From Tuwongella immobilis (GTDB lineage Bacteria; Planctomycetota; Planctomycetia; Gemmatales; Gemmataceae): a stretch of 64,000 nt of DNA. Below, one piece after another: positions 1 through 64,000 of the stretch (position 1 is the first letter of the stretch; every line of letters starts with the position of its first letter). A model generated the notes under the pieces. The model worked only from the letters and a program-made list of their open reading frames with translations, was not told the DNA's origin and made no database searches. The stretch spans positions 2,952,920 through 3,016,919 of the forward strand of contig NZ_LR593887.1 of NCBI RefSeq assembly GCF_901538355.1, read 5' to 3'. A program made the translations under genes and the position numbers.

Positions 1-1
1 T

Positions 2-2122
2 CCGGTGCCTGCGGGCAAGATCGGTGTCGGATATGACTTCGGCGAACTGCGTGGGGAAGTGCGTGGAACGGTCTATGTGGATGCGGACCGCGATGGGGTG
101 CTGGATCCGGGCGAGCAACGCTTGCCGGGTGAAATCGTGTCGCTGGTCGATTCGCAAGGCAACGTCTATGCCACGACGACGACCGATGCCAACGGGAACT
201 ATGCCTTCATCGGCATCCCGCCGGGCAACTATCGAGTGGTGCAAACGCAGCCGAATGGCTACTCGTCCAGCACCAGCAACGATGTTCCGGTTTCGGTGCC
301 GCCTAGCAACATTCCGGTGATCGTCAACTTTGGCGAAACCACTGGTTCGCTGTCGGGTTACGTCTACCGCGACTTCGCCATCAACGGCCTGCGTCAGCCC
401 GATCAGGGCGAAACCGGCATCGGTGGGGTGCGCATCACGCTCACTGGAACCGATGTTCGCGGCAACCTCATCAATCGGGAAATCTTCACCGATTCCGCCG
501 GACGGTACGACTTCACCGGTCTGCTGCAAGGCAACTATGTCATCTCTGAGTCGAAGCCCAATGGCTTTTTCTACGATGGCCTGGATACCATCGGCAGCCA
601 AGGTGGATCGACCACCAACGATCGGCACGAGTTGTTCCTGGGTGCGGGTGTCGATGGCATCGAAAACAACTTCGGTGAGAATCCGCCAGCCGATCCGTTT
701 GGGTATGTCTACACGGATCTGAACCGCAACGGCGTCCGCGATCCGGGCGAGCCGGGCATCGCTGGGGTGCCGATCCGCATCGAGGGGATTGCCTTCGCGG
801 GAACTCCGCTGGCTCGTCCGCTGCAAGATTCGGACCTGCCGGGTGGCTCGCGAACCATCTTCACGAATGCTGCGGGACGATACGAGTACCCGATCATTCC
901 GCCAGGCGTCTACACGATCATCCAAGTGCTCCAGCCCGTGGGCTACCTGGACGGTGTGGAAGAGAATGCCGACCCGAACGAACCCGCGACGGTGATCGTC
1001 GGCAACGATCGCTTCGACAACATCGTCCTGGATCCGTTCCCGATTCGTGGGCCGTTCAACTTCGGCGAACTGCTGCCGCAGAATATCAACGAAGTTGGCA
1101 AGCAATCGTTCTTGGCGTCCACGCCATCGGAAATGACGCCGGGAACTTCGGTGATGCCGGTCTTCCCGAGCACGCCGTCGTTCCAAGTGACCACCGGCAC
1201 GCCGCTGCAACCGGCCTTCGTGGTCACCAGCAGTGGCACGGGTGGCTCTCCGGTGGTGCGAGTCTTTGACTTTGCGACCGGCGGCGAAATGCTGCGATTC
1301 GAAGCCTTTGAATCGACCTTCACCGGCGGGGTTCGCACGGCAACCGGCGACATTAACCAAGACGGAATCGCCGACATCATCGTCGTCCCCGGCTTTGGTG
1401 GTGGCCCGATCGTGCGAGTCTTCAGCGGTGTCGATGGCACGGTCATCCGCGAGTTCTTCGCCTATGACCCGAACTTCCGCGATGGCTTGTTTGTCGCGGT
1501 CGGCGATGTCACCGGCGACGGCGTTGTCGATATTGTCACCAGCCCCGGCCAAGGTGGTGGCCCGCACATCCAAGTGTGGGACGGCGTCACCGGCCAAAGC
1601 GTGCGGAGCTTCTTCGCCTACGATTCCAGCTTCCGCGGCGGGGTGCATGTGGCCGTTGGTGACACCGACGGCGACGGATTCGCGGATATCATCACCGGAG
1701 CTGGCTTCGGTGGTGGACCGCACGTCCGAGTCTTTAGCGGTCGAACCGGCGACGAACTGCAAAGTTTCATGGCCTACGATCCGAATGTCCGCGGCGGGGC
1801 ATTCGTGGCGGCAGGCGATGTCGATGGCGATGGCCGAGCGGAAATCATCACTGGGGCCGGTGTGGGCGGTGGACCGAATGTGAAGGTCTTCCGTGGCAGC
1901 GACCTGATGGTGTTGTCCAGCTACTTTGCCTTCGATCCGCGATTCTTCGGCGGGGTCCGAGTCTCCACGCAGGACATCGACGGCGATGGCCGAGCGGAAA
2001 TTGTCAGCGGTACCGGCGACGGCAGCACGCTCGTCACCATCCGCCGATTGCTCGATAACACCGACCTGGAAACCTTCGCTCCGTTCGATCTGAGCGAATC
2101 GGGTGGGGTGTTCGTCGGCTAA
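2..2122 (+). CDS. Secreted SdrD B-like / FG-GAP repeat protein, 3' part (5' end outside window)
   Basis: The frame is open to the left edge, so this is the C-terminal ~706 residues of a larger protein; the GTG at 5 is probably internal. The first ~350 residues hold about three SdrD B-like (CNA-B type) beta-sandwich units, recognisable by DxDRDGVLDPGE/DLNRNGVRDPGE calcium-loop motifs and by GNYAF/GRYDF turns, each ending in NFGE. After a linker (~360-405) come about five ~72-residue FG-GAP/VCBS-like propeller repeats with the core GGGPxVRVFSG...AYDPxxRGG...GDxxGDGxADIITG and Asp-rich Ca2+ loops. Such proteins are usually secreted or surface-attached; role in adhesion or matrix is inferred. No anchor, autotransporter or sorting signal is visible at the C terminus. 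A strong hairpin follows at 2157-2195. Confidence 0.85.
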   Translation, partial: PVPAGKIGVGYDFGELRGEVRGTVYVDADRDGVLDPGEQRLPGEIVSLVDSQGNVYATTTTDANGNYAFIGIPPGNYRVVQTQPNGYSSSTSNDVPVSVPPSNIPVIVNFGETTGSLSGYVYRDFAINGLRQPDQGETGIGGVRITLTGTDVRGNLINREIFTDSAGRYDFTGLLQGNYVISESKPNGFFYDGLDTIGSQGGSTTNDRHELFLGAGVDGIENNFGENPPADPFGYVYTDLNRNGVRDPGEPGIAGVPIRIEGIAFAGTPLARPLQDSDLPGGSRTIFTNAAGRYEYPIIPPGVYTIIQVLQPVGYLDGVEENADPNEPATVIVGNDRFDNIVLDPFPIRGPFNFGELLPQNINEVGKQSFLASTPSEMTPGTSVMPVFPSTPSFQVTTGTPLQPAFVVTSSGTGGSPVVRVFDFATGGEMLRFEAFESTFTGGVRTATGDINQDGIADIIVVPGFGGGPIVRVFSGVDGTVIREFFAYDPNFRDGLFVAVGDVTGDGVVDIVTSPGQGGGPHIQVWDGVTGQSVRSFFAYDSSFRGGVHVAVGDTDGDGFADIITGAGFGGGPHVRVFSGRTGDELQSFMAYDPNVRGGAFVAAGDVDGDGRAEIITGAGVGGGPNVKVFRGSDLMVLSSYFAFDPRFFGGVRVSTQDIDGDGRAEIVSGTGDGSTLVTIRRLLDNTDLETFAPFDLSESGGVFVG
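1225..2110 (+). repeat. Five tandem FG-GAP-like coding repeats (~216 bp period)
   Basis: In-frame degenerate repeats of about 72 codons inside the secreted repeat protein. Each has a GxGGGPxVRVF start, an AYDP/AFDP centre and a D-x-D/T-GDG calcium loop. The DNA of successive copies is visibly similar, for example the recurring ggtggtggcccg and ggcgatgtc blocks. The last copy is the most diverged. Confidence 0.75.
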
Positions 2123-2156
2123 GATTTCACTCCAAGGAATCGTTTGAATTCCTCGC

Positions 2157-2195
2157 AAGCGGCGGTTTTCCGATTTCGATCGGAGATCGCCGCTT
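2157..2195. terminator. Strong hairpin after the repeat-protein gene
   Basis: Outer arms AAGCGGCG (2157-2164) and CGCCGCTT (2188-2195) pair perfectly. Inside them TCCGAT (2169-2174) and ATCGGA (2179-2184) pair across a TTCG tetraloop. It lies 35 bases after the stop codon. The T-tract is weak, so a classical intrinsic terminator is likely but not certain. Confidence 0.65.
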
Positions 2196-2221
2196 GTCGT
2201 GTTTCGGCCAATGCGGATAAT
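2194..2221 (+). promoter_or_regulatory. Candidate sigma-70 promoter for the DUF4261 gene
   Basis: TTGTCG at 2194-2199, a 16-bp spacer and GATAAT at 2216-2221. The start codon at 2243 would give a very short leader. It directly follows the upstream terminator hairpin. By-eye match only. Confidence 0.35.
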
Positions 2222-2242
2222 TCCTCAACACAAGGAGCCGCC

Positions 2243-3181
2243 ATGGATCTGATTGCACGCTATTTTGGGGATCGAACCCAAGCCGAACCGGGGCAACTGG
2301 TTGCGAATCCCGATGTTGAAAATCCGCTGAGCTTTCAACTGCTGTTTCCCGAATCGTTGGATTTGGATGCGGATGGCCTCACGCTGGCGATGCGCACCTA
2401 TCACCCGGATCTCGCCCGTGCCCAGGTGGAAATCGACACGCTGCAAGATCCTCAGGCGGCGGAGTCTGTTGCGGAGATCATCCCGAATTCGCCCGTGTCG
2501 CCGGGGTTGATTGGCCTGGCGGGGTGGGATCAGCATGTGGTGCAAATCATCGGCATCAATGCGCCGATTCCCGAAGCGGTGTTGGAGGCCACGGTTGCGC
2601 CGGGGCATTATCCGCAGGAATTGAAAGCGCTCGCGGCGGAGCATCAATCGCACGTGTTGCTGTTTTACGCCGGATATGATCCCGACCCGGTCGAGCAGTA
2701 TGTCGCGCTCGGGGTGGTTTCTGCTGCTTTAGCGCGATTTGGCGCGATTCTGATCCTCAACGAAGCGGCTCGCGCCTCGATTCCCGCCGGAATGATCGCA
2801 CCGGATGAGGGCGACGAAGATTTGTTGGCGCTTCTGCGCGACTTACCGATCCCGCTCTTGTACGGCGGATTCGTCAAAATGGAAGACGACGAAGAACCTG
2901 GCGTGTGGATGCGCACGTTTGGCAACCCGCTCATGGGATTACCCGACTTGGCGCATCGTGCACCCAGTCACGAGCAGGGCAGTTTCGTCTTTGATTTATT
3001 TACGAATGTGTTGGATTATCTGCGGAAATCCGGCAAACAGTTCGCACCGGGTGACCGCCTGACATTAGGCGACGATGTGGAGATGGAAGTGCGATTGGCC
3101 CGCGAAGATGAGCCGTTCTTGTTATCGATGGGCGAGATGTTCGTCTTGGAGATGCGGCTCAAATCGCGGGATGCGACTTGA
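2243..3181 (+). CDS. DUF4261 domain-containing protein
   Basis: The start at 2243 is chosen because AAGGAG lies 7-8 bases upstream; the open frame extends further up but without coding character. The product is 312 aa, acidic and soluble, with no signal peptide or membrane segment. The C-terminal half (GNPLMGLPDLA, then a segment around SFVFDLFTNVLDYL, then GDRL) resembles the DUF4261 family, proteins of unknown function seen beside immunity-like or SUKH-type genes in other bacteria. Nothing here suggests a toxin partner: the neighbours are a secreted repeat protein and an unrelated minus-strand membrane protein. The family assignment is from memory of its shape. Confidence 0.6.
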   Translation: MDLIARYFGDRTQAEPGQLVANPDVENPLSFQLLFPESLDLDADGLTLAMRTYHPDLARAQVEIDTLQDPQAAESVAEIIPNSPVSPGLIGLAGWDQHVVQIIGINAPIPEAVLEATVAPGHYPQELKALAAEHQSHVLLFYAGYDPDPVEQYVALGVVSAALARFGAILILNEAARASIPAGMIAPDEGDEDLLALLRDLPIPLLYGGFVKMEDDEEPGVWMRTFGNPLMGLPDLAHRAPSHEQGSFVFDLFTNVLDYLRKSGKQFAPGDRLTLGDDVEMEVRLAREDEPFLLSMGEMFVLEMRLKSRDAT

Positions 3182-3213
3182 GCCACGGAACCGCGCGAGT
3201 CTCCAAGGTTGAC

Positions 3214-4101
3214 TTATTCTTTGGGAGCATCGAAGTCGGAATAATCGCTTTGGAATGCCTCATCGGGATCGGGCAACCGATTGGGGAACAACTTCTCCAA
3301 CACGGGCCAGAATTCGCCGGGATAGGTCATCATCGTGAGAGAGGTTTCGACCGGTTTTTTCTTTTCGTCCAAAACGGTATCGCGGACTTCCAGCACCATG
3401 GTGGAATTTCCCCCGCAGTGCGAGCAGACATGAGCCAGGACTTCCGCCCGCGATTTGGGACCGTTCGGATTCACCGCAGCGAAATCGAGCAACTCGCCGC
3501 GTTCGATGGTGCTCACGGTCTCGCTTCGCCATAAGTCGGGGCGTCCCAAGGAGTAGCGGCTTTTCCAGGAATTGCAGACTGTGCAGAATGGTCGGTTCGC
3601 GGCGGCGGCAATCACCGCGTAGCAGCTTCCTCCGCCGACGACGAAGCTGACCGTGAACAGGGCATATTCGCGGAATTCGCGTGAAAATGCGAATTGCCAG
3701 AAATCGGGTCGTGGGATGGCCGCCCGACCATACTCGCTGAGCAGGTTCCCGACGATGACTCCCACCATGCCCGCAAGCCCGGCCATGCCAGCAATGTGCG
3801 GGTTTGAGATGCGGCCCAAGGTCACTCCGAGGTAGCCAACCCCGCCAAGCACCACCCCCAGGAGAATCAAGGTCAGCCAGGAAAAACAGAAGGCACAGCA
3901 GCCAATGTTGCCCAGCAGTTCGCGCATCAGCCAGCCAAAGCCCACTCCGGCCGAGATCAGCGCAATGAACAACACGATGGTGGCGGGGGCAGGTGCGGTA
4001 CCAGCGGCGACATAAGGAGTTACGGAAACTCGGTAGGTCGGCATCATCGGCGAGTCGGTCGATTGGCGTGGGGGGATTTCCAGGAAATCATCAGTGCTCA
4101 T
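3214..4101 (-). CDS. Polytopic membrane protein with two cytosolic CxxC pairs
   Basis: 295 aa. After a ~35-residue polar N terminus come about four hydrophobic helices (~40-60, 66-95, 100-120, 143-165). The remaining C-terminal domain is soluble and contains two CxxC pairs, FCTVC and CSHC, suggesting a small zinc-binding or redox site. A further CCAFC cluster sits at the second helix. I do not recognise a named family. It faces the TPR-DUF3299 gene across a 200-bp divergent gap. Function unknown. Confidence 0.7.
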   Translation of the reverse strand: MSTDDFLEIPPRQSTDSPMMPTYRVSVTPYVAAGTAPAPATIVLFIALISAGVGFGWLMRELLGNIGCCAFCFSWLTLILLGVVLGGVGYLGVTLGRISNPHIAGMAGLAGMVGVIVGNLLSEYGRAAIPRPDFWQFAFSREFREYALFTVSFVVGGGSCYAVIAAAANRPFCTVCNSWKSRYSLGRPDLWRSETVSTIERGELLDFAAVNPNGPKSRAEVLAHVCSHCGGNSTMVLEVRDTVLDEKKKPVETSLTMMTYPGEFWPVLEKLFPNRLPDPDEAFQSDYSDFDAPKE

Positions 4102-4190
4102 ACGCCCTCCTCAATCGTGGCGATCGACAATCGTTGCGATGCCAGGATAAGCTACAGAACCGATTCGATTCGGGAAACTCAGAAATTGGC

Positions 4191-4212
4191 TTTCCGATGA
4201 ATCCATCGGAAA
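4191..4212. promoter_or_regulatory. 9-bp inverted repeat in a divergent intergenic region
   Basis: TTTCCGATG (4191-4199), a 4-base loop, then CATCGGAAA (4204-4212). It lies between the divergent genes starting at 4101 (minus) and 4303 (plus). It could be an operator dyad or a leader hairpin. No clear promoter hexamers were found beside it. Confidence 0.35.
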
Positions 4213-4302
4213 CCGGACACGCATCTGCTCACGGTGAATCGATTGTGTCAGGATGATCGAGTGTGCGGTGGAGCATCCAGGAAGTCCATTCGGAGGTTGG
4301 GT

Positions 4303-5544
4303 ATGCGGTGGATCATTGGCATCCTCGGACTGTTGATCGGAACCCCTGTCTGGGCTGGGATTTACTGCGGAATCGAACCGATTGCACCGCTGCCGACACA
4401 AATGCGCGGCTTCTTGTTGGATCACCGGTTGCTCCGTGCGTTGACGCTGCCGCCGCAATCGGGCTTGCCCGAATCGTTGCTCAAGCAGACGTATCGGCAA
4501 ACGCTCCGTCAATTGCTCGATCTCGGAGCCACCCGACCCCTGACTGCGACCGAGTTGGCCGATGTCACCGCATTGCAATTGCGATTGGGCGAAGCGTCGG
4601 CCGTAGTCGCTCGCTTGGCACCGCTCAGTCGCCAGTTTGCAGACGATCATCGCATCCAATCGCATCTCGCCCTGGCGTGGTTTCTGCAAGGCGATCTCGC
4701 GCGGGCAATCCCGTTGCAGCAGCTCGCTTGGGAGCTATCCCCCCAGGAATTTCGAGAGGCGGAACGGGCATTGCTGCGTCTGATGCAATCGCGAGCCCGG
4801 AATCCGAAGTCGGATGGGCTTGATCCCATTTTGACGCTGCCGGCAACGCCCAGCGATGCCGACTTGACCGCAGCCGTGGCGACACTCCAACGGGTTGCCT
4901 TGTGGCTGCCTGCCGATGGCCGGGTGTTGTGGCAGTTGGGCGAGCGGGTCTTTCAACTGGGCGACCTTCGCACAGCCGTCGCGATTCTCGATGGCTGTGT
5001 CGGGGAATTCGCACTGGGAAATCCGGAATTGCGCCGAAATCGCACCAAATGGCGAGAGGAATTGGACCGAATCGAGGCCGACCCCATGGGGCATCTCCAG
5101 GCTCGCACGCGACTTGCGGCAAAATCGAACCGACCGTTACTTCGCCGATTCGATCCTGCGATTCTGCCAAAGATTCAACCGACCGGAATCACCCCACTCC
5201 CGTGGCCCATTTTGGGGGAAACCTCGATGGGCAATCGCTTTCCGCCGCGGTACCCCGATTATGTCACCCGATTGAACGGGCGACGGGTGCAATTGACGGG
5301 GTTCATTCAACCGGTGGGCGATGATCCGAACGGCGGCACCGTGATCCTGTTGGAATTCCCGATTGGCTGCTGGTTTTGCGAAACGCCGGACTTTACCGGA
5401 ATGATCGCGGTGAAACTCCCACCGGATCGGAAAATCACTCCGCGACAAGCCGTGCAAATTGAAGGGAAATTCCGGCTGAATTTTGAGAATCCCGAAGACT
5501 ATCTCTTCGAATTGGATGAGGTTCGCATCGGTGCCATCGAATGA
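4303..5544 (+). CDS. Exported TPR-like protein with C-terminal DUF3299 domain
   Basis: The start at 4303 is preferred over the longer frame because it has GGAGG just upstream and begins a clean signal peptide (MRWIIGILGLLIGTPVWAG). The mature protein is about 395 aa. Residues ~60-270 are helical with TPR-like spacing (leucine/alanine-rich repeats such as LAWFLQGDLARAIPLQQLAW). The last ~100 residues match DUF3299: a beta-rich domain with RVQLTGFIQP, LLEFPIGCWFCETPD and VQIEGKFRL. DUF3299 proteins are exported and of unknown function; the conserved Cys pair (CWFC) may bind metal or be redox-active. The TPR-DUF3299 combination suggests an envelope-located scaffold. Confidence 0.7.
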   Translation: MRWIIGILGLLIGTPVWAGIYCGIEPIAPLPTQMRGFLLDHRLLRALTLPPQSGLPESLLKQTYRQTLRQLLDLGATRPLTATELADVTALQLRLGEASAVVARLAPLSRQFADDHRIQSHLALAWFLQGDLARAIPLQQLAWELSPQEFREAERALLRLMQSRARNPKSDGLDPILTLPATPSDADLTAAVATLQRVALWLPADGRVLWQLGERVFQLGDLRTAVAILDGCVGEFALGNPELRRNRTKWREELDRIEADPMGHLQARTRLAAKSNRPLLRRFDPAILPKIQPTGITPLPWPILGETSMGNRFPPRYPDYVTRLNGRRVQLTGFIQPVGDDPNGGTVILLEFPIGCWFCETPDFTGMIAVKLPPDRKITPRQAVQIEGKFRLNFENPEDYLFELDEVRIGAIE

Positions 5545-5620
5545 CGATTCCTGCATGGCTGTGCGGGAATGTTCAATCGGCAGCGATGCCATCCGGGATT
5601 CCATCCGGCGGAATCGCGAC

Positions 5621-7123
5621 TCATGATTGCGATTCTGCGACGAACTCGGCGGCAAGGGGCAAGCGAATGCGAATCTGTGTGCCGACGCCGAATTCGGATT
5701 CAACGTGAATGCTGCCGCGATGCTGCCGAACGATCTGCTGGACCGAAAAGAGTCCCAAGCCGGTCCCTTGGCCGGGATCTTTGGTCGTGAAAAAGGGGTC
5801 GAAGATGCGTTCGCGGTGTTCGGGGCGAATTCCGCTCCCCGTGTCGGCGACGATGATTTCGACTTGCTCCGGGGTGGCAGTCCGATTGATTTCCGAGCGA
5901 TTCACGGGAATGTGCTGCCAGAGAATCTGGATGCGTCCGCCGTCTGGCATTGCGTCTTGCGCATTGATGCACAAGCATTGCAGCATCTGCATCAATTGCG
6001 GGAGATCACCATCAATGGTCAAGACGGCTTCTGATCGTGCGAATTGGAGTTCGATTCGCGAGTCGAGCATTCCTCGAAGCCGTTCCTCGGCTTGCGACAT
6101 CCAATCGGATACCCGAATTCGCTGCTGTTCGATGGTTGCTTGATTGCGGGAAAGCGAGAGGATTTGTCGGACCAGGTCGGAACTGCGGTCGATCGACTCG
6201 GCCATCGTTTGAAGAATGCTGGGATGCGGGGGGGATGCCGAATCCAGTCGCATCAGATCGACACCCATTCGGACGGGTGTGAGGAGGTTGTTCAATTCGT
6301 GAGCCAACCCCATGGCCAACGTGCCGATGCTCTCAAACCGTTGCGCCCGAGCGATTTGCATCTCAAGTGCGTACTGTTCGGTAATGTCTTGCAACACGAC
6401 CAGCACCGTATCGACAATCGAGATTGGCGACACTGGAATCACCCGAAGCGACCAAAGCCGTTGTGCGGAATCGCGAAATTGACATTGTCGGGATTCCGCA
6501 TATTGGAACGTAGCCTCGAGTTCGCGCTCGATCACATTCTTCAGTTCCGGCGGGGCAATCCATCCGTGCGCCTCGATGGATTGGATTTCCAGGGGTGCAG
6601 CCGCGTGATGATTGGAGCGAATGACCTGCCGGTGACGATTCACGAGCAGGATCTGCTCGGGGATATTCTCGGCGAGCAGACGCCAATAGCGTTGGGAATC
6701 GATGGTCCGGGTGATGTCCGTGAACACGCTGATGACGCGCATCGGTTGTTCCGGCGTGGCTGTATTCAACGGATAGGCGTTGATTTGAATCCAGGTCACG
6801 GTGCCATCGGGCCAATCGAGTCCCGCGACGGCGTTATGGATCGGTTGCCCCGTTTGAAAGACACGGTGAACCGGCCATTCATCGAGCGGAAACGCACGGC
6901 CATCCAGGTCGATCAGCCTACGCCACGGTAACGGTTCCAGGACGGAATACGGTTCGGAGCGACGCGGGAGACGGAGAATCGATTCGGCGGCGGAATTGAG
7001 GAGGACAAACGCTCGATTCGAGCCGGAAATCGCCACCCCTTCTGCCATCAATGCCAAAAAAGCGGGGTAATCGTCCGGCGAGAGCAGATCGGGAGTGGGG
7101 TTCGAGCCGGTTGAATCCGACAT
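5621..7123 (-). CDS. PAS-domain sensor histidine kinase (NtrB-like)
   Basis: Start chosen at the ATG at 7123 (MSDSTG), 500 aa; a GTG at 7219, two bases after the upstream stop, would add 32 unconserved residues. No membrane segment, so the protein is cytosolic. Two PAS-like domains (~15-135 and ~145-255) precede the dimerisation helix with the phospho-acceptor His275 in [12 protein letters not shown]. The ATPase domain shows the N box ([12 protein letters not shown]), G1 (DTGSGI), F (FDPFFTTK) and G2 (GTGLGL) boxes, all intact. The HELNN H box is typical of NtrB-like kinases. It follows the DUF1080 gene closely and is probably co-transcribed. No response regulator is adjacent, so it is an orphan kinase. 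Confidence 0.88.
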
Positions 7124-7221
7124 CGGTCGTGAGCGTCCGGGGAATCCACGAAACCACGCGGTTCCATTCTCGACTCGTGATTCGGGCGGATTCACGGGCC
7201 GAGAAGGAAGCGCATCCACGA

Positions 7222-7827
7222 TTACTTCGAGAGATTCTTGAACACGATATCGCTGTAGACCACTTCCATCGGCGGGCCGGCATGCAGTTGGAAGGCGAGG
7301 ATGCCATCGGCAGGCATCTTGTATTCGCCATCCGTCATGACGGTGCCGTTAATGGTGATGGTCACTCGATTGTCTTTGCAGAGGATGTGGTATTCGTTGA
7401 CACCGTCGGCCTTGACCTTCGACTTCACGACATCGGCGGACGATGCCTTCATCATGCCACCAAAGCGTTCCCCGTACAGGCTGCCCCAATATTGGGCTCC
7501 GATATCGCATTGCGGCCCGGCGACAACGAACTTGCTGCGATCGTCAATCTTGCTGCGAATTTGCACGCCGCTGTTGCCGATGCCGCCCTTGAGTTGCACC
7601 TTGAAGCTGAGTTCAAAGTTGGAATATTTGGCCTTGCTGCACAGGAAGGTGTTGAACTTCAGGCCGGTCTTGGCAGTGCCAGTGACGGTGGTGCCGTCTA
7701 CTTTCCAGAGATCTTCCAGTCCTTCCCAGTTCTCGGCTTTCAGGAACTCTTTGGTGTCATCGGCGCGGGTCATGCCGGGGATGGCCAGAACCAGAAGCAC
7801 CGCCAAGCTGGCGAGAGTGTGACGCAT
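7222..7827 (-). CDS. DUF1080 (3-keto-disaccharide hydrolase-like) secreted protein
   Basis: 201 aa with a signal peptide (MRHTLASLAVLLVLAIPGMTRA). The mature part is one concanavalin-like jelly-roll domain with DUF1080 hallmarks: LWKVDGTTVTG near the start, FELSFKVQLKGGIGNSGVQIRS in the middle and an LQLHAGPPMEV-like strand near the end (here FQLHAGPPMEV). The family is very abundant in Planctomycetes; some members hydrolyse 3-keto-disaccharides, but most are uncharacterised. It acts outside the cytoplasmic membrane. It is the first gene of a likely two-gene unit with the histidine kinase. Confidence 0.88.
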   Translation of the reverse strand: MRHTLASLAVLLVLAIPGMTRADDTKEFLKAENWEGLEDLWKVDGTTVTGTAKTGLKFNTFLCSKAKYSNFELSFKVQLKGGIGNSGVQIRSKIDDRSKFVVAGPQCDIGAQYWGSLYGERFGGMMKASSADVVKSKVKADGVNEYHILCKDNRVTITINGTVMTDGEYKMPADGILAFQLHAGPPMEVVYSDIVFKNLSK

Positions 7828-7902
7828 GTTCGAAACTCCAATCCGCAGAAATCAACCCAAATGGACCGATCGACCGCGCGACTCGCAACGGTCGGGAGAA
7901 CG

Positions 7903-7917
7903 GCATTCGAGGAATGC
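7903..7917. promoter_or_regulatory. 6-bp dyad in a divergent promoter region
   Basis: GCATTC (7903-7908), a 3-base spacer and GAATGC (7912-7917). It sits in the 208-bp gap between the divergent DUF1080 gene and the agmatine deiminase-family gene. It could be a repressor or activator site. Short dyads of this kind also arise by chance. Confidence 0.2.
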
Positions 7918-8035
7918 TGTCATGGTGCGGGCTTGCAGGGGGAAAAGCAATTGAATTTCGCCGCTTGCCGTCTGCTTTCTCGGATCTACCCTGGAAAGAA
8001 ACGGATCGGGATCAATCGACAAGGTGAGAGCATTC

Positions 8036-9112
8036 ATGAGCCAAGCCACGGACTATCGCATGCCAGCCGAATGGGAGCCGCATTTGGCCACCTGGATTGC
8101 CTGGCCGCATCGACAATCCGATTGGCCGGGCAAATTCCGTCCCATCCCATGGGTGTATTGCGAAATCGTGCGTCAACTAACGCAATGCGAGCGCGTGCGA
8201 ATCGAAGTCGTGGATGCCACCCAAGAAGCCGATGCCCGCAAAAAGTTGCAGCGTGCCGGCGTCGATCTCACCCGAGTCGATTTCTACACGATTCCCACCA
8301 ATCGCTGTTGGACGCGGGACCACGGTCCGATTTTTGTCACGAATTCCGCCGGACAGAAAGCGATTACCGATTGGCACTTCAACGCTTGGGCGAAATACCC
8401 CGATTGGCAATTGGATGATGCCGTCCCCGCGACGATTGCCGCTCACCATCAGCTGCCCGCTTGGCAGCCCACCTTTCAAGGTCGGCGAGTGGTCCTTGAA
8501 GGCGGAAGCATCGAAGTCAACGGCGCTGGCGTGCTAATGACGACCGAGGAATGCCTGCTCAGCGAGGTGCAGCAGCGCAATCCCGGAATGACTCGGGAAG
8601 ACCTCGAAGCGACCTTCGCCACCTATCTGGGGATTCGCCAGGTCATTTGGTTGGATCGCGGCGTGGTCGGCGATGATACGCACGGCCACATTGATGATTT
8701 GGCCCGATTCGTCAACCCGACGACGATTGTGACCGTGCTGGAAGATTCCATTTCGGACGAGAATTTTGAGCCGTTGCATGAGAATCTGGAGCGACTCAAG
8801 GCGGCAAGGCGAATCGATGGCGGTCGGTACGAAATCATCACGCTCCCGATGCCCGATCCGGTCGTGTTTGATGGGCAACGGCTGCCGGCGAGTTATGCGA
8901 ATTTCTACATCGCCAATGATCGCGTGATTGTGCCGACGTTCAACGACCGCAAGGATCGTCTGGCCTTGGGGCAACTGGCGGAGTTGTTCCCGGATCGTGA
9001 CGTGGTGGGCATCCACTGCGGCGATTTGGTGTGGGGATTGGGTACGCTGCACTGCATGACGCAACAGGAACCGTTGGGAGCAGGGGAGTCGTTGGGCTTT
9101 GCCGCGGGTTGA
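8036..9112 (+). CDS. Agmatine deiminase / peptidyl-arginine deiminase-family enzyme
   Basis: The start at 8036 follows AAGGTGAG by about 7 bases; the GTG at 8024 overlaps that site and is less likely. The 358-aa protein has the whole pentein-fold catalytic set: WTRDHGPIFV, GGSIEVNG, the Asp/His pair in DTHGHIDD, and the nucleophilic Cys in LGTLHCMTQQ near the C terminus. Agmatine deiminase converts agmatine to N-carbamoylputrescine and ammonia, the first step of one putrescine route. No partner (aguB, aguD) lies nearby. No signal peptide, so the cytosolic agmatine enzyme is more likely than an exported peptidyl-arginine deiminase. Exact substrate is inferred. Confidence 0.85.
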   Translation: MSQATDYRMPAEWEPHLATWIAWPHRQSDWPGKFRPIPWVYCEIVRQLTQCERVRIEVVDATQEADARKKLQRAGVDLTRVDFYTIPTNRCWTRDHGPIFVTNSAGQKAITDWHFNAWAKYPDWQLDDAVPATIAAHHQLPAWQPTFQGRRVVLEGGSIEVNGAGVLMTTEECLLSEVQQRNPGMTREDLEATFATYLGIRQVIWLDRGVVGDDTHGHIDDLARFVNPTTIVTVLEDSISDENFEPLHENLERLKAARRIDGGRYEIITLPMPDPVVFDGQRLPASYANFYIANDRVIVPTFNDRKDRLALGQLAELFPDRDVVGIHCGDLVWGLGTLHCMTQQEPLGAGESLGFAAG

Positions 9113-9151
9113 GCATTGGACGATCCCTGCGCCATGCGGCTATGAATCGAA

Positions 9152-9171
9152 CAGACTCAACGACGAGTCTG
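9152..9171 (+). terminator. Hairpin between the deiminase-family and PQQ-propeller genes
   Basis: CAGACTC (9152-9158), a 6-base loop and GAGTCTG (9165-9171), 40 bases after the deiminase stop and 26 before the next start. No T-tract follows, so it may be a weak terminator or a leader structure. Confidence 0.35.
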
Positions 9172-9196
9172 GGAGTGGATTCAACGGAGAAGCCGA

Positions 9197-10543
9197 ATGC
9201 GCATGGCACGATGGGCAGTGGCGTTGGGGATGAGCGTGGGGTTGGCGGGATTGTCGGGCGCGGCCGATTGGTCGCAGTTTCGCGGGGCGGCGGGCAACGG
9301 CGTTGCCGAGGCGGTCGCCTTGCCGATGGAATGGGCCACCGATCGCAATCTCGCCTGGAAAGCGAAGCTGCCCGGCAGCGGCTGGGCACAGCCCGTCGTG
9401 GTCGGCAAGACCTTGTTCATCGCCAGCGCGGTTGGCGAATCGTCGATCACGCCGAAAAATTTCATCACCGGCGTCATGGACCCGCGCTCCCGCGGCGGGA
9501 AATCCGAAGGGCCGCCCGATGTTCGCATCCAATGGCAACTCTCCGCAATGGATGCCGAGACTGGCAAGCTCCAATGGACCAAGACCGTTGCCGCTGGCAA
9601 GCCGAAATTCGGAATCCACCCCTCGAATTCCTACGCCACCGAAACCCCAGCCGCCGATGCCAAGCGAGTCGCTGCCTTCTTCGGGGCGACGGGTACCCTG
9701 GCGATGTTCGATCATTCGGGCAAGGAATTGTGGAAAAAGGAATTGGGAGCCTACCCCACCACCGCCGAATTCGGGAGCGGCAGTTCGCCCGTGTTGATCG
9801 ATGAGACGGTGATCGTTCAGTTATTCAACGAAACGAAAGCGGAACTGCTGGCCTTCGATGCCACAACGGGTGCCGAAAAATGGAAAGTCAGCCGTGAGAA
9901 GCCTGGCACGTCGTGGGCAACTCCCGTGATTTGGCGCACGGCAAAACGGTCCGAAGTCATCGCCCTGGGACGCGGGATGGTCACCGCGCATGACCCCGCG
10001 ACGGGCAAAGAACTCTGGCGGCTCAACGGCGTGGAATCCTCGTTCTCTTCGTCGGCGGCCGTGTCACCGGACTATCTCTGCTTCGGCAATAGCGGTCCGG
10101 GGAGCAGCGGGCAGTTGTTCGCCATTAAGGCCGGAGCAACTGGCGATATCACGCTTCAGAAGGGCGAGAAATCGAACGCAGGCGTGGCGTGGCTGAAGAC
10201 CGCTGCCGGGCCGGGAATGGCCTCGCCGATCGCTGCGAATGGGTTGCTGTATGTCCTGAACAATTCCGGGCTTTCGTGCTACGATCTGGCGACCGGCGAA
10301 CAGAAGTATCGGGAACGCTTGCCGAAAGCGCGAACGATCGCGGCTTGTCCGGTCCTGGCGGATGGTCGGCTGCTCATCGTCGATGAAGCGGGAACCGCCT
10401 TCCAAGTGAAAGTCGGCACGAGCTTTGAAGTGCTGAATACGTCGAAGTTGGAAGACACCTTCTGGGCCTCGCCTGCCGTCACCGAATCGGCGATTTACTT
10501 GCGCGGCCTGGAAACGCTATACTGTATTCGCAAATCATCGTAA
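9197..10543 (+). CDS. Exported PQQ-like beta-propeller protein
   Basis: 448 aa with a signal peptide (MRMARWAVALGMSVGLAGLSGA). The mature protein begins DWSQFRG, the usual start of planctomycete outer membrane protein assembly (BamB)-like propellers, and then repeats tryptophan-docking blades such as ATTGAEKWKVSR, DPATGKELWRLNG and DLATGEQKYRERL. These PQQ-like blades form a 7-8 bladed propeller; whether PQQ is bound cannot be told, since the alcohol-dehydrogenase active-site motifs are not evident. It acts in the periplasm or envelope. It stands alone and ends in a strong bidirectional hairpin. Confidence 0.85.
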   Translation: MRMARWAVALGMSVGLAGLSGAADWSQFRGAAGNGVAEAVALPMEWATDRNLAWKAKLPGSGWAQPVVVGKTLFIASAVGESSITPKNFITGVMDPRSRGGKSEGPPDVRIQWQLSAMDAETGKLQWTKTVAAGKPKFGIHPSNSYATETPAADAKRVAAFFGATGTLAMFDHSGKELWKKELGAYPTTAEFGSGSSPVLIDETVIVQLFNETKAELLAFDATTGAEKWKVSREKPGTSWATPVIWRTAKRSEVIALGRGMVTAHDPATGKELWRLNGVESSFSSSAAVSPDYLCFGNSGPGSSGQLFAIKAGATGDITLQKGEKSNAGVAWLKTAAGPGMASPIAANGLLYVLNNSGLSCYDLATGEQKYRERLPKARTIAACPVLADGRLLIVDEAGTAFQVKVGTSFEVLNTSKLEDTFWASPAVTESAIYLRGLETLYCIRKSS

Positions 10544-10565
10544 CCGCAATTCAGGAAACGGGATG

Positions 10566-10595
10566 CGTCCGATGGGAAGCGATTCCGATCGGACG
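10566..10595. terminator. Bidirectional hairpin between convergent genes
   Basis: CGTCCGAT (10566-10573) pairs with ATCGGACG (10588-10595). Inside, GGAA (10575-10578) pairs with TTCC (10583-10586) across a GCGA loop, with one G-G mismatch between the two stems. It lies between the convergent stops at 10543 (plus) and 10622 (minus). Confidence 0.7.
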
Positions 10596-10621
10596 TAACT
10601 CCCGCTGCCACCCGCCGATCA

Positions 10622-13297
10622 TCAGGGAATGATTTGCACTTTAGCGGTGCCGGAGACGGTCAGGATCAGGCTACCGCTGCCCGGCACAAACACGACGGCG
10701 TCGTTCAGTCCCACCGCTTGGTCGTTGATCTTCACCGTGGGCGGACGACGCAGGCCGTGAATCACAGTCTGATACGGTCGCTTCGACCAGCCGTGAAGCA
10801 GGAGATCGACGCGGTCGGCAGTGTCCGCTGTGACGGCGACAGCGGCCGGGGCGATGACCCACAATTTCGCTTGCGGCAATCGCTGCATCACTCCCGGCGC
10901 GGCTTGGTCGTACAGACGGATGGCCAACGGTTGAAGCGTTCCGGGGTTGATGTCCGCGACATTGCGCGATTGCGTAATCAGGTTGAACGAATCGGGCAAC
11001 AGACCGCGACTGGGATGCTTCTCGGGATAATTTTGCTGAATTCCCGAACGAGTGATTCCTTCTGCAAGTGTCTTCCAGATCGGATTCGGATCGTGGGCCG
11101 CGAGTTTCCACAACGAATCGGCGTAGGCCAAGCCGCACCATTGCACGGGTAATCCGAGCCAAATCGGTGCCTGCCATTGGGTTGCGCCCAACACGGCGAT
11201 TGTGGCGTATGCCCCAACCTGGCCAGGAGTCGGTTGACGCAGATAGACAAACGGAACGCCAGTCCATGCCCAATACTTCGCTCGTTCGAGAAAGCGAGCT
11301 TCGCCGGTCAGCTCATATCCACGAACGTATGCGGTCACGAGGTGGGCCGATCCGAGAATATCCGGCGTATGCAACGGCACTTCCCACGTCTGTGCGCCAC
11401 GCGGAACGCCATTCTGAAAACGCTCCAAGTTCGACAGCGCAACCACTGCCCGCTGAATGGTTTCCGGCTGACCGGAAAGGATTGCCGCTTCGAGCGCATT
11501 CGCAACAATCTCACCGGCAAAGCCACTGGCTTGCCGGTCGGGATTCGTCCGCGACAGGTCCAGTTTGCCATCTCCGGGCGGCGAATACAAAACGGTTCCT
11601 TGCGGATCGAAGCGATTGATCAAACCATTCGCTCGGCCATTTGCGGATTGGGTGGATTCGAGTGCCTGACCGTTGAGGAATCCCGTGAGCGGATAATTCA
11701 GGTGGCCGATTTTGGCGTAAGGCCAATTCTGAGGCGGAATTCCGAGGAGCGAATCGCGTGCAAATCGGGCCGCACGTTCGGAATCGCGTTTCGACTTCGC
11801 CTGCACACTGAGCCAATCCAACATCCACGAGGCATCCGCGGCAGGCTGGGCAGCAAATCCGGGCACACCTGTCGCGTGTCGAAACTGATTGCCTTCCCGA
11901 AGCGATGTGTCCAACCAACCTTCGATCGTGCGTTCGACATAATCCTCTCGACTGGGCAGCGGCGGGAAGGGGGGCACCCCCTTTAACTGCAAGTAACGCT
12001 GGACCGATGGCACGATCGTGGCACCATCGCCAGCGAAGACGATCGCATTGACTTTGTGCGGTTGATTCGGCTGCATCGCCAACGGCAAATATGGGAAGAT
12101 TTCCCCATCGGCCCGACGTTCGGGATGTGCACCAGGGGCGAGCAAACCCATGGCATGGCTGCCGCTGCCGAAGATGCGATCCGGCGAATCGAAATACGCC
12201 GCTGTTTCTGGGGAGATGTCCCAAGTCATTGCCAGCCAACGGTTTTCGATGGCGATGGTCATCAGCGGGAAGGTGATTTTCTCCGGCGAGGGCACGCGAC
12301 GAATCGCGGCTGGGCCAACGAGATCCGCTTCCGAACTACTCGGTTCATCGTCGAGATATTCCAGCCCGGCAAACAGTGCTTGCGATTTCTTGGCCCCGAA
12401 GCTGCCATTGCCAGGCAGCAGCATGACCATCGGCGCGAAAATCAAATCCCGGCGCTGATTCACCGTTAACGACGAATCGACACTAATTCGATCATCCGGG
12501 TGCGCAATCCACTTTTGCTGCAATGTCCAGGTCGCTCCATCCACATCGGCGGCAATCACGGTGATTTGCAAGCCATTGGCGATTGGATCGACCGCCACTC
12601 GCCCAGACGCCGCCAAATCAACCCACCGCGCATTCAATCCCGCGCGATAGCCGATGAGCGGACGATCCAACCCGGTGGCGAGCGGACTCCCTTTCCATCG
12701 AAGATCGAATGAATTGAAGGCATCCGTCCGATGGCGGAGCGTGAGATTGCCGGCGGTCAGTTCGCGGATGTTGCCATCGATGGTGGGCGAGCCGGGGCGG
12801 GGGAATTCCGGCATGGTCACTTCGAGTCGTGGCTCGAATTCCATCGATGCGATGGCGAATTCCCCCGCATTTCCCGGTGGATCGATTCGCAGGAGGGTAT
12901 TGGGGCCAAGCGGCGGAACAATTGCGTGGACATTCTGCCACGTGTTGCCGGCAGCCAGCGGAATTCGAGCCGAGAGTTCCTCCCGGATGACTCCGCCAAC
13001 GCCAAAGAAAATTTGCGCCATGCCGCCCGATTCGGATTTGACGCGCATTCGGACGAGCAGCGGAACATTCGGCGGGAAGTTCAACGGTTTTCGGATGAGA
13101 TACGGGTCGAGTCCCCGCAGGGTGACGTGCATCCCATCCGATTCGCGGTTGCGGTTGCCGATTTCATGAACGAAACCCCATTCATGAAATTCGGCGATTT
13201 TCGAGAAATCCAGTCGAGGCAACGCTTGAGCATGGACCAGTTGTGGCCAGAAGCAGACACCGATCAGCAGGCATCCGAGGAATCGAACCGTCATCAT
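10622..13297 (-). CDS. Large secreted protein, possible (alpha/alpha)-barrel carbohydrate-active enzyme
   Basis: 891 aa with a signal peptide ending near residue 24 (MMTVRFLGCLLIGVCFWPQ...). Residues ~25-150 look like a beta-sandwich. The middle (~170-430) is beta-rich, with features of a sugar-mutarotase-like sandwich. The next ~350 residues are mainly helical with Trp/Tyr/Gly-rich turns (WMLDWLSVQAKSKRDSE, GSAHLVTAYVRGYELTGEA, WAWTGVPFVYLRQP), reminiscent of six-hairpin toroid enzymes. A short C-terminal beta domain closes it. I do not recognise the family and cannot place catalytic residues. It is the third gene of an operon with the cytochrome and DUF1501 genes, 47 bp after the latter. 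Carbohydrate action is an inference from shape and neighbours. Confidence 0.55.
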   Translation of the reverse strand: MMTVRFLGCLLIGVCFWPQLVHAQALPRLDFSKIAEFHEWGFVHEIGNRNRESDGMHVTLRGLDPYLIRKPLNFPPNVPLLVRMRVKSESGGMAQIFFGVGGVIREELSARIPLAAGNTWQNVHAIVPPLGPNTLLRIDPPGNAGEFAIASMEFEPRLEVTMPEFPRPGSPTIDGNIRELTAGNLTLRHRTDAFNSFDLRWKGSPLATGLDRPLIGYRAGLNARWVDLAASGRVAVDPIANGLQITVIAADVDGATWTLQQKWIAHPDDRISVDSSLTVNQRRDLIFAPMVMLLPGNGSFGAKKSQALFAGLEYLDDEPSSSEADLVGPAAIRRVPSPEKITFPLMTIAIENRWLAMTWDISPETAAYFDSPDRIFGSGSHAMGLLAPGAHPERRADGEIFPYLPLAMQPNQPHKVNAIVFAGDGATIVPSVQRYLQLKGVPPFPPLPSREDYVERTIEGWLDTSLREGNQFRHATGVPGFAAQPAADASWMLDWLSVQAKSKRDSERAARFARDSLLGIPPQNWPYAKIGHLNYPLTGFLNGQALESTQSANGRANGLINRFDPQGTVLYSPPGDGKLDLSRTNPDRQASGFAGEIVANALEAAILSGQPETIQRAVVALSNLERFQNGVPRGAQTWEVPLHTPDILGSAHLVTAYVRGYELTGEARFLERAKYWAWTGVPFVYLRQPTPGQVGAYATIAVLGATQWQAPIWLGLPVQWCGLAYADSLWKLAAHDPNPIWKTLAEGITRSGIQQNYPEKHPSRGLLPDSFNLITQSRNVADINPGTLQPLAIRLYDQAAPGVMQRLPQAKLWVIAPAAVAVTADTADRVDLLLHGWSKRPYQTVIHGLRRPPTVKINDQAVGLNDAVVFVPGSGSLILTVSGTAKVQIIP

Positions 13298-13344
13298 TTG
13301 GCTCCTGCCGATCGGTCATGCTCGGGGCAATCTGGCCGCCGCGA

Positions 13345-14778
13345 TTATGCCATGATTTCCTTCACGATGCGGCCATGGACGTCCGTTAATCGGAAATCCC
13401 GACCGGCATAGCGATAGGTGAGTTTCTCATGGTCCATCCCCATGAGCGCGAGAATGGTCGCATGCAGATCGTGCATGTGGACCTTATCCTTGACGCTATA
13501 GTAGCCATAATCGTCGGTTTCGCCAAACGTGGTGCCGCCTTTCACGCCGCCGCCGGCCAGCCACATGCTGAACGCGTGCGGATTGTGATCGCGGCCATCG
13601 TTGCCCTGCGCGGTTGGCGTGCGGCCGAATTCGCCGCCCCACCATACGAGCGTATCGTCGAGCAATCCGCGTCGGCTGAGATCTTCCAACAGTCCGGCAA
13701 TCCCTTGATCGACTTCTTTGGCGTTGCTGCCGTGACCGTTGCGGAGGTTGCCGTGCTGATCCCACTTGTAGCTGTGCGTACATTGGATGAATCGCACGCC
13801 TTTTTCCGCGAATCGCCGAGCGAGCAGACATTGCCGACCAAAGTTATCAGTCGGCCCGCCGTTGATTCCGTACAACTCCAGCGTTTCTTTCGTCTCGTTG
13901 GAAATGTCCATCAACGTCGGTGCTTCGGTTTGCATGCGAAATGCCAATTCGAAGCTGTTGATGCGACCTTCGAGAGCGAGGTCCGGTCCCAACGGTTGCA
14001 AGTGCGATTGATTCAAGTCGCGGAGCAGGTCCAACTGTTGCCGTTGCAGCGATTGCGAATTCTTGGCGTTGGTAATGTGCCGCAGCGAGGCATTCTTCGC
14101 AGGTGTGGCCGCATCGCCGATCGGCGTTCCTTGAAATGCCGCGGGCAGAAACGCGCTCGACCAGTTTTGCACACCACCATGACCCAGCGTGGGACAAATC
14201 GTGACAAACCCCGGCAGATTTTGATTTTCACTGCCCAGACCGTACGTCACCCACGATCCGATACTCGGACGCACAAACGTGTCCGATCCGGTGTGCAGTT
14301 GCAACAGCGCGCCACCATGCGCGGAATTATTCGCATGGATCGAGCGAATCACGCACATTTTGTCCACATGCTTGGCGACATGCGGGAACAGATCGCTGAC
14401 TTCGGTGCCACATTGACCGTATTTGCGAAATTCCCAGGGCGATGCCAGCAAGTTCCCGGTCGCGGCAAATTGCACCCGCGGCTTCTGGCCGGGGTACGGC
14501 TTGCCGTTGTCGCGCTTCAACAGCGGCTTGGGGTCGAAGGTATCGACCTGACTGGGGCCACCGTGCATGAACAGAAAGATGATCCGTTTCGCTCGCGGTG
14601 GGAAGTGCGGTTGGCGCACCGCAAGCGGATTCTTCGGATCGAGTGTCACCGACGCTGCCGCCGACGCGGAATTCGCTTGGTTGAGCATCCCCGCAAGGGC
14701 CATCAGCCCGAAGCTATTGGCACTTTGTCGCAGCATCTCCCGGCGGGTCGTCACCGGCGTGAATTGTCCACAAGCCAT
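13345..14778 (-). CDS. DUF1501 family protein (Tat-exported)
   Basis: The start at 14778 (MACGQF) is chosen because GGAGGGG lies just upstream; the longer frame has no coding character. 477 aa. The N terminus carries a twin-arginine signal (TTRREMLRQ, then a weakly hydrophobic stretch). DUF1501 hallmarks follow: a metal-site-like LFMHGGPSQVDTFDPKP, SDLFPHVAKHVDKM, GLGSENQNLPGFV and the C-terminal WWGGEFGRTPTAQG with DHNPHAF. The family belongs to the alkaline phosphatase/sulfatase-like fold; its reaction is unknown. It lies 13 bp after the planctomycete-cytochrome gene, the typical planctomycete gene pair, so the two products probably act together outside the membrane. Confidence 0.9.
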   Translation of the reverse strand: MACGQFTPVTTRREMLRQSANSFGLMALAGMLNQANSASAAASVTLDPKNPLAVRQPHFPPRAKRIIFLFMHGGPSQVDTFDPKPLLKRDNGKPYPGQKPRVQFAATGNLLASPWEFRKYGQCGTEVSDLFPHVAKHVDKMCVIRSIHANNSAHGGALLQLHTGSDTFVRPSIGSWVTYGLGSENQNLPGFVTICPTLGHGGVQNWSSAFLPAAFQGTPIGDAATPAKNASLRHITNAKNSQSLQRQQLDLLRDLNQSHLQPLGPDLALEGRINSFELAFRMQTEAPTLMDISNETKETLELYGINGGPTDNFGRQCLLARRFAEKGVRFIQCTHSYKWDQHGNLRNGHGSNAKEVDQGIAGLLEDLSRRGLLDDTLVWWGGEFGRTPTAQGNDGRDHNPHAFSMWLAGGGVKGGTTFGETDDYGYYSVKDKVHMHDLHATILALMGMDHEKLTYRYAGRDFRLTDVHGRIVKEIMA

Positions 14779-14791
14779 GTCAGCCCCTCCG

Positions 14792-17700
14792 TTAGTTGAG
14801 ATAAATGAACTCGTTGCTGGCAAACCAAATCTGCGACAAACTGGCCCAGGCGCGTTGCCGACGTTTCGCGGCGTCCGATTCCTGACTGACCAGCGAGGCC
14901 GCGTAACTGTCGAGATAGCCTCGGCATTTGGCAATCTCCGCATCCGTGGCTTCGCGGGCAAACATCATTCGATACGCTTCGCGAATCCGTTCGGCATCGT
15001 CGATCGGTTTCGCAAGTAGTTGCTGGGCCACACGTTCGGACTGTTCCAACGCAAACGGGCTATTCATCAGAAACAGCGATTGCGGGGCCACAACCGTGGA
15101 GGCACGTTTGCCATTCATCACGCTCGGTTCGACGAAGTCAAACACTTGGAAGAAGTCGAAGACCGCGTTGCGAATCACCGGCAAATACAAACTACGTCGC
15201 GGCGCATCATACCGGGCACGGTTATTCGACTGATCGTTCGTGACATAGGCGAAATTGTCGTCGGTCATCAGCGAACCGCCCAACTTGCGATCCAGATTGC
15301 CGCTGATGGCCAACATGGCATCGCGGAGCGCTTCCGCTTCGAGGCGTTGCCGATTCATCCGCCACAACAGCCGATTATCGGGATCGGCCAGCGCCGCCGC
15401 CGCATCATACGCCGTGGATTGACGATACGCATTGGAAGTCAGCATCAATCGGTGCATCGCTTTGATGCTCCAGCCCGATTTGACAAATTCCAGCGCCAGA
15501 TAATCGAGCAATTCCGGATGCGATGGGCGATCGCCGAGAAGCCCGAAATTATCCGGACTGCGAACAATCCCTTCTCCGAAATGATGCTGCCAGATGCGAT
15601 TGACCATGACGCGTGCGGTGAGCGGATGATCGGGCCGGGTCAGCCATTGCGCCAACTCCAACCGCCCACTTCGCCCGGCGGCCACTGGCGATTGTTGCTC
15701 TCCGGCGATGATGCGCGGGAAGATCCGCGGCGCATTTTCGCCCAGCGTCAGATGATTGCCCCGAATGTGAACTTTCACATCGCCGACTTCTTCGGGACGC
15801 TGTTCCTCGACGGCCAGGGTCATCGCCGGTTGCGGCATCGAGGTTTGCAGTTTGTCGATTTCCGCACTGATTTTCAGCACCTTGGCGCGATCATCGGGCG
15901 GGAAGAAATCATCCGGCTTGGCAGGGAGTCGGAACGGGCCTTTGCCATCGGCCAGAATCTGCCGAATCGGCTTGGATTCTTCATCTTTGCTGCGCAAGGA
16001 ATCGCGGAGCAACGTGGCGTAAATCTCGGCCACCTCGGCAAGCGATTTCGGCGGCTGCGTCAGCTTTGCCGCAACCAACGGATGCCACTGCGGAATCGGC
16101 GATTGCGTCGGATTCGCTTGCCATTTCGCATGCAACTCGGCGGCTCGCACAGCGAAATCGGTATCTGGAATCGAGCGATAGACCAGCCACGCTTTCCAGA
16201 ACGGCGTCACTGTTTCCGCCGACATACCGTTGAGAACCGACGCCACATTCGTCAGCACCTCGGGATTCAACTTTCGTTCGGCGGCAAGATCATCCAGCAA
16301 GCGATTGCGTTTCCGCTCCCCGGCGGCAGTCGGCTTCGGTTGCACGGGAATCAGAGCGATTTTGTCCAAGTGCGGCAGCGACAGTCCTTCCGTCTGACGG
16401 ATTCGCAATCGATGTTGTCCCGCAGACAGCGACAGCGTCCCGACAACGTACCAATGCTGATGCTCGGGATTGAATCCGCCGGTCGGCTCGCTGGCCACCT
16501 TGGGCAGCACCATCTTGTCATCGAGCAGCACATCCACCGGGCGTGATTCCGCGCTGGCGTAGCGAATTTCCAATCGATACGGCGACGCGGTCGGGATATT
16601 GAGCTGAAATTCGGTAAAACATTCGGTCAATCCGGCCGATTCCAGAATGCCGATTCCCTTGCCGTAAGTATCGCGGTTGATATTGGCGCGAATGGGGCGA
16701 CCGCTCTCGGCTTCGCGGAGAATCAGTCCGGGAATTTGCGGGGGCTTGCCTCGCACGAAATCACGCAACATCGCCACACCGCCGCCGGGCTGTTCGGACA
16801 AATCCGCCGTCGCCAGCAGATAAGCGCCGACATTCTGCCGAATTTGCTGCCGCATGGATTCGATCAGTTGCTTGCTAATGGCGTCGCGTTCGCTTTGTTT
16901 TTCGCGGATTTGCTTCTGAATCGACGCGATTTGTTCGGCCATCTCCGCCGTTGTCAGCGGGCGTTCATATGCACGGGCGACGGTATTGAGGTTGACCATC
17001 GTTCGCGTGCTGCGGAAAATCCCCGCCAGACCGTAATAATCCCGCGTCGGGATGGGGTCGAATTTGTGATCGTGGCAGCGAGCGCAGCTGATCGTCAGGC
17101 CCAGAATCGCCTTCGAGGTCGTTTCGATCTGCTCATCGACGATATCCATCGCCATCTTGACTTTGTCCGGCTCGGCGAGCACCTTCGGACCCAGCACCAA
17201 AAAGCCCAACGCCCGCAGACGATCGTTTTGCACCTTGGAATCGGTCGAAGCCGGCAGCAAATCCCCGGCAATCTGTTCGCGGATGAATTCATCGTACGGT
17301 TTATCCGCATTCAGACTGTCTACCACATAATCCCGATAGCGGAACGCATTGGCGAAGGCGGTATTTTCGTCCAACCCGTTGGAATCGGCATAGCGGGCGA
17401 CATCCAGCCAATGTCGGGCCCAACGCTCACCATAGGCAGGCGACGCCAGCAGACGATCAATGACCTTCTCGTAGGCATTCGGCGAAGCATCGTTCAGGAA
17501 TGCTCCAATTTCTTCGGGTGTCGGCGGAAGTCCAGTCAGGTCGTAGGTGACGCGACGAATCAGCGTGCGTTTATCGGCTTCGCCTCGCGGCGCGAGTTTG
17601 GCGGCATCTAATTTCGCCAGAATGAACGCATCGATCGGATTGCGAACCCATTGCGGTTGCGACACTTGCGGGGCTGGCACCGATTTCATCGGTTGGAATG

Positions 17701-18166
17701 CCCAGAAGTTCCGTTGATCGTCACGAAACAGCGGAGCATTCGGGCCGGTTGGCTTGGCGACGCTGGCCACCGCGCCGGGCCAATGCGCTCCATCCCGAAT
17801 CCACTGCTTGAGATCGGCGATTTCGCGGTCGCTGATTTTCCCCTTGGGGGGCATTTTATTTTCGGTCTGATATTCCACGACTTCGATGAGCAGGCTCTTC
17901 TCGGGCTGACCCACTTCCAAGGCGGGGCCGGTGTCGCCGCCTTCAAGCAAGGCTTGGCGCGAATCCATCCGGAGTCCACCGCGGATCTTCTTCTCGTTCG
18001 CCCCGTGGCATTCCATGCAGTGTTGAACGAATAACGGTCGGATCTTCTTTTCAAAGAATTCCAATTGTTGAGCGGTCGCCATGGGTGGGGCAGCGTAGCT
18101 GGTCGAGCCACTGCCCAGCATCCAGACGACTGCTCCAGTGAACAGCAGTCGAACGAAAACCGACAT
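14792..18166 (-). CDS. Planctomycete cytochrome protein (PSCyt1-DUF1549-DUF1553) with CBM6-like insert
   Basis: 1124 aa with a Sec signal peptide (to ~25). A c-type heme site CMECH (Cys50, Cys53, His54) lies in the PSCyt1 domain (~33-130). The DUF1549 domain follows (NPIDAFILAKLDAAKL, RRVTYDLTGLPPTPEE, RWARHWLDVARYADSNG). A second heme-like motif CARCHDHKFDP lies near 360. Residues ~477-607 form a carbohydrate-binding-module-like beta sandwich (LREAESGRP, YRLEIRYASAES, LSAGQHRLRIRQ). The DUF1553 domain closes the protein (LAQWLTRPDHPLTARVMVNR, WQHHFGEGIV, RRSLYLPVIRN). Function unknown; it is probably a periplasmic electron-transfer or sugar-linked protein working with the DUF1501 partner 13 bp downstream. 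Confidence 0.9.
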   Translation of the reverse strand: MSVFVRLLFTGAVVWMLGSGSTSYAAPPMATAQQLEFFEKKIRPLFVQHCMECHGANEKKIRGGLRMDSRQALLEGGDTGPALEVGQPEKSLLIEVVEYQTENKMPPKGKISDREIADLKQWIRDGAHWPGAVASVAKPTGPNAPLFRDDQRNFWAFQPMKSVPAPQVSQPQWVRNPIDAFILAKLDAAKLAPRGEADKRTLIRRVTYDLTGLPPTPEEIGAFLNDASPNAYEKVIDRLLASPAYGERWARHWLDVARYADSNGLDENTAFANAFRYRDYVVDSLNADKPYDEFIREQIAGDLLPASTDSKVQNDRLRALGFLVLGPKVLAEPDKVKMAMDIVDEQIETTSKAILGLTISCARCHDHKFDPIPTRDYYGLAGIFRSTRTMVNLNTVARAYERPLTTAEMAEQIASIQKQIREKQSERDAISKQLIESMRQQIRQNVGAYLLATADLSEQPGGGVAMLRDFVRGKPPQIPGLILREAESGRPIRANINRDTYGKGIGILESAGLTECFTEFQLNIPTASPYRLEIRYASAESRPVDVLLDDKMVLPKVASEPTGGFNPEHQHWYVVGTLSLSAGQHRLRIRQTEGLSLPHLDKIALIPVQPKPTAAGERKRNRLLDDLAAERKLNPEVLTNVASVLNGMSAETVTPFWKAWLVYRSIPDTDFAVRAAELHAKWQANPTQSPIPQWHPLVAAKLTQPPKSLAEVAEIYATLLRDSLRSKDEESKPIRQILADGKGPFRLPAKPDDFFPPDDRAKVLKISAEIDKLQTSMPQPAMTLAVEEQRPEEVGDVKVHIRGNHLTLGENAPRIFPRIIAGEQQSPVAAGRSGRLELAQWLTRPDHPLTARVMVNRIWQHHFGEGIVRSPDNFGLLGDRPSHPELLDYLALEFVKSGWSIKAMHRLMLTSNAYRQSTAYDAAAALADPDNRLLWRMNRQRLEAEALRDAMLAISGNLDRKLGGSLMTDDNFAYVTNDQSNNRARYDAPRRSLYLPVIRNAVFDFFQVFDFVEPSVMNGKRASTVVAPQSLFLMNSPFALEQSERVAQQLLAKPIDDAERIREAYRMMFAREATDAEIAKCRGYLDSYAASLVSQESDAAKRRQRAWASLSQIWFASNEFIYLN

Positions 18167-18211
18167 GGGAGGATCTCCTCCGGGGTAGGCGGGTCAAACT
18201 CAGGGGAGAAT

Positions 18212-18246
18212 CCATCTTCCGCTCCGTGGAATGGTTCGGAAGATGG
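18212..18246. terminator. 10-bp inverted repeat after the PDZ gene
   Basis: CCATCTTCCG (18212-18221) and CGGAAGATGG (18237-18246) are perfect arms around a 15-base loop. It lies 78 bp after the stop of the minus-strand PDZ gene and 46 bp before the start of the next minus-strand gene. It can act as a terminator for the first; if the promoter at 18270-18297 is real it sits in the leader of the second. Confidence 0.5.
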
Positions 18247-18269
18247 TTCGGATATCGGAGAGCTACAGT

Positions 18270-18297
18270 AGTGTAACCGTCAAGCAGGGGATTGCAA
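18270..18297 (-). promoter_or_regulatory. Candidate promoter of the cytochrome-DUF1501 operon
   Basis: On the minus strand TTGCAA (18297-18292), a 16-bp spacer and TACACT (18275-18270). It would give a leader of about 95 bases that includes the 18212-18246 hairpin. By-eye match, weak. Confidence 0.28.
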
Positions 18298-18323
18298 TCA
18301 CGCTTCGTCGGAATTTGATCGAT

Positions 18324-18710
18324 TCAGTCATCATCGTCGGGAAGTTCATTGATGACATCGGCTTCCGGCGGGCGGTCACCGATTTGGATGCGCATTTTCA
18401 GCGTAAGCTCCCCGCGTTGCACTTCCAAAAATAACACGCTTCCCGGGCGACGTCCGGAAATCAGCGGCACCACTTCGACCGCGCCGGTCAATTGGGTGCC
18501 GTTGATGCGTTTGAGAATGTCGCCTTTGCGGAGGCCGGAACGAAACGCTGCCGTTTTCGGCATGATCGAGGTAATTTCGACGCCCGCCTCTTGCTGCGTA
18601 AACTGCACACCCAGATAGCCTTTGCCGCGAAAATCGGGTGGGAGTTCCGCGGGCACAGGCACCGAGGCGATTGCCGTACTCAGAAGCAAAGACATCAATC
18701 CGGGTGTCAT
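18324..18710 (-). CDS. Small PDZ-domain protein
   Basis: 128 aa. A short hydrophobic N terminus (MTPGLMSLLLSTAIASVPV) could be a signal peptide. The rest is one PDZ domain of HtrA type: GYLGVQF carboxylate-binding loop, ITSIMPKTAAFRSGLRKGDILKRING and a final SVLFLEVQRGE strand. No protease domain is attached, so it probably binds peptide ends or acts as a chaperone-like adaptor in the envelope. The C terminus is very acidic (ELPDDDD). It lies 116 bp downstream of a secreted hydrolase gene in the same direction. Confidence 0.8.
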   Translation of the reverse strand: MTPGLMSLLLSTAIASVPVPAELPPDFRGKGYLGVQFTQQEAGVEITSIMPKTAAFRSGLRKGDILKRINGTQLTGAVEVVPLISGRRPGSVLFLEVQRGELTLKMRIQIGDRPPEADVINELPDDDD

Positions 18711-18826
18711 CAGCTACCCCCCTGCCAAATCCAATTGATTTCTGGAATTGTACACCAACTCGAGAATCGCAGGGGAGTGCGATTTTTCGGCAGATTCGCT
18801 TCCGATTCGATCCATCGCATGGAATC

Positions 18827-20872
18827 CTACTTGGGCATCCCCGGTTCCATCGGTTTCACCCATTCCCAACGCTCATTGAAGAATCCCGCTTGGACGATTT
18901 TTCCCGGCGATCGCGAATTTGGTTTTTGGGACAAATCGACAATCGCATAATCCGGTAGCTTCGGTACTTGGCGAGCATTGTTCAGATAATCGTATTCGCG
19001 GAACGTGATGCCGCTATTGAGCACCACATATTTGCGGGGATTGAGCGGGTTGGGATAGATGAGAATCGGCTGATGCGAATTCGCGGGCAACGATTGCGTT
19101 CCCATCGTCACCGATTCGGTCGTCCACTTCAGCGGCAGATTCGGCAACACTTTGCCAATGATCGAATTACTCGAAGGATCGCCCCACAATACGAGATTTG
19201 CGCTGGCGATATCGTCTGTCGTAATTTCGGTATCGTTCTTCACAATCGCATCGCCTCGAAATTGCTTCCGCCAATGCGAAATCGCTCGATCCATCTCCGA
19301 CTTGGTCCACTCGGCAGTGGCCGGGTGCATTGCCTTCCCAGTGGGGCGGACGATGATGAAGCGATCCCAGAAGGCATCGTCGATTGGCCCTTGCAATCCG
19401 GTAATTTTGCGAGGTTTGCCATCTTCGGTGGGGGGGCCGGCTTGCCAAGCGTCGCCGACTTTGTGGAAGGTACTGCGCCATGATCGGTCGCTGCCGACGG
19501 GGGCTCCGGGAATCGGTTGGCCGTCGAGGGTGACGGTGACTTTTCCGGTGGGGTCAAATGGGCAGGTTCCGGGTGCCATCTCCAGCGTCAGGCCGGTGAT
19601 GCCTTGAGTGCGAACGCTGACGCTATTGGGGAGTTTCAGGGTCGCTTCCACCACACCGCGTTCCCAATGTTCGGCCAAACCATCAATCTTCACCCAATGC
19701 GATTGATTGTAACGCAAGGTCCACGTGGTGAACCGCACCGTGGTGGGACAAATGTCTTTGCCACGGGCGACGATCGCATCAATTCGGCGATTCAGTTCGG
19801 CCTTGGTCGCGGGATGGTACGAGTGCCCCGTGTTCGGGCCGATCAGATGCGTGAGATGCAACCCCGCCGCGCTCATCGCCCGCGCCATGGCGTTGGCGGC
19901 CTGAATTTGCTTATCTTTCTCGCCGGAATAGGCGACAGTCGGCAAATTCGCAAAATTCAAAGCATAATCGGTCGCATTGTACATGCGCCAGAGCTTTTCT
20001 TGATACCACGGCCCCCGCGCATCTTCATTCTGGAACACGTTCAGAAATTCCGGCGTTTCCGAGAAACCAGCCCCCGGTGCCGCCGCCACGAACATGCCCG
20101 GATAATGCGCTGCGAACTGCCAGCAGGCCGCTCCACCCATCGAAAAACCACGAATCACCAAGCGATTCTCATCAATGGGATAATTCGCTTTCACCGCCGC
20201 ATAGGCTTCCAGCAGATCGACTTCTCCCGCGAATTTGTTTGCATTGCAATAGCGGCCATACAGATGCAGCACGAATGCGTTAGGCGGTGTGAATTCCCCC
20301 AGCGAGGTGCGACGCTGTTCGTTGAAGGCCAATTCGGTCAATTTTTCGCCGCGACCGTGACACCAGAAATCAAGCCGGTATTCATGCGGCGCATTCGGCG
20401 AATACGTCGGCGGTACAACGAGTCCATACGGCTGAATCGAGCCATCAATCTTCGAGACATAACCGCGAACGACCGGACCTGTCGCGGTGGTCCACGTCGG
20501 TTTGCCCTGTTTCAATTGCTCGAGCCGTTCTTTGGCGAGTGCGAGATGTTTCTTGGCGACATCGAATTCTTTGGGGGAGTAGAATTCGTTGTGCTTGAGC
20601 GCGACTTCGACACCGCGATGCAGCACTTGGGCATCCGGCAGCAGCGCGAGCATCTTGGGATTCTTCGCCAGCGCGCGTTTGGTCTGCTCGATCTCGGCGG
20701 CAATCTCGTCAACCGATTTCTGCAATTCGGCTTGGATCATCGGTGGAATCGGCTCGCCGGGAGGCGGCACCGGGCGAACTTTGTCCGCAAGGTTGTCCTG
20801 CGGGCCATCCGCAAGACTGATGCCGGTGAATGCCAAGATGCCCACAACCAACGTCCACAAACGCATCCGCAT
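18827..20872 (-). CDS. Secreted alpha/beta hydrolase (prolyl oligopeptidase-like fold)
   Basis: The start at 20872 is chosen because GGAG lies 7 bases upstream and it opens a good signal peptide (MRMRLWTLVVGILAFTGISLADG). 681 aa. Residues ~35-140 are helical and charged. The hydrolase core has the nucleophile elbow GFSMGGAACW (Ser ~247), a likely Asp in YSGEKD (~315) and a His in GPNTGHSYHP (~347). The C-terminal ~300 residues are beta-rich, with a segment NLVLWGDPSSNSIIGKVL typical of dienelactone-hydrolase-type secreted planctomycete proteins. An esterase or peptidase role is likely; substrate unknown. Confidence 0.75.
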   Translation of the reverse strand: MRMRLWTLVVGILAFTGISLADGPQDNLADKVRPVPPPGEPIPPMIQAELQKSVDEIAAEIEQTKRALAKNPKMLALLPDAQVLHRGVEVALKHNEFYSPKEFDVAKKHLALAKERLEQLKQGKPTWTTATGPVVRGYVSKIDGSIQPYGLVVPPTYSPNAPHEYRLDFWCHGRGEKLTELAFNEQRRTSLGEFTPPNAFVLHLYGRYCNANKFAGEVDLLEAYAAVKANYPIDENRLVIRGFSMGGAACWQFAAHYPGMFVAAAPGAGFSETPEFLNVFQNEDARGPWYQEKLWRMYNATDYALNFANLPTVAYSGEKDKQIQAANAMARAMSAAGLHLTHLIGPNTGHSYHPATKAELNRRIDAIVARGKDICPTTVRFTTWTLRYNQSHWVKIDGLAEHWERGVVEATLKLPNSVSVRTQGITGLTLEMAPGTCPFDPTGKVTVTLDGQPIPGAPVGSDRSWRSTFHKVGDAWQAGPPTEDGKPRKITGLQGPIDDAFWDRFIIVRPTGKAMHPATAEWTKSEMDRAISHWRKQFRGDAIVKNDTEITTDDIASANLVLWGDPSSNSIIGKVLPNLPLKWTTESVTMGTQSLPANSHQPILIYPNPLNPRKYVVLNSGITFREYDYLNNARQVPKLPDYAIVDLSQKPNSRSPGKIVQAGFFNERWEWVKPMEPGMPK

Positions 20873-20965
20873 AGGACACTCCAACAGAACAACGGCGAGG
20901 ATTTCGCGTGGTGAGTGCCTCATCATAGCCCGAATCGCCCAGCCGCGAAAGCATCCAGTTGGAAC

Positions 20966-22282
20966 TTATTCCGGCGGAGGCGATTCCGACTCGCGGCTTC
21001 GGGCCACGCCCTGCGTGGTGATGGCGTATTTGGTCAACAGATTGGGATATTCCCACGCTGGAAGGGGTTTATTGGTTTGCACATGCTGGAGAAATTGGGC
21101 CATCACGCGGCCAAACAGTTGTTCGTGAGGCACCAGTTGCGATTCCGAGATGCGAATCTCGAACCGATTGTCTTGGATTTTGAGCGACAGATTCGGATAC
21201 CGATCATCCCAATCGCTCAGCCGATCGACCAACAACGCGCGAATCGTCTCGAACTCGGCAGGATCATTCGGTGACAAAATCACCACCGGCGAGGAAATCG
21301 GCGGGGGATCATTTTTCAGCGCAATCCAGCAACGACTGCCTCGAAATTCGGCCGTGGTCCAATCCCCATTCGGGAGATGTTCTTCCCATCCCGCGTCGAT
21401 GCGAATATGGTGCCCTTTCAAGGTGAAATCGACCCAGTTGCGACTCGGCCAATGCAACACATCCGAGATGATCCAATCGGCAAGCTCATTCGGATATTGC
21501 GAGAATCCGGTCAAGCGCTGCCACTGCGGCAGTCTCAAGGGCAATCGATCCCGTCCCGCCCGAAGAATCGTCAGATCGCTGCGAAAATGAAACGTCTGAT
21601 CGGGAAAAGCAATCCACATGGCGAGATCGGCCAAGTGTGTCCCGACATCGGCCAGCGGTTCTCCATGTTCGTCCGGGTGGAAGAACGATACGGGTCGAAT
21701 TTGCGGCCGACCGGCGACATATTTGTGCAGCGCGTGCATGCTGGCCAAGCGAATCGCTGGGAGATCCACGGTGCCCGGTTGCAACATGCCGAATAGCGTG
21801 CGATCGGCAAGCAACGTGCGCAGCAGTTGATTCGGGGCCGCCCAACGCTCGGTCATTGCATCAAAGACTTGCATCTCACGCAGGCGGGCTTCGTGGAGCA
21901 TCGCTTCGATTTCGGGGAGTTGCTCGGGGGCGATGGCCCAGGGTTTATCGGCGATCACATGCACGGCCGATTCCACGCAACGACGCATCCGCGAGAGTTT
22001 GCGATGATTGCGACCGGCTAGAATTGCCGCCCGACCTGGGAGTTCGCGAAAGAATCGATCTTCGAATGAGTCGCTGGCACGGACATCCAGTTGCCAGCGT
22101 GTGGGATGTAGCGAACGGGTGTTGAACCGGGTCAAATGCTGCATCCAATCCAATAAATCAGGACCGACCGGAGCATAGCAAAAAAGTCGTGGATGGATCG
22201 CATCGCGATGGTAATTCAGCAGTAACGCCGCATGAAAATGGCCGGGATCCAATAGCATCATGCGAACGGGAGGATGCAGCAT
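20966..22282 (-). CDS. Gfo/Idh/MocA-like putative oxidoreductase
   Basis: The start is set at the ATG at 22282 (MLHPPVRMM); the longer frame runs into the divergent CobW promoter. 438 aa. The N-terminal part is Rossmann-like but lacks a clear GxGxxG: it begins MLLDPGHFHAAL. It continues with AILAGRNHRKLSRMR and VIADKPWAI, the equivalent of the EKP segment of Gfo/Idh/MocA proteins. The second half has DVGTHLADLAMW, the equivalent of the His-containing DxGxHxxD motif, and a beta-sheet C-terminal domain. The PGHFHAAL start is typical of the putative oxidoreductases with a distinct C-terminal domain found in Planctomycetes and Bacteroidetes. Substrate unknown; cofactor binding uncertain. Confidence 0.65.
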   Translation of the reverse strand: MLHPPVRMMLLDPGHFHAALLLNYHRDAIHPRLFCYAPVGPDLLDWMQHLTRFNTRSLHPTRWQLDVRASDSFEDRFFRELPGRAAILAGRNHRKLSRMRRCVESAVHVIADKPWAIAPEQLPEIEAMLHEARLREMQVFDAMTERWAAPNQLLRTLLADRTLFGMLQPGTVDLPAIRLASMHALHKYVAGRPQIRPVSFFHPDEHGEPLADVGTHLADLAMWIAFPDQTFHFRSDLTILRAGRDRLPLRLPQWQRLTGFSQYPNELADWIISDVLHWPSRNWVDFTLKGHHIRIDAGWEEHLPNGDWTTAEFRGSRCWIALKNDPPPISSPVVILSPNDPAEFETIRALLVDRLSDWDDRYPNLSLKIQDNRFEIRISESQLVPHEQLFGRVMAQFLQHVQTNKPLPAWEYPNLLTKYAITTQGVARSRESESPPPE

Positions 22283-22310
22283 AGCGCAAGCCTGAACGGA
22301 AGCGGGCCGA

Positions 22311-22339
22311 TTGTCAGAATGCGACAGTGAGGATAAACT
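22311..22339 (+). promoter_or_regulatory. Candidate promoter of the CobW-family gene
   Basis: TTGTCA (22311-22316), a 17-bp spacer and TAAACT (22334-22339), with the start codon at 22392. It lies in the 109-bp gap between divergent genes. Good -35 and spacing, moderate -10. Confidence 0.45.
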
Positions 22340-22391
22340 AAGACGAGTCGCCAACAGAAGCAATGACATTCTGCGGAGAGGGTGGTGTCGC

Positions 22392-23501
22392 ATGGCCAAT
22401 GTTCGATTCGTTCTGTTAGGCGGATTCTTGGGGGCGGGAAAAACCACAACGCTCGCCCGACTCGCACGACACTACACCGGATTGGGCCACCGCGTTGGCA
22501 TTGTCACCAACGATCAAGCACAAGATTTGGTGGATACCAACAATCTGCGTTCGCAAGGATTCTCCGTTCAGGAAGTTCCCGGCGCATGTTTCTGCTGCAA
22601 GTTCGATGATCTCATCGGCCAGATCGGACAGTTGCAGGCCGACCAACGCCCCGACATCATTTTGGCCGAACCGGTGGGCAGTTGTACGGATCTGGTCGCA
22701 ACCGTGGTGCAACCGATGCGTGATCTGTACGGCAGCGATTTCCGCGTGGCCCCTTATGCGGTGTTGTTCAAACCCAGCCACGGGTTGAAGATTCTTCGCA
22801 ACGAAGCCAAGGCGGGATTCTCCCCCAAAGCGGCCTACATCTTCCGCAAGCAATTGGAAGAAGCCGACGCGATTGTCATGAACCGCATCGACGAATTATC
22901 CCCAGCCGATTTGGATGAATTGACGCAATTGCTGACGAGCGAATATCCCGGCGTGCCGTTGATCCCAATGTCCGCCAAGACTGGCCAAGGATTCGAGCAG
23001 TTGGTGGCATTGCTGGATCAGGAAGGGGCATTTGGCCAACGCGTGCTCGACATTGATTATGATGTCTACGCCGAGGGCGAAGCCGAACTCGGGTGGTTGA
23101 ATCTGACGGCCTCGTTGTCGTCGGAACAAGCGTTCGACTTGGATGCACTCTTGATGAAGCTGATTCAACCGTTGGCGGCCCGACTCGCCGCCGTGGAAGC
23201 AGAAGCGGCCCATCTCAAGCTCATCGGGTTGGATCGCGAAGGCGGCTTCGGCGTGGCGAATCTGGTGAGCAGTCAAACCGGGTGCGAACTATCGCTGCCA
23301 TCGCAAAAGACGGTGCCGCATGTGGATTTGGTGGTGAATGCCCGTGTGGCAATTGATCCATCGATTTTGGAATCTGCGGTTCGGGAAGTGCTGGCGGAAG
23401 TGAGCGCGGGGGAGCGATTGACATTGGCGATTGGGAATGCGCAAAGTTTGCGGCCCGGTCGACCCGTCCCGACTCATCGTTATTCGCAAGCGAAAGCGTG
23501 A
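22392..23501 (+). CDS. CobW/HypB/UreG-family GTPase (putative metallochaperone)
   Basis: The start at 22392 places the P-loop GGFLGAGKTT at residues ~9-18; the upstream frame extension overlaps the promoter. 369 aa. It has the G3-family hallmarks: Walker A, the metal-binding CFCC motif (VPGACFCCKFDD), the AEPVGSCTD segment and a base-recognition NRID. Two differences from classical CobW: the Cys motif is CFCC, and the C-terminal ~150 residues lack the usual His-rich stretch, so the metal and client are unclear. COG0523-type proteins insert zinc, cobalt or other metals in the cytosol. A small cytochrome c gene converges 27 bp downstream. Confidence 0.8.
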   Translation: MANVRFVLLGGFLGAGKTTTLARLARHYTGLGHRVGIVTNDQAQDLVDTNNLRSQGFSVQEVPGACFCCKFDDLIGQIGQLQADQRPDIILAEPVGSCTDLVATVVQPMRDLYGSDFRVAPYAVLFKPSHGLKILRNEAKAGFSPKAAYIFRKQLEEADAIVMNRIDELSPADLDELTQLLTSEYPGVPLIPMSAKTGQGFEQLVALLDQEGAFGQRVLDIDYDVYAEGEAELGWLNLTASLSSEQAFDLDALLMKLIQPLAARLAAVEAEAAHLKLIGLDREGGFGVANLVSSQTGCELSLPSQKTVPHVDLVVNARVAIDPSILESAVREVLAEVSAGERLTLAIGNAQSLRPGRPVPTHRYSQAKA

Positions 23502-23528
23502 GCCGGGAGAGCCATCACCCACTACGAA

Positions 23529-23939
23529 TTAGCGGTGGTTGTCATGGCAGGCCTTGCAGGACTTCGACAGTTTGCCGAAGGCTGATTTGAAGCCCGCATC
23601 GTCCTTCTTGTCCGCAGCGGTGTGCAGAGCGGTCGCGTCGGTGGCATAGCTCTTGGTCAGCTTGGTCCACGAAGCCTTGTCGCCGACTTCCGGTTCGTTC
23701 TTGGTCAGCGCGGTGGCGAGGTCATCGTATTCCTTGGCCAGCGGGGCGAGTTTGGTGTAGTCCGCTTCGCCCGACTTGGTCAACTTGGCGATTTCCTTGT
23801 GAATCCCCTTCTTGCCATGCAGCTTTTGCATGATCTTGCCCGTGCCGATTTCGCCATCGGCAACGACCAAGCTCGGCAGAACCACCACGCCCGCGGCCAA
23901 CACCAGGAAGCCAGCAATCTTCGTCATCAAATTCCGCAC
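23529..23939 (-). CDS. Small periplasmic cytochrome c (cytochrome c'-like)
   Basis: 136 aa, starting at a GTG with GAGGAG 8 bases upstream. The signal peptide spans ~1-28 (AGFLVLAAGVVVLPSLVVADG). The mature ~108 residues are all helical and lysine-rich, ending in the single heme site CKACH (Cys128, Cys131, His132) five residues from the C terminus. A helical bundle with a C-terminal CxxCH is the cytochrome c' / c556 pattern. The expected N-terminal Met or other axial ligand cannot be fixed by eye (Met ~38 in GKIMQKLHGKK is a candidate). Likely electron carrier or gas-binding protein. It converges on the CobW-family gene. Confidence 0.8.
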   Translation of the reverse strand: MRNLMTKIAGFLVLAAGVVVLPSLVVADGEIGTGKIMQKLHGKKGIHKEIAKLTKSGEADYTKLAPLAKEYDDLATALTKNEPEVGDKASWTKLTKSYATDATALHTAADKKDDAGFKSAFGKLSKSCKACHDNHR

Positions 23940-24062
23940 GTGTGCATCTCCTCACCCGAGAGTCGTGACTTGGCGAACCCCGCTCAGGTTCACGCACTCC
24001 CTTCTGTGGACGATAACGCGTCACAGGGCATTCAATTGCGCAGCAAACCTGCCCCATGATTC

Positions 24063-24091
24063 AACTTCGGTACTAACCGAGTTTTCCGGTT
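24063..24091 (+). promoter_or_regulatory. Alternative small hairpins upstream of pdxA
   Basis: AACTTCGGT (24063-24071) can pair with ACCGAGTT (24076-24083) with one bulge, while AACCG (24075-24079) can instead pair with CGGTT (24087-24091). The two pairings exclude each other. No transcription start is known, so a role in the pdxA leader is speculative. Confidence 0.2.
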
Positions 24092-24178
24092 GTGTCAATT
24101 CTTCAACCGAATTTTTCGACGGTTTCCACCAAAGCTTCATCCACGGATGCTTGCAGTTGGATTCTCCGATTCCTATCG

Positions 24179-25186
24179 ATGAACCCTATGAAGAACTATC
24201 GACCCAAATTGCTGATTACGCTTGGGGATGTCGCCGGGATTGGCCCGGAGATTATCGTCAACGCTTGGCCGGAATTGCATCGCATCGCGGAGCCGATCGT
24301 CGTCGGTGAGCCGACGGTGATGCTGCAAGCGATTTCCGCCTGCCGGAAGCCGCTACGGGTCAAGCTCGCCGTCGATGCGTTGTTCGCGCAATCATCCACG
24401 GAACAGATTCCGGTCATTCACGCCACGCAACAAAATCTCCACGACATTCGACCGGGACAAATCACCGCCGCTGGCGGACAAGCCGCGTATGATTTTCTTG
24501 TGTATGCCATCGATGCGACACTCGCAGGGCAGGCCGATGGAATTGTGACCGCACCGCTGCATAAAGAGGGACTGCGGGCAGCCGGCCTGCATTTTCCGGG
24601 GCATACCGAAATTCTCGCCGAGCGGACCAATACCCCCGCGTATGCGATGGTGCTGCATGGCGATGGCTTGACCGTCGCACATGTGACCTTGCATATGGCT
24701 CTGCGGGATGTCTTTGCGCGGTTGACCCCCGAGGCGATTTTGGAGAAGATTCGCCTGGTGCATCAGCTCGCACCGCGCCTGACCGGGAAACCGTCCCGAA
24801 TCGCGGTCGCGGGGCTGAATCCACATGCCGGGGATGGTGGCTTGTTTGGCGATGAAGAAGCCCGCATCATCTTGCCGGCCGTGCAAGCCGCGCGATCCGA
24901 AGGCATCGATGCGACCGGGCCGGTGCCGGTGGATACGCTGTTCGTTCGGGCAGCGCGAGGGGAATTTGATGGCGTGGTGGCGATGTACCACGACCAGGGG
25001 CATATCGCCATGAAGCTGCGAAGCGGGTGGCGGAATGTCAATATCACCGCCGGATTGCCGATTATTCGCACAAGCGTGGCGCACGGAACGGCCTACGATA
25101 TCGCCGGGCAGGGGATTGCCGATGCGAGTTCGATGATCGCCGCCGTGGAAGTGGCGGCTAAATTGGTGCAAACCCATACCCGATAA
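24179..25186 (+). CDS. pdxA: 4-hydroxythreonine-4-phosphate dehydrogenase
   Basis: 335 aa from the ATG at 24179; the ATG at 24188 is equally possible and neither has a clear Shine-Dalgarno. PdxA oxidises 4-phosphohydroxy-L-threonine in pyridoxal 5'-phosphate synthesis. The sequence has the family signature throughout: LLITLGDVAGIGPEI at the start, GIVTAPLHKEGLRAAG, FPGHTEILAERT with a metal-binding His, GLNPHAGDGGLFGDEE, MYHDQGHIAMK with two further His, and IIRTSVAHGTAYDIAG near the end. Length matches the family. A phosphatase gene follows 33 bp downstream and is probably co-transcribed. Cytosolic. Confidence 0.93.
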   Translation: MNPMKNYRPKLLITLGDVAGIGPEIIVNAWPELHRIAEPIVVGEPTVMLQAISACRKPLRVKLAVDALFAQSSTEQIPVIHATQQNLHDIRPGQITAAGGQAAYDFLVYAIDATLAGQADGIVTAPLHKEGLRAAGLHFPGHTEILAERTNTPAYAMVLHGDGLTVAHVTLHMALRDVFARLTPEAILEKIRLVHQLAPRLTGKPSRIAVAGLNPHAGDGGLFGDEEARIILPAVQAARSEGIDATGPVPVDTLFVRAARGEFDGVVAMYHDQGHIAMKLRSGWRNVNITAGLPIIRTSVAHGTAYDIAGQGIADASSMIAAVEVAAKLVQTHTR

Positions 25187-25219
25187 CGGTTTCTGATTTT
25201 TGGCAAAGGAATGCCGTGC

Positions 25220-25870
25220 ATGGCGACAACACTGCTACTCGTTCGACACGGGGCCACGCCCAATAACCTTGCGGTGCCCGCAAAACTCCAAGGGCGACGC
25301 ACCGATCCCGGCCTCGCCCCCATCGGCATTCGTCAGGCCGAGTCCACTGCGGAGCTGCTTCGTGGCATTCCGATTCACGCCGCGTTCGCCTCGCCGCTTG
25401 AGCGTGCGATGCAAACCGCTCACATCATCGCCCAGCCGCACGACTTAGCCGTTCAAGCGGTACCCGAATTGACCGAATGCGATGTCGGGCGATGGGACGG
25501 ACTGGATTGGGCGACGATTGCCCAGATGGATGCCGAGGCCCACGACCGCTACCATGCGAATCCGGCGGAATTCGGATATCCCGAAGGTGAGAATTTCGCG
25601 CAAGTCTTTGACCGAGTTGCGCCGGCATTGGATGAACTGTTAGATCGACATGATGGTCAGACGATCTTGGCTGTCTCGCATCATGTCGTCAATCGCGTCT
25701 ATCTGGCGGTTGCGTTGGGGCTGTCCGTGTCGCAAGCCCGCAAGTTCTCGTTGGATAATTGCGGGGTGTCGGTGGTGGTGCGGTCCAACGGTAAGAATAA
25801 GGTGCAAGTCCTGAACAGCTCGATTCATCTTTTTGGGATCGGCGAAGGGGCGATGGCATCCGCCGCGTGA
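25220..25870 (+). CDS. Histidine phosphatase family protein (phosphoglycerate mutase-like)
   Basis: Start at 25220, 9 bases after AAAGGA; the ATG at 25211 sits too close to that site. 216 aa. The catalytic RHG motif is LLVRHGATPNN, the second Arg is in SPLERAMQTA, the acid is in LTECDVGRWDGL, and the second catalytic His is in LAVSHHVVNRVYL. This matches broad-specificity phosphatases such as CobC, PhpB or alpha-ribazole phosphatase rather than true mutases. It follows pdxA, which may hint at a phosphorylated cofactor substrate. Its last 46 bases overlap the convergent membrane-protein gene. Confidence 0.85.
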   Translation: MATTLLLVRHGATPNNLAVPAKLQGRRTDPGLAPIGIRQAESTAELLRGIPIHAAFASPLERAMQTAHIIAQPHDLAVQAVPELTECDVGRWDGLDWATIAQMDAEAHDRYHANPAEFGYPEGENFAQVFDRVAPALDELLDRHDGQTILAVSHHVVNRVYLAVALGLSVSQARKFSLDNCGVSVVVRSNGKNKVQVLNSSIHLFGIGEGAMASAA

Positions 25871-26904
25871 TTGGGTGCCGACGGCGAATCGACGGCGGGG
25901 ATCGCTTCGCCCGTTTTCTGCGGACCGGAATCCGGCGGGGCGTCGGTGGCAGGCTGATCGGCGTCGCGGTCCCGAATGCGGCGTTCGATCTCCGCAATAT
26001 CATCGTCGATTTCTTGCAATTCTTCGAGTTTCAACTCCCGCTCGATGCGGAGGCGGGCCAAGCGTTTCTCCAGATTCGTGCCCAACACCCGTCCGACGAT
26101 TTCCAACAGCATAAACGCATGCCACGCCTTCATGAGCAACCCGCGCAGCCGATACAACTTGTTCATTCGTGCCAGTTGTTCCGGCGAGATGGCGCGGCCC
26201 AATCGCAGCAGGCGAGCGAGTGGGGCGGCATCCACCCAGTGCGTCAGCAGGAATTCCAACATCGGCAGGATCACAATCGAGGCATCCAGCCAACGCTCTT
26301 TCAGAAATCGCGTCAATTTCGGGGCAACCGCACATTTCAGAATGAATTCGAAGGCGAACGCGACCCAAATGATGGCGATGCCGGCTTGCAGCACCAGTGC
26401 GAGGACCGGATTCTCACGGACCAGATCTTCTTTCGTGTATTCGATGACGAGAATCGGGAGCAGTAGCGCAGCGCACACAATCATCGGCACGCTAAACCCG
26501 CGTTCGAGTTTGCGGGCGAGTTCCACGGAGATCGTCTGAAATCCCAATCGAGGCAGCCACAATTGATTTCGGCGCGTGCGGCTGCGGCTCCCCATTCGCG
26601 CGGGTGGAAACAGCAGCACCACGGCGAAGCGACCCCACTCGTGACGGCGATTGAGACAGCCGGATGGGGCCAACAGCCGCCATAATCCTTCGGCGAAGAA
26701 GATCGGCCACAGAAAGAGAACGCCGTCGAGAAGAATCGCCTTCTCGACCGCAGTTGCACCCGGCCAACCGTATCGATGAATCAACCCAGCGACCAGCAGC
26801 AGGTAGCAGACGCTGAGCACAAACATGATGGGTGAGAGTCGATCGCGTGGCAGTGTGGCCGGATCGGTGGTTACTTCCGGCGTGGCAGTTTCGGTGGCCA
26901 TCAC
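25825..26904 (-). CDS. Voltage-sensor-domain-like membrane protein with C-terminal coiled coil, no pore
   Basis: 359 aa. Two hydrophobic helices (~25-46, 58-80) are followed by a basic loop and then four helices resembling a voltage-sensor domain: S1 (~138-156, ending IEY), S2 (~168-191) with Phe183, Glu186 and Lys190 in the FxxExxxK charge-transfer pattern, S3 (~204-222) with Asp207 in RWLDASI, and S4 (~228-248) with Arg231, Arg234 and Arg237 at every third position. No S5-pore-S6 region or potassium selectivity filter follows. Instead ~277-312 is a charged coiled coil, then a Pro/Ala-rich disordered tail. In known biology this order (sensor then coiled coil) is that of Hv1 proton channels; annotation pipelines often call relatives ion transporter. 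Likely co-transcribed with the upstream zinc-ribbon gene, 29 bp away. Confidence 0.65.
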   Translation of the reverse strand: MMATETATPEVTTDPATLPRDRLSPIMFVLSVCYLLLVAGLIHRYGWPGATAVEKAILLDGVLFLWPIFFAEGLWRLLAPSGCLNRRHEWGRFAVVLLFPPARMGSRSRTRRNQLWLPRLGFQTISVELARKLERGFSVPMIVCAALLLPILVIEYTKEDLVRENPVLALVLQAGIAIIWVAFAFEFILKCAVAPKLTRFLKERWLDASIVILPMLEFLLTHWVDAAPLARLLRLGRAISPEQLARMNKLYRLRGLLMKAWHAFMLLEIVGRVLGTNLEKRLARLRIERELKLEELQEIDDDIAEIERRIRDRDADQPATDAPPDSGPQKTGEAIPAVDSPSAPNHAADAIAPSPIPKR

Positions 26905-26933
26905 TCTTCCTCGCGATCGGTGGACTATTCGTA

Positions 26934-27944
26934 TTATCGGGAGTAGAGGTCCAAAATCAACGCGAGCGGGATGGCGATTCGGCGATCAAGCGAATTTTCG
27001 GAATCTTCGGTACAATCCAGCACATTTCGCCCTTCGATTCGCTCTTTGCGATTCACTTCGCCGATCCACTTGGAATCGGCATCCAATATGCGGAAATTCG
27101 TGCGAATCAGCCAGCGTGTCAGTTGTTTCAACAGGGGAATATCCAAAAACGGCAGCGAGAATCGCCGCAACAGCGGGGTGATGTAGGCATGTTCGTAGGC
27201 TGATCCGATGCGTCTGCCTTTGGCATCGACGATGGTGATGCGATTGAGCAACATCGAGAGCAGCAGACTGCGGCGGAATCGGGCAAGCACTTTGCCATCA
27301 CCGCGTTTCAGGGTGAATACCTTGGTCAGGGTGGCCCATTCGGTGGAGCCTTCGACTTCGAGCAGGACGAATTTCCCGGCATCATCTTCGTTGATGGTCA
27401 ACTTGCCACGTCCGCCAATCATTCCAAAGAATGTGGAACTCACCAGCGCCATGCCCAGGAAAAACACCGTGAGAATTCCGGAATTGTCCCCTTGGTGGCC
27501 GGCGAATTGTGCCGCTTGGAACACCATCGACACGCAGAAGCAGCTCGCCATCGCTGGCCCGAGAAAGAACAGCGCAATCCAGCCGAGGATCGAAATGCGA
27601 TACGGTGCACGGGCGAATAGGATCGGCTCGCCGTAGGCATCGCCGATTTCATAGCAGCCGTTGATGCCGATTCCGACGGGCTTGAACGTGTAGCGTTCGT
27701 GCTGGAACGGATCGGAGTCCGGCGAATCGGGGTCACGTTCCCAAGATCGCTTTTTCGTGAAATCGTCTGCCACGACTTCAAAGGCAGGTTTGGAATCGCG
27801 CGAGGTGGGATCGAATTCGAGTTCGATCGGGGCATCGACCGGAATGGTCGCACCGCAGGCTTTGCAACGAATGCGCTTGCCAGCGATGGTATCCGGGACA
27901 TCGTAAACCGTTTGACATCCAGGACATGTGACGGGAATCGTCAT
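26934..27944 (-). CDS. Zinc-ribbon protein with tubby/LURP-like (scramblase-related) C-terminal domain
   Basis: 336 aa. The N terminus is a zinc ribbon of the MJ0042 type: CPGCQTVYDVPD and CKACGATI. After a ~60-residue acidic linker there is a split beta-domain: YEIGDAYGEPILFARAP before two hydrophobic helices (~116-140, 153-176), and VDAKGRRIGSAYEH, FRILDADSKWIGEVNRKE and ALILDLYSR after them. The alternation of short strands with GxxIG turns resembles tubby-C-like/LURP or phospholipid-scramblase-related domains. Membrane location follows from the helices. Function unknown; the domain match is by pattern only. It precedes the voltage-sensor-like gene in a likely two-gene unit. Confidence 0.55.
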   Translation of the reverse strand: MTIPVTCPGCQTVYDVPDTIAGKRIRCKACGATIPVDAPIELEFDPTSRDSKPAFEVVADDFTKKRSWERDPDSPDSDPFQHERYTFKPVGIGINGCYEIGDAYGEPILFARAPYRISILGWIALFFLGPAMASCFCVSMVFQAAQFAGHQGDNSGILTVFFLGMALVSSTFFGMIGGRGKLTINEDDAGKFVLLEVEGSTEWATLTKVFTLKRGDGKVLARFRRSLLLSMLLNRITIVDAKGRRIGSAYEHAYITPLLRRFSLPFLDIPLLKQLTRWLIRTNFRILDADSKWIGEVNRKERIEGRNVLDCTEDSENSLDRRIAIPLALILDLYSR

Positions 27945-27984
27945 CGGAAGTCCTCAGCGAAATGGGCGAGGCCGAGAACCGGAG

Positions 27985-28024
27985 TTCCCACCGAGAATCG
28001 AATGGAGCGAATTCTCGGTGGGAA
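27985..28024 (-). terminator. Perfect 14-bp hairpin downstream of the MFS gene
   Basis: TTCCCACCGAGAAT (27985-27998) and ATTCTCGGTGGGAA (28011-28024) pair perfectly around a 12-base loop. It starts 12 bases after the stop of the minus-strand MFS gene and 41 bp before the next gene on the same strand. The most convincing terminator in the window, although no long U-tract follows. Confidence 0.75.
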
Positions 28025-28035
28025 TCGGCGAATCA

Positions 28036-29577
28036 TCAAATGTGCTGTTGCTTATATCCGCCCTTGAGGGCAAAGACGAGCATCAGCAGCAGGTACCCCA
28101 CGGCCATCGCTGCGGGAACCAGTGCGGTGTACAACAATGCCTGACGGGCACCGAACAGATTCGACGCGGTGATCGGAGCCTTGTCGGTTTCGATATTCGG
28201 TTTCGCAACCGTGTTCCACCAAGTCTCTTCCGCCTCAAGAGTCTTCAACACATTCGGATTGGCATTCGATTCGCGTGCCACTTCTACGTCGCTGGTCAAG
28301 GTTTTGGCCTCATCTTCCAGAATCCCGACCTTGCGACCGTCCAAGCCTCGGATTTCGGGGAACAATCCGAGCATCGGCAAGAACGATTTGGGTTGCGAAG
28401 TGGCGTAACGCTCGAACGATGCCTCGGAGGTTTGTTGCAGGTTGGTGGATGCGAAGTAATCTTGCTTGTAGCCAATCCCCGGGCCACCGAGCAGACCGGC
28501 GGAAAGCATGCCGATCCCGCCGCTGATGCCAAGTGCCAACGCGCCGCCCTTGGGGAATTGTTCCGAAACCACACCCAGCATCGTCGGCCACAGGAATGTC
28601 TTGCCCACCCCGTAAATCGTCGCGGCCAGGAAGCACATCGTGATCGAATTGGCGGAGGAAAGCAGGTATAACCCCGTCGCACCGATGATCGAGCTGGCAA
28701 ACAACAATCCCAGCGGTGAAATTCGGTGAACAATCGGCCCCGCGCAGAACCGCAGCACGAACATCAGCGTGGACGTGTAGATGAACAAGATTTTTGCTAA
28801 GGTACCGTTTTCGAGAATCTTGTCGGTAATGTTGGTGATCCAACTATCGGTACCGAGTTCGACATAGCCAACAAGCGCGTGCAGGGCAAACAGGAACAGT
28901 AAAATTGGTGAGAGCAGGGTAATGAGCATTTGGCCGAATGGAACGCCCGAGGAGGTCACTTCCGACTTCGGGAACGCCTTGCCGAGCATCAGGAAACCGT
29001 ATACAAATGTTGGGATCAGGAAAATACCGATTTGCACTTCCCAAGGAATGTTCCCGATTTGCTCGAACACGATGCCAATGAGGGCACCCAGCACCATACC
29101 CGCGGGCCAACCCGCGTGAAGGATATTCAGCCAGTGTGTTTTGTTCTTGGGGAAGAGGGTCGCAGTCAGCGGGTTAATCACCGCTTCGCACGTCCCGTTG
29201 CCCAGGGCAAACAGCCACATGCCGATGGAGAGGCACCAGTAGGCACCGTCTTTTCCGTAACTCTGATAGACGAAACCAGCCGAGAGCGTCACGATCGCGG
29301 AAGAAACGTGCAGAAGGAACGCCAGTGCCATCAGGCGACCGTAGCCAATCTTATCGGCAACGAAGCTCAATACGAAAATCGCGATGCCGAAACCTGCGAG
29401 GGCGACACCGGTGATTTCACCGAGTTCCAGTTGGGTGAATCCGAACTGCTTCCCCCATTGGGCCAATACCGAGGTGCCACGCACCGAAAAGCCGATCCCG
29501 GCTGCAATTAGCGTCGCAAAGCTGGCGTAAAACAGCATCATGTCATTGCGACTGGGTTGATCCGATCCGTTCGCCAT
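28036..29577 (-). CDS. MFS transporter with an unusual soluble loop before the last helix
   Basis: The start at 29577 (MANGSDQ) is preferred over the TTG at 29610. 513 aa with about 12 membrane helices. Major-facilitator traits: FVADKIGYGRL in the loop between helices 2 and 3, and internal duplication around a central hydrophilic loop. After helix 10-11 (GISGGIGMLSAGLLGG) there is a ~95-residue charged stretch before the final helix (LVPAAMAVGYLLLMLVFAL), longer than usual. Related planctomycete and verrucomicrobial MFS proteins carry similar loops and are loosely annotated as sugar or nitrate transporters; the substrate cannot be told here. Single-gene unit with its own promoter and terminator. 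Confidence 0.82.
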   Translation of the reverse strand: MANGSDQPSRNDMMLFYASFATLIAAGIGFSVRGTSVLAQWGKQFGFTQLELGEITGVALAGFGIAIFVLSFVADKIGYGRLMALAFLLHVSSAIVTLSAGFVYQSYGKDGAYWCLSIGMWLFALGNGTCEAVINPLTATLFPKNKTHWLNILHAGWPAGMVLGALIGIVFEQIGNIPWEVQIGIFLIPTFVYGFLMLGKAFPKSEVTSSGVPFGQMLITLLSPILLFLFALHALVGYVELGTDSWITNITDKILENGTLAKILFIYTSTLMFVLRFCAGPIVHRISPLGLLFASSIIGATGLYLLSSANSITMCFLAATIYGVGKTFLWPTMLGVVSEQFPKGGALALGISGGIGMLSAGLLGGPGIGYKQDYFASTNLQQTSEASFERYATSQPKSFLPMLGLFPEIRGLDGRKVGILEDEAKTLTSDVEVARESNANPNVLKTLEAEETWWNTVAKPNIETDKAPITASNLFGARQALLYTALVPAAMAVGYLLLMLVFALKGGYKQQHI

Positions 29578-29625
29578 AGCGTACTCGTTTCTTCGATCGA
29601 GGAGAGTCAATACCGATGGAGTCGG

Positions 29626-29654
29626 ATCATAACCCGCGAATGAGGCACTTGCAA
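29626..29654 (-). promoter_or_regulatory. Promoter of the MFS gene
   Basis: Minus-strand TTGCAA (29654-29649), a 17-bp spacer and TATGAT (29631-29626), about 42 bases from start of transcription to the ATG at 29577. Good -10 and spacing. Confidence 0.5.
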
Positions 29655-29677
29655 TCGATTCACAAGCCGGAATTTTT

Positions 29678-30970
29678 TTACGAGGCCTGAATCGTCGAAA
29701 AGGGGAGTCGGTCCCGAAGCGCGGTGAGAATTTCCCCGTCGCTGGGCAGGGATGTCGGCAGCAACACCCGCAGCGGAATCGGCACTTCGTCCATGCGGTA
29801 TGCCGTGCCGGGTCGGTGGACGCCGTAGACGGCAGTCGTAAATCGCACGGTCGGCGGAATAAACGGCTTCACACCCGGCGAATCCAGTGTGATGATCGGA
29901 ATCTGACGGAGTCGCGCTTGCGCTTCAACGGGAAATTCCAACGCCGTCTCCGAGCCGACGAACAGACAGGCATCGATTTCGCCGCGAGCGAGCATCTCCG
30001 GGGCGGAAAATTCGCCGGGATTGTACCGCGGGTAGCCGGCCGCGAAGTTGACCCCGAATGGGTACCCCGTCTGCCAGGTAAGTACGGAGTCGGCCCCGGC
30101 GACATCCCCCAGCCGTCGCATGCGTCGGGCGTAGAATCGGGTGAATCGGTTGAGGTCGTTGACCAATTCGAGCATCGCCGCGACCGTGCGATGGCCCAAG
30201 CCGCCGCGAGTCAGTGCCACACCGAAAAAGATCACGCCGCATTTGGCCGATTTCATCCGCTCGGCGAGTCGTTCCAATTGTTGGCGATCCGCTCCCACGT
30301 TGGCATCGGACGGGAGCGATTGACCGCGCACCATCGCTCGGAGTGCCCAGAAGGCTTCCCAATCTTCGCCAGGGCGAATCGCAATGAATTCATCCGCAAC
30401 GCTACTGGTGATCGTGGGTTGCGCATCGGCGACAATCAGCGTTCGGTCTTGGCGGCCATTCGGAATGGCGAATCCGCGTGGCTCCACGGAATAGCGTTCC
30501 AAGTGGCGCGGGTGCGTGGTGAGTGGATCGCTTCCCCAATAAATCACCAAGTCGGCGCGATTCTTGATTTCGCCCAGGGTGCAGGTCGATTCGCCCACTT
30601 GTTGCAGTGCCATCAGCGATTGGGCGTGGCCGGTGGCGGCGGTGGTGTCGATCGTCGCGCCAATGCGTTCGGCCAAGGCAACGGCGGCACGTTGGCCTTC
30701 GGTGGTGCTGCGAGATAGGCCATAAATCAGAGGCGATTTCGCCTGACGGAGCAACTCGGCGGCATGGTCGAGAGCGGCATCGAGCGATGTGGAACGACCG
30801 TTGATTTCGGCAGCGCGGGGGAGGTCGCTCCGTTGCGCGGCAAACCACGGCTTGGCCAGTTCGCATGCACGCTCTGCGGAAACGATTCGTTTGCCGTCGG
30901 TGGTGATGCGCAAATCGTCGCAAACACAGCCGCAGACAGTACATGCGACATCATCGAATGTCTCATTCAT
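29678..30970 (-). CDS. fhcB: Formylmethanofuran dehydrogenase subunit B homologue (FhcB)
   Basis: Start at 30970, where ATGA overlaps the stop of the upstream gene. 430 aa. Subunit B belongs to the molybdopterin oxidoreductase superfamily; in bacteria it is part of the formyltransferase/hydrolase complex of the tetrahydromethanopterin C1 pathway. The N-terminal cluster motif CTVCGCVCDD (Cys10, 13, 15, 17) is kept, as are EIKNRADLVIYWGSDP, THPRHLERY and the C-terminal SETALEFP region. At the position where archaeal FwdB/FmdB has the tungsten/molybdenum-ligand Cys (recalled as S-x-x-C-E-A-Q), this protein has STTEGQ, so Thr90 replaces Cys; this fits a non-redox bacterial subunit. The other Fhc subunits are not in the window. 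Last gene of a three-gene overlapping operon. Confidence 0.88.
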   Translation of the reverse strand: MNETFDDVACTVCGCVCDDLRITTDGKRIVSAERACELAKPWFAAQRSDLPRAAEINGRSTSLDAALDHAAELLRQAKSPLIYGLSRSTTEGQRAAVALAERIGATIDTTAATGHAQSLMALQQVGESTCTLGEIKNRADLVIYWGSDPLTTHPRHLERYSVEPRGFAIPNGRQDRTLIVADAQPTITSSVADEFIAIRPGEDWEAFWALRAMVRGQSLPSDANVGADRQQLERLAERMKSAKCGVIFFGVALTRGGLGHRTVAAMLELVNDLNRFTRFYARRMRRLGDVAGADSVLTWQTGYPFGVNFAAGYPRYNPGEFSAPEMLARGEIDACLFVGSETALEFPVEAQARLRQIPIITLDSPGVKPFIPPTVRFTTAVYGVHRPGTAYRMDEVPIPLRVLLPTSLPSDGEILTALRDRLPFSTIQAS

Positions 30971-32133
30971 GAAGCGGTTCCTTCGGCGGCGGGGGTGCGA
31001 AGCGTAATCCATGAGACTTGTGGCGGGCAGAACAACCGCAGCGGAGTCTTCCCAGATAGGCCGCGATTGACGTGCATGAGTGTGGGAGGTTCAAAGAATG
31101 TTCCCATATCATAGCGACGACCAAACCGCGATGGGACAAAGATTGGTCCGAATCCCGGAATGCGAATTTGCCCACCGTGATTGTGGCCGGAGAGCATCAA
31201 ATCCACATGATGCGATTTGGCCCAGGGCAAATTATCCGGGGTGTGACTGAGCAGCAGACGAAACGGGCCATGGGGCAATTTCGCCGGATCGGGAACGGGG
31301 ACAAACCACGGCCCCTCGTTGCCGAGAATTTGCAACGGTTCGCCGCGAACGGTCATTTCGTGCATGCCATTGCCGATGACGTGCATTCCTAACCGCTGAA
31401 GCCGTCTGCGGATCGGGCGATCATCGAACAGCCAATCGTGATTCCCCAGAATCGCAAATGCGCCGTAATTCCACCGCAATGGGTGCAGCAAACGAATCAG
31501 CCAACGGTGATGCGTAGGCGTGTCCACCAGATCGCCAGTGATGACCAGCAGATCGGGAGTGCCGAGCGTCTGCACATGCTCCATGACTTTTTGAAAGTAC
31601 GCTTGTGTCGGCGTGCCAATGAGGTGCAAATCGCTGAGGTGCAGAATCGTCAATCCGTCCCAAGCGGCCGGGAGCCGAGGCGGGGCCAGAGTGAGTTCGC
31701 TGAACTCGACCCGAAGTGCATCATTTCCGGGGAGTTTCGTCAGCCAGCGCGCTTTGCTCGGTGGAACGGGGAATTCCGGGAGTTCCGCGGCGATGTTTCG
31801 GATGATGGAACGCTCAGCGATGAGCGGCGCAACCGGCTTGCGGAGCCACCGGCGCACCGTGATGATCGGCAACACCATCCACGCAAGTAGCGCACAGGCA
31901 AAGAGATAGCACGCTTGCCAGGGAGTTTGCATCCATTCCCATGGGCCGGATTGGGCGAGGGCGACGAATGCGAGTGGGAGTCCGACGATAATCAGACCAC
32001 AGATGGCGCGAATGGTGCGGAGCAGCGGTTTGGGCCATGGTTGGGCATAGGCCCAATTCAGGGGAACGGTCCAAATCACCGCGTGCCCGGGCCAGAGCAG
32101 CGCAGCCAAAGCAATCTGCGAAACCGTCATCAT
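30967..32133 (-). CDS. Membrane-anchored metallophosphoesterase
   Basis: 388 aa. Three hydrophobic helices occupy the first ~100 residues (~4-26, 42-62, 73-93). The calcineurin-like phosphoesterase domain follows with every metal motif: LHLSDLHLIG, VITGDLVDTP, AILGNHDWLF, LLLSHTPDNL and LMLSGHNHGGQIRIPG. The type resembles YkuE/UDP-diacylglucosamine-pyrophosphatase-like membrane phosphoesterases; substrate unknown. It overlaps both neighbours by 4 bp (ATGA), so translation is probably coupled with the upstream GAF/receiver gene and the downstream fhcB. Confidence 0.87.
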   Translation of the reverse strand: MMTVSQIALAALLWPGHAVIWTVPLNWAYAQPWPKPLLRTIRAICGLIIVGLPLAFVALAQSGPWEWMQTPWQACYLFACALLAWMVLPIITVRRWLRKPVAPLIAERSIIRNIAAELPEFPVPPSKARWLTKLPGNDALRVEFSELTLAPPRLPAAWDGLTILHLSDLHLIGTPTQAYFQKVMEHVQTLGTPDLLVITGDLVDTPTHHRWLIRLLHPLRWNYGAFAILGNHDWLFDDRPIRRRLQRLGMHVIGNGMHEMTVRGEPLQILGNEGPWFVPVPDPAKLPHGPFRLLLSHTPDNLPWAKSHHVDLMLSGHNHGGQIRIPGFGPIFVPSRFGRRYDMGTFFEPPTLMHVNRGLSGKTPLRLFCPPQVSWITLRTPAAEGTAS

Positions 32134-33530
32134 GTGGGAGTGGCCTGAGTCACTGGGGTGCCATCTTTGCGAATGGCGGGCGAGCCTGGCCCGAGGAGGG
32201 CATCGAGCAATTTTTCCAGTCGAAACGGCTTGAACAGCACAAACCGCAGGCCGTCCTGACGGGCTTTAATCAGGGAGTGTGAGGCGTCGTAGTCAAACCC
32301 GGTGACCAACACCATGCGCGATTGCGGCTGCAATTGGCGAAAACGACAGTAGGTTTCGTAGCCGCGAAGGTCCGGCAGTTTGATGTCCGCCAGAATGACA
32401 TCATAAGTCGCATTTCGTGCAAGCGCCAGACCTTCCATGCCGGTCGGAGCGGTTTCCACGAGACAGCCAAAACGATCCAAAAACAGGTGGGCACTTTGGC
32501 GGACACGTTCTTCATTATCGACGACGAGAATGCGCAACCCCTTGAGCAGCGTCAGGTTAATGCCTTTGGTCCCCGCGGGGCGGACGGGAGACATGTTCAA
32601 ATCGTCGCCGACTTTGTGGATATTCTGCTTGATGGTGCGGGCGCTTTGAATGATCCGTTGGACGGTCGAAACTGCGTCGGGGTCTGTAGTGCTGAGCCGA
32701 TCGAGCAGGCCGGAAGCCATCGTCAGGAGTTCATCCACGGGCATGGCGATTTCCCGATGGATGGCGTTGATCGATTCGGCGACGGTGCAAGTTTGTTGTG
32801 CCGACAGAAGTTGCAATGTGTGCAGGGCTTGCGCGATTTCGCGGCTGAACAGCTCCGTAAATTGCAAATCTTCCAGCGAGAAGCCGTTGGGTTTCGGCGA
32901 TTCGACGTTGAAGGTGCCAATGACCTCATTTTGGGCAATCAACGGCACGGTCAACGAACTGCGAGCGGCGTGGGCACCTTGAAGATACAACGGATCGATC
33001 GTCGTATCGGGACACAAATAACTGTGACCGGTTGCCGCGACATATCCCGTGACGCCATTTCCTTCCGGACGGGCATAAAGCGTCCGATTCGCGGCTTCTT
33101 CGGTCATTCCTTCCGCAAGCAACGGAACAAGTTGCCCGGTCTGACGGTTCAGCAGTCGAATTTCAAGAATATCGAAGTGAAGCAAATCATGAATCGAGCG
33201 CGTGAGATTCTGTTTGAGGAGTTCCGTGCGAGTCTGCACGTTCATCTCAGGAATCTGATCGGTATCCAGTGCAGTGAGGTCGGTGCCGGCTCGATGGAGG
33301 GCTTCGAGTTTCTGCTGGCGTTGCTCGGATTGTTGAATGGTGAGGCGGAGGTCGATCAGAGGTTGCGGCGCGACGATGACCGCATCGTAGGGCGTCTCTC
33401 GAAAATAATCCCACGCTGCCGAGGGATCGGCAACACGAGTAACATCGGCGTGCCCCAGAGCAGACGGTGCTGGTAATCGGCACTCGCTGCGGGGGTCATC
33501 GATTATCAGGATTCGCGGTCGCTGATCCAC
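32130..33530 (-). CDS. Receiver-GAF-receiver signalling protein
   Basis: 466 aa from a GTG (33530), with no clear Shine-Dalgarno. Residues ~5-60 look like a degenerate receiver (RILIIDD start, but AVIVAPQP where the phospho-Asp should be). A GAF domain spans ~80-245 (RLLNRQTGQLVPLLAEGM, IDPLYLQGAHAARSSLTVPL, GTFNVESP). A helical segment (~250-320) resembles a dimerisation helix pair but has no ATPase domain. A canonical receiver closes the protein (~340-450): RILVVDNE, phospho-acceptor Asp382 in VILADIKLPD, LVTGF and Lys434 in LFKPF. No DNA-binding domain is present. It probably relays or senses a signal in the cytosol. It leads the operon with the phosphoesterase and fhcB. Confidence 0.78.
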   Translation of the reverse strand: MDQRPRILIIDDPRSECRLPAPSALGHADVTRVADPSAAWDYFRETPYDAVIVAPQPLIDLRLTIQQSEQRQQKLEALHRAGTDLTALDTDQIPEMNVQTRTELLKQNLTRSIHDLLHFDILEIRLLNRQTGQLVPLLAEGMTEEAANRTLYARPEGNGVTGYVAATGHSYLCPDTTIDPLYLQGAHAARSSLTVPLIAQNEVIGTFNVESPKPNGFSLEDLQFTELFSREIAQALHTLQLLSAQQTCTVAESINAIHREIAMPVDELLTMASGLLDRLSTTDPDAVSTVQRIIQSARTIKQNIHKVGDDLNMSPVRPAGTKGINLTLLKGLRILVVDNEERVRQSAHLFLDRFGCLVETAPTGMEGLALARNATYDVILADIKLPDLRGYETYCRFRQLQPQSRMVLVTGFDYDASHSLIKARQDGLRFVLFKPFRLEKLLDALLGPGSPAIRKDGTPVTQATPT

Positions 33531-33570
33531 AGTTGACCAGTCCCTTGAGCAACGGGAAAGTCACAACGGC

Positions 33571-33599
33571 ATTATACGAGACAATTCGAAGCGACTCAA
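33571..33599 (-). promoter_or_regulatory. Promoter of the receiver-GAF / phosphoesterase / fhcB operon
   Basis: Minus-strand TTGAGT (33599-33594), a 17-bp spacer and a perfect TATAAT (33576-33571). The predicted leader is about 33 bases to the GTG at 33530. The best sigma-70-type match seen in the window. Confidence 0.6.
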
Positions 33600-33624
33600 C
33601 TAACATTCGCTCCATCTGGTCGGT

Positions 33625-33831
33625 TTAACCCGGCAAATCTCGTTTCGGCGGGGTCGCTGTTGGCGAATACGGGCAGTTCCGACAGCCGTTGTCACAGCAA
33701 TACCCACGCTTCAGCAAGCCGAGTGCGGTGAAAACCACGCATCCATACTCGACAGTGTAGTCCACGCCTTCCACGTATTCGATGGCCGGTTCGTGAGATG
33801 CGGCACCCGAAGCACGATGATCGGAACTCAT
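33625..33831 (-). CDS. DUF5522 family small protein
   Basis: 68 aa from the ATG at 33831 (MSSDHRASG); an ATG at 33843 is possible. The core VEGVDYTVEYGCVVFTALG, then LKRGYCC and NGCRNCPY, matches the DUF5522 family: small proteins with four conserved Cys that probably bind one metal ion. Function unknown. It is divergent from malQ and 94 bp upstream of the receiver-GAF gene on the same strand, separated from it by that gene's own promoter. Confidence 0.8.
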   Translation of the reverse strand: MSSDHRASGAASHEPAIEYVEGVDYTVEYGCVVFTALGLLKRGYCCDNGCRNCPYSPTATPPKRDLPG

Positions 33832-33889
33832 GGCTTTTCCCATCCACACTGGACAAATCAACGGATTTTGCGGATACCAAACCCCACAG

Positions 33890-33919
33890 TTGGCTCATGG
33901 CCAGGATGGTCATGATATT
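33890..33919 (+). promoter_or_regulatory. Weak candidate promoter of malQ
   Basis: TTGGCT (33890-33895), an 18-bp spacer and GATATT (33914-33919), with the malQ start at 33952. Moderate match only. Confidence 0.25.
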
Positions 33920-33951
33920 TCGTCGATGATTCGGGTGTGAGGTTTGTTGCG

Positions 33952-35478
33952 ATGCCTGGTACGATTCCCCGTCGCTCCGCTGGTTTGCTCTTGCATCCGA
34001 CATCACTGCCGGGTCCGTATGGGATCGGCGATTTGGGGCCAGCGGCTCGAGTCTGGATCGATACATTAGCCCGCGCCAAGCAGACGTGGTGGCAGATTCT
34101 ACCACTTGGTCCGACCGGGTATGGCGATTCGCCCTATCAGTGTTATTCGGCCTTTGCGGGCAATCCCTATCTCATTAGCCCTGAACAGCTTGCGGAAGAT
34201 GGGCTCTTGGCAACTCCGCCGCCGCTTGATTCCGATGCCCCGGTCGATCGTGTCGATTACGATCGTGCCATTCCGTACAAGGTCAATATTCTTCGGGAAG
34301 CCTGGGCGAATTTTCAAGGGGGGCGTTCCGCTCACCTGAAAAGCGATTTCGAGTCGTTTCGCCACCAACATCGGGCGTGGCTCGATGATTATGCGCTATT
34401 TCGAGCGTTGAAGGATGCCCGGTCGGGGGCACCTTGGTACGATTGGCCGACGCCGTTGCGCGAATTTCAACCGGCGGCCATTGACGAGGCCCGACGCGAA
34501 TTCGCCGATGGAATCGGATTCCACGCATTTTCGCAATTTTTGTTTTTTCGACAACTTCGCCAATTGCGGGAATATGGACGGGAACGGGGCGTCAAGCTGA
34601 TTGGCGATGCGCCAATTTTCGTCTCCGGCGATTCTGCTGATGCCTGGGCGAATCCGCAACTGTTTCTGTTGGATGAAAATCGTCGTCCAACAGTCGTGGC
34701 CGGGGTTCCGCCGGATTACTTCAGCCCCACGGGACAACTTTGGGGCAATCCGGTCTACCGCTGGGATGCGATGGAACGCGACGGCTATCGCTGGTGGATT
34801 GATCGCATGCGGATGACCCTGGAATCGGTCGATCTGGTGCGGCTGGACCACTTCCGCGGCTTTGCGGCTGCGTGGCATGTACCGGCAGGGGATGCCACCG
34901 CCGAATATGGCAGTTGGGTACCGGGGCCGGGAGCCGCCCTCTTCGAGAAAATGCGCGATGGCTTGGGCTGGCTGCCGATTATCGCAGAGGATCTCGGCGT
35001 GATTTCGCCAGATGTAGATGCGCTGCGCACGCAGTTCGATCTGCCAGGAATGCGGATTCTGCACTTCGCTTTCTGGGGTGATCCCAACGATCGCTTTTTG
35101 CCTCATAATTACGAGCGCAATACGGTTGTCTATACCGGCACGCACGATAACGATACCACGATGGGCTGGTATCACACGCTTCAGGCCCACGAACGAGCGT
35201 TTCTGCAACGCTATCTCGGCGGCGATCGACCGGAATCGGTGGTCTGGGATCTGATTCGTTTGGCGTGGTCATCGGTCGCCGATCTGGCGATTGTCCCCGT
35301 GCAAGATGTGCTTGAGCTCGATACCCGCGGACGAATGAATCTGCCGGGCCGACTCGGGGGCAACTGGCTGTGGCGCATGGAAGGGCGAGCGTTGCATGAT
35401 CCGGCATTCGAGCGGTTGGGTGATCTCACCGATCTGTATTCGCGTACTGCAAAACGATCATCACTGGGCGATCGTTGA
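33952..35478 (+). CDS. malQ: 4-alpha-glucanotransferase (amylomaltase)
   Basis: Start at 33952, with GAGG about 9 bases upstream. 508 aa, the usual size of bacterial amylomaltases (GH77). The N terminus RRSAGLLLHPTSLPGPYGIGDLG is diagnostic, followed by QILPLGPTGYGDSPYQ. The catalytic residues are visible: the nucleophile Asp in VRLDHFRGF, the acid/base Glu in IAEDLGVI and the stabilising Asp in TGTHDNDTT. The enzyme transfers alpha-1,4-glucan segments in maltodextrin and glycogen metabolism in the cytosol. No other glycogen gene is adjacent. The moxR operon begins just after it with its own candidate promoter. Confidence 0.95.
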   Translation: MPGTIPRRSAGLLLHPTSLPGPYGIGDLGPAARVWIDTLARAKQTWWQILPLGPTGYGDSPYQCYSAFAGNPYLISPEQLAEDGLLATPPPLDSDAPVDRVDYDRAIPYKVNILREAWANFQGGRSAHLKSDFESFRHQHRAWLDDYALFRALKDARSGAPWYDWPTPLREFQPAAIDEARREFADGIGFHAFSQFLFFRQLRQLREYGRERGVKLIGDAPIFVSGDSADAWANPQLFLLDENRRPTVVAGVPPDYFSPTGQLWGNPVYRWDAMERDGYRWWIDRMRMTLESVDLVRLDHFRGFAAAWHVPAGDATAEYGSWVPGPGAALFEKMRDGLGWLPIIAEDLGVISPDVDALRTQFDLPGMRILHFAFWGDPNDRFLPHNYERNTVVYTGTHDNDTTMGWYHTLQAHERAFLQRYLGGDRPESVVWDLIRLAWSSVADLAIVPVQDVLELDTRGRMNLPGRLGGNWLWRMEGRALHDPAFERLGDLTDLYSRTAKRSSLGDR

Positions 35479-35493
35479 GTTGGTGGCTATAAT
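35465..35493 (+). promoter_or_regulatory. Candidate promoter of the moxR operon
   Basis: A perfect TATAAT at 35488-35493 with TGGGCG (35465-35470) 17 bp upstream, overlapping the end of malQ. The -35 is poor. The moxR start lies at 35557. Confidence 0.4.
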
Positions 35494-35556
35494 CGGGTTG
35501 GCTGAGTGAACGGGAACTCCGCCATCCTCGAACCACCAAACCTGCCGCGAGACTCG

Positions 35557-36546
35557 ATGAGTTCGGAAACCACTGCGATCGCTTCTGCAAATGGCACTTC
35601 GGCTCCCTTGTCACTCCGGGATGCGACGACCTTGTTGACCCGGACTCGGGAGCATCTTTCCGGGGTGGTGCTGGGGAAACCCGAAGTCATCCGCATGGCA
35701 TTGATCGGGATTCTCGCCGAAGGGCACCTGCTCATCGAGGATGTTCCCGGTGTCGGCAAGACGCTCTTGGCAAAAGCGATTTCGCATACGTTGGGCTGCC
35801 GCTTCAATCGCGTGCAATTCACGCCGGATTTGCTGCCCGGCGACCTCATCGGCACCAGCGTGCTCCATCCGCCCACGGGAACCTTCCGATTCCAACCCGG
35901 GCCGATCTTTGCGCACATCGTTCTGGCAGACGAAATCAACCGCGCCACCCCCCGCACGCAATCCGCTCTGTTGGAGGCGATGAGCGAAAAACAGGTGTCC
36001 ATCGACGGGGAAACTCGGAAATTGGAGCCGCCGTTCTTCGTGCTGGCGACTCAAAATCCGTTTGAATTTGAAGGCACCTACCCGCTCCCGGAAAGCCAAC
36101 TCGATCGCTTTCTGCTCCGGATCGAAGTCGGGTACCCCAGCGTGGCCGTGGAACTGTCGATTCTCACGCAGCATCGCCAGGGCGAACCCGTCGATTCGAT
36201 GCCCGCCGTGTTAGATGCCGCGCAAGTTCTGAAGCTCCAAGCCCTTACGCGCTCCATTACCATGAGCGATTCGCTCGCAAACTATCTGCTTGCAATCGTC
36301 CACGCTACCCGGCAGCAGCAGGATATTTCGTTGGGGGCCAGTACGCGAGCAGCGCTCGGCTTCTATCGTGCTGCCCAAGCCACTGCGTTACTCGATGGGC
36401 GAGATTACGTCATTCCTGACGACATCAAGCAGATGGCGATTCCGGTGTTGGCGCACCGGCTGCTCGTCCGCTCCAGTCGGTCTCAAGGCCAAGCCGCGCG
36501 AGCGATTCTGTCCGAATTGCTGCAGAAAATTCCGGTCCCGGCGTAA
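35557..36546 (+). CDS. moxR: MoxR-family AAA+ ATPase
   Basis: Start at the ATG at 35557 (MSSETT); a GTG at 35506 is also in frame. 329 aa. Walker A is EDVPGVGKT, Walker B is LADEINRATPRTQ, followed by the typical MoxR segments LEAMSEKQVS, FVLATQNPFEFEGTYPLPE and SQLDRFLL. MoxR ATPases act as chaperones that assemble or activate metal centres or envelope complexes, usually with a DUF58 protein. Here the DUF58 and transglutaminase genes follow at 36 bp and by overlap, giving the standard moxR-DUF58-TGase set. Confidence 0.93.
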   Translation: MSSETTAIASANGTSAPLSLRDATTLLTRTREHLSGVVLGKPEVIRMALIGILAEGHLLIEDVPGVGKTLLAKAISHTLGCRFNRVQFTPDLLPGDLIGTSVLHPPTGTFRFQPGPIFAHIVLADEINRATPRTQSALLEAMSEKQVSIDGETRKLEPPFFVLATQNPFEFEGTYPLPESQLDRFLLRIEVGYPSVAVELSILTQHRQGEPVDSMPAVLDAAQVLKLQALTRSITMSDSLANYLLAIVHATRQQQDISLGASTRAALGFYRAAQATALLDGRDYVIPDDIKQMAIPVLAHRLLVRSSRSQGQAARAILSELLQKIPVPA

Positions 36547-36582
36547 CCCCGCGCTTCAATCCTCGGATGGGAGAATTCGTCG

Positions 36583-37773
36583 ATGAGCGTGGCTGTTCCC
36601 GAATCGGTCGCGGTGCTGCCGACGCGTCCCGATCCCAAATTGATGCGACGTGGCATCGGCTGGCATGTCCCGCGAGAAGGGAAATTGTGGATCGCCGCAA
36701 CCCTTCTGCTCGGATTCGCGGGATGGTACAAGCATATCAATATGCTGTTGCTATTGGCCTATCTCATGCTCTCATTGTGGGGCTTGAATTTCTGGCTGGT
36801 GCGGCGACAACTCCGTGGCGTCACCGCGCGACGCCTGCCAATCGGACCGATGACCGCCGAATCGCCGATCCTCTGGGAAGCGGAACTCCAATTGCGAGAA
36901 GAACTTCCGGGTGGTTGGCACGGCGTCGGCTTAGAAGATCGCGGAGCCGATCACGCTGTCGGTTGGTTCCTATTCCACGCCGAGGAATCCGACACGCTTT
37001 CGCTTCGACAATTCATCACCCCCCAACGGCGTGGACCATACCCCATGCAGCCGTTGTTTCTGTGGAGCCGCTACCCGTTTGGACTGATTCAAGCTGGTGT
37101 TGAATTAGCCGAAGAACGACCGCGTTTGGTCTGGCCCAAAATGCACGAATTGCAGCGGGAGTCGTTTCGGCAATGGCTGATCCGAACGACGCGCGGCGAT
37201 GGTGGGAATGACTCGCGGGAGCGGCGACGCAGCATGCACCAAGCCGATTTCCATGGCTTGCGACCGTTTCGCCAAGGCGATAGTCCCCGATGGATTCACT
37301 GGCGATCCACCGCGAGACGGGGCGAGTTGATTGTTCGAGAATTCGAAGACACCCGTGCATTCGATCTCCTGCTGATTGTCGATCCCTGGACCGGCGATGG
37401 GGCATCGCTCAACCGACTCGAAGACCTCATCAGCCTGGCGGCGTCCATCGTGCGCGATTGGTCGCGTGATCCCGGCCTCAAGCTGGGCTTGGTGATCCTG
37501 GAATCGACGCCGACATTACACACTGGTCGCACCGGCGCAGAGTGGTTGCACCATCTGTTGGATCGCCTGGCGAATGTGGTGCCAACGACCCAAACGCAGG
37601 TCGAACTCCCGATGATCTCCGCCCCTTGGGGGCAACTGCCGACGTTATTGTTGACCAATCGCGCTCATTCGTCGCTACGGAACGACCTGGAAGCGGTTCT
37701 GCATCGACCCATTGCCCAACTGGCACCACCGAAGGAGGACGAATCATGGCCTTACCGTTCGCCTTCCGTTTGA
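36583..37773 (+). CDS. DUF58 domain-containing protein
   Basis: 396 aa. Two hydrophobic stretches lie at ~32-50 and 53-72. The DUF58 signature is at ~225: FHGLRPFRQGDSPRWIHW, then STARRGELIVREFE. The C-terminal part has a von Willebrand A-like fold (LLLIVDPWTGDGAS, a MIDAS-like start). DUF58 proteins are membrane partners of MoxR ATPases. The last 28 bases overlap the start of the transglutaminase gene, so the two are probably translationally coupled. Confidence 0.9.
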   Translation: MSVAVPESVAVLPTRPDPKLMRRGIGWHVPREGKLWIAATLLLGFAGWYKHINMLLLLAYLMLSLWGLNFWLVRRQLRGVTARRLPIGPMTAESPILWEAELQLREELPGGWHGVGLEDRGADHAVGWFLFHAEESDTLSLRQFITPQRRGPYPMQPLFLWSRYPFGLIQAGVELAEERPRLVWPKMHELQRESFRQWLIRTTRGDGGNDSRERRRSMHQADFHGLRPFRQGDSPRWIHWRSTARRGELIVREFEDTRAFDLLLIVDPWTGDGASLNRLEDLISLAASIVRDWSRDPGLKLGLVILESTPTLHTGRTGAEWLHHLLDRLANVVPTTQTQVELPMISAPWGQLPTLLLTNRAHSSLRNDLEAVLHRPIAQLAPPKEDESWPYRSPSV

Positions 37774-40145
37774 GTTTATATCTGAATCTGCTGCTGGCAT
37801 CGCTCGCGCTGGGCTATGCCGAGTTGACCTTTCTGCCGGAAATCACGGTCTTTGCGCTGCTGGTCTCCGTCGCGCTGGGGATTGCGTTCCGGCTCGAAGG
37901 TCGCTGGTCGCTGTCGATCGCCGCCGCCAATCTCGCGGGGGGGATCATCGCGGCGATGCTGGGGATTTGGTTCGTTTATCAGTTCGTGCGGCCGTCTGGC
38001 AATCTGATGACCACGCTGAATTTCCCCACGGGATTGCTCCCATATTTGGGACCCGTGCTCATGGTGGTCATGACGGCAAAGCTGTTCCGCCCGAAAGATG
38101 CCGGGGATCTCTGGGCGATGCAGGGGATCGGCCTGACGCTAATTGCGCTGGGCTGTGTGCTCGCTTACGACATGATTTTTGCCATGATTCTGTTCGCCTA
38201 CGTGTTGTGCGGAGTCTGGAGTTTGACGTTGTTCTACCTGTATCGGGAACAACTCGGGTCGCTGGGCGACAGCAACCGCTTTCGCATGGGGCGATTCGCC
38301 GGGCTGACGACCGCCATGCGCTGGGTGGTGGGTGTCCTGGGTGTCACGCTGATGTGCTTCCTGCTGACGCCGCGCTCGCCGGGCGGTCGGTGGGATCTCC
38401 CGATGACCAATCGCAGCAAAATGGAAATCGGCTACTCGGCGAATTCCGATGTCGATCTCGGTCGAACGGGGCATCTGGACACCAACGAAGAAATTGTCTT
38501 CACGGTGAAAGTCACCGATGCCGCCGGCAACCCGGTCACGAATTTGTCGGCGGATCAGCGTTGGCGTGGCCGAAGCATGCACAAATACGAAGACGGCAAA
38601 TGGCGCAACAATATCAGCGATGGCAACTTAATGCTGATCGATCGGGTGTTGCGGGCGCCAGTGGGGGATCGCTCTCCTGGACGAATCGGCGGACCGTTCA
38701 ACCGCGGACTCATTCGCAACGACCCCAACGCACTGCCGGAATTGGACCCGCAACAATGGACGTTTGAGTTTCGCCCGGAAACCAAAGCGCCGCAGTCGGA
38801 TTTCCTGGCCGACCCGGTGATGTGGCGAACCGATCGAACCATCCCCGTCGCCTCGCTCATCGGCAATCGACTTTCCAGTTGGATCCAGATGCCCGATGGC
38901 AGCATGGTCCCTCTGGAATTGCCCAATGATTCGGTGCATCGCTATCGCCAAGTGCAACCCGCTTCGGTCGATCCGGAATGGGGGCCGCCACTGCGAGTCG
39001 ATCTTCAGACGCTTCGCTATCTGAAACAAGCGTTGCCGGGCGATCGCATGCGGGAGTTCACAGAAGGCATCCTGACCAAACTGGCGGCACAAGGAAAACT
39101 CCCGCCGGAGATGTTGCAGAATCGCAATCGTTGGAATCAACCGTTGGATGCCGAGCATGAGACGATCGCTCGTGCGTTGACGGATTATTTGGCCAACTCG
39201 GGAGATTATCGTTACTCGCTGAATTTGGATCGGGCCGATCGCAAGTTGGATCCCATCGAAGATTTTCTGATCAATCTCCGGCAAGGGCATTGCAATCGCT
39301 ACGCCAGCGGATTGGTGATGATGCTGCGAAGCCTCGGAATCCCCGCGCGGTTGGTGCTGGGGTTTCGCGGGCATCAATCGCTCGGCGATGGGCTGTATGC
39401 GGTGAATCAGAGTATGGCCCATGCCTGGGTGGAGGTGCTGATCCGTCGGCCGGAAGTACCCCCGACACCACCTCGGAATGAGAATCGGCCGGAATCGACG
39501 AATTGGTATTTCTTGTCGCTCGATCCGACACCGTCGCTCGAAGCCGATGCCGATTCCAACGCGATTTCACGCTGGTTGGGCGATACGCAGATCCAAGGCA
39601 ACTTGTTCTTTCGAGATTACATCCTTGGGTATGACAGCAATCGCCAGAAAGCGACGAGCGAAGTCATTGTCGGTCGGCTCCAGACGTTATTCCAAGATGA
39701 TGCCGAAGGTGGTTCACGGTCGATTGGGTGGTTCCTCGCCCTCGGATTCGCCGTCGTGGCCGTTGGTGTCGCCTTTGGCAGCCGATTTCTCTGGGGCAAA
39801 CTCCACTCGCCCCCGGAACCGAGTGAGAAACCAAGTCTCGCCTCTCTGATTCCGCTCTATGGCGAGTTCCTGGCAATCGCGGCGAAATGCGATCAGGAAC
39901 CACTGCCCGGCGAAACCCCGAAGGAATTCGCCCATCGGTTTGCCGCTTGGCTCGCCGAGCAATCGCCAGAATCCGAAGCGGCGACTTTCCTTGACGAATT
40001 GATCGGACGGTTGTACGCTGCTCATTATGGGAGTCTCCCATTTGATTCGACCGAACTCGCCCAATGGTCGGAGCGGTTGCAGCGATTCCAGCAACAATGC
40101 CTCGCGCAGACCGCCCCGACGATGCAAGGAAATGATGCGTCATGA
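37746..40145 (+). CDS. Transglutaminase-like membrane protein (DUF3488-transglutaminase)
   Basis: The start at 37746 has a full AAGGAGG 8 bases upstream and lies inside the end of the DUF58 gene. 799 aa. About six N-terminal helices (~5-220) correspond to DUF3488. An extracytoplasmic region follows with the transglutaminase core: the catalytic Cys in LRQGHCNRYASGL, the His in SMAHAWVEVLI and the Asp in WYFLSLDPTPS. A final helix lies at ~660-685 and a ~90-residue cytosolic tail with DUF4129-like character closes it (EFAHRFAAWLAE, RLYAAHYG). Such proteins act on the outer face with MoxR and DUF58; their substrates are unknown. It ends in an ATGA overlap with the next gene. Confidence 0.9.
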   Translation: MALPFAFRLSLYLNLLLASLALGYAELTFLPEITVFALLVSVALGIAFRLEGRWSLSIAAANLAGGIIAAMLGIWFVYQFVRPSGNLMTTLNFPTGLLPYLGPVLMVVMTAKLFRPKDAGDLWAMQGIGLTLIALGCVLAYDMIFAMILFAYVLCGVWSLTLFYLYREQLGSLGDSNRFRMGRFAGLTTAMRWVVGVLGVTLMCFLLTPRSPGGRWDLPMTNRSKMEIGYSANSDVDLGRTGHLDTNEEIVFTVKVTDAAGNPVTNLSADQRWRGRSMHKYEDGKWRNNISDGNLMLIDRVLRAPVGDRSPGRIGGPFNRGLIRNDPNALPELDPQQWTFEFRPETKAPQSDFLADPVMWRTDRTIPVASLIGNRLSSWIQMPDGSMVPLELPNDSVHRYRQVQPASVDPEWGPPLRVDLQTLRYLKQALPGDRMREFTEGILTKLAAQGKLPPEMLQNRNRWNQPLDAEHETIARALTDYLANSGDYRYSLNLDRADRKLDPIEDFLINLRQGHCNRYASGLVMMLRSLGIPARLVLGFRGHQSLGDGLYAVNQSMAHAWVEVLIRRPEVPPTPPRNENRPESTNWYFLSLDPTPSLEADADSNAISRWLGDTQIQGNLFFRDYILGYDSNRQKATSEVIVGRLQTLFQDDAEGGSRSIGWFLALGFAVVAVGVAFGSRFLWGKLHSPPEPSEKPSLASLIPLYGEFLAIAAKCDQEPLPGETPKEFAHRFAAWLAEQSPESEAATFLDELIGRLYAAHYGSLPFDSTELAQWSERLQRFQQQCLAQTAPTMQGNDAS

Positions 40146-40684
40146 CGAACTTCTCGGCGGACAATTCCCGATTGGTCATCGTGGATGTCCAGGAAAAATT
40201 GGTCCCACATATCCACCACGGGGGCGAGGTCGTTCAGACGCTCGGAATGCTGCTCGCGGTCGCCAAGATGCTGGAAATTCCAACGACCATCACCGAGCAA
40301 TACCCCAAAGGCTTGGGGCCAACCGCGTCGCAATTGGCCATCGATCCCGCGCTGACCGTGTTTGAAAAAACGCGATTCAGTGCCGTTCATGGAGTTCCCA
40401 GCGATTGCAACTGGGTGATTCTGACGGGGTTTGAAACGCATATTTGCATCTGGTTGACCGCGATTGAGTTAATTCAAAAAGGCTTCACGGTCGCAGTGGT
40501 GGTCGATGCAGTCGGGGCGCGGCGGACGTTGGACCACGACATGGCTCTGCGACGGCTCGAACAGGCGGGAGCGATGCTCACTACCGCAGAAACGGTGGTC
40601 TTTACTTGGCTGGCCGATGCCGAGCATGATCGATTTCGGGCGATCAGCCAACTTGTGCAAGCGCGTGCGAAAGGGATGGGATGA
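40142..40684 (+). CDS. Isochorismatase-family cysteine hydrolase
   Basis: 180 aa, starting in the ATGA overlap with the transglutaminase gene. The catalytic triad of the family is visible: Asp in LVIVDVQEKL, Lys in VFEKTRFS and the nucleophilic Cys in LTGFETHICIW. The size and the FETHIC motif match the YcaC-like branch, mostly uncharacterised hydrolases, rather than true isochorismatase or nicotinamidase. No signal peptide. It ends in a second ATGA overlap with the HAD gene, so it is firmly part of the moxR operon. Confidence 0.87.
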   Translation: MTNFSADNSRLVIVDVQEKLVPHIHHGGEVVQTLGMLLAVAKMLEIPTTITEQYPKGLGPTASQLAIDPALTVFEKTRFSAVHGVPSDCNWVILTGFETHICIWLTAIELIQKGFTVAVVVDAVGARRTLDHDMALRRLEQAGAMLTTAETVVFTWLADAEHDRFRAISQLVQARAKGMG

Positions 40685-41361
40685 ATTCGTTGAGCGAATA
40701 TGGCATCATTTGGGATGTGGATGGGACGTTGGTGGATACCGGCGAACTCCACTTTCTGGCGTGGGTGCGACTGTTCCAGGAACGCGGCCAGCCGTTCACC
40801 CGCGAGGATTTCGCCCGCACCTTCGGACGTCGTAACCGGGAAATTCTCCGCGAGATGTTCCATCCAGAAATGTCGGACGCGGAATGCGATGCCATCGCGG
40901 ATCTCAAAGAATCGTACTATCTCGATTCGGCCCGAGCGCAAGGATTGTCATTGCTGCCAGGGGTTCGTTCGCTCTTGGAACAATTCCATCAGGCGGGATT
41001 CGCCCAGGCGATTGGCTCGAGCGCACCACGCAAGAATCTTGACGCGATTTTCGAGCTGACCGACACGACGAATTTTTTCCGATTCATCACTGCCAGCGAG
41101 AATGTCAGCCGCGGCAAGCCCGATCCGGAGGTGTTCCAAGTCGCCGCTGCCGGGTTGGGGCTGCCGCCGCATCGTTGCGTGGTGTTTGAGGATGCCGTTG
41201 CCGGGGTGCAAGCTGCCAAGGCCGCGGGCATGGCGTGCATTGCCGTGCGGTTCGTCGCGCACCATCCGCACGAGACGCTTCAAGCTGCCGGTGCGGATCG
41301 GATTGTCGAAACCCTGGAAGCGGTCAATCTCGATTCCGTGCGATCGTTACTCGCTGGCTGA
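40681..41361 (+). CDS. HAD-superfamily phosphatase/mutase (beta-phosphoglucomutase-like)
   Basis: 226 aa, beginning in the ATGA overlap. HAD motifs are all present: motif I IWDVDGTLVDT, motif II AIGSSAPRKN, the Lys in GKPDPEVF (motif III) and VVFEDAVAGVQAA (motif IV). The helical cap lies between ~20 and 85. The nearest well-known types are beta-phosphoglucomutase and phosphonatase-like phosphatases. MalQ lies upstream, so a hexose phosphate is a plausible substrate, but this is only context. Its last 15 bases overlap the convergent NtrC-type gene. Confidence 0.88.
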   Translation: MNSLSEYGIIWDVDGTLVDTGELHFLAWVRLFQERGQPFTREDFARTFGRRNREILREMFHPEMSDAECDAIADLKESYYLDSARAQGLSLLPGVRSLLEQFHQAGFAQAIGSSAPRKNLDAIFELTDTTNFFRFITASENVSRGKPDPEVFQVAAAGLGLPPHRCVVFEDAVAGVQAAKAAGMACIAVRFVAHHPHETLQAAGADRIVETLEAVNLDSVRSLLAG

Positions 41362-42792
41362 TGCCGAAGCATCGAAATCTTCAGCATCATCATCCATGAG
41401 GTGATATTTCCGCATCAATTTTCGCAGCGTCGCCCGGGCCAATCCCAACCACCGGGCGGCGACCATGCGATTGCCTTGCAAGCGGCCCAACACTTGTTCC
41501 AACAGCACCGGTTCGACTTGCTGCATCAGACGATCGTACAGTTCTTTTGGCTCGGCACCCTCGAATTGGGCCACTTCTCGATCCAACCAAGCGGCGATCC
41601 ACCCGGTTGGGCTGTTGTCCATCAACGGCGAATCCGATTCCTCACCGAGTGGCGGTGGCAGATGTTCGGGAAGTAGCTGACTGCCACGAGCGAGAATCGC
41701 CGCATGCTCCAAGGCATTGCGAAATTCGCGCACATTGCCGCGCCAGGGGCGTTGCTGCAGGAATCGCATCGTATCCGACGGGACTGGCAACAATCGGCCA
41801 TCGAATTTTCGCAAGAAATACTCGGCGAGCATCTCAATATCATCGGCACGATCGCGCAGCGGCGGAAGATGAATGCCGAAGACGTTCAGGCGATAGTATA
41901 AATCATGCCGAAAGTCGCCACGCTTCACTGCATCCGCCAAATTTTGGTGCGTCGCGGACAGCAGGCGAATGCGAATGGGCACCGGCTCGGTCCCACCCAC
42001 CGGGAGCACTTCTTGGCGTTCCAAGACTCGAAGCAATTTCGCTTGCACGGGCAGCGGAATATCGGCCAACTCATCCAGAAACACGGTTCCGCCATCGGCG
42101 AGTGCGAGCAGCCCCGGCCGCGCGGATCCGGCACCGGTGAAGGCACCCTTGGAGTGCCCAAACAATTCGCTTTCGATGAGATTCGGATTCAGCGCGGCGA
42201 TATGCACGGGCAGAAACGGGCGATCCCGTCGCAAACTGTGTCGATGCACCGCTCGCGCAACGAGTTCTTTCCCCGTGCCACTTTCGCCGGTAATCATGAC
42301 ACAGGCATCGGTTGGGGCAACCAGCGCGATCCGTTTGAAGACTTGCTGCATCGCCAGCGATTTGCCAATAATCTCTTCTCGCAGGCCGGAATCCGAATCG
42401 GGGTCGAGATCCGCCTCGGGTTTGGGCACCGTCGCCAGGGCACGTTGGACGATGTCGAGCGCGGCATTCAGATCGAACGGCTTGGCGAGATAATCGAACG
42501 CCCCGCCTTCGACGGCCTTCACCGCCGTAGACAGCGTTCCGTGTGCGGTAATGATGATGATCGGACTGCCTTGCGTGAGTTCGCGGAATCGGGGCATGGC
42601 CGACAATCCGTCCATGCCGGGCAGTCGCACATCGAGCAGAATGACTGCTGGGCGTTGACGTTGCGCTTTCACGAAGGCATCTTCGGCCGATGCGGCGGTA
42701 TCGACCTGATAGCCCGCTCGGTTCAATGCGCGTTCCAGCGACCAGCAGACGGCCGCTTCATCTTCGACGATCAACACCCGACGATCGCTCAT
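41347..42792 (-). CDS. NtrC-family sigma-54-dependent response regulator
   Basis: 481 aa, with AGGTGGA ahead of the ATG at 42792. The receiver (~5-115) has Asp54 in VILLDVRLPGM and Lys in LAKPFD. The AAA+ domain (~145-380) has Walker A GESGTGKE (169-176), the sigma-54 contact loop SKGAFTGAGS and Walker B in GGTVFLDELADIP. The C-terminal Fis-type helix-turn-helix (QGNRMVAARWLGLARATLRKL) binds DNA. It activates sigma-54 promoters when phosphorylated, presumably by the kinase encoded 83 bp upstream on the same strand. I found no convincing -24/-12 site in the window, so targets are unknown. Confidence 0.93.
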   Translation of the reverse strand: MSDRRVLIVEDEAAVCWSLERALNRAGYQVDTAASAEDAFVKAQRQRPAVILLDVRLPGMDGLSAMPRFRELTQGSPIIIITAHGTLSTAVKAVEGGAFDYLAKPFDLNAALDIVQRALATVPKPEADLDPDSDSGLREEIIGKSLAMQQVFKRIALVAPTDACVMITGESGTGKELVARAVHRHSLRRDRPFLPVHIAALNPNLIESELFGHSKGAFTGAGSARPGLLALADGGTVFLDELADIPLPVQAKLLRVLERQEVLPVGGTEPVPIRIRLLSATHQNLADAVKRGDFRHDLYYRLNVFGIHLPPLRDRADDIEMLAEYFLRKFDGRLLPVPSDTMRFLQQRPWRGNVREFRNALEHAAILARGSQLLPEHLPPPLGEESDSPLMDNSPTGWIAAWLDREVAQFEGAEPKELYDRLMQQVEPVLLEQVLGRLQGNRMVAARWLGLARATLRKLMRKYHLMDDDAEDFDASASASE

Positions 42793-42875
42793 GCCATATC
42801 CACCTGTCCGGGAATTCGAGCCGGGCGCTACGCCTGCGGGCGACTGTGTTGCCGTCCGGTATTCATCTTATCGGT

Positions 42876-44303
42876 TCAGCTTTTGATTTGAATCGATTCA
42901 TTCGATTGCGGAACGGGTTCCGCGATCCGAAACTCCGTCTGACCGCTACGCGACCGGGACGACCCACCGGCCAGCGGCAGTTCCAACCAGAAGCAGGTGC
43001 GATTGGCATCGCGTCGCCAGTCCAATCGGCCACCATGGGTACGGACGATCTGCTGGGCCACAGCTAACCCCAATCCCACCCCTTGAGCCTTGCCCGTGAC
43101 AAACGGCTCGAATAACTTGTCGGCCACCTGTGCGGACGGGCCTGGACCATTATCCCAACATTCGAGACGATGGCCACGTTCCGATGTTTGGCCGATGAAT
43201 TCCACTTCGCCGTCGGTACCCACCGCATCCATGGCGTTGCCGAGAAGATTCAGAAACAGGTGCCGAATCTGTCCTGCATCACCGAAGATGGGCATGGAGC
43301 TTGGAAGATTCAGTTGGATATGGATGCGGGCATGTTTCGCTTGTGGGGCGATCAGGTCAATTGATTCGTGCAAAATGGCCACCAGATCGCATGGTTCGCA
43401 TCGGCCTTCTTCGCCGTTGCCCAACTCGAAGAATCGCCGCAGATGCGATTCCATGAGGTCCAGTTGGCGAATGGCTACGTCGAGTGCCTCGTCCGATGCA
43501 TGCGGCAATTCCGACACATGGACTTGCACCGCGAGTCGTGCCCCGGTGACGGCATTGCGAAGCTGGTGCGCCAGGCCACCCGAGACTTCGCCCAGGAGTC
43601 GCATGCGCTCGGAACGTCGAATAGTCTCTTGAAGTTGAGCGAGTCGGGCGGCCATCTCGTTGATGCTGGCGGCCAGATCGCGGATCTCGTCGGCAGGGCC
43701 GGGAATCGGCATCGGTCGGAAGTCGCCATCGGCAATTACCCGCGTGCGGCGTTCCAACAGTCGAATGCGCTGAACGACTTGCTGGCCAACCACCCCGGCA
43801 GCCAGTAACGCACCCACCCCGGCCAGCCCGCCGAGCAGCAACGATGGCCGAATCGCGTCGGCAATCGCGCGACGAAATTCTTCATCGGGGAAAAAAATCG
43901 TCAGTCGGCCGGACCGGGTCGGGTCATCACTGGGAAGGGAAATCAACCGCGTGCGATACGGAATTTCCTCAATGGTCACGGGTGGGCCGAGGCTGTCATC
44001 GGGGTTCGGTGATGGGAGTTCGGGTTCCCATGCGAGTGCGGCCGGGAGCGTGGCCAATCGACTCCCATCGATGCGTTCCAGGCGAAAATGGGCGCCGGAA
44101 AGCCCGCGCAATTGCTCTAACACGGCGGCTGTCAACGGGAAGCGGCTTTCGGTCAGGGTTCGTCCGAGTCGATCCAACTGATTAACAATTCGTTGTTCGG
44201 CCAGACGTGCGGAGGTGAGGGCCGTAAACAGGCCAAAGCCGACGATTGCCAGCAGCAACACCAGCAACGGCAGCAGCACGCGTTCTCGGATTCCCCAGCG
44301 CAT
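42876..44303 (-). CDS. Membrane sensor histidine kinase (partner of the NtrC-type regulator)
   Basis: 475 aa. Helices at ~7-29 and ~152-176 flank a ~120-residue periplasmic sensor region. A HAMP linker (~176-230) leads to the phospho-acceptor His246 in GGLAHQLRNAVTGARLA. The ATPase domain has the N box (LLNLLGNAMDAVG), DNGPGP in place of DxGxG, LFEPFVTGKAQGVGLGLAV and no obvious lesion. The HQLRN form of the H box is common among planctomycete NtrB-like kinases. It is transcribed first, with the response regulator 83 bp downstream. Confidence 0.92.
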   Translation of the reverse strand: MRWGIRERVLLPLLVLLLAIVGFGLFTALTSARLAEQRIVNQLDRLGRTLTESRFPLTAAVLEQLRGLSGAHFRLERIDGSRLATLPAALAWEPELPSPNPDDSLGPPVTIEEIPYRTRLISLPSDDPTRSGRLTIFFPDEEFRRAIADAIRPSLLLGGLAGVGALLAAGVVGQQVVQRIRLLERRTRVIADGDFRPMPIPGPADEIRDLAASINEMAARLAQLQETIRRSERMRLLGEVSGGLAHQLRNAVTGARLAVQVHVSELPHASDEALDVAIRQLDLMESHLRRFFELGNGEEGRCEPCDLVAILHESIDLIAPQAKHARIHIQLNLPSSMPIFGDAGQIRHLFLNLLGNAMDAVGTDGEVEFIGQTSERGHRLECWDNGPGPSAQVADKLFEPFVTGKAQGVGLGLAVAQQIVRTHGGRLDWRRDANRTCFWLELPLAGGSSRSRSGQTEFRIAEPVPQSNESIQIKS

Positions 44304-44330
44304 TCGCGAGTTCCTTCCATTCGTGAACCG

Positions 44331-44344
44331 AAGTTCCTGAACTT
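44331..44344. promoter_or_regulatory. Dyad between the divergent kinase and asd genes
   Basis: AAGTTC (44331-44336) and GAACTT (44339-44344) separated by two bases, 28 bp upstream of the kinase start. Position and symmetry suit an operator. Chance occurrence cannot be excluded. Confidence 0.25.
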
Positions 44345-44387
44345 GCCTCTTGTCCCGAGTGGGGGCGAATCGCTACATCGTATCTAT

Positions 44388-44405
44388 CTCGTGGTGGATC
44401 ACGAG
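44388..44405 (+). promoter_or_regulatory. Dyad/hairpin in the asd leader
   Basis: CTCGTG (44388-44393), a 6-base loop and CACGAG (44400-44405), about 42 bases before the asd start. It could be a leader hairpin or an operator; nothing else supports a role. Confidence 0.22.
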
Positions 44406-44446
44406 CGAGAAAACCCGGAATAGTCTTCAGGTGGAGAATCAACGTG

Positions 44447-45469
44447 ATGCCGAGCGTGGCGGTTGTCGGTGCGACCGGAGCAGTCGGAGAGCTGATGCGA
44501 CAAGTGCTGATTGAGCGGAAATTCCCGTTCAAACGCATCAAATTCCTGGCCTCGCCGAAATCCGCTGGCAAAACGCTGACGTTCGACGGGACAACCTACC
44601 CTATCGAACCGATCTCCGCAGAAGCGTTTGACGGTGTGGATCTGGTGCTGTCCAGCACGCCGGCGTCGATTAGTCGGGAGTATTCGCCAATTGCCGCCAG
44701 CGCAGGGGCAATCGTTGTGGATAATTCGTCGGCCTGGCGGATGGACCCGGATGTGCCGCTGGTGGTGCCCGAAGTCAACGCCGATGCTTTGTTGCAGATT
44801 CGCAAGGGGATTGTGGCCAATCCCAACTGCTCGACGATTCAGATGGTGGTTGCGCTCAAACCATTGCACGATTTCGCCGGGATCAAACGGGTAATCGTCT
44901 CCACGTATCAAGCGTCCAGTGGGAAGGGTGCCACCGGGTTGAACGACCTCGACGCCCAGATTTCCGCCATCGGCAAGGGCGAACCCGTGCCCGCGCACAC
45001 CGCCCACGTTGCGCGATTGGCCGGGAATGTGTTAGCTCACGACTGGAAACTCGGTGAAGAAGGTTACACCGAGGAAGAATGGAAGATGATCAAAGAAACC
45101 CGCAAAATCATGGGCGATGAGACGATCCAAGTCTCGCCGACCTGTGTGCGAGTTCCAGTGCGTATCGGCCATTCCGAAGCGGTGAACGTGGAATTTCACC
45201 GACCGATCACGGTCCAGCAAGCCCGCGAGCTGCTGGCAAAGGCACCCGGCGTGGTGCTGTTGGACAATCCCGCCCAAGGCGAAGTGCCCCAACCGCTGCA
45301 TTGCGAAGGGCAAGACCACACCTATGTGGGCCGAATTCGCCCCGATCATTCCGTGCCCCATGGCCTGAATCTGTGGGTGGTTGCGGACAATCTGCGGAAG
45401 GGGGCCGCCACCAACGCCGTCCAGATTGCCCAGGAACTGCTCAATCGCGGATTGCTCGGACGACGATAA
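44447..45469 (+). CDS. asd: Aspartate-semialdehyde dehydrogenase
   Basis: Start at the ATG at 44447 rather than the adjacent GTG at 44444; GGTGGAG lies just upstream. 340 aa, the usual length. The NADP-binding start is SVAVVGATGAVGE, the catalytic Cys128 is in VANPNCSTIQ, and the phosphate/substrate region is QASSGKGATGLNDL. The His acid/base lies in the VRVPVRIGHSE segment. The enzyme reduces aspartyl phosphate to the semialdehyde for lysine/diaminopimelate, threonine and methionine synthesis in the cytosol. It opens a compact run with truA and aroA (16-bp gap, then 8-bp overlap). Confidence 0.95.
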   Translation: MPSVAVVGATGAVGELMRQVLIERKFPFKRIKFLASPKSAGKTLTFDGTTYPIEPISAEAFDGVDLVLSSTPASISREYSPIAASAGAIVVDNSSAWRMDPDVPLVVPEVNADALLQIRKGIVANPNCSTIQMVVALKPLHDFAGIKRVIVSTYQASSGKGATGLNDLDAQISAIGKGEPVPAHTAHVARLAGNVLAHDWKLGEEGYTEEEWKMIKETRKIMGDETIQVSPTCVRVPVRIGHSEAVNVEFHRPITVQQARELLAKAPGVVLLDNPAQGEVPQPLHCEGQDHTYVGRIRPDHSVPHGLNLWVVADNLRKGAATNAVQIAQELLNRGLLGRR

Positions 45470-45485
45470 GCGCGGAAAGCGGGCG

Positions 45486-46223
45486 ATGCGGAATATCAAG
45501 CTGACGATTTCGTATGATGGAACCGATTTTTGGGGCTGGCAAACCCAGCCCGGATATCGGACAGTCCAAGAAACCCTGGAGCATGCGATTGCCGAAACCA
45601 CCGGCAAACGATCCGTGCTCCGGGCGAGCGGGCGAACCGATCGCGGCACTCACGCCGTCGGGCAGGTCGCGAATTTCTACACGACCTGTAAGCTCGATTG
45701 CGAGACGTTCCGCAAAGCCATCGACTTCCGATTGCCGGAAGATATTTCGCTCCCCGACATTCAAGATGTGGCCATTTCGTTTGATGCGAACAAGGACGCC
45801 AAACGGAAGCGCTACCGTTACGTCATCGACGATTCTCCGCAGGGGAATCCGTTCATGCGGCGGTATGCGTGCCGCAGTCGCTTTCGCCTGGATGTGCCGA
45901 AAATGCTGAGTGCCAGTCGGCCGCTGTTGGGTCGGCACGACTTTCACAGCTTTGAAACCGGCTGGCCGAATCGACTGAGCAGCATTCGCACGATTACGCA
46001 TCTTTCCGTGAATCGCGTGGGCGATCTCATCTGGATCGATGTGGAGGCGGACGGATTCCTGTACAACATGGTGCGGGCGATTGCGGGGACGCTCATCAAT
46101 GTCGGGCGTGGTTTCTGGCCGGAAGAAAAAGTTTCGGAAATTTTGCTGGCGGAGGACCGCACCGTGGGCGGCCCCACAGCGCCTGCCCATGGACTTTATC
46201 TGATGCGAGTGACCTATGACTGA
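45486..46223 (+). CDS. truA: tRNA pseudouridine(38-40) synthase
   Basis: Start at 45486 (MRNIKLTISYDG); the longer frame overlaps asd without coding character. 245 aa, normal for TruA. The catalytic Asp52 is in ASGRTDRGTHAVGQV, and the family pattern continues with FYTTCKLDCETF, GRHDFHSFETG and FLYNMVRAIAGTL. It isomerises uridines 38-40 in the tRNA anticodon stem. It lies 16 bp after asd and overlaps aroA by 8 bp, so co-transcription is likely. Confidence 0.95.
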   Translation: MRNIKLTISYDGTDFWGWQTQPGYRTVQETLEHAIAETTGKRSVLRASGRTDRGTHAVGQVANFYTTCKLDCETFRKAIDFRLPEDISLPDIQDVAISFDANKDAKRKRYRYVIDDSPQGNPFMRRYACRSRFRLDVPKMLSASRPLLGRHDFHSFETGWPNRLSSIRTITHLSVNRVGDLIWIDVEADGFLYNMVRAIAGTLINVGRGFWPEEKVSEILLAEDRTVGGPTAPAHGLYLMRVTYD

Positions 46224-47535
46224 GGCCCGTGTTTACCCCGCCCAGTTGGCCATTCAACCCATTTCCCATCCGCTTGCGGCGACGATTCGCGTCCCTGGCT
46301 CGAAGTCGATCACCAACCGCGCGCTGGTGCTGGCCGCGCTGACGAAGGCTCCGGACGGCGTCACGCTCGACTATCCGCTGGAGAGCGAAGACACGGAAGT
46401 GATGATCGATTCGCTCCGCAAACTGGGCTACGGCATCGAGTGGCGCGATCAGCAGCGCTCGATCGTGGTGACACGCCCCATGGGTGCCTCGCTCATTCCT
46501 GCCAATCATGCGGACTTGTATGTCGCGAATTCCGGGACAACGATGCGATTCTTGACCGCGATGGTCGCATTGGGAACCGGTCAGTTTCGTCTGGATGGCG
46601 TTCCGCGGATGCGTGAGCGGCCGATCGGCGACTTGCTCGATGCCTTGAAGCAATTGGGCGTTTCTGCAACTAGCGAAACTGCGAACGATTGTCCGCCTGT
46701 GGTGATTCAGACCGACGGAATTCCCGGTGGTGAGGTGGCGATTCGGGCCGGCATGAGCAGTCAATTCCTCAGTGGCTTGCTGATGGCTGCCCCGTTTGCT
46801 CGTTCCTCGATGTCGATTCGGGTGGCCGGGGAGTTTGTGTCGGAACCCTATGTCGCCATGACGGTTGCGATGATGCGCGATTGGGGAATCACGGTGGTGA
46901 CACCCGCGCCGGGACATTACGTCGTGCCCGCGCCGCAGGTGGCGACTCGCTCACACTATTCGATTGAGCCGGATGCCTCAGCCGCGTCGTATTTCGTTGC
47001 CGCGGCGGCGATTCAAGGCGGGCGCGTTACGGTTTCGGGCTTCCCGAATGTCAGTTTGCAAGGGGATCTGGCGTTCGTTGATGTGTTGGAGGAAATGGGC
47101 TGCCAAGTCACGAAGTCGGATTCTGCGATTACCGTTCAAGGGGGGACGCTGCGTGGCATTGATCTCGATATGAACGCGATTAGTGACACGGTCATGACCC
47201 TTGGTGCGGTGGCCTGCTTCGCCGAGGGACCGACGACAATTCGCAATGTCGCCCATATTCGCCACAAAGAAACCGATCGCATCTCCGCGTTGGCAAACGA
47301 GTTACGTCGGCTGGGTGCCGAAGTGATCGAACGGGCAGACGGCCTGACCATCCACCCTCGCCCACTTCACGGGGCAACAGTGCAGACGTATCGCGACCAT
47401 CGCATGGCGATGAGTCTTTCGCTGATTGGAATGCGCGTCCCCGGCGTGGTCATTGATGACCCCGGTTGTGTGGCGAAGACCTATCCTGGCTACTGGGAAG
47501 ACTTTGCAGCGATTCAGAACCGTGCGGCGAATTGA
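46216..47535 (+). CDS. aroA: 3-phosphoshikimate 1-carboxyvinyltransferase (EPSP synthase)
   Basis: 439 aa; the start ATG at 46216 lies within the end of truA. The enzyme joins shikimate 3-phosphate and phosphoenolpyruvate in chorismate synthesis. Signature motifs: RVPGSKSITNRAL near residue 30, NSGTTMRFLTAM, GVPRMRERPIGDLLDAL, SSQFLSGLLMAAPF, IRHKETDRISALANEL and YRDHRMAMSLSL. All substrate-binding Lys, Arg and Asp positions seem intact. It ends 34 bases before a perfect 9-bp hairpin. Confidence 0.95.
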   Translation: MTEARVYPAQLAIQPISHPLAATIRVPGSKSITNRALVLAALTKAPDGVTLDYPLESEDTEVMIDSLRKLGYGIEWRDQQRSIVVTRPMGASLIPANHADLYVANSGTTMRFLTAMVALGTGQFRLDGVPRMRERPIGDLLDALKQLGVSATSETANDCPPVVIQTDGIPGGEVAIRAGMSSQFLSGLLMAAPFARSSMSIRVAGEFVSEPYVAMTVAMMRDWGITVVTPAPGHYVVPAPQVATRSHYSIEPDASAASYFVAAAAIQGGRVTVSGFPNVSLQGDLAFVDVLEEMGCQVTKSDSAITVQGGTLRGIDLDMNAISDTVMTLGAVACFAEGPTTIRNVAHIRHKETDRISALANELRRLGAEVIERADGLTIHPRPLHGATVQTYRDHRMAMSLSLIGMRVPGVVIDDPGCVAKTYPGYWEDFAAIQNRAAN

Positions 47536-47569
47536 ACCCGGCGCGATGCTCGAAGAGGTGACGACATCA

Positions 47570-47601
47570 ATCCATCGGATCGAACTGGCGAACCGATGGA
47601 T
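47570..47601. terminator. Hairpin between convergent aroA and DUF6800 genes
   Basis: ATCCATCGG (47570-47578) and CCGATGGAT (47593-47601) pair perfectly around a 14-base loop. It lies between the convergent stops at 47535 and 47618, so it may serve both. Confidence 0.6.
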
Positions 47602-47617
47602 GATGCGAAATCGGCAT

Positions 47618-47785
47618 TTAGCTATTGGCGACCGGCGGGGTCCACCACGGGCTAATCAGATGAATCTTGTCCAGGATGAGTTGCTTTTCCCGATCATCCT
47701 TGGCAGCAGCCAACTTGATCTTCAACTTGAGCAGCTTCGCCTTACGTTGATAGCGACGATCCAGTTCCCGACGACGTTCAACCAT
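47618..47785 (-). CDS. DUF6800-like small basic protein
   Basis: 55 aa from the ATG at 47785, with GGAG about 8 bases upstream; the longer frame adds ten residues without support. The sequence is highly charged and helical: VERRRELDRRYQRKAKL, KLAAAKDDREKQLILDK and a final HLISPWW. This matches the tiny planctomycete DUF6800 family, as I remember it (VERRREL start, ILEKI-x-SP end). Function unknown; the basic helical hairpin suggests nucleic-acid or ribosome binding, but that is only inference. It is divergent from the membrane-protein gene at 47818. Confidence 0.7.
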   Translation of the reverse strand: MVERRRELDRRYQRKAKLLKLKIKLAAAKDDREKQLILDKIHLISPWWTPPVANS

Positions 47786-47817
47786 GACACCACTCCACCA
47801 TACGGATACCGACAACT

Positions 47818-49554
47818 ATGGATGAAGGTTACAAGCTCGGACGCCCCTTGACAAGCGGGGTCTCCGATGCTTCGGTGCATTCGATGGTGAATTGGGTGAC
47901 ACTCGCCATGATCGTGCAGGCGATTGTCGCGGTGGTTTGGTTCGGACGTAATTTTCCGATTGCCGATGAATGGGAGTTTGTCCCGGTCTACGTCGGCGCG
48001 GAATCGTTCTGGTCGTGGCTCTGGATGCAGCATAATGAGCATCGGCTTCCCCTTCCGCGAATGATCGTTTGGTTGGCTTATCAAATTACCCACGATTATC
48101 GTTCCGGCTCCATCATTCAGATTGTCTTGCTGGGCTGGTGCAGCCTGCGAATGACGCAGCTGATCCGCGAGCGGCGTGGCTACGCTCGGTGGGTGGATGT
48201 TGCAGTGCCGGTAAGCCTGTTGCATTGGGGCCAGGCCGAAAATCTCATGATGGGGTATCAGGTCTGCTTCGCGTTGACACTTGCACTGAGCATCTCCTGC
48301 CTGGGGCTTGCACTCCAGGCACCGCGATTGTCGCCCGCGCAACTCCGAAATCGCATCTTGCTGCGGATGATCTTGCTGCTGTTGTCGGGTGCGTTCGGGA
48401 TTCTGATTGCCATGGGGTTATCCCTGTGGCTGATGATTCTGACCGTGAAGCAACCGATTTGGCGGGAGCGAATCCGACTGCTGGCGGTGGCAGCGCTTCC
48501 GCTACTCTATTTGTCGGTCTATTTGATCGATTATCACAAGCCGGGGCATCATCCGCCCAGTGCCGGGATTCTCCCATCGCTGGCGATTGCCGGGCAGATG
48601 CAATCGATGGCCTTTGGCATCTCGGCACGATTCCTGCATCCTGTGGGGATGCTGCTTCTGGGGGCGATGATCGGCTTCGCGGCGGTTCTCGCCATTCGCC
48701 AGCGGGTGTGGGGTTGGCTGGGGATTTTGGCAGGTGGAACGCTGCTTGCGGGGGCTATTGGTTGGGGGCGCTCCGGCTTTGGGGATGAGATGGGATACTG
48801 GGCCCGCTACGGGTGGTTAGCCTGGCCAACGCTTGGCGTGTTCCTGCTGGCCACGATTCCGTATCGCTGGTTTGCCAATGGCGTCGCCCTGTTGGCGCTG
48901 GGATTGTTTCCGTTCAATACTGGCAGTGGTTATCTGTGGGGCACGGTCGTCTCCGAAGGTGTGGATGCCGTTCGACTTGCGATCGACGATGGGCAGTCCG
49001 CCAGCGAGATCGCCTGGACGCTGATGGCCGATTCAGGCCAAGCGGAACGAGTGGAGCGGGGGTTGCCGCTGCTGCTCGCCGCCGAGCAATCGCGATCCAT
49101 CCGCGTGCCGATTCGCTGGGCATTGCTGGCACTCGCTGGCGTGGTCGGATTGTGGGGAATCGGTCTGTTGCATCAAATTCAGTGCGAACGTGCCGAGGAG
49201 ATGTTCCGATTGCAACGCACGCGACTTTCTGAACAATTTCGGCTCGCCGCCAATGCCAACGGAATCCCACGCGGATTATTCTGGAAACGCTGCGAATTTG
49301 TCGGCGACTGTCAGGTATTCAGCGAATCCGGGAATCGGTCGCTGATTGGATTGATCGAAGTCATCGTCGAGTTTGAAGCGATTCCGGATGGCGGAATGGA
49401 AGATGTCGAAGCGGTGCCGCTTCCGCGACAAGCGACGGCGTGTTTCGTATTCGTCGCCGGTCATTGGGAAACGACCGGGCAAGCATGGTTCAATCAAACT
49501 CCATCGGAACTGATCGCTCGGTGGGAAGGGGCGGAGCAGATTCGGTCGCGGTGA
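47818..49554 (+). CDS. Polytopic membrane protein, possible GT-C-type glycosyltransferase
   Basis: 578 aa from the ATG at 47818; an ATG at 47884 (MVNWVTLAM) would drop 22 polar residues and free space for the divergent promoter. About ten to eleven hydrophobic helices fill residues ~25-465. The first extracytoplasmic loop has ADEWEFVPVYVG and MQHNEHRLPLPRMI, resembling the acidic/aromatic first loop of GT-C transferases. A ~110-residue soluble C-terminal domain follows. I do not recognise the family; the glycosyltransferase idea rests on topology and the loop. It ends 4 bp before the convergent kinase gene. Confidence 0.6.
   Translation: MDEGYKLGRPLTSGVSDASVHSMVNWVTLAMIVQAIVAVVWFGRNFPIADEWEFVPVYVGAESFWSWLWMQHNEHRLPLPRMIVWLAYQITHDYRSGSIIQIVLLGWCSLRMTQLIRERRGYARWVDVAVPVSLLHWGQAENLMMGYQVCFALTLALSISCLGLALQAPRLSPAQLRNRILLRMILLLLSGAFGILIAMGLSLWLMILTVKQPIWRERIRLLAVAALPLLYLSVYLIDYHKPGHHPPSAGILPSLAIAGQMQSMAFGISARFLHPVGMLLLGAMIGFAAVLAIRQRVWGWLGILAGGTLLAGAIGWGRSGFGDEMGYWARYGWLAWPTLGVFLLATIPYRWFANGVALLALGLFPFNTGSGYLWGTVVSEGVDAVRLAIDDGQSASEIAWTLMADSGQAERVERGLPLLLAAEQSRSIRVPIRWALLALAGVVGLWGIGLLHQIQCERAEEMFRLQRTRLSEQFRLAANANGIPRGLFWKRCEFVGDCQVFSESGNRSLIGLIEVIVEFEAIPDGGMEDVEAVPLPRQATACFVFVAGHWETTGQAWFNQTPSELIARWEGAEQIRSR
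47826..47854 (-). promoter_or_regulatory. Weak candidate promoter of the DUF6800 gene
   Basis: Minus-strand TTGTCA (47854-47849), a 17-bp spacer and TAACCT (47831-47826). It would lie inside the first codons of the divergent gene if that gene starts at 47818, and outside it if the start is 47884. Confidence 0.25.
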
Positions 49555-49558
49555 TGGC

Positions 49559-51277
49559 TCACAATCGCGGGGGCCGTTTCGCATCCGGGGTCGATGGGTG
49601 AAGCCGCTCCATTTCTTCGATTGGCAACGGAAGATTCGACGAATCGAGAAACGGTCGCGGCGATTGTCGGATTTCCGGCTGCGTGCGTTGAATCAGCCAG
49701 TACAGCAGCAGCAGAACCAAGCCGCCCAGAATTGCACCGATCATACTTGCAAACCAGAGCGACAGATGCGATTGTCGCGGCTGAGATTTCGACGATGCGG
49801 CGGCGGTCGATCGACGGGAGCGCGGCGGGCGTGACGGTCGCGGCGGCTTCCGATCCCCGCGTTCGCCGCGAGAAGGGGGCTGTTTCGATCGCGGTCGTGC
49901 GGGGGCTGGTTCCTTGGCCGGTTCCTTGGCGGAATCGCGAGCGGATCGTTCCGGAGATTGCCCACGCGGCGCGATTGGACGAGGCAATTCGTCGGGGGCG
50001 TTCATCAAAATCGTCGCGTCGGGAAGATCGGCTTCCGAGTCATCCTCCGTTTCCGGGACGAGCGTGAAGCCGGTTTTCCCCGCATCGGACGGAATCGCAA
50101 TCGCCTGCAAAAGATCGAGCACCACCTGAGCGGATTCGGGCCGATCGGCGGGATTCTTCTCCAGCAGCCGATTGATGAGCCGAATCAATTCGATCGGAAT
50201 GGTCGAGTTGAGCTTCCGCAACGGCTGCGGAGTGGCCTGTGTGACGGCGGAGAGCACCTCTTGCGTGTTTTCGCCCAGAAACGGCACATCTCCCGTGCAG
50301 AGTTGGTACAACACCGTTCCCAGGCTGAACAGGTCGGTGCGGGTATCCACCGTCTGTCCGCGTGCTTGTTCGGGGGCCATATACGCCGGGGTGCCGACAA
50401 TGGTGCCCAATCGGGTGATTCGCGAATCGGTTTCGGTGGCATCGTGGGCGAGGCCGAAATCGAGCAGCTTGATCCGAAACGGTGTGCGATCCGTGCGGGT
50501 GGTGCCACTGGATGGCTTCCGTGTTTCCAGCCAGATGTTGGCGGGTTTGATGTCGCGATGCACCATGCCGCGACGGTGAGCGGCGGCGAGTCCATCGGCG
50601 ATTTCGCGAGCAATTTGCAGAATCTCGACAACCGGCAGAATCGGTTCTCGCCGACAGCGACGATCCAACGATTCGCCTTCCAGCAATTGCATGGCAAAAT
50701 ACGGGATGCCGCGATCTTCGCCCACTTGGAAGATTGTTACGATGTGGTCGTTTTCCAACGATGCCACCGCTTGTGCTTCGCGAAGAAAGCGTTTGCGATG
50801 GGTTTGGCTGGCTGCCAGCGCCGGTAACAAGGCTTTGAGCGCGACGGATCGCTTCAGTTGCGGATCTTCCGCGCGAAAGACCACCCCCATGCCGCCGACG
50901 CCGAGCACTTCCCGCACCACATACGATCCCAAACGTCCCAATTCCGTCGGATCTTCGGCGGGTGCCAGAAAATCGTAAATCTCCGGATCAATGGAATCCG
51001 ATGCGATCGACGATTTCGGCAGGAGTCGATTGTCGGAATTCGTCGCGGGTTGCGGTGGCGGCGCGGGTTGAGAGGGGGGCGATGCAATCTCATCGGAAGG
51101 AGGGGCAAGCGTGACTTTGGCCGCATCGCTCGCCAGGGGATCGGCGTGCGTGACCCATTCATGCGCTTCCGGGATGCGGATGATCTGACGGCAATGCAGG
51201 CAACGTCCCTTTCGCCCGGCGGTTTCGGGTGGGGATTGTAAGGGTTTACCACAATGCGGGCAATCGAATGCAATCAT
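49559..51277 (-). CDS. Membrane-anchored Ser/Thr protein kinase with N-terminal zinc ribbon
   Basis: 572 aa. A zinc ribbon comes first (CPHCGKPL, CLHCRQII), then a Pro-rich linker. The Hanks-type kinase domain (~118-395) is complete: GVGGMGVVF glycine loop, ALKALLP with the ATP Lys, HRDIKPAN catalytic loop (~236-243), LLDFGLA, GTPAYMAPEQ and RTDLFSLG. A long basic, Ser/Pro/Arg-rich juxtamembrane stretch (~440-510) precedes one transmembrane helix (~518-540) and a short outer tail. Unlike PknB it has no extracytoplasmic sensor such as PASTA repeats. Planctomycetes encode many such kinases; targets unknown. Confidence 0.93.
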   Translation of the reverse strand: MIAFDCPHCGKPLQSPPETAGRKGRCLHCRQIIRIPEAHEWVTHADPLASDAAKVTLAPPSDEIASPPSQPAPPPQPATNSDNRLLPKSSIASDSIDPEIYDFLAPAEDPTELGRLGSYVVREVLGVGGMGVVFRAEDPQLKRSVALKALLPALAASQTHRKRFLREAQAVASLENDHIVTIFQVGEDRGIPYFAMQLLEGESLDRRCRREPILPVVEILQIAREIADGLAAAHRRGMVHRDIKPANIWLETRKPSSGTTRTDRTPFRIKLLDFGLAHDATETDSRITRLGTIVGTPAYMAPEQARGQTVDTRTDLFSLGTVLYQLCTGDVPFLGENTQEVLSAVTQATPQPLRKLNSTIPIELIRLINRLLEKNPADRPESAQVVLDLLQAIAIPSDAGKTGFTLVPETEDDSEADLPDATILMNAPDELPRPIAPRGQSPERSARDSAKEPAKEPAPARPRSKQPPSRGERGDRKPPRPSRPPRSRRSTAAASSKSQPRQSHLSLWFASMIGAILGGLVLLLLYWLIQRTQPEIRQSPRPFLDSSNLPLPIEEMERLHPSTPDAKRPPRL

Positions 51278-51321
51278 GGTTGCCCAAGCGAGGATGTCGG
51301 CGCATCACAACCGTGCGATTG

Positions 51322-51350
51322 ATTGTGCCATCCGATCTCGAATTTGGCAA
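51322..51350 (-). promoter_or_regulatory. Candidate promoter of the Ser/Thr kinase gene
   Basis: Minus-strand TTGCCA (51350-51345), a 17-bp spacer and CACAAT (51327-51322), giving a leader of about 38 bases to the ATG at 51277. Good -35 and spacing. Confidence 0.42.
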
Positions 51351-51485
51351 GCAGCGAAGTGGGGCGGGATGAATTTCCCCCGTTGGCATGCGTGGCGAGA
51401 TTGCCTCTCGACGACAACCCGGAGACGCCTATCATCGATGGAAACCGAGCGGTGATCGATTCCGCGGAGATGATCGAGGGAAGCC

Positions 51486-52103
51486 ATGCGCGTGGGAATT
51501 TTCGGCGGCACCTTTGATCCGGTGCATCTGGGGCATCTGCTCGTTGCGGAGCAGGCCCGCGAGCAAGCCGAACTCGATGAAGTGTGGTTTTTGCCCGCCG
51601 CCGTACCACCGCAAAAACAGCATCAAGCGATTACGCCGTTCGATCGCCGAGTCGAAATGCTGCAATTGGCCGTGGCTGGCCAGCCGCGATTCCGAATCGA
51701 CCGCATCGAAAGTGAACGCAGTGGGCCGAGTTACACGGTGGACACGCTGCGGTCGTTGCGCCAGCGCCATCCGCAAGAGACGTTTTGTCTCATCGTTGGA
51801 GCCGATTGCATTCCCGATTTTCCAACGTGGTATCAGCCCGCCGAGATTCTTCAATTGGTGGAACTGATCGTGGTGGAGCGGCCCGGTGTCGAGATTGGCA
51901 CCCGCGAGCAACTGCTGACCCGCGTGGGACTTCCAGCAGAGACACCATTTACTTGGCGCATCGTTCGCGTGCCCGTCTCCGGAATCGCCAGCCGGGAGAT
52001 TCGCCGACTCGTTCAAGCGGGACGCTCGATTCGCTATCAGGTGCCTGCCGCCGTCGCGGTCTACATTCACGAGAAGGGACTTTACGCCAAGCAGCCGGAC
52101 TGA
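51486..52103 (+). CDS. nadD: Nicotinate-nucleotide adenylyltransferase
   Basis: 205 aa, with GAGGGAAG before the ATG at 51486. The nucleotidyltransferase motif is VGIFGGTFDPVHLGHL (residues 3-18), followed by VWFLPAAVPPQK, CLIVGADCIPDFPTWYQP and the C-terminal SGIASREIRRLVQAG, where the common ISSTxIR is IASREIR. It adenylates nicotinate mononucleotide in NAD synthesis. Length is normal. It stands alone between the kinase and PilZ genes and converges on the latter. Confidence 0.93.
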   Translation: MRVGIFGGTFDPVHLGHLLVAEQAREQAELDEVWFLPAAVPPQKQHQAITPFDRRVEMLQLAVAGQPRFRIDRIESERSGPSYTVDTLRSLRQRHPQETFCLIVGADCIPDFPTWYQPAEILQLVELIVVERPGVEIGTREQLLTRVGLPAETPFTWRIVRVPVSGIASREIRRLVQAGRSIRYQVPAAVAVYIHEKGLYAKQPD

Positions 52104-52120
52104 TTCCATGAGGCAGAACG

Positions 52121-52603
52121 TCAGCCGAACGTCTCTAGCGCCTTGCTGGGAGGAATGCCATCGAATTCGCAGCCAATTTCGTAGCGATTTTCGTGAAATC
52201 GCAGATTGCGAACGATGGCGAGTACCCAGGGCACCACTTCTCCGGCATTTTGAACGCGAATCTGAATCTCGGTGCCAATCGGCAATTGATCGGGCACGGC
52301 GATGCGAACCCCGCCTTGCGAGCGATCCAAGATGACCGCATCTTCGATCACCGATTGTGTGGAATTGTCCAAGATTCGCACAGCCACTGGGGTGCCATCC
52401 CGACGGGTGAACCGGCGACGCTCCCGCGTGAATTCGGGAAGGGTGGCCGGCATTCCCGTGGGGGAAGTGCTGGTTGGGGAGTGCATCGCTTGCTGCCAGG
52501 CTTGAATGCGGAGGATGATCGCCATCATTCCCAGCAGAACAATTAAGCCCAGCAGCAATTCGGATTCACCCACGGCCCAGAAATTGATGAGGACCATCGG
52601 CAT
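52121..52603 (-). CDS. Membrane-anchored PilZ-domain protein
   Basis: 160 aa. One transmembrane helix (~14-33) near the N terminus, then a short linker and a PilZ domain. The c-di-GMP-binding signature is present: the Arg-rich ERRRFTRR before the barrel and DRSQGGVRI (D/N-x-S-x-x-G) in it. The barrel continues with GTEIQIRVQ and YEIGCEFDG. This suggests a membrane c-di-GMP receptor. It is near, but not in, the operon that starts at 57820. Confidence 0.85.
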   Translation of the reverse strand: MPMVLINFWAVGESELLLGLIVLLGMMAIILRIQAWQQAMHSPTSTSPTGMPATLPEFTRERRRFTRRDGTPVAVRILDNSTQSVIEDAVILDRSQGGVRIAVPDQLPIGTEIQIRVQNAGEVVPWVLAIVRNLRFHENRYEIGCEFDGIPPSKALETFG

Positions 52604-52638
52604 GGCTATGGCCCTCTCGATGGGCGGTAGGACGGCGA

Positions 52639-54102
52639 TTATGCCAGAATTTCCTTCCGCACGGTGGCGGTGCCTTCTGGCCCGATCAATCGCTGTTGCA
52701 GTCCCTGATATGGGAATCGGAGTTTCCAGGCATCCAATCCCATTAAATGCAGGATTGTGGCCTGAATATCCGCGATGGAAGTTGCCCCATCTGCAATATG
52801 ATAGCCCAATTCATCGGTGGAGCCAAATGTGACCCCCCCGCGAATCCCCGCCCCGGCCATCCACATCGTGAATGCGTGGGCGTGGTGATCGCGGCCCAAG
52901 AACTTCGACCCGCCTCGTGCCTCGTTCATCGAGGTGCGACCGAATTCACCGCCCCAGATGACCAGGGTTTCGTCCAATAAGCCGCGTGCTTTCAAATCGG
53001 TCAGCAGGGCTGCGACGGGTTGATCCATCTGCTTGCACTTCGCGGGGAGGGCGTTGAGAATGTCATCGCCTGCGCCAGTGCCGTGGATGTCCCAACCCCA
53101 GTCATACAATTGGACATAGCGGACACCACGTTCGACCAATCGCCGGGCGAGCAAGCAATTGTTGGCGAGTGAGGATGCTCCCGGATTGGCACCATAGGCT
53201 TCCAGCGTCTTCTTCGATTCCTTGGCGAGGTCCATGGCATCCGGCACGGCCATTTGCATCCGAAACGCCAATTCGTACTGCTCGATTCGGGTGCGGGTTT
53301 CGGGATCGCCGATTTCCTGCAACTCCAATTCGTTCAACGACTTGAGTGCATCCAGACTCGCACGCCGATCGTCGGTGGACATCCCCTTGGGATTATTCGC
53401 ATACAGCACCGGTGCCCCGACTGTGCGACACTGAACACCTTGATAGACCGACGGCAAAAATCCGGTGCTCCAAAGCGCCTTTCCACCCGTGGGATCGGTC
53501 CCACCGGAAATCAGGACGACGAAACCGGGCAGATTTTGATTTTCGCTGCCCAAGCCGTAAGTGATCCACGACCCCATCGCCGCCCCGCCATTGCGTGCGG
53601 AGCCGGTGTAGAGCAGCAATTCCGCCGGGGCGTGATTGAACTGATCGGTATGCACCCCCTTGAGGAACGCAAGATCGTCTACACATTTGGCCAAATTCGG
53701 CAGCAAATCGCTGACCCACGCTCCCGATTTGCCATACTGCTTGAATTTGTACGGCGATCCGAGCATCTTCGGATGCCCCTTGATGAACGCAAATCGCGCT
53801 TTTTCCAGCAGCGATTGTGGACAGGGCTGCATATGTAATTCGACCAGTTTGGGCTTCCAGTCGAACAGTTCTTGTTGCGGTGGCGCACCCGACATGTGCA
53901 GGAAGATCACCGATTTGGCTTTCGGCGCAAACATCGGTGGCTTCACGGCTAACGGATTGGCCGACGCTGCGGACGGGGCCGCCTTCACGGGCGAATCGTT
54001 CGCCAACATGCTGGATAACGCGATACTTCCCAGACCAGCGGCGGAATGCTGCAAGAAGGTGCGTCGCGTCTGGTGCAGGGGATTCGGTCGATTCGGCATC
54101 AT
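52639..54102 (-). CDS. DUF1501 family protein (Tat-exported), second copy
   Basis: 487 aa with a twin-arginine signal (QTRRTFLQHSAAGLGS). Family motifs: FLHMSGAPPQQELFDWKP, SDLLPNLAKCVDDL, GLGSENQNLPGFVV and IWGGEFGRTSMNEARG with GRDHHAHAF. Where the first copy has MHGGPSQVDTFDPKP, this one has MSGAPPQQELFDWKP, so a residue pair possibly important for metal binding differs. It lies 5 bp after its cytochrome-type partner. Confidence 0.9.
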   Translation of the reverse strand: MMPNRPNPLHQTRRTFLQHSAAGLGSIALSSMLANDSPVKAAPSAASANPLAVKPPMFAPKAKSVIFLHMSGAPPQQELFDWKPKLVELHMQPCPQSLLEKARFAFIKGHPKMLGSPYKFKQYGKSGAWVSDLLPNLAKCVDDLAFLKGVHTDQFNHAPAELLLYTGSARNGGAAMGSWITYGLGSENQNLPGFVVLISGGTDPTGGKALWSTGFLPSVYQGVQCRTVGAPVLYANNPKGMSTDDRRASLDALKSLNELELQEIGDPETRTRIEQYELAFRMQMAVPDAMDLAKESKKTLEAYGANPGASSLANNCLLARRLVERGVRYVQLYDWGWDIHGTGAGDDILNALPAKCKQMDQPVAALLTDLKARGLLDETLVIWGGEFGRTSMNEARGGSKFLGRDHHAHAFTMWMAGAGIRGGVTFGSTDELGYHIADGATSIADIQATILHLMGLDAWKLRFPYQGLQQRLIGPEGTATVRKEILA

Positions 54103-54107
54103 GACGA

Positions 54108-57100
54108 TTATCCTCGTGTTAAGACGCTATCGAGATTCAACAGCACATTCGCAATCACCGTCCAGGTCGCGGCTTCGATCGCATCGACACCACTCGGCAG
54201 CGGACCGAGTGGATCGGTGGCCAATTTCATCGCCTCAGCCGGATTTGCCGCCAAGCGCGCTTTCTGCTGATGATACAACTTCAGCAGCGGGGCCACCTGT
54301 TCCGGCTTGGCATCGCGCCCTTGCACCAGTCGCAGGGAAAAGGCAATGCGCGCCTCGGTCGTGTCGCCGCCTTCACGAAGGATGCGTCGGGCCAATCCCT
54401 GAGATGCTTCCACGAACACCGGATCGTTGAGCGTCACAAAGGCTTGCAGCGGCGTATTGGTGCGACTGCGTTTGACCGAGCAGATTTCCCGACTGGGGGC
54501 GTCGAATGTCGCCATCGACGGATACGGAACCGATCGTCGCCAAATGGTATAAATGCCTCGACGATAGCGATCTTCGCCCGTGCTGGTAGTGTACGTCCGC
54601 TGGCCGTTAAATGCTGCCTGCCAAAGACCTTCCGGCTGCGGCGGATAGACGGATGGGCCACCCAATTTGCGGCTCAACAAGCCCGCGTGCTGCAAGGCTT
54701 GATCGCGGACCATTTCGGCTTCCAATCGGAAGCGTGGAGCCCGTCGCAACCAGCGATTCGTCGGGTCGCTGGCCAGTTGTTCCGGCGTCACCTTCGACGA
54801 TTGCTGATAGGTTGCGGAGGTGACGATCATCTTGAGCATGGCCTTGGTATCCCAACCGAGTCGGACGTATTCGGTGGCCAACCAATCGAGCAATTCGGGA
54901 TGGGATGGCAATTCGCCTTGCGTGCCGAAATCCTCTTCGGTTTCGACGATTCCGCGAGCGAACAGTTGTGCCCACAGGCGATTGACGGCGACGCGGGCGG
55001 TCAGCGGATTTTCCGGCGAGGCGATCCATCGAGCCATCGCCAGACGGTCATGCGTCGCGGAAGCGGGCAGCGGCGGAAACAGCGCGGGCGTTCCCGGCGT
55101 GACCGGCTTGCCAGGATTCAGGAAGTCGCCCTTGTTCAGCAGCTTGGTGGGACGATGCTGCTTTGTGGGCAGTTCTTGCATCACCGGCATGCTGATTGGT
55201 TTGGGCATTTCCGCATCGATGCGGGCAATCTCGCTCCGCAAGGCCTGAAACTCCGGGGCGATCTGACGATAGTGCGAGCGGATGCTGTCATTTTGAGCAG
55301 CCGTGCGCTTCTCCATGGGCAGATCGATGGCTTGCAACACCGCTTCGGGCATTCCTTTGCGGGCGTGCAGACCGATTTCGTTCATCAGCATGACATCCGC
55401 AGCGGCGGGCGGCATCAGCGGTTTGCTGAAGGAGATCACCAAGTTGATCGGTTCGGTGACTTTCAGCGGTGAATCGAACAGAATCGCTCGCCCGACATGC
55501 ACAATCGATTGCGAGGCGATGCCGACACTCGCCGGGCCATCAATTGCCAGCTCCACGCTCGGATTCGGTGATGGGGCAACGGTTTGCGTCCAAACCAGCT
55601 GGCGGTTGGAATCCAGCAGGCTCACCCGGAAATTGGCCAAGCGATCGCCCGCACCATCGGTCCGATTCCAGATGCGAATTCGCTCAATCGCTTGCGGATT
55701 GGGGAGTTCGACTTCCCACCAAGGATTCTCGGATTGCGCGGTGTGTGAGGTCGATTTCGCGGCTTCGTATTGGCCGTTGGTGTTGCCATCAATCGCCAGA
55801 TGGGCCGGGCCGTTGTAATCGGTCGACGATTGTTTGGCCTTGCCGGTGGCAGCGATATTCTTGCCGCCGACGAATAGTTCGACTTCCGCGAGTGACAGAA
55901 ACTTGGCTTTGCCGGGCAATTCGATGCGGACGATGCTGCCTCGCAGAGGTTGTTTCGATTCGCCACGTCGGATGCTCGCGACTTCGCCGGCGGTGGTGTT
56001 CAACACAATGCCCGGATATTCCCCGACGGGCAGGGTCACCATCCGTTGGTTTCCACTGATCGCTTTCGCTGCAAGGGTTTGAAGTTTGGCCGCCGTCAAC
56101 GCCAGTCGCGCTTCCCACGCTCGTTGAGCCGTCAACGCCTCCGGCGTGTCGGCGAGGAGCTTTTGTTGCAGCGCATCGCGTTTGGCCTGAAGTTGTTTCG
56201 TCAATTCGCGTTGCGACGGGGGGAGAATCGGCATCAATGGCGATTCATCGCCACGATCATTGTCGGCAGTCTGATTGAAGAACGCATAAAAGCGATAGTA
56301 TTCTTCCTGACTAAGCGGATCATATTTGTGATTATGACACTTCGCACAGCCCAGGGTGAGTCCGAGCCAGACTTGGGCCGTGGTATCGGTGCGGTCCTTG
56401 ATGGCGGCGACGCGGAATTCTTCATCGTCGGTGCCGCCTTCGGTGTTGGTCATGGTGTTGCGGTGAAACGCGGTGGCCATCTTCTGCTCAGGAGTCGCGT
56501 TCGGCAGCAAATCACCGGCTAACTGTTCGATCGTGAATTGATCGTAGGGCAAGTTGCGATTGAAGGCATCGATGACCCAATCGCGGTACGGCCAGATATT
56601 GAGCCGCAACGGGTCGGAGCCATACCCGGCAGAATCGGCATAGCGTGCCAAGTCGAGCCACATGCGGGCCCAGCGTTCGCCGAATGCGGGATCGGCGAGG
56701 AATCGATCGACCATGCGTTCGTAGGCGTCCGGTCGGGAATCGTTGCGGAATGCTTCGATTTCTGCAATCGTCGGGGGCAATCCACGCAAATCGAGACTGA
56801 CGCGACGCAGGAGCGTCTCTCGGTCGGCCATTGGCGATGGGGCAATTCCACGAGATTCGAGCTTGGCCAGGATAAAGGCGTCAATCGGATTGCGTGCCCA
56901 GTTCGTCGATTTGGTAGGTGGCGGTGTCGGTCGTGTCGGCGACACAAATGCCCAGTGTTGGGCATACGGTGCACCTTCGGAGATCCATTGTTTCAACTTG
57001 GCAACTTGGTCGGGCGAAAGCGGCGGGCCGGATTCTTCGGGCGGCATCGGATCATCATGATCCAGAATGCGTGCGATAATCCGACTGGCATCGGGTTTGC

Positions 57101-57329
57101 CGGAGACAATCGCCGCACCTTTTTTGCGTGTGGCCAAAGCGGCGTCGCGTTGATCCAACCGAAGGCCGGCCGAGCGGTGACCATCGTCGGGCCCGTGGCA
57201 GGCGAAGCAGTTTTTGGCGAGAATCGGCTGAATATCCCGATTGTAATCGAGTTTCGTCTCGGCCTGCGCGGATGCGATTGGCAGCAATCCGAACAGGGCG
57301 AGGAGACCGGGTGCGAAAGAACGCATCAC
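54108..57329 (-). CDS. Planctomycete cytochrome protein (PSCyt1-DUF1549-DUF1553) with F5/8 C-like insert, second copy
   Basis: 1073 aa with a Sec signal peptide (~1-23). The heme site CFACH (Cys41, Cys44, His45) lies in PSCyt1. DUF1549 follows (NPIDAFILAKLESRG, RRVSLDLRGLPPT, RWARMWLDLARYADSAGYG), then CAKCHNHKYDPL. Residues ~455-585 form a discoidin/F5-8 type C-like domain (GKAKQSSTDYNGPAHLAIDG, NPWWEVELPNPQAIERIRIW). DUF1553 ends the protein (MARWIASPENPLTARVAVNR). The insert sits where the first copy has a CBM6-like module. Operon with the DUF1501 gene 5 bp downstream. Confidence 0.9.
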   Translation of the reverse strand: MMRSFAPGLLALFGLLPIASAQAETKLDYNRDIQPILAKNCFACHGPDDGHRSAGLRLDQRDAALATRKKGAAIVSGKPDASRIIARILDHDDPMPPEESGPPLSPDQVAKLKQWISEGAPYAQHWAFVSPTRPTPPPTKSTNWARNPIDAFILAKLESRGIAPSPMADRETLLRRVSLDLRGLPPTIAEIEAFRNDSRPDAYERMVDRFLADPAFGERWARMWLDLARYADSAGYGSDPLRLNIWPYRDWVIDAFNRNLPYDQFTIEQLAGDLLPNATPEQKMATAFHRNTMTNTEGGTDDEEFRVAAIKDRTDTTAQVWLGLTLGCAKCHNHKYDPLSQEEYYRFYAFFNQTADNDRGDESPLMPILPPSQRELTKQLQAKRDALQQKLLADTPEALTAQRAWEARLALTAAKLQTLAAKAISGNQRMVTLPVGEYPGIVLNTTAGEVASIRRGESKQPLRGSIVRIELPGKAKFLSLAEVELFVGGKNIAATGKAKQSSTDYNGPAHLAIDGNTNGQYEAAKSTSHTAQSENPWWEVELPNPQAIERIRIWNRTDGAGDRLANFRVSLLDSNRQLVWTQTVAPSPNPSVELAIDGPASVGIASQSIVHVGRAILFDSPLKVTEPINLVISFSKPLMPPAAADVMLMNEIGLHARKGMPEAVLQAIDLPMEKRTAAQNDSIRSHYRQIAPEFQALRSEIARIDAEMPKPISMPVMQELPTKQHRPTKLLNKGDFLNPGKPVTPGTPALFPPLPASATHDRLAMARWIASPENPLTARVAVNRLWAQLFARGIVETEEDFGTQGELPSHPELLDWLATEYVRLGWDTKAMLKMIVTSATYQQSSKVTPEQLASDPTNRWLRRAPRFRLEAEMVRDQALQHAGLLSRKLGGPSVYPPQPEGLWQAAFNGQRTYTTSTGEDRYRRGIYTIWRRSVPYPSMATFDAPSREICSVKRSRTNTPLQAFVTLNDPVFVEASQGLARRILREGGDTTEARIAFSLRLVQGRDAKPEQVAPLLKLYHQQKARLAANPAEAMKLATDPLGPLPSGVDAIEAATWTVIANVLLNLDSVLTRG

Positions 57330-57678
57330 GAACCTCGGGGAGGGTACTTGGCAAGTTCAATCCATAAGCTGATACCAGTTTACCACCGCTGGGGGCTCAA
57401 ACACAACCGATCGATGGAAAATCGGCAAGTCGGCCGAGGGTTTCCGCCGAAGCGGAAGAATTGGGTGCAAGACGGCGGATTACGGTAGTTGCTCTTGGCA
57501 ATTGATGGATGGTTGGCATACGATATTTCCAGGGGGACAATCGACGAATTCTCGTGACAACCCCCGTATTGGTCCGGTGTTGGGATGATTCCACCCGATT
57601 CATCGACATAATCGCCAGGGCCGGAACTTCGGATTGGCCAATTGCGCCAACATCTGCCGTCCAATCCCGTTAAGGTGT

Positions 57679-57708
57679 TTGACAGTCTTCCGTGTGGCAT
57701 GCTACCGT
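57679..57708 (+). promoter_or_regulatory. Candidate promoter of the pilM-like operon
   Basis: A perfect TTGACA at 57679-57684, an 18-bp spacer and TACCGT at 57703-57708. Transcription from here would start at about 57715, just before a nested hairpin, leaving a leader of ~105 bases. Confidence 0.42.
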
Positions 57709-57719
57709 AGACGCGCCAC

Positions 57720-57758
57720 CATGTACCGATTCTAATTGAGGCGTTCGCCTGGTACATG
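57720..57758 (+). promoter_or_regulatory. Nested hairpin in the leader of the pilM-like operon
   Basis: CATGTACC (57720-57727) pairs perfectly with GGTACATG (57751-57758). Inside, AGGC (57739-57742) pairs with GCCT (57747-57750) across a GTTC loop, stacked directly on the outer stem and leaving an 11-base bulge on one side. It lies at the predicted transcription start, 61 bases before the gene. Confidence 0.4.
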
Positions 57759-57819
57759 ATCTGGCGTATGTTCGGCCGGCCGCGAGAATGTCGCTCGCGC
57801 TCGGTGGGGAGATTTCGAT

Positions 57820-60381
57820 ATGGCAGTGGAACCCGGTGTTTGGGGTATCGATGTAGGGCAATGTGCCCTGAAGGCTATCCGCCTGGAGCGGATCGACGGC
57901 GTCGTCACCGCCACCGCCTTTGAATATATCGAACATCCAAAAATTCTGTCCCAACCAGATGCGGACCCCGAACAACTCACGCGCGAAGCGCTCGAAAAAT
58001 TCTTGGAACGCAACCCCATCAAGGGCGATCGCGTTGCCATTGGCGTTGCGGGCCAATCCGGGCTGGCGCGGTTTGTCAAACTGCCCCCGGTCGAAGAAAA
58101 GAATATCCCCAACGTCGTCAAGTTCGAAGCCAAGATGCAAATTCCCTTCCCACTCGACGAAGTGGTTTGGGACTATCAACGCATCGGCGAAGGGACCGTG
58201 ACCGATGGCTTTGCCATGGATACGGAAATCGGCCTGTTCGCCATGAAGCGCGATATGATCAGTCGGGTACTTGCCCACTTCCAAGCGGTGGATGTGGAAG
58301 TGCATTATGTGCAAATGGCTCCGCTTGCGCTCTGCAACTACATTGCCTACGATCTGTTGAACCGTGGCGGCGAAATGCCCCCGGAAGATGATGAAGAGGA
58401 TGATGACGACGCCCGCGGGAAGAAAAAGTGCGTCGTGGCCCTCGACATCGGGACGGAAAGCTCGTCGCTGGTGGTTACCGATTCTCAGAAGATCATTTGG
58501 CAGCGTCCGATTCCGCTGGGCGGAAACCACTTCACCAAGGCGCTCAGCAAAGAAATGAAGCTGACGTTCGCCAAGGCGGAGCATTTGAAACGGAATGCGG
58601 CCAAATCGCCGGATCTGGCGAAGATTCTGAAATCGCTCAAGCCGGTGTTGAATGATTTCGTCGGTGAAGTGCAGCGTTCGTTGGGATACTTTACGAATGC
58701 GCACCGGGATTCGTATATTCGCTACATGATGGGATTGGGCAGCGCATTCCGATTGCCCGGTCTGCAAAAGTTCCTCTCCGAGAAACTCTCGCTAGACGTT
58801 CGCAAACCGGACAATCTGCGTCGGCTAACCGGTGATTCGGTGGTGATGGCACCGAATTTCACCGAAAACGTGCTGAGTTTCCCGGTGGCATACGGCCTGG
58901 CGTTGCAAGCCATTGGACTGGGGCGGATTACGACGAATTTGCTGCCGCCGGAAATCATCGTCGATCGGCAAATTCGCGGTAAGAAGCCGTGGGCATCGGC
59001 AGCCGCTGCGATGCTGATTCTCGGTTCGACCGTGCTGACGTTCGGTTTTGCCGCCGACTACAGCGCGCTGGTGGATTCAAAGATAAATGGCTCGCTGCAA
59101 ATGGGCGACACCGCACTCAAAGAAGCGGACACGATCAACAAGCAAGTCGCCGACAAAGAAACCGACGTCAAGAATACCCAGAATGACGTGAAGACGATCA
59201 TTGCTGGTCAAGACGAGCAAAAGAACTGGATTCGCCTGAATCAGTACATCAACGCCTGCCTGCCGATTCCGGGGGATACCGGTAACCTGTTGCTGCCGAA
59301 TCAGTTGCAGTATTGGCGCAGTCAGCAAGGGTTGAACGCGCTGCAAGATTATCGCAATCGCATCGCCGGTGGAATTCCGGTCGATCAGCCGATCGATTTC
59401 AAAGTGCGATCGTCGCTGGCAGTCGTGGATATCGAATCGATGTATTGTCGTTATACGGATAATTTGACGACATTTTTCGAGAAGGTGAAGAAGGAAACCA
59501 CCGATCTCACGGCGTTGCCGCTCAACGGCATGATTGAAGCCGACGCCAACAAGCCACCTGAAGGTGCAGGGTGGGTGATCGAATTGCAAGGAACGACCTT
59601 CCACGAGAAGGGCCGCGACTTCCTCAAGTCGTGTCTGGTTGCCAACTTGGCGAATGGCGTTCCGGTGACGGGTGGGGTTCGCTTCAACGTCGAAAACTTG
59701 CCGCCGGAGCAGCAAGAACGCCTGAAGGCTGATCCGATTCTGAATAAAGTCTCGCACGTCTTTTTGTATGATGTGAAGGAAGATAAGAATCCGCAGCCCA
59801 ACACGTTTGTGTTCATCGGACAATCGCGAATTGATCCGCTGTTGGCCGGTGGTGCTGCAGGTGCAGGCGGGATGCCAGGCGGCTCACCGGGAATGCCTCC
59901 GGGGGCGATGATGCCCGGCGGCGAAGGTGGCATGCCGGGGATGCCGGGTATGGATGGTGGAGCGGGCGCGGAAGCCGACCCCGCTGCCGTCGCCGTTCAA
60001 CGCATTCAAAGCTGGACGCCGGTGATGATGGGCGGCAGCGGCAACGCGGGCATGCCAGGAATGATGGGCGGCGAAGGTGGCCCCGGTCGCGGCATGCCAG
60101 GTGGCATGGCCAGCATGCCGGGAATGTCGTCCGGCGGCGGTCGCCCTCCGATCAGCCCAGGAATGCCGGCCGGACTCGGCGGCCCACGATTGCCCGGCGG
60201 CCCAGGGATGGAAGCTGGAATGGGCGGCGCGGGCACGGTTGCTCCCCCCAATCCCAAGGCCGTTCCTCGATTTGAGTTTATTGTCATGCTGGTTTGGAAA
60301 GAGCCGATTACTTCGGAAGTGATGCCGTTTGGCGAAGGCACAAGCAGCACGGAAACTCCCGTGAGCAGTGGCGACAAATAA
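57820..60381 (+). CDS. pilM: PilM-like ATPase fused to a PilN-like membrane segment
   Basis: 853 aa, over twice the ~350 aa of normal PilM. Residues ~6-365 are the actin-like PilM domain: GVWGIDVGQCALKAI (phosphate 1), VVALDIGTESSSLVV (phosphate 2) and MGLGSAFRLPGLQKFLSEKL (adenosine loop). An acidic loop (DDEEDDDD) interrupts it near 195. At 373-377 comes NLLPP, like the NLLP peptide by which PilN binds PilM, then a transmembrane helix (~391-411) and a coiled coil (~425-470), the PilN order. A ~200-residue periplasmic domain follows, then a Gly/Met/Pro-rich stretch (~677-805) and a short final strand pair. So PilM and PilN seem to be one protein. It leads an operon with two single-helix proteins. 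The same fold also serves type II secretion (GspL). Confidence 0.82.
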   Translation: MAVEPGVWGIDVGQCALKAIRLERIDGVVTATAFEYIEHPKILSQPDADPEQLTREALEKFLERNPIKGDRVAIGVAGQSGLARFVKLPPVEEKNIPNVVKFEAKMQIPFPLDEVVWDYQRIGEGTVTDGFAMDTEIGLFAMKRDMISRVLAHFQAVDVEVHYVQMAPLALCNYIAYDLLNRGGEMPPEDDEEDDDDARGKKKCVVALDIGTESSSLVVTDSQKIIWQRPIPLGGNHFTKALSKEMKLTFAKAEHLKRNAAKSPDLAKILKSLKPVLNDFVGEVQRSLGYFTNAHRDSYIRYMMGLGSAFRLPGLQKFLSEKLSLDVRKPDNLRRLTGDSVVMAPNFTENVLSFPVAYGLALQAIGLGRITTNLLPPEIIVDRQIRGKKPWASAAAAMLILGSTVLTFGFAADYSALVDSKINGSLQMGDTALKEADTINKQVADKETDVKNTQNDVKTIIAGQDEQKNWIRLNQYINACLPIPGDTGNLLLPNQLQYWRSQQGLNALQDYRNRIAGGIPVDQPIDFKVRSSLAVVDIESMYCRYTDNLTTFFEKVKKETTDLTALPLNGMIEADANKPPEGAGWVIELQGTTFHEKGRDFLKSCLVANLANGVPVTGGVRFNVENLPPEQQERLKADPILNKVSHVFLYDVKEDKNPQPNTFVFIGQSRIDPLLAGGAAGAGGMPGGSPGMPPGAMMPGGEGGMPGMPGMDGGAGAEADPAAVAVQRIQSWTPVMMGGSGNAGMPGMMGGEGGPGRGMPGGMASMPGMSSGGGRPPISPGMPAGLGGPRLPGGPGMEAGMGGAGTVAPPNPKAVPRFEFIVMLVWKEPITSEVMPFGEGTSSTETPVSSGDK
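59845..60245 (+). repeat. Gly-Met-Pro-rich low-complexity coding stretch (first gene)
   Basis: About 130 codons dominated by Gly, Met, Pro and Ala, with recurring GMPG, GMPGM and GGEGG words. The DNA repeats short ggcatgccgg / ggaatgcc units. It lies near the C terminus of the pilM-like product, on the outer side of the membrane by predicted topology. Confidence 0.8.
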
Positions 60382-60438
60382 TTCGGGTAGCAGGTTGACC
60401 CACGACGAATCGGGATTCCATCGAAGGTGAAGCCAGCC

Positions 60439-62613
60439 ATGAAAATGGATAAAGAACTCTTAATGAAGCACCACTTCTGGGTGCTGTTTCTGGTCCTGCT
60501 ACCCGTGCTGATGATTCTTTTGGCCGGGTTGATGACCAGCGTTGCCGGTGCTACGGATGCGCGACGGCAAGAAATTTCCGCCATGGACGGGAAATTGAAA
60601 GGCAGCAACCCCAAAGCCAAGGGATTGCTCGAGAAACTCGAAGCCCAAAAGCAAGAGTTGTACACCCGTCGCGGCGAAATGTGGAAAGTCGCCTGGGACA
60701 AGCAAAAAGATGTCTACGTTTGGCCCAGCCAATTGGAGCATCTGCAAGAATCGAAGCGATTTGGCATGATGATCTCGGAAAGCGATCGCAACCAAATCAG
60801 CTCCGGCGAACTGTATTTCAATCAGTATCGCGAGATGAACAAAATCATCGAGCCGACCCAGTTCAACGGAAGCTGGGAACAGGTGATGCGGTACGTCCCC
60901 ACCTGGGTCAAAGTGCCGACTAGCGAAGAAGTCTGGCTCGCGTTTGAAGATATTTGGGTGCAACGGGAACTGTTGCGAATCATCCGCGAGACCAATGATG
61001 AGCTGGCGTTGTTCGCTCGGGCCAAAGGCGATCAAGATTCACCATTGGAACGCACCTTCACCAATCGGGTCTGGAAGCTCGTCCTTCGCGTGGTGGACAA
61101 GGGCAACGACCGCATCATGGAAGGCGAACTGACCAACCTGAGCGATCGTGTGCAGGTGTTCGGCCTCGGAAACATCATGACGCTCAAGGTTTGGTTGAAT
61201 GATGATGAGCGCCAAGAGCCGTATCTGCTCAAACTCGAAGGCGACTTCGTGAAGGCCGGGGCGACGGTCAAAGTCGGCGGCAACCCGAAGCTGCATAAAC
61301 TGGATGCGGACAAAGCGGCCAACCTGATCGAACTGTTCAAAGTGCAACAAAAGTTCGATATTCGAACCGTGCCAATCAAGCGGATCGAGAAAATTGCGAT
61401 GGGCTACGGTGGCGCCCGAACGACGGCGTTCTCGCCGCTCAAACCGCCAGCGTTCAGCAAGAAGATCATTGAAGAGAAGAAAGCCGCACTCGAAGCCGCA
61501 GCAGCCGACAGTGGTGCTGGCGGTGGGATGCCGGGGATGCCCGGATCGCCGGGAATGCCTGGCATGGCGATGCCCGGCATGGATAGCGGCGGCGGGCGGG
61601 GAATGGGCCGAGGCGAAGGCGGACCTGGTGGTACCGGCGGCGGAAATCCCGATGATTACACCGACAACGGACTGATTCGCCCCCGATATACGGAAATCAC
61701 GGCCCAAGTGCGACGCATGCCGTTGGCCATGGTGTTGGTCATCGATCAATCGTACATCCAAGATGCGTTGGTTGCGTTCACCAACTCCCGGTTGCGAATG
61801 CAAAACACGCAGTTCCATTGGAACCGCTTCCGTGGCAACTTGAGCTACCTTTCGAACTCCGGAACGGCATCGATGGAAGGTGGTCCGGGAATGATGTTGC
61901 CTGGGATGGATTCCGGCGGCGGTGGTCGGCCCGGCGGTCGTCCTCCGGTGGGACCGGGTTTCCCGATGGGGCCGATGGGCGGCGGTCGTGGCGTTCCCTC
62001 TGGTTCTCCGGCGATGGGGCCGGGAATGCCTCCTGGAATGGGGTTCCCTGGCATGCCCAGCTTTGGTGGCCCCGAAGCGGTGACCAGTTTCTCGGAAGAT
62101 CAACTGGCCGCATCGCTGGTCGAATTGTCGCTGTACGGAACTGCGTCGCTGTTTGAGAAATACGACGAAAAGATCAAAGACCTCACGGTTGAGGAGTTGC
62201 TCAATCAACCGGGGATGATCGGCTACAAGGCCGATCCCAACGCGACGACGACGGAAGCGGCACCCGTGATTGCCAACCCGGCACCTCCGGTTCTGCCGCC
62301 GATGTTGGATCCGGAAAAGGGAGCCAAGCCACCGGTTACGCCAGCAACACCGCCAGCGAACGGTGCGAATCCCATGGCCCCGATGTCGCCGATGCCGAAT
62401 GCGCCGAATGGGGCCAATCCCCCAGCGGCCTCCCCGACACCGATGCCGATGCCGGGAACGCCCATGCCGCCGATGACCCCGATGGTTCCCCCGATGCCGG
62501 GAACTCCCGGAGCGGCTCCCGCTCCCATGACCAACCCGACGACGCCGATGGCCCCCATGCCAATGCCGCCGTCCGGAGCACCGATGACCCCGATGGCTCC
62601 ACGGCCGAATTGA
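60439..62613 (+). CDS. Bitopic Gly/Met/Pro-rich protein, candidate alignment-complex subunit
   Basis: Start at 60439, 7 bases after GAAGGTGA; a GTG at 60427 is less likely. 724 aa. A short cytosolic N terminus and one transmembrane helix (~12-36) precede a coiled region (~40-80) and a mixed globular domain (~80-345, with FEDIWVQRELLRIIRETND and VWKLVLRVVDKGNDRI). Two Gly/Met/Pro-rich stretches (~359-405 and 481-551) flank a ~75-residue domain (ITAQVRRMPLAMVLVIDQSYIQDAL, a PilO-like ferredoxin-type pattern is possible). The last ~115 residues are Pro/Met/Ala-rich. No named family recognised. Topology and position after the PilM/PilN-like gene suggest a PilO/GspM-like role. Confidence 0.65.
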   Translation: MKMDKELLMKHHFWVLFLVLLPVLMILLAGLMTSVAGATDARRQEISAMDGKLKGSNPKAKGLLEKLEAQKQELYTRRGEMWKVAWDKQKDVYVWPSQLEHLQESKRFGMMISESDRNQISSGELYFNQYREMNKIIEPTQFNGSWEQVMRYVPTWVKVPTSEEVWLAFEDIWVQRELLRIIRETNDELALFARAKGDQDSPLERTFTNRVWKLVLRVVDKGNDRIMEGELTNLSDRVQVFGLGNIMTLKVWLNDDERQEPYLLKLEGDFVKAGATVKVGGNPKLHKLDADKAANLIELFKVQQKFDIRTVPIKRIEKIAMGYGGARTTAFSPLKPPAFSKKIIEEKKAALEAAAADSGAGGGMPGMPGSPGMPGMAMPGMDSGGGRGMGRGEGGPGGTGGGNPDDYTDNGLIRPRYTEITAQVRRMPLAMVLVIDQSYIQDALVAFTNSRLRMQNTQFHWNRFRGNLSYLSNSGTASMEGGPGMMLPGMDSGGGGRPGGRPPVGPGFPMGPMGGGRGVPSGSPAMGPGMPPGMGFPGMPSFGGPEAVTSFSEDQLAASLVELSLYGTASLFEKYDEKIKDLTVEELLNQPGMIGYKADPNATTTEAAPVIANPAPPVLPPMLDPEKGAKPPVTPATPPANGANPMAPMSPMPNAPNGANPPAASPTPMPMPGTPMPPMTPMVPPMPGTPGAAPAPMTNPTTPMAPMPMPPSGAPMTPMAPRPN
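61507..61655 (+). repeat. Gly-Met-Pro-rich stretch 1 in the second gene
   Basis: About 47 codons with GMPGMPG and PGMPGMAMPGM words, followed by a GRGMGRGEGG run. Same composition as the stretch in the upstream gene. Confidence 0.75.
61879..62088 (+). repeat. Gly-Met-Pro-rich stretch 2 in the second gene
   Basis: About 70 codons (MMLPGMDSGGGG, GPGFPMGPMGGG, GPGMPPGMGFPGMP). Together with the Pro/Met-rich tail (62270-62610) over a quarter of the protein is low complexity. Confidence 0.75.
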
Positions 62614-62673
62614 TGTTTGCGTGGGTGAACACTCCAAGTCCAACTGTCTTCTGAGAGGCAAAGGGGGCCAATA

Positions 62674-64000
62674 ATGGCCAAGGTAAAAATCGATTTCCAG
62701 TCACTTCTGCTCCAAAAGGGCGAGAAGCTCGTGATCGGGATCGCCGGACTTGCCATGCTCGGCATGATGGCCTTTGGCTTATTCCTGGCGGTCAACACCG
62801 AATCGTCGCAAGCCAACTCGGAAAAGCTCGAGTCGGGCGCGAAGTCGGTGCGTTCCAAAATCGCGAACCCCAATGCAACGGTGGATGATCTCCCCGAATG
62901 GGCACGCGGAAAGTTTGAACTGTCGCAAGTGGCCATCAATTCGGTTCGGACAAATTCGCTGTTTTTCGATCCGATTGCGATGCCGGAAAACAAGCGGAAG
63001 AATCCCGAAATTCTGAAGCCGATCGAATCGCAAACCGATTTGGTGCACGCCAAAATTCTGGCGTATGACCTGCAAGACCCCGCGACGCCGAATGGTTCGC
63101 CCCGAGTTGGTGTTGTGGTCGCCAAGAAGGAAGTGAACAAGGGCGACGCGAAAAAGAATATGGACGCCCTTCGCAAAGCCCTGGAAAAGCGTCAGAAAGC
63201 GCTTCCGCCTGCCTATCGACTCGCGGCCATGGCTCGTGAAAAGATGATGCAACAAGGCGGCGGGCAAGGGATGCCCGGCGGGATGGAAGGCGGCCTGGGA
63301 GGAATTCCAGGTGGTGGCCGAGGCGCTCCCGGCGGCGGGATGGCGATGCCCCCGATGGGCATGGGCAGCGAAGGCGGCGGGATGGCCTCCATGCCAGGGA
63401 TGCCCGGAATGCCCGGCAGCGAAGGCGGCATGATGGGATTCGATCCCAACCAACAGCGAACCGAAGTCAATTACGTCGATCTGGACAAGATCGAAGATGG
63501 GTCGCAAAAGATTGCCTTGACCGTATTCCCCAAGCGAATGCTCGTCATCAATGCGGCGTTCCCGTACAGGGCTCAATTGGAAGAATTCCGCAAGGCACTT
63601 CGACTCAATACCATCGAAGAAGTGCTGCAAAGCCCCGATCTGGAACCGATCTTCGATGGAATCCTGGTGCAGCGTCAAGTGTTGACGTTGGATGAAAGCC
63701 GTGTGATCCAACCGTGGGCACCGTACGATTTCACGGATGCCTATCGTCGCACGATTTTCCCGCGTCAGGTGATGCCGTATCAAGATGATGTCAACTTGGC
63801 TTACGCATCCCTTCCGCCGTCGTTCAAACTGGTGTTGCCGTTGCCGCAACTGGTGAACAATGCGAAGTATCCGGATGTTAAGCTCGATTCGATCACCAAG
63901 TTGATTCAAAAGGTGCAAGAAAGCTCGCGAATTCCAGTGGCGGTTTCCGAAGCGGCACGGAAGTTCAAAGGCGAAGCCAGCGATATCTACAACTCCACTG
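62674..64000 (+). CDS. Bitopic Gly/Met/Pro-rich protein, 3' end outside window
   Basis: Open from the ATG at 62674 to the window edge (442 codons seen). The N terminus is cytosolic and basic, then one helix (~18-40, VIGIAGLAMLGMMAFGLFLAV). An outer region follows with a helical part (DDLPEWARGKFELSQVAIN), a Gly/Met/Pro-rich stretch (~195-255) and then a folded domain (TEVNYVDLDKIEDGSQKIAL, VFPKRMLVINAAFPY, EEFRKALRL). No named family recognised. It is co-oriented and 60 bp from the previous gene, so it is probably the third subunit of the same pilus or secretion assembly. Confidence 0.65.
   Translation, partial: MAKVKIDFQSLLLQKGEKLVIGIAGLAMLGMMAFGLFLAVNTESSQANSEKLESGAKSVRSKIANPNATVDDLPEWARGKFELSQVAINSVRTNSLFFDPIAMPENKRKNPEILKPIESQTDLVHAKILAYDLQDPATPNGSPRVGVVVAKKEVNKGDAKKNMDALRKALEKRQKALPPAYRLAAMAREKMMQQGGGQGMPGGMEGGLGGIPGGGRGAPGGGMAMPPMGMGSEGGGMASMPGMPGMPGSEGGMMGFDPNQQRTEVNYVDLDKIEDGSQKIALTVFPKRMLVINAAFPYRAQLEEFRKALRLNTIEEVLQSPDLEPIFDGILVQRQVLTLDESRVIQPWAPYDFTDAYRRTIFPRQVMPYQDDVNLAYASLPPSFKLVLPLPQLVNNAKYPDVKLDSITKLIQKVQESSRIPVAVSEAARKFKGEASDIYNST
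63256..63435 (+). repeat. Gly-Met-Pro-rich stretch in the third gene
   Basis: About 60 codons of Gly, Met and Pro (GMPGGMEGGLGG, MAMPPMGMGSEGGG, MPGMPGMPG). Third gene in a row with this composition. Confidence 0.75.

Follow-up and report, generated by a model that had tools for sequence, protein, structure and literature searches.

Gene and distribution

The gene at 25825–26904 (minus strand) of the window, by which we mean the whole 64,000-nt stretch of Tuwongella immobilis DNA analyzed, raises the question of whether a bacterial voltage-sensor domain (VSD) can occur without a pore and, if so, what it would be used for. Passages of a 2023 review (PMC10377628) state that every known prokaryotic VSD, "verified by database searches," comes with a pore, and place the origin of Hv channels in an early eukaryote; a section of another paper (PMC4878010) describes a motif search for VSDs that extends to bacteria. 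No pore-less bacterial VSD was reported among the literature matches listed (open-licence papers).

The gene begins with GTG and encodes 359 amino acids followed by a stop codon; the parts of the protein described below are given with their window coordinates, all on the minus strand. The first-pass annotation had proposed a pore-less VSD in a bacterium, with a coiled coil after it. This arrangement was supported, and it was conserved in the class of T. immobilis, in which family matches at E ≤ 1e-3 were found in 99 of 397 genomes (its own included) and in 38 of 185 genera. The matches in genomes G331, G463, G472, G474, and G578 were weak or partial, and 94 genomes remained at E ≤ 1e-20. The protein was single copy in a search of its own genome (6.69 Mb, one contig), and a relative with 43% identity is encoded by a Gemmataceae MAG. 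In the phylum sample, the family search matched 13 of 199 genomes, among them G110, G168, and G191, where the matches were Kv-type channels (loci L107, L103, and L115, at the same places). A profile of the VSD alone matched 54 of 294 phylum genomes: the 17 genomes with scores of 151–185 bits held the pore-less family (16 in the class, G077 alone outside it), against 47.5 bits at most for the other matches. The gene is a member of a conserved planctomycete family.

A set of 83 loci yielded 66 distinct homologues at E ≤ 1e-25, repeat fetches of the same protein having been removed before counting and L011, L012, L013, L074, and L075 having been left out (they missed this threshold). Two homologues with interrupted frames (L022 and L038) were then removed, and all conservation counts refer to the remaining 64. 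Alignment sets A2, A3, and A4 held 54, 50, and 45 of these 64, hand-picked mainly by thinning near-duplicates.

Homology of the voltage-sensor domain

The Pfam family Ion_trans matched residues 141–241 of the protein over profile positions 8–111 of 241 (E 0.0054, below the curated cut-off) and matched 24 of the 64 homologues at E ≤ 0.1, with a best value of 4.6e-5; PKD_channel matched 10 of the 64. In searches of other planctomycete genomes, the VSD-only profile found Kv-type channels with per-genome E values down to 4.1e-12. Against PDB sequences, all 40 distinct matches of the VSD-only profile (E ≤ 10) were voltage-gated channels for Na or K, a few proteins accounting for many of the matches, and none was significant alone (best E only 0.042). 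These alignments placed Phe183 and Glu186 over the F and E of S2, and Asp207 over the Asp of S3. The C-terminal half of the family profile was aligned by hhalign to 14 Kv-type VSD segments over 120 columns (probability 98.6, E 8.2e-16), a value that is flattered because the choice of segments relied on a profile of this very stretch; the E values of the genome searches are unaffected. The protein by itself gave no useful match to single PDB sequences and no NCBIfam match at E ≤ 0.01 (one weak match, E 0.059), and three weak NCBIfam families each matched one or two other family members. By homology, residues 127–254 (approximately) are a VSD related to those of Kv-type channels.

Absence of a pore unit

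The VSD is followed by an amphipathic continuation of S4 (residues 255–276; 26077–26142), in which R272 was nearly invariant, by a coiled coil (residues 278–316; 25957–26073), recognized from heptad conservation and in the AlphaFold2 model, and by a C-terminal tail of 43 residues (317–359; 25828–25956) without predicted secondary structure. Positions 282, 285, 289, 296, 299, 303, 306, and 310 of the coiled coil were hydrophobic (L, I, V, M, F, or A) in 59 to 64 of the 64 homologues, position 292 being the exception (26 of 64). The first-pass annotation was thus correct in placing a coiled coil, and no pore helices, after S4.

No pore unit was found after S4 in the 64 homologues, in which hydropathy windows of 19 residues beyond residue 255 peaked at 1.48. 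The median of the members was 1.06, and the segment ahead of the coiled coil has approximately 20 residues of moderate hydropathy. Hydropathy by itself does not settle whether they enter the membrane, since the median of S3 is 1.31 (23 members long enough). This segment could not accommodate S5, S6, and the pore loop joining them. As a control, all 14 Kv-type channel proteins scanned exceeded the Ion_trans cut-off and reached profile positions 219–239 of 241, the pore part, whereas the match in the T. immobilis protein stops at 111. Of these 14, 12 came from the 13 distant loci (L103–L115) taken from the VSD-only search (up to positions 219–234; 8 of the 12 also matched Slo-like_RCK and TrkA_N), and two were L121 and L122 (up to position 239). 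A search for the K+ filter pattern in the Kv-type proteins gave nothing useful. Bacterial Kv-type six-transmembrane channels, which combine a VSD with a pore and often with RCK/TrkA domains, are thus like the family in VSD sequence, whereas the family has no pore and carries an N-terminal VSD repeat and a C-terminal coiled coil. By its sequence, the family contradicts the statement, made in the passages of the review cited above (PMC10377628), that a pore accompanies every prokaryotic VSD.

The thirteenth distant locus, L114, encodes a giant VSD protein of another kind. In proteins of this kind (approximately 1,330–1,415 aa), a long N-terminal region is combined with a VSD whose S4 ladder is rich, and Pfam gives no match to a pore. 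In the Pfam scan of four of their genes (L119, 1192–5436, minus strand; L118, 1631–5830, plus strand; L117, 1914–5909, plus strand; L120, 1022–5242, minus strand), Ion_trans matched the VSD part only in all four (profile positions 2–132 at most), with E values from 7.5e-8 to 3.2e-4 and two of the four above the cut-off. Of the 199 genomes in the phylum sample, 40 had a relative at E ≤ 1e-10, and none of these 40 belonged to the class of T. immobilis. This giant planctomycete family is possibly another pore-less sensor.

Charge-transfer residues and S4 ladder

The residues that the first-pass annotation had named (Phe183, Glu186, Lys190, Asp207, Arg231, Arg234, and Arg237) were all found at these positions of the 359-residue frame, and their conservation differed. 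S1 (residues 127–157; 26434–26526) has an invariant P150 and an acid at position 155 in 59 of 64 homologues. In S2 (residues 166–193; 26326–26409), W180 and the charge-transfer site formed by F183 and E186 were invariant, and in S3 (residues 205–223; 26236–26292), P214 was invariant and position 207 was acidic in all 64 (60 D, 4 E), as had been expected of a conserved Asp207. Loss of Glu186, which was to speak against a sensor, was not seen (Glu in 64 of 64). Lys190, also named as part of the charge-transfer pattern, is not a family feature: position 190 was K or R in only 22 homologues and M in 37. P100, R103, W116, and P118, all outside the VSD core, complete the list of invariant positions. 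In a standard VSD, S2 runs inward and S1 and S3 run outward, and the acids of the family fit this topology. The loop charges agree with a cytoplasmic location of the S2–S3 loop and of the corresponding S2′–S3′ loop in the N-terminal half.

S4, as delimited by sequence (residues 231–254; 26143–26214) and aligned with the S4 of Kv channels, carries a basic residue at each third position from 231 to 252, and its model confidence is low. Among the 64 homologues, Arg was found in 57 (position 231), 48 (234), 43 (237), and 34 (240); position 243 was Gln in 50; and the ladder continued at 246 (36 R, 20 K), 249 (51 R, 4 K), and 252 (61 R). When only columns present in the T. immobilis protein were counted, the phase of three over 231–253 was basic at 368 of 506 places, against 1 of 506 and 2 of 442 in the other phases. 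The arginine ladder of the first-pass annotation therefore stood as a whole, every member having at least four basic residues in S4, but not residue by residue: 231, 234, and 237 were all basic in 30 of 64, and at least three of positions 231, 234, 237, and 240 were basic in 52 of 64. The length of S4 also differed between family members.

Because the gating-charge residues are kept and the pore is absent, we infer that the useful output must be movement. Our best reading of the family, held at slightly under even confidence, is a dimeric, non-conducting voltage switch that would resemble TMEM266 in layout. The S1–S4 domains of some TRP channels serve as scaffolds or as ligand- or lipid-binding modules, and the family could similarly be a retired sensor, its VSD fold kept as a membrane scaffold or binding module with a ladder that no longer moves with voltage. 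The variable length of S4, the arginines lost at single sites, the invariants of the linker (P100, R103, W116, and P118), and the absence of an attached effector domain in the Pfam scan of the T. immobilis protein agree with such a role, but a pure scaffold would need neither Glu186 nor the acid at 207 nor so strict an S4 phase. We consider a retired sensor rather unlikely.

N-terminal half

The two additional N-terminal helices reported by the first-pass annotation were present in the AlphaFold2 model as S1′ (residues 15–44; 26773–26862) and S2′ (residues 52–78; 26671–26751); what the annotation had missed is that they resemble the VSD that follows them. When residues 16–125 were aligned by hhalign to residues 128–275, a match over 85 columns with one single-column gap was obtained (probability 88, E 3.1e-6, score 37.5). 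The register places W66xxF69xxE72 over W180xxF183xxE186 and P100 over P214, and position 72 was acidic in all 64 homologues. Scores were at most 20.2 in 60 full column shuffles and at most 24.3 in 60 shuffles of eight-column blocks, which keep the hydropathy layout; reversed profiles scored 9.8 and 10.1, and a profile with the helix order swapped scored 22.1. Halves taken from a separate alignment pair gave a similar result (probability 86, E 5.2e-6). When the rows were split, the probability within the 28 rows nearest to the T. immobilis protein was 17.6 (score 24.8, approximately the block-shuffle maximum) and within the other 36 it was 54.9; with one half of the protein drawn from each set, the probabilities were 14.8 (N-terminal half from the 28) and 62.9 (N-terminal half from the 36), in the same register. 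The strong signal therefore needs the whole family.

The N-terminal half was also compared with the Kv-type VSDs, which had been chosen without use of this half. The alignment covered 43 columns (probability 32, E 4.7e-4) and scored 27.2, while 60 block shuffles scored no higher than 22.1; it spans S2–S3 into the first S4 arginine, P100xxR103 lying over PxxR. Against the PDB, the N-terminal half alone gave chance-like matches only (acetylcholine receptor, E 0.059), and against the VSDs of the giant family it gave no match (probability 0.17).

Taken from these alignments, the N-terminal half (residues 16–106; 26587–26859) is a degraded, in-register copy of the VSD, with S1′, S2′, and a short S3′, that stops where the first S4 arginine would be; the chain can thus be read as two VSDs in tandem, the first of which has lost its S4. 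S3′ is a short, broken helix (residues 86–105; 26590–26649) with the invariant P100 and R103. It is followed by a hairpin linker (residues 114–124; 26533–26565), in which W116 and P118 were invariant and W122 was nearly so. The family is thus a case of VSD duplication without a pore. TPC and Nav/Cav channels likewise have more than one VSD per chain, each paired with a pore unit; the family, unlike these, has two VSDs, one of them degenerate, and no pore.

The possibility that the N-terminal helices are a displaced pore domain was rejected, because S1′ and S2′ align in register with S1–S2–S3 and the loop joining them (residues 45–51) is too short for a pore helix.

Predicted structure

AlphaFold2 models were obtained for the T. 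immobilis protein (mean pLDDT 82.3, pTM 0.70) and for homologue L070 (mean pLDDT 87.6, pTM 0.76). S1′, S2′, S1, S2, S3, and the coiled coil were confident, and the pLDDT of S4 (residues 231–254) was approximately 58–62 in the first model and approximately 47–58 over the equivalent residues of L070. S1–S3 were packed together, but S4 was not reliably placed. For L070, the residues aligned with 233–246, which are part of the ladder, were modelled as coil, and the last helix before the coiled coil (L070 residues 215–242) corresponds to residues 247–274 of the T. immobilis protein.

In a Foldseek search of the PDB, neither model had a match at E ≤ 1e-3 (best E values, 0.16 and 2.0). In the VIA comparison of the T. 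immobilis model, rows 1–15 were voltage-gated channels, headed by NavMs (Z 9.8, 94 residues, 2.7 Å), and an unrelated ABC transporter stood in row 16 (Z 7.7). For L070, the top match was Nav1.7 (Z 8.1, 126 residues, 3.0 Å), followed by CatSper, Cav1.1, NavMs, SLC9C1, NavAb, KCNQ2, TPC1, and KvAP; rows 1–40 and row 42 were voltage-gated channels, TPC, CatSper, or SLC9C1, many of them the same protein (Z 8.1–5.7). Row 41 was TRPM4, and unrelated proteins began at row 43 (Z 5.5). These Z values fall in a range common for helical bundles and alone would not prove the fold.

Most of the L070 alignments reached residue 241–244 (approximately) or further, which corresponds to approximately 273–276 of the T. 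immobilis protein. The helix in the place of S4 is therefore probably the low-confidence helix 247–274 and not the ladder. On these models, the arginine ladder (231–252) may not be the helix that lies in the membrane. The low confidence of S4 and the partly coiled ladder of L070 weaken the reading as a voltage switch and raise that of a retired sensor.

Proposed mechanism and comparison with known voltage-sensor proteins

A voltage switch of the kind we propose would consist of a Kv-type S1–S4 VSD without a pore, preceded by a duplicate of the VSD worn to approximately two and a half helices. S4 would extend into the amphipathic helix and then into the coiled coil, through which the protein would form a dimer. 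Upon a change in membrane potential, the S4 arginines would pass Phe183, Glu186, and Asp207, and this movement would be passed on to the coiled coil and to the cytoplasmic linker (R103, W116, P118, and W122). Coiled coil and linker would then change their contact with a putative partner, and no ions would be conducted. Pore-less VSDs with a cytoplasmic continuation are also found in Ci-VSP and TPTE, from which the T. immobilis protein differs by the absence of an enzyme domain (no phosphatase match in Pfam up to E 1); it has just the coiled coil and the tail after the VSD and its continuation.

The first-pass annotation had likened the protein to Hv1, a comparison that held for the layout but not beyond it. 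Hv1/VSOP and the family both have a VSD and a coiled coil with no pore, and both have an acid and a Phe in S2 and an acid in S3. Unlike Hv1, none of the 64 homologues had D or E in S1 (residues 137–154) or Trp in S4 (residues 229–246), and the family adds the N-terminal repeat; the S4 of Hv1 has three Arg, whereas that of the family is basic at up to eight positions. Passages of the review (PMC10377628) give two marks of Hv1, an acid in the middle of S1 and a Trp in S4 (motif RxWRxxR), and name the S1 carboxylate as a minimal requirement for its selectivity. With the marks taken from this description, orthology with Hv1 was rejected, since both were absent in 64 of 64. No Hv1 entry was among the PDB matches of the VSD profile (E ≤ 10). 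The full-profile PDB search gave 3wkv ("Ion channel") at E 0.2, aligned with the final part of the profile, which includes the coiled coil; part of PMC6392501 cites this entry as an Hv1 structure. No Hv1 chain was among the VIA rows listed for either model, which does not exclude Hv1.

The same residues bear on whether the family is a bacterial channel that conducts protons (or cations) through the VSD, Hv1-like in work and not in ancestry. The plan of a VSD and a coiled coil without a pore is that of Hv1, and a truncated Shaker that keeps the VSD alone is described, in a passage of PMC13095418, as giving omega currents (PMC5092046 was among the literature matches listed). The S1 acid at 155 could act as the carboxylate, but it sits at the predicted end of the S1 helix. 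S4 Trp is absent and Lys190 is not conserved. The lack of a counterpart to the S1 carboxylate of Hv1 in residues 137–154 of all 64 homologues makes a role as a proton channel less likely. We regard conduction through the VSD as very unlikely.

The proposed non-conducting switch resembles in layout TMEM266, a vertebrate protein that parts of PMC6392501 and PMC13095418 present as a functional sensor with apparently no channel. By this description, TMEM266 and the family share a VSD, an S4 running into a coiled coil, and the absence of a pore. Unlike the family, TMEM266 is eukaryotic, is reported in the same passages to be closer to Nav, and has, beyond the coiled coil, approximately 250 more residues, as well as a Zn2+ site. 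We tentatively suggest, at near-even confidence, that these proteins are stand-alone bacterial voltage sensors, derived by duplication of a Kv-type VSD and by loss of the pore (as opposed to its never having been present), giving a voltage-to-protein switch that acts via the coiled coil and arose separately from Hv1, TMEM266, and VSP. A small bacterial protein of this kind would offer a direct test of a voltage sensor that signals to a protein instead of to a pore.

Genomic context

The remaining reading is that of a regulatory subunit whose VSD would serve a pore encoded by another gene, for example the Ion_trans_2 protein of the same genome. Above the Pfam cut-off, Ion_trans_2 matched once in the T. 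immobilis genome and Ion_trans not at all, which would suit such a pairing. Against it, the two genes lie approximately 700 kb apart, and none of the neighbors of the VSD gene was found again in the comparison with 39 other loci; we consider a subunit role the least likely of the readings, and quite improbable. The Ion_trans_2 protein itself (L123/L116, about 0.7 Mb off) was the sole Ion_trans_2 match of the genome at E ≤ 0.01 (E 3.3e-12).

Neighborhoods were compared over 40 loci (ORFs of at least 90 aa, blastp E ≤ 1e-6, coverage of at least 50%). No operon partner emerged: no other ORF of the window, including the upstream ORF at 26934–27944, clustered with any of the 39 other loci. The largest shared neighbor families, the gene and its overlying ORFs aside, comprised seven loci of one syntenic group.

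The upstream ORF (26934–27944, minus strand) lies 29 bp from the VSD gene on the same strand and might be co-transcribed with it. Its N-terminal zinc ribbon (Zn_ribbon_4, E 2.3e-6, below the cut-off) precedes what appear to be membrane segments. On the other side, a gene of the histidine phosphatase family (25211–25870, plus strand) is convergent with the VSD gene, and the two overlap at their 3′ ends by 46 bp (25825–25870). A small ORF at 23529–23939 (minus strand) begins with a signal-like sequence, carries a CxxCH motif close to the C-terminus, and is presumably a c-type cytochrome.
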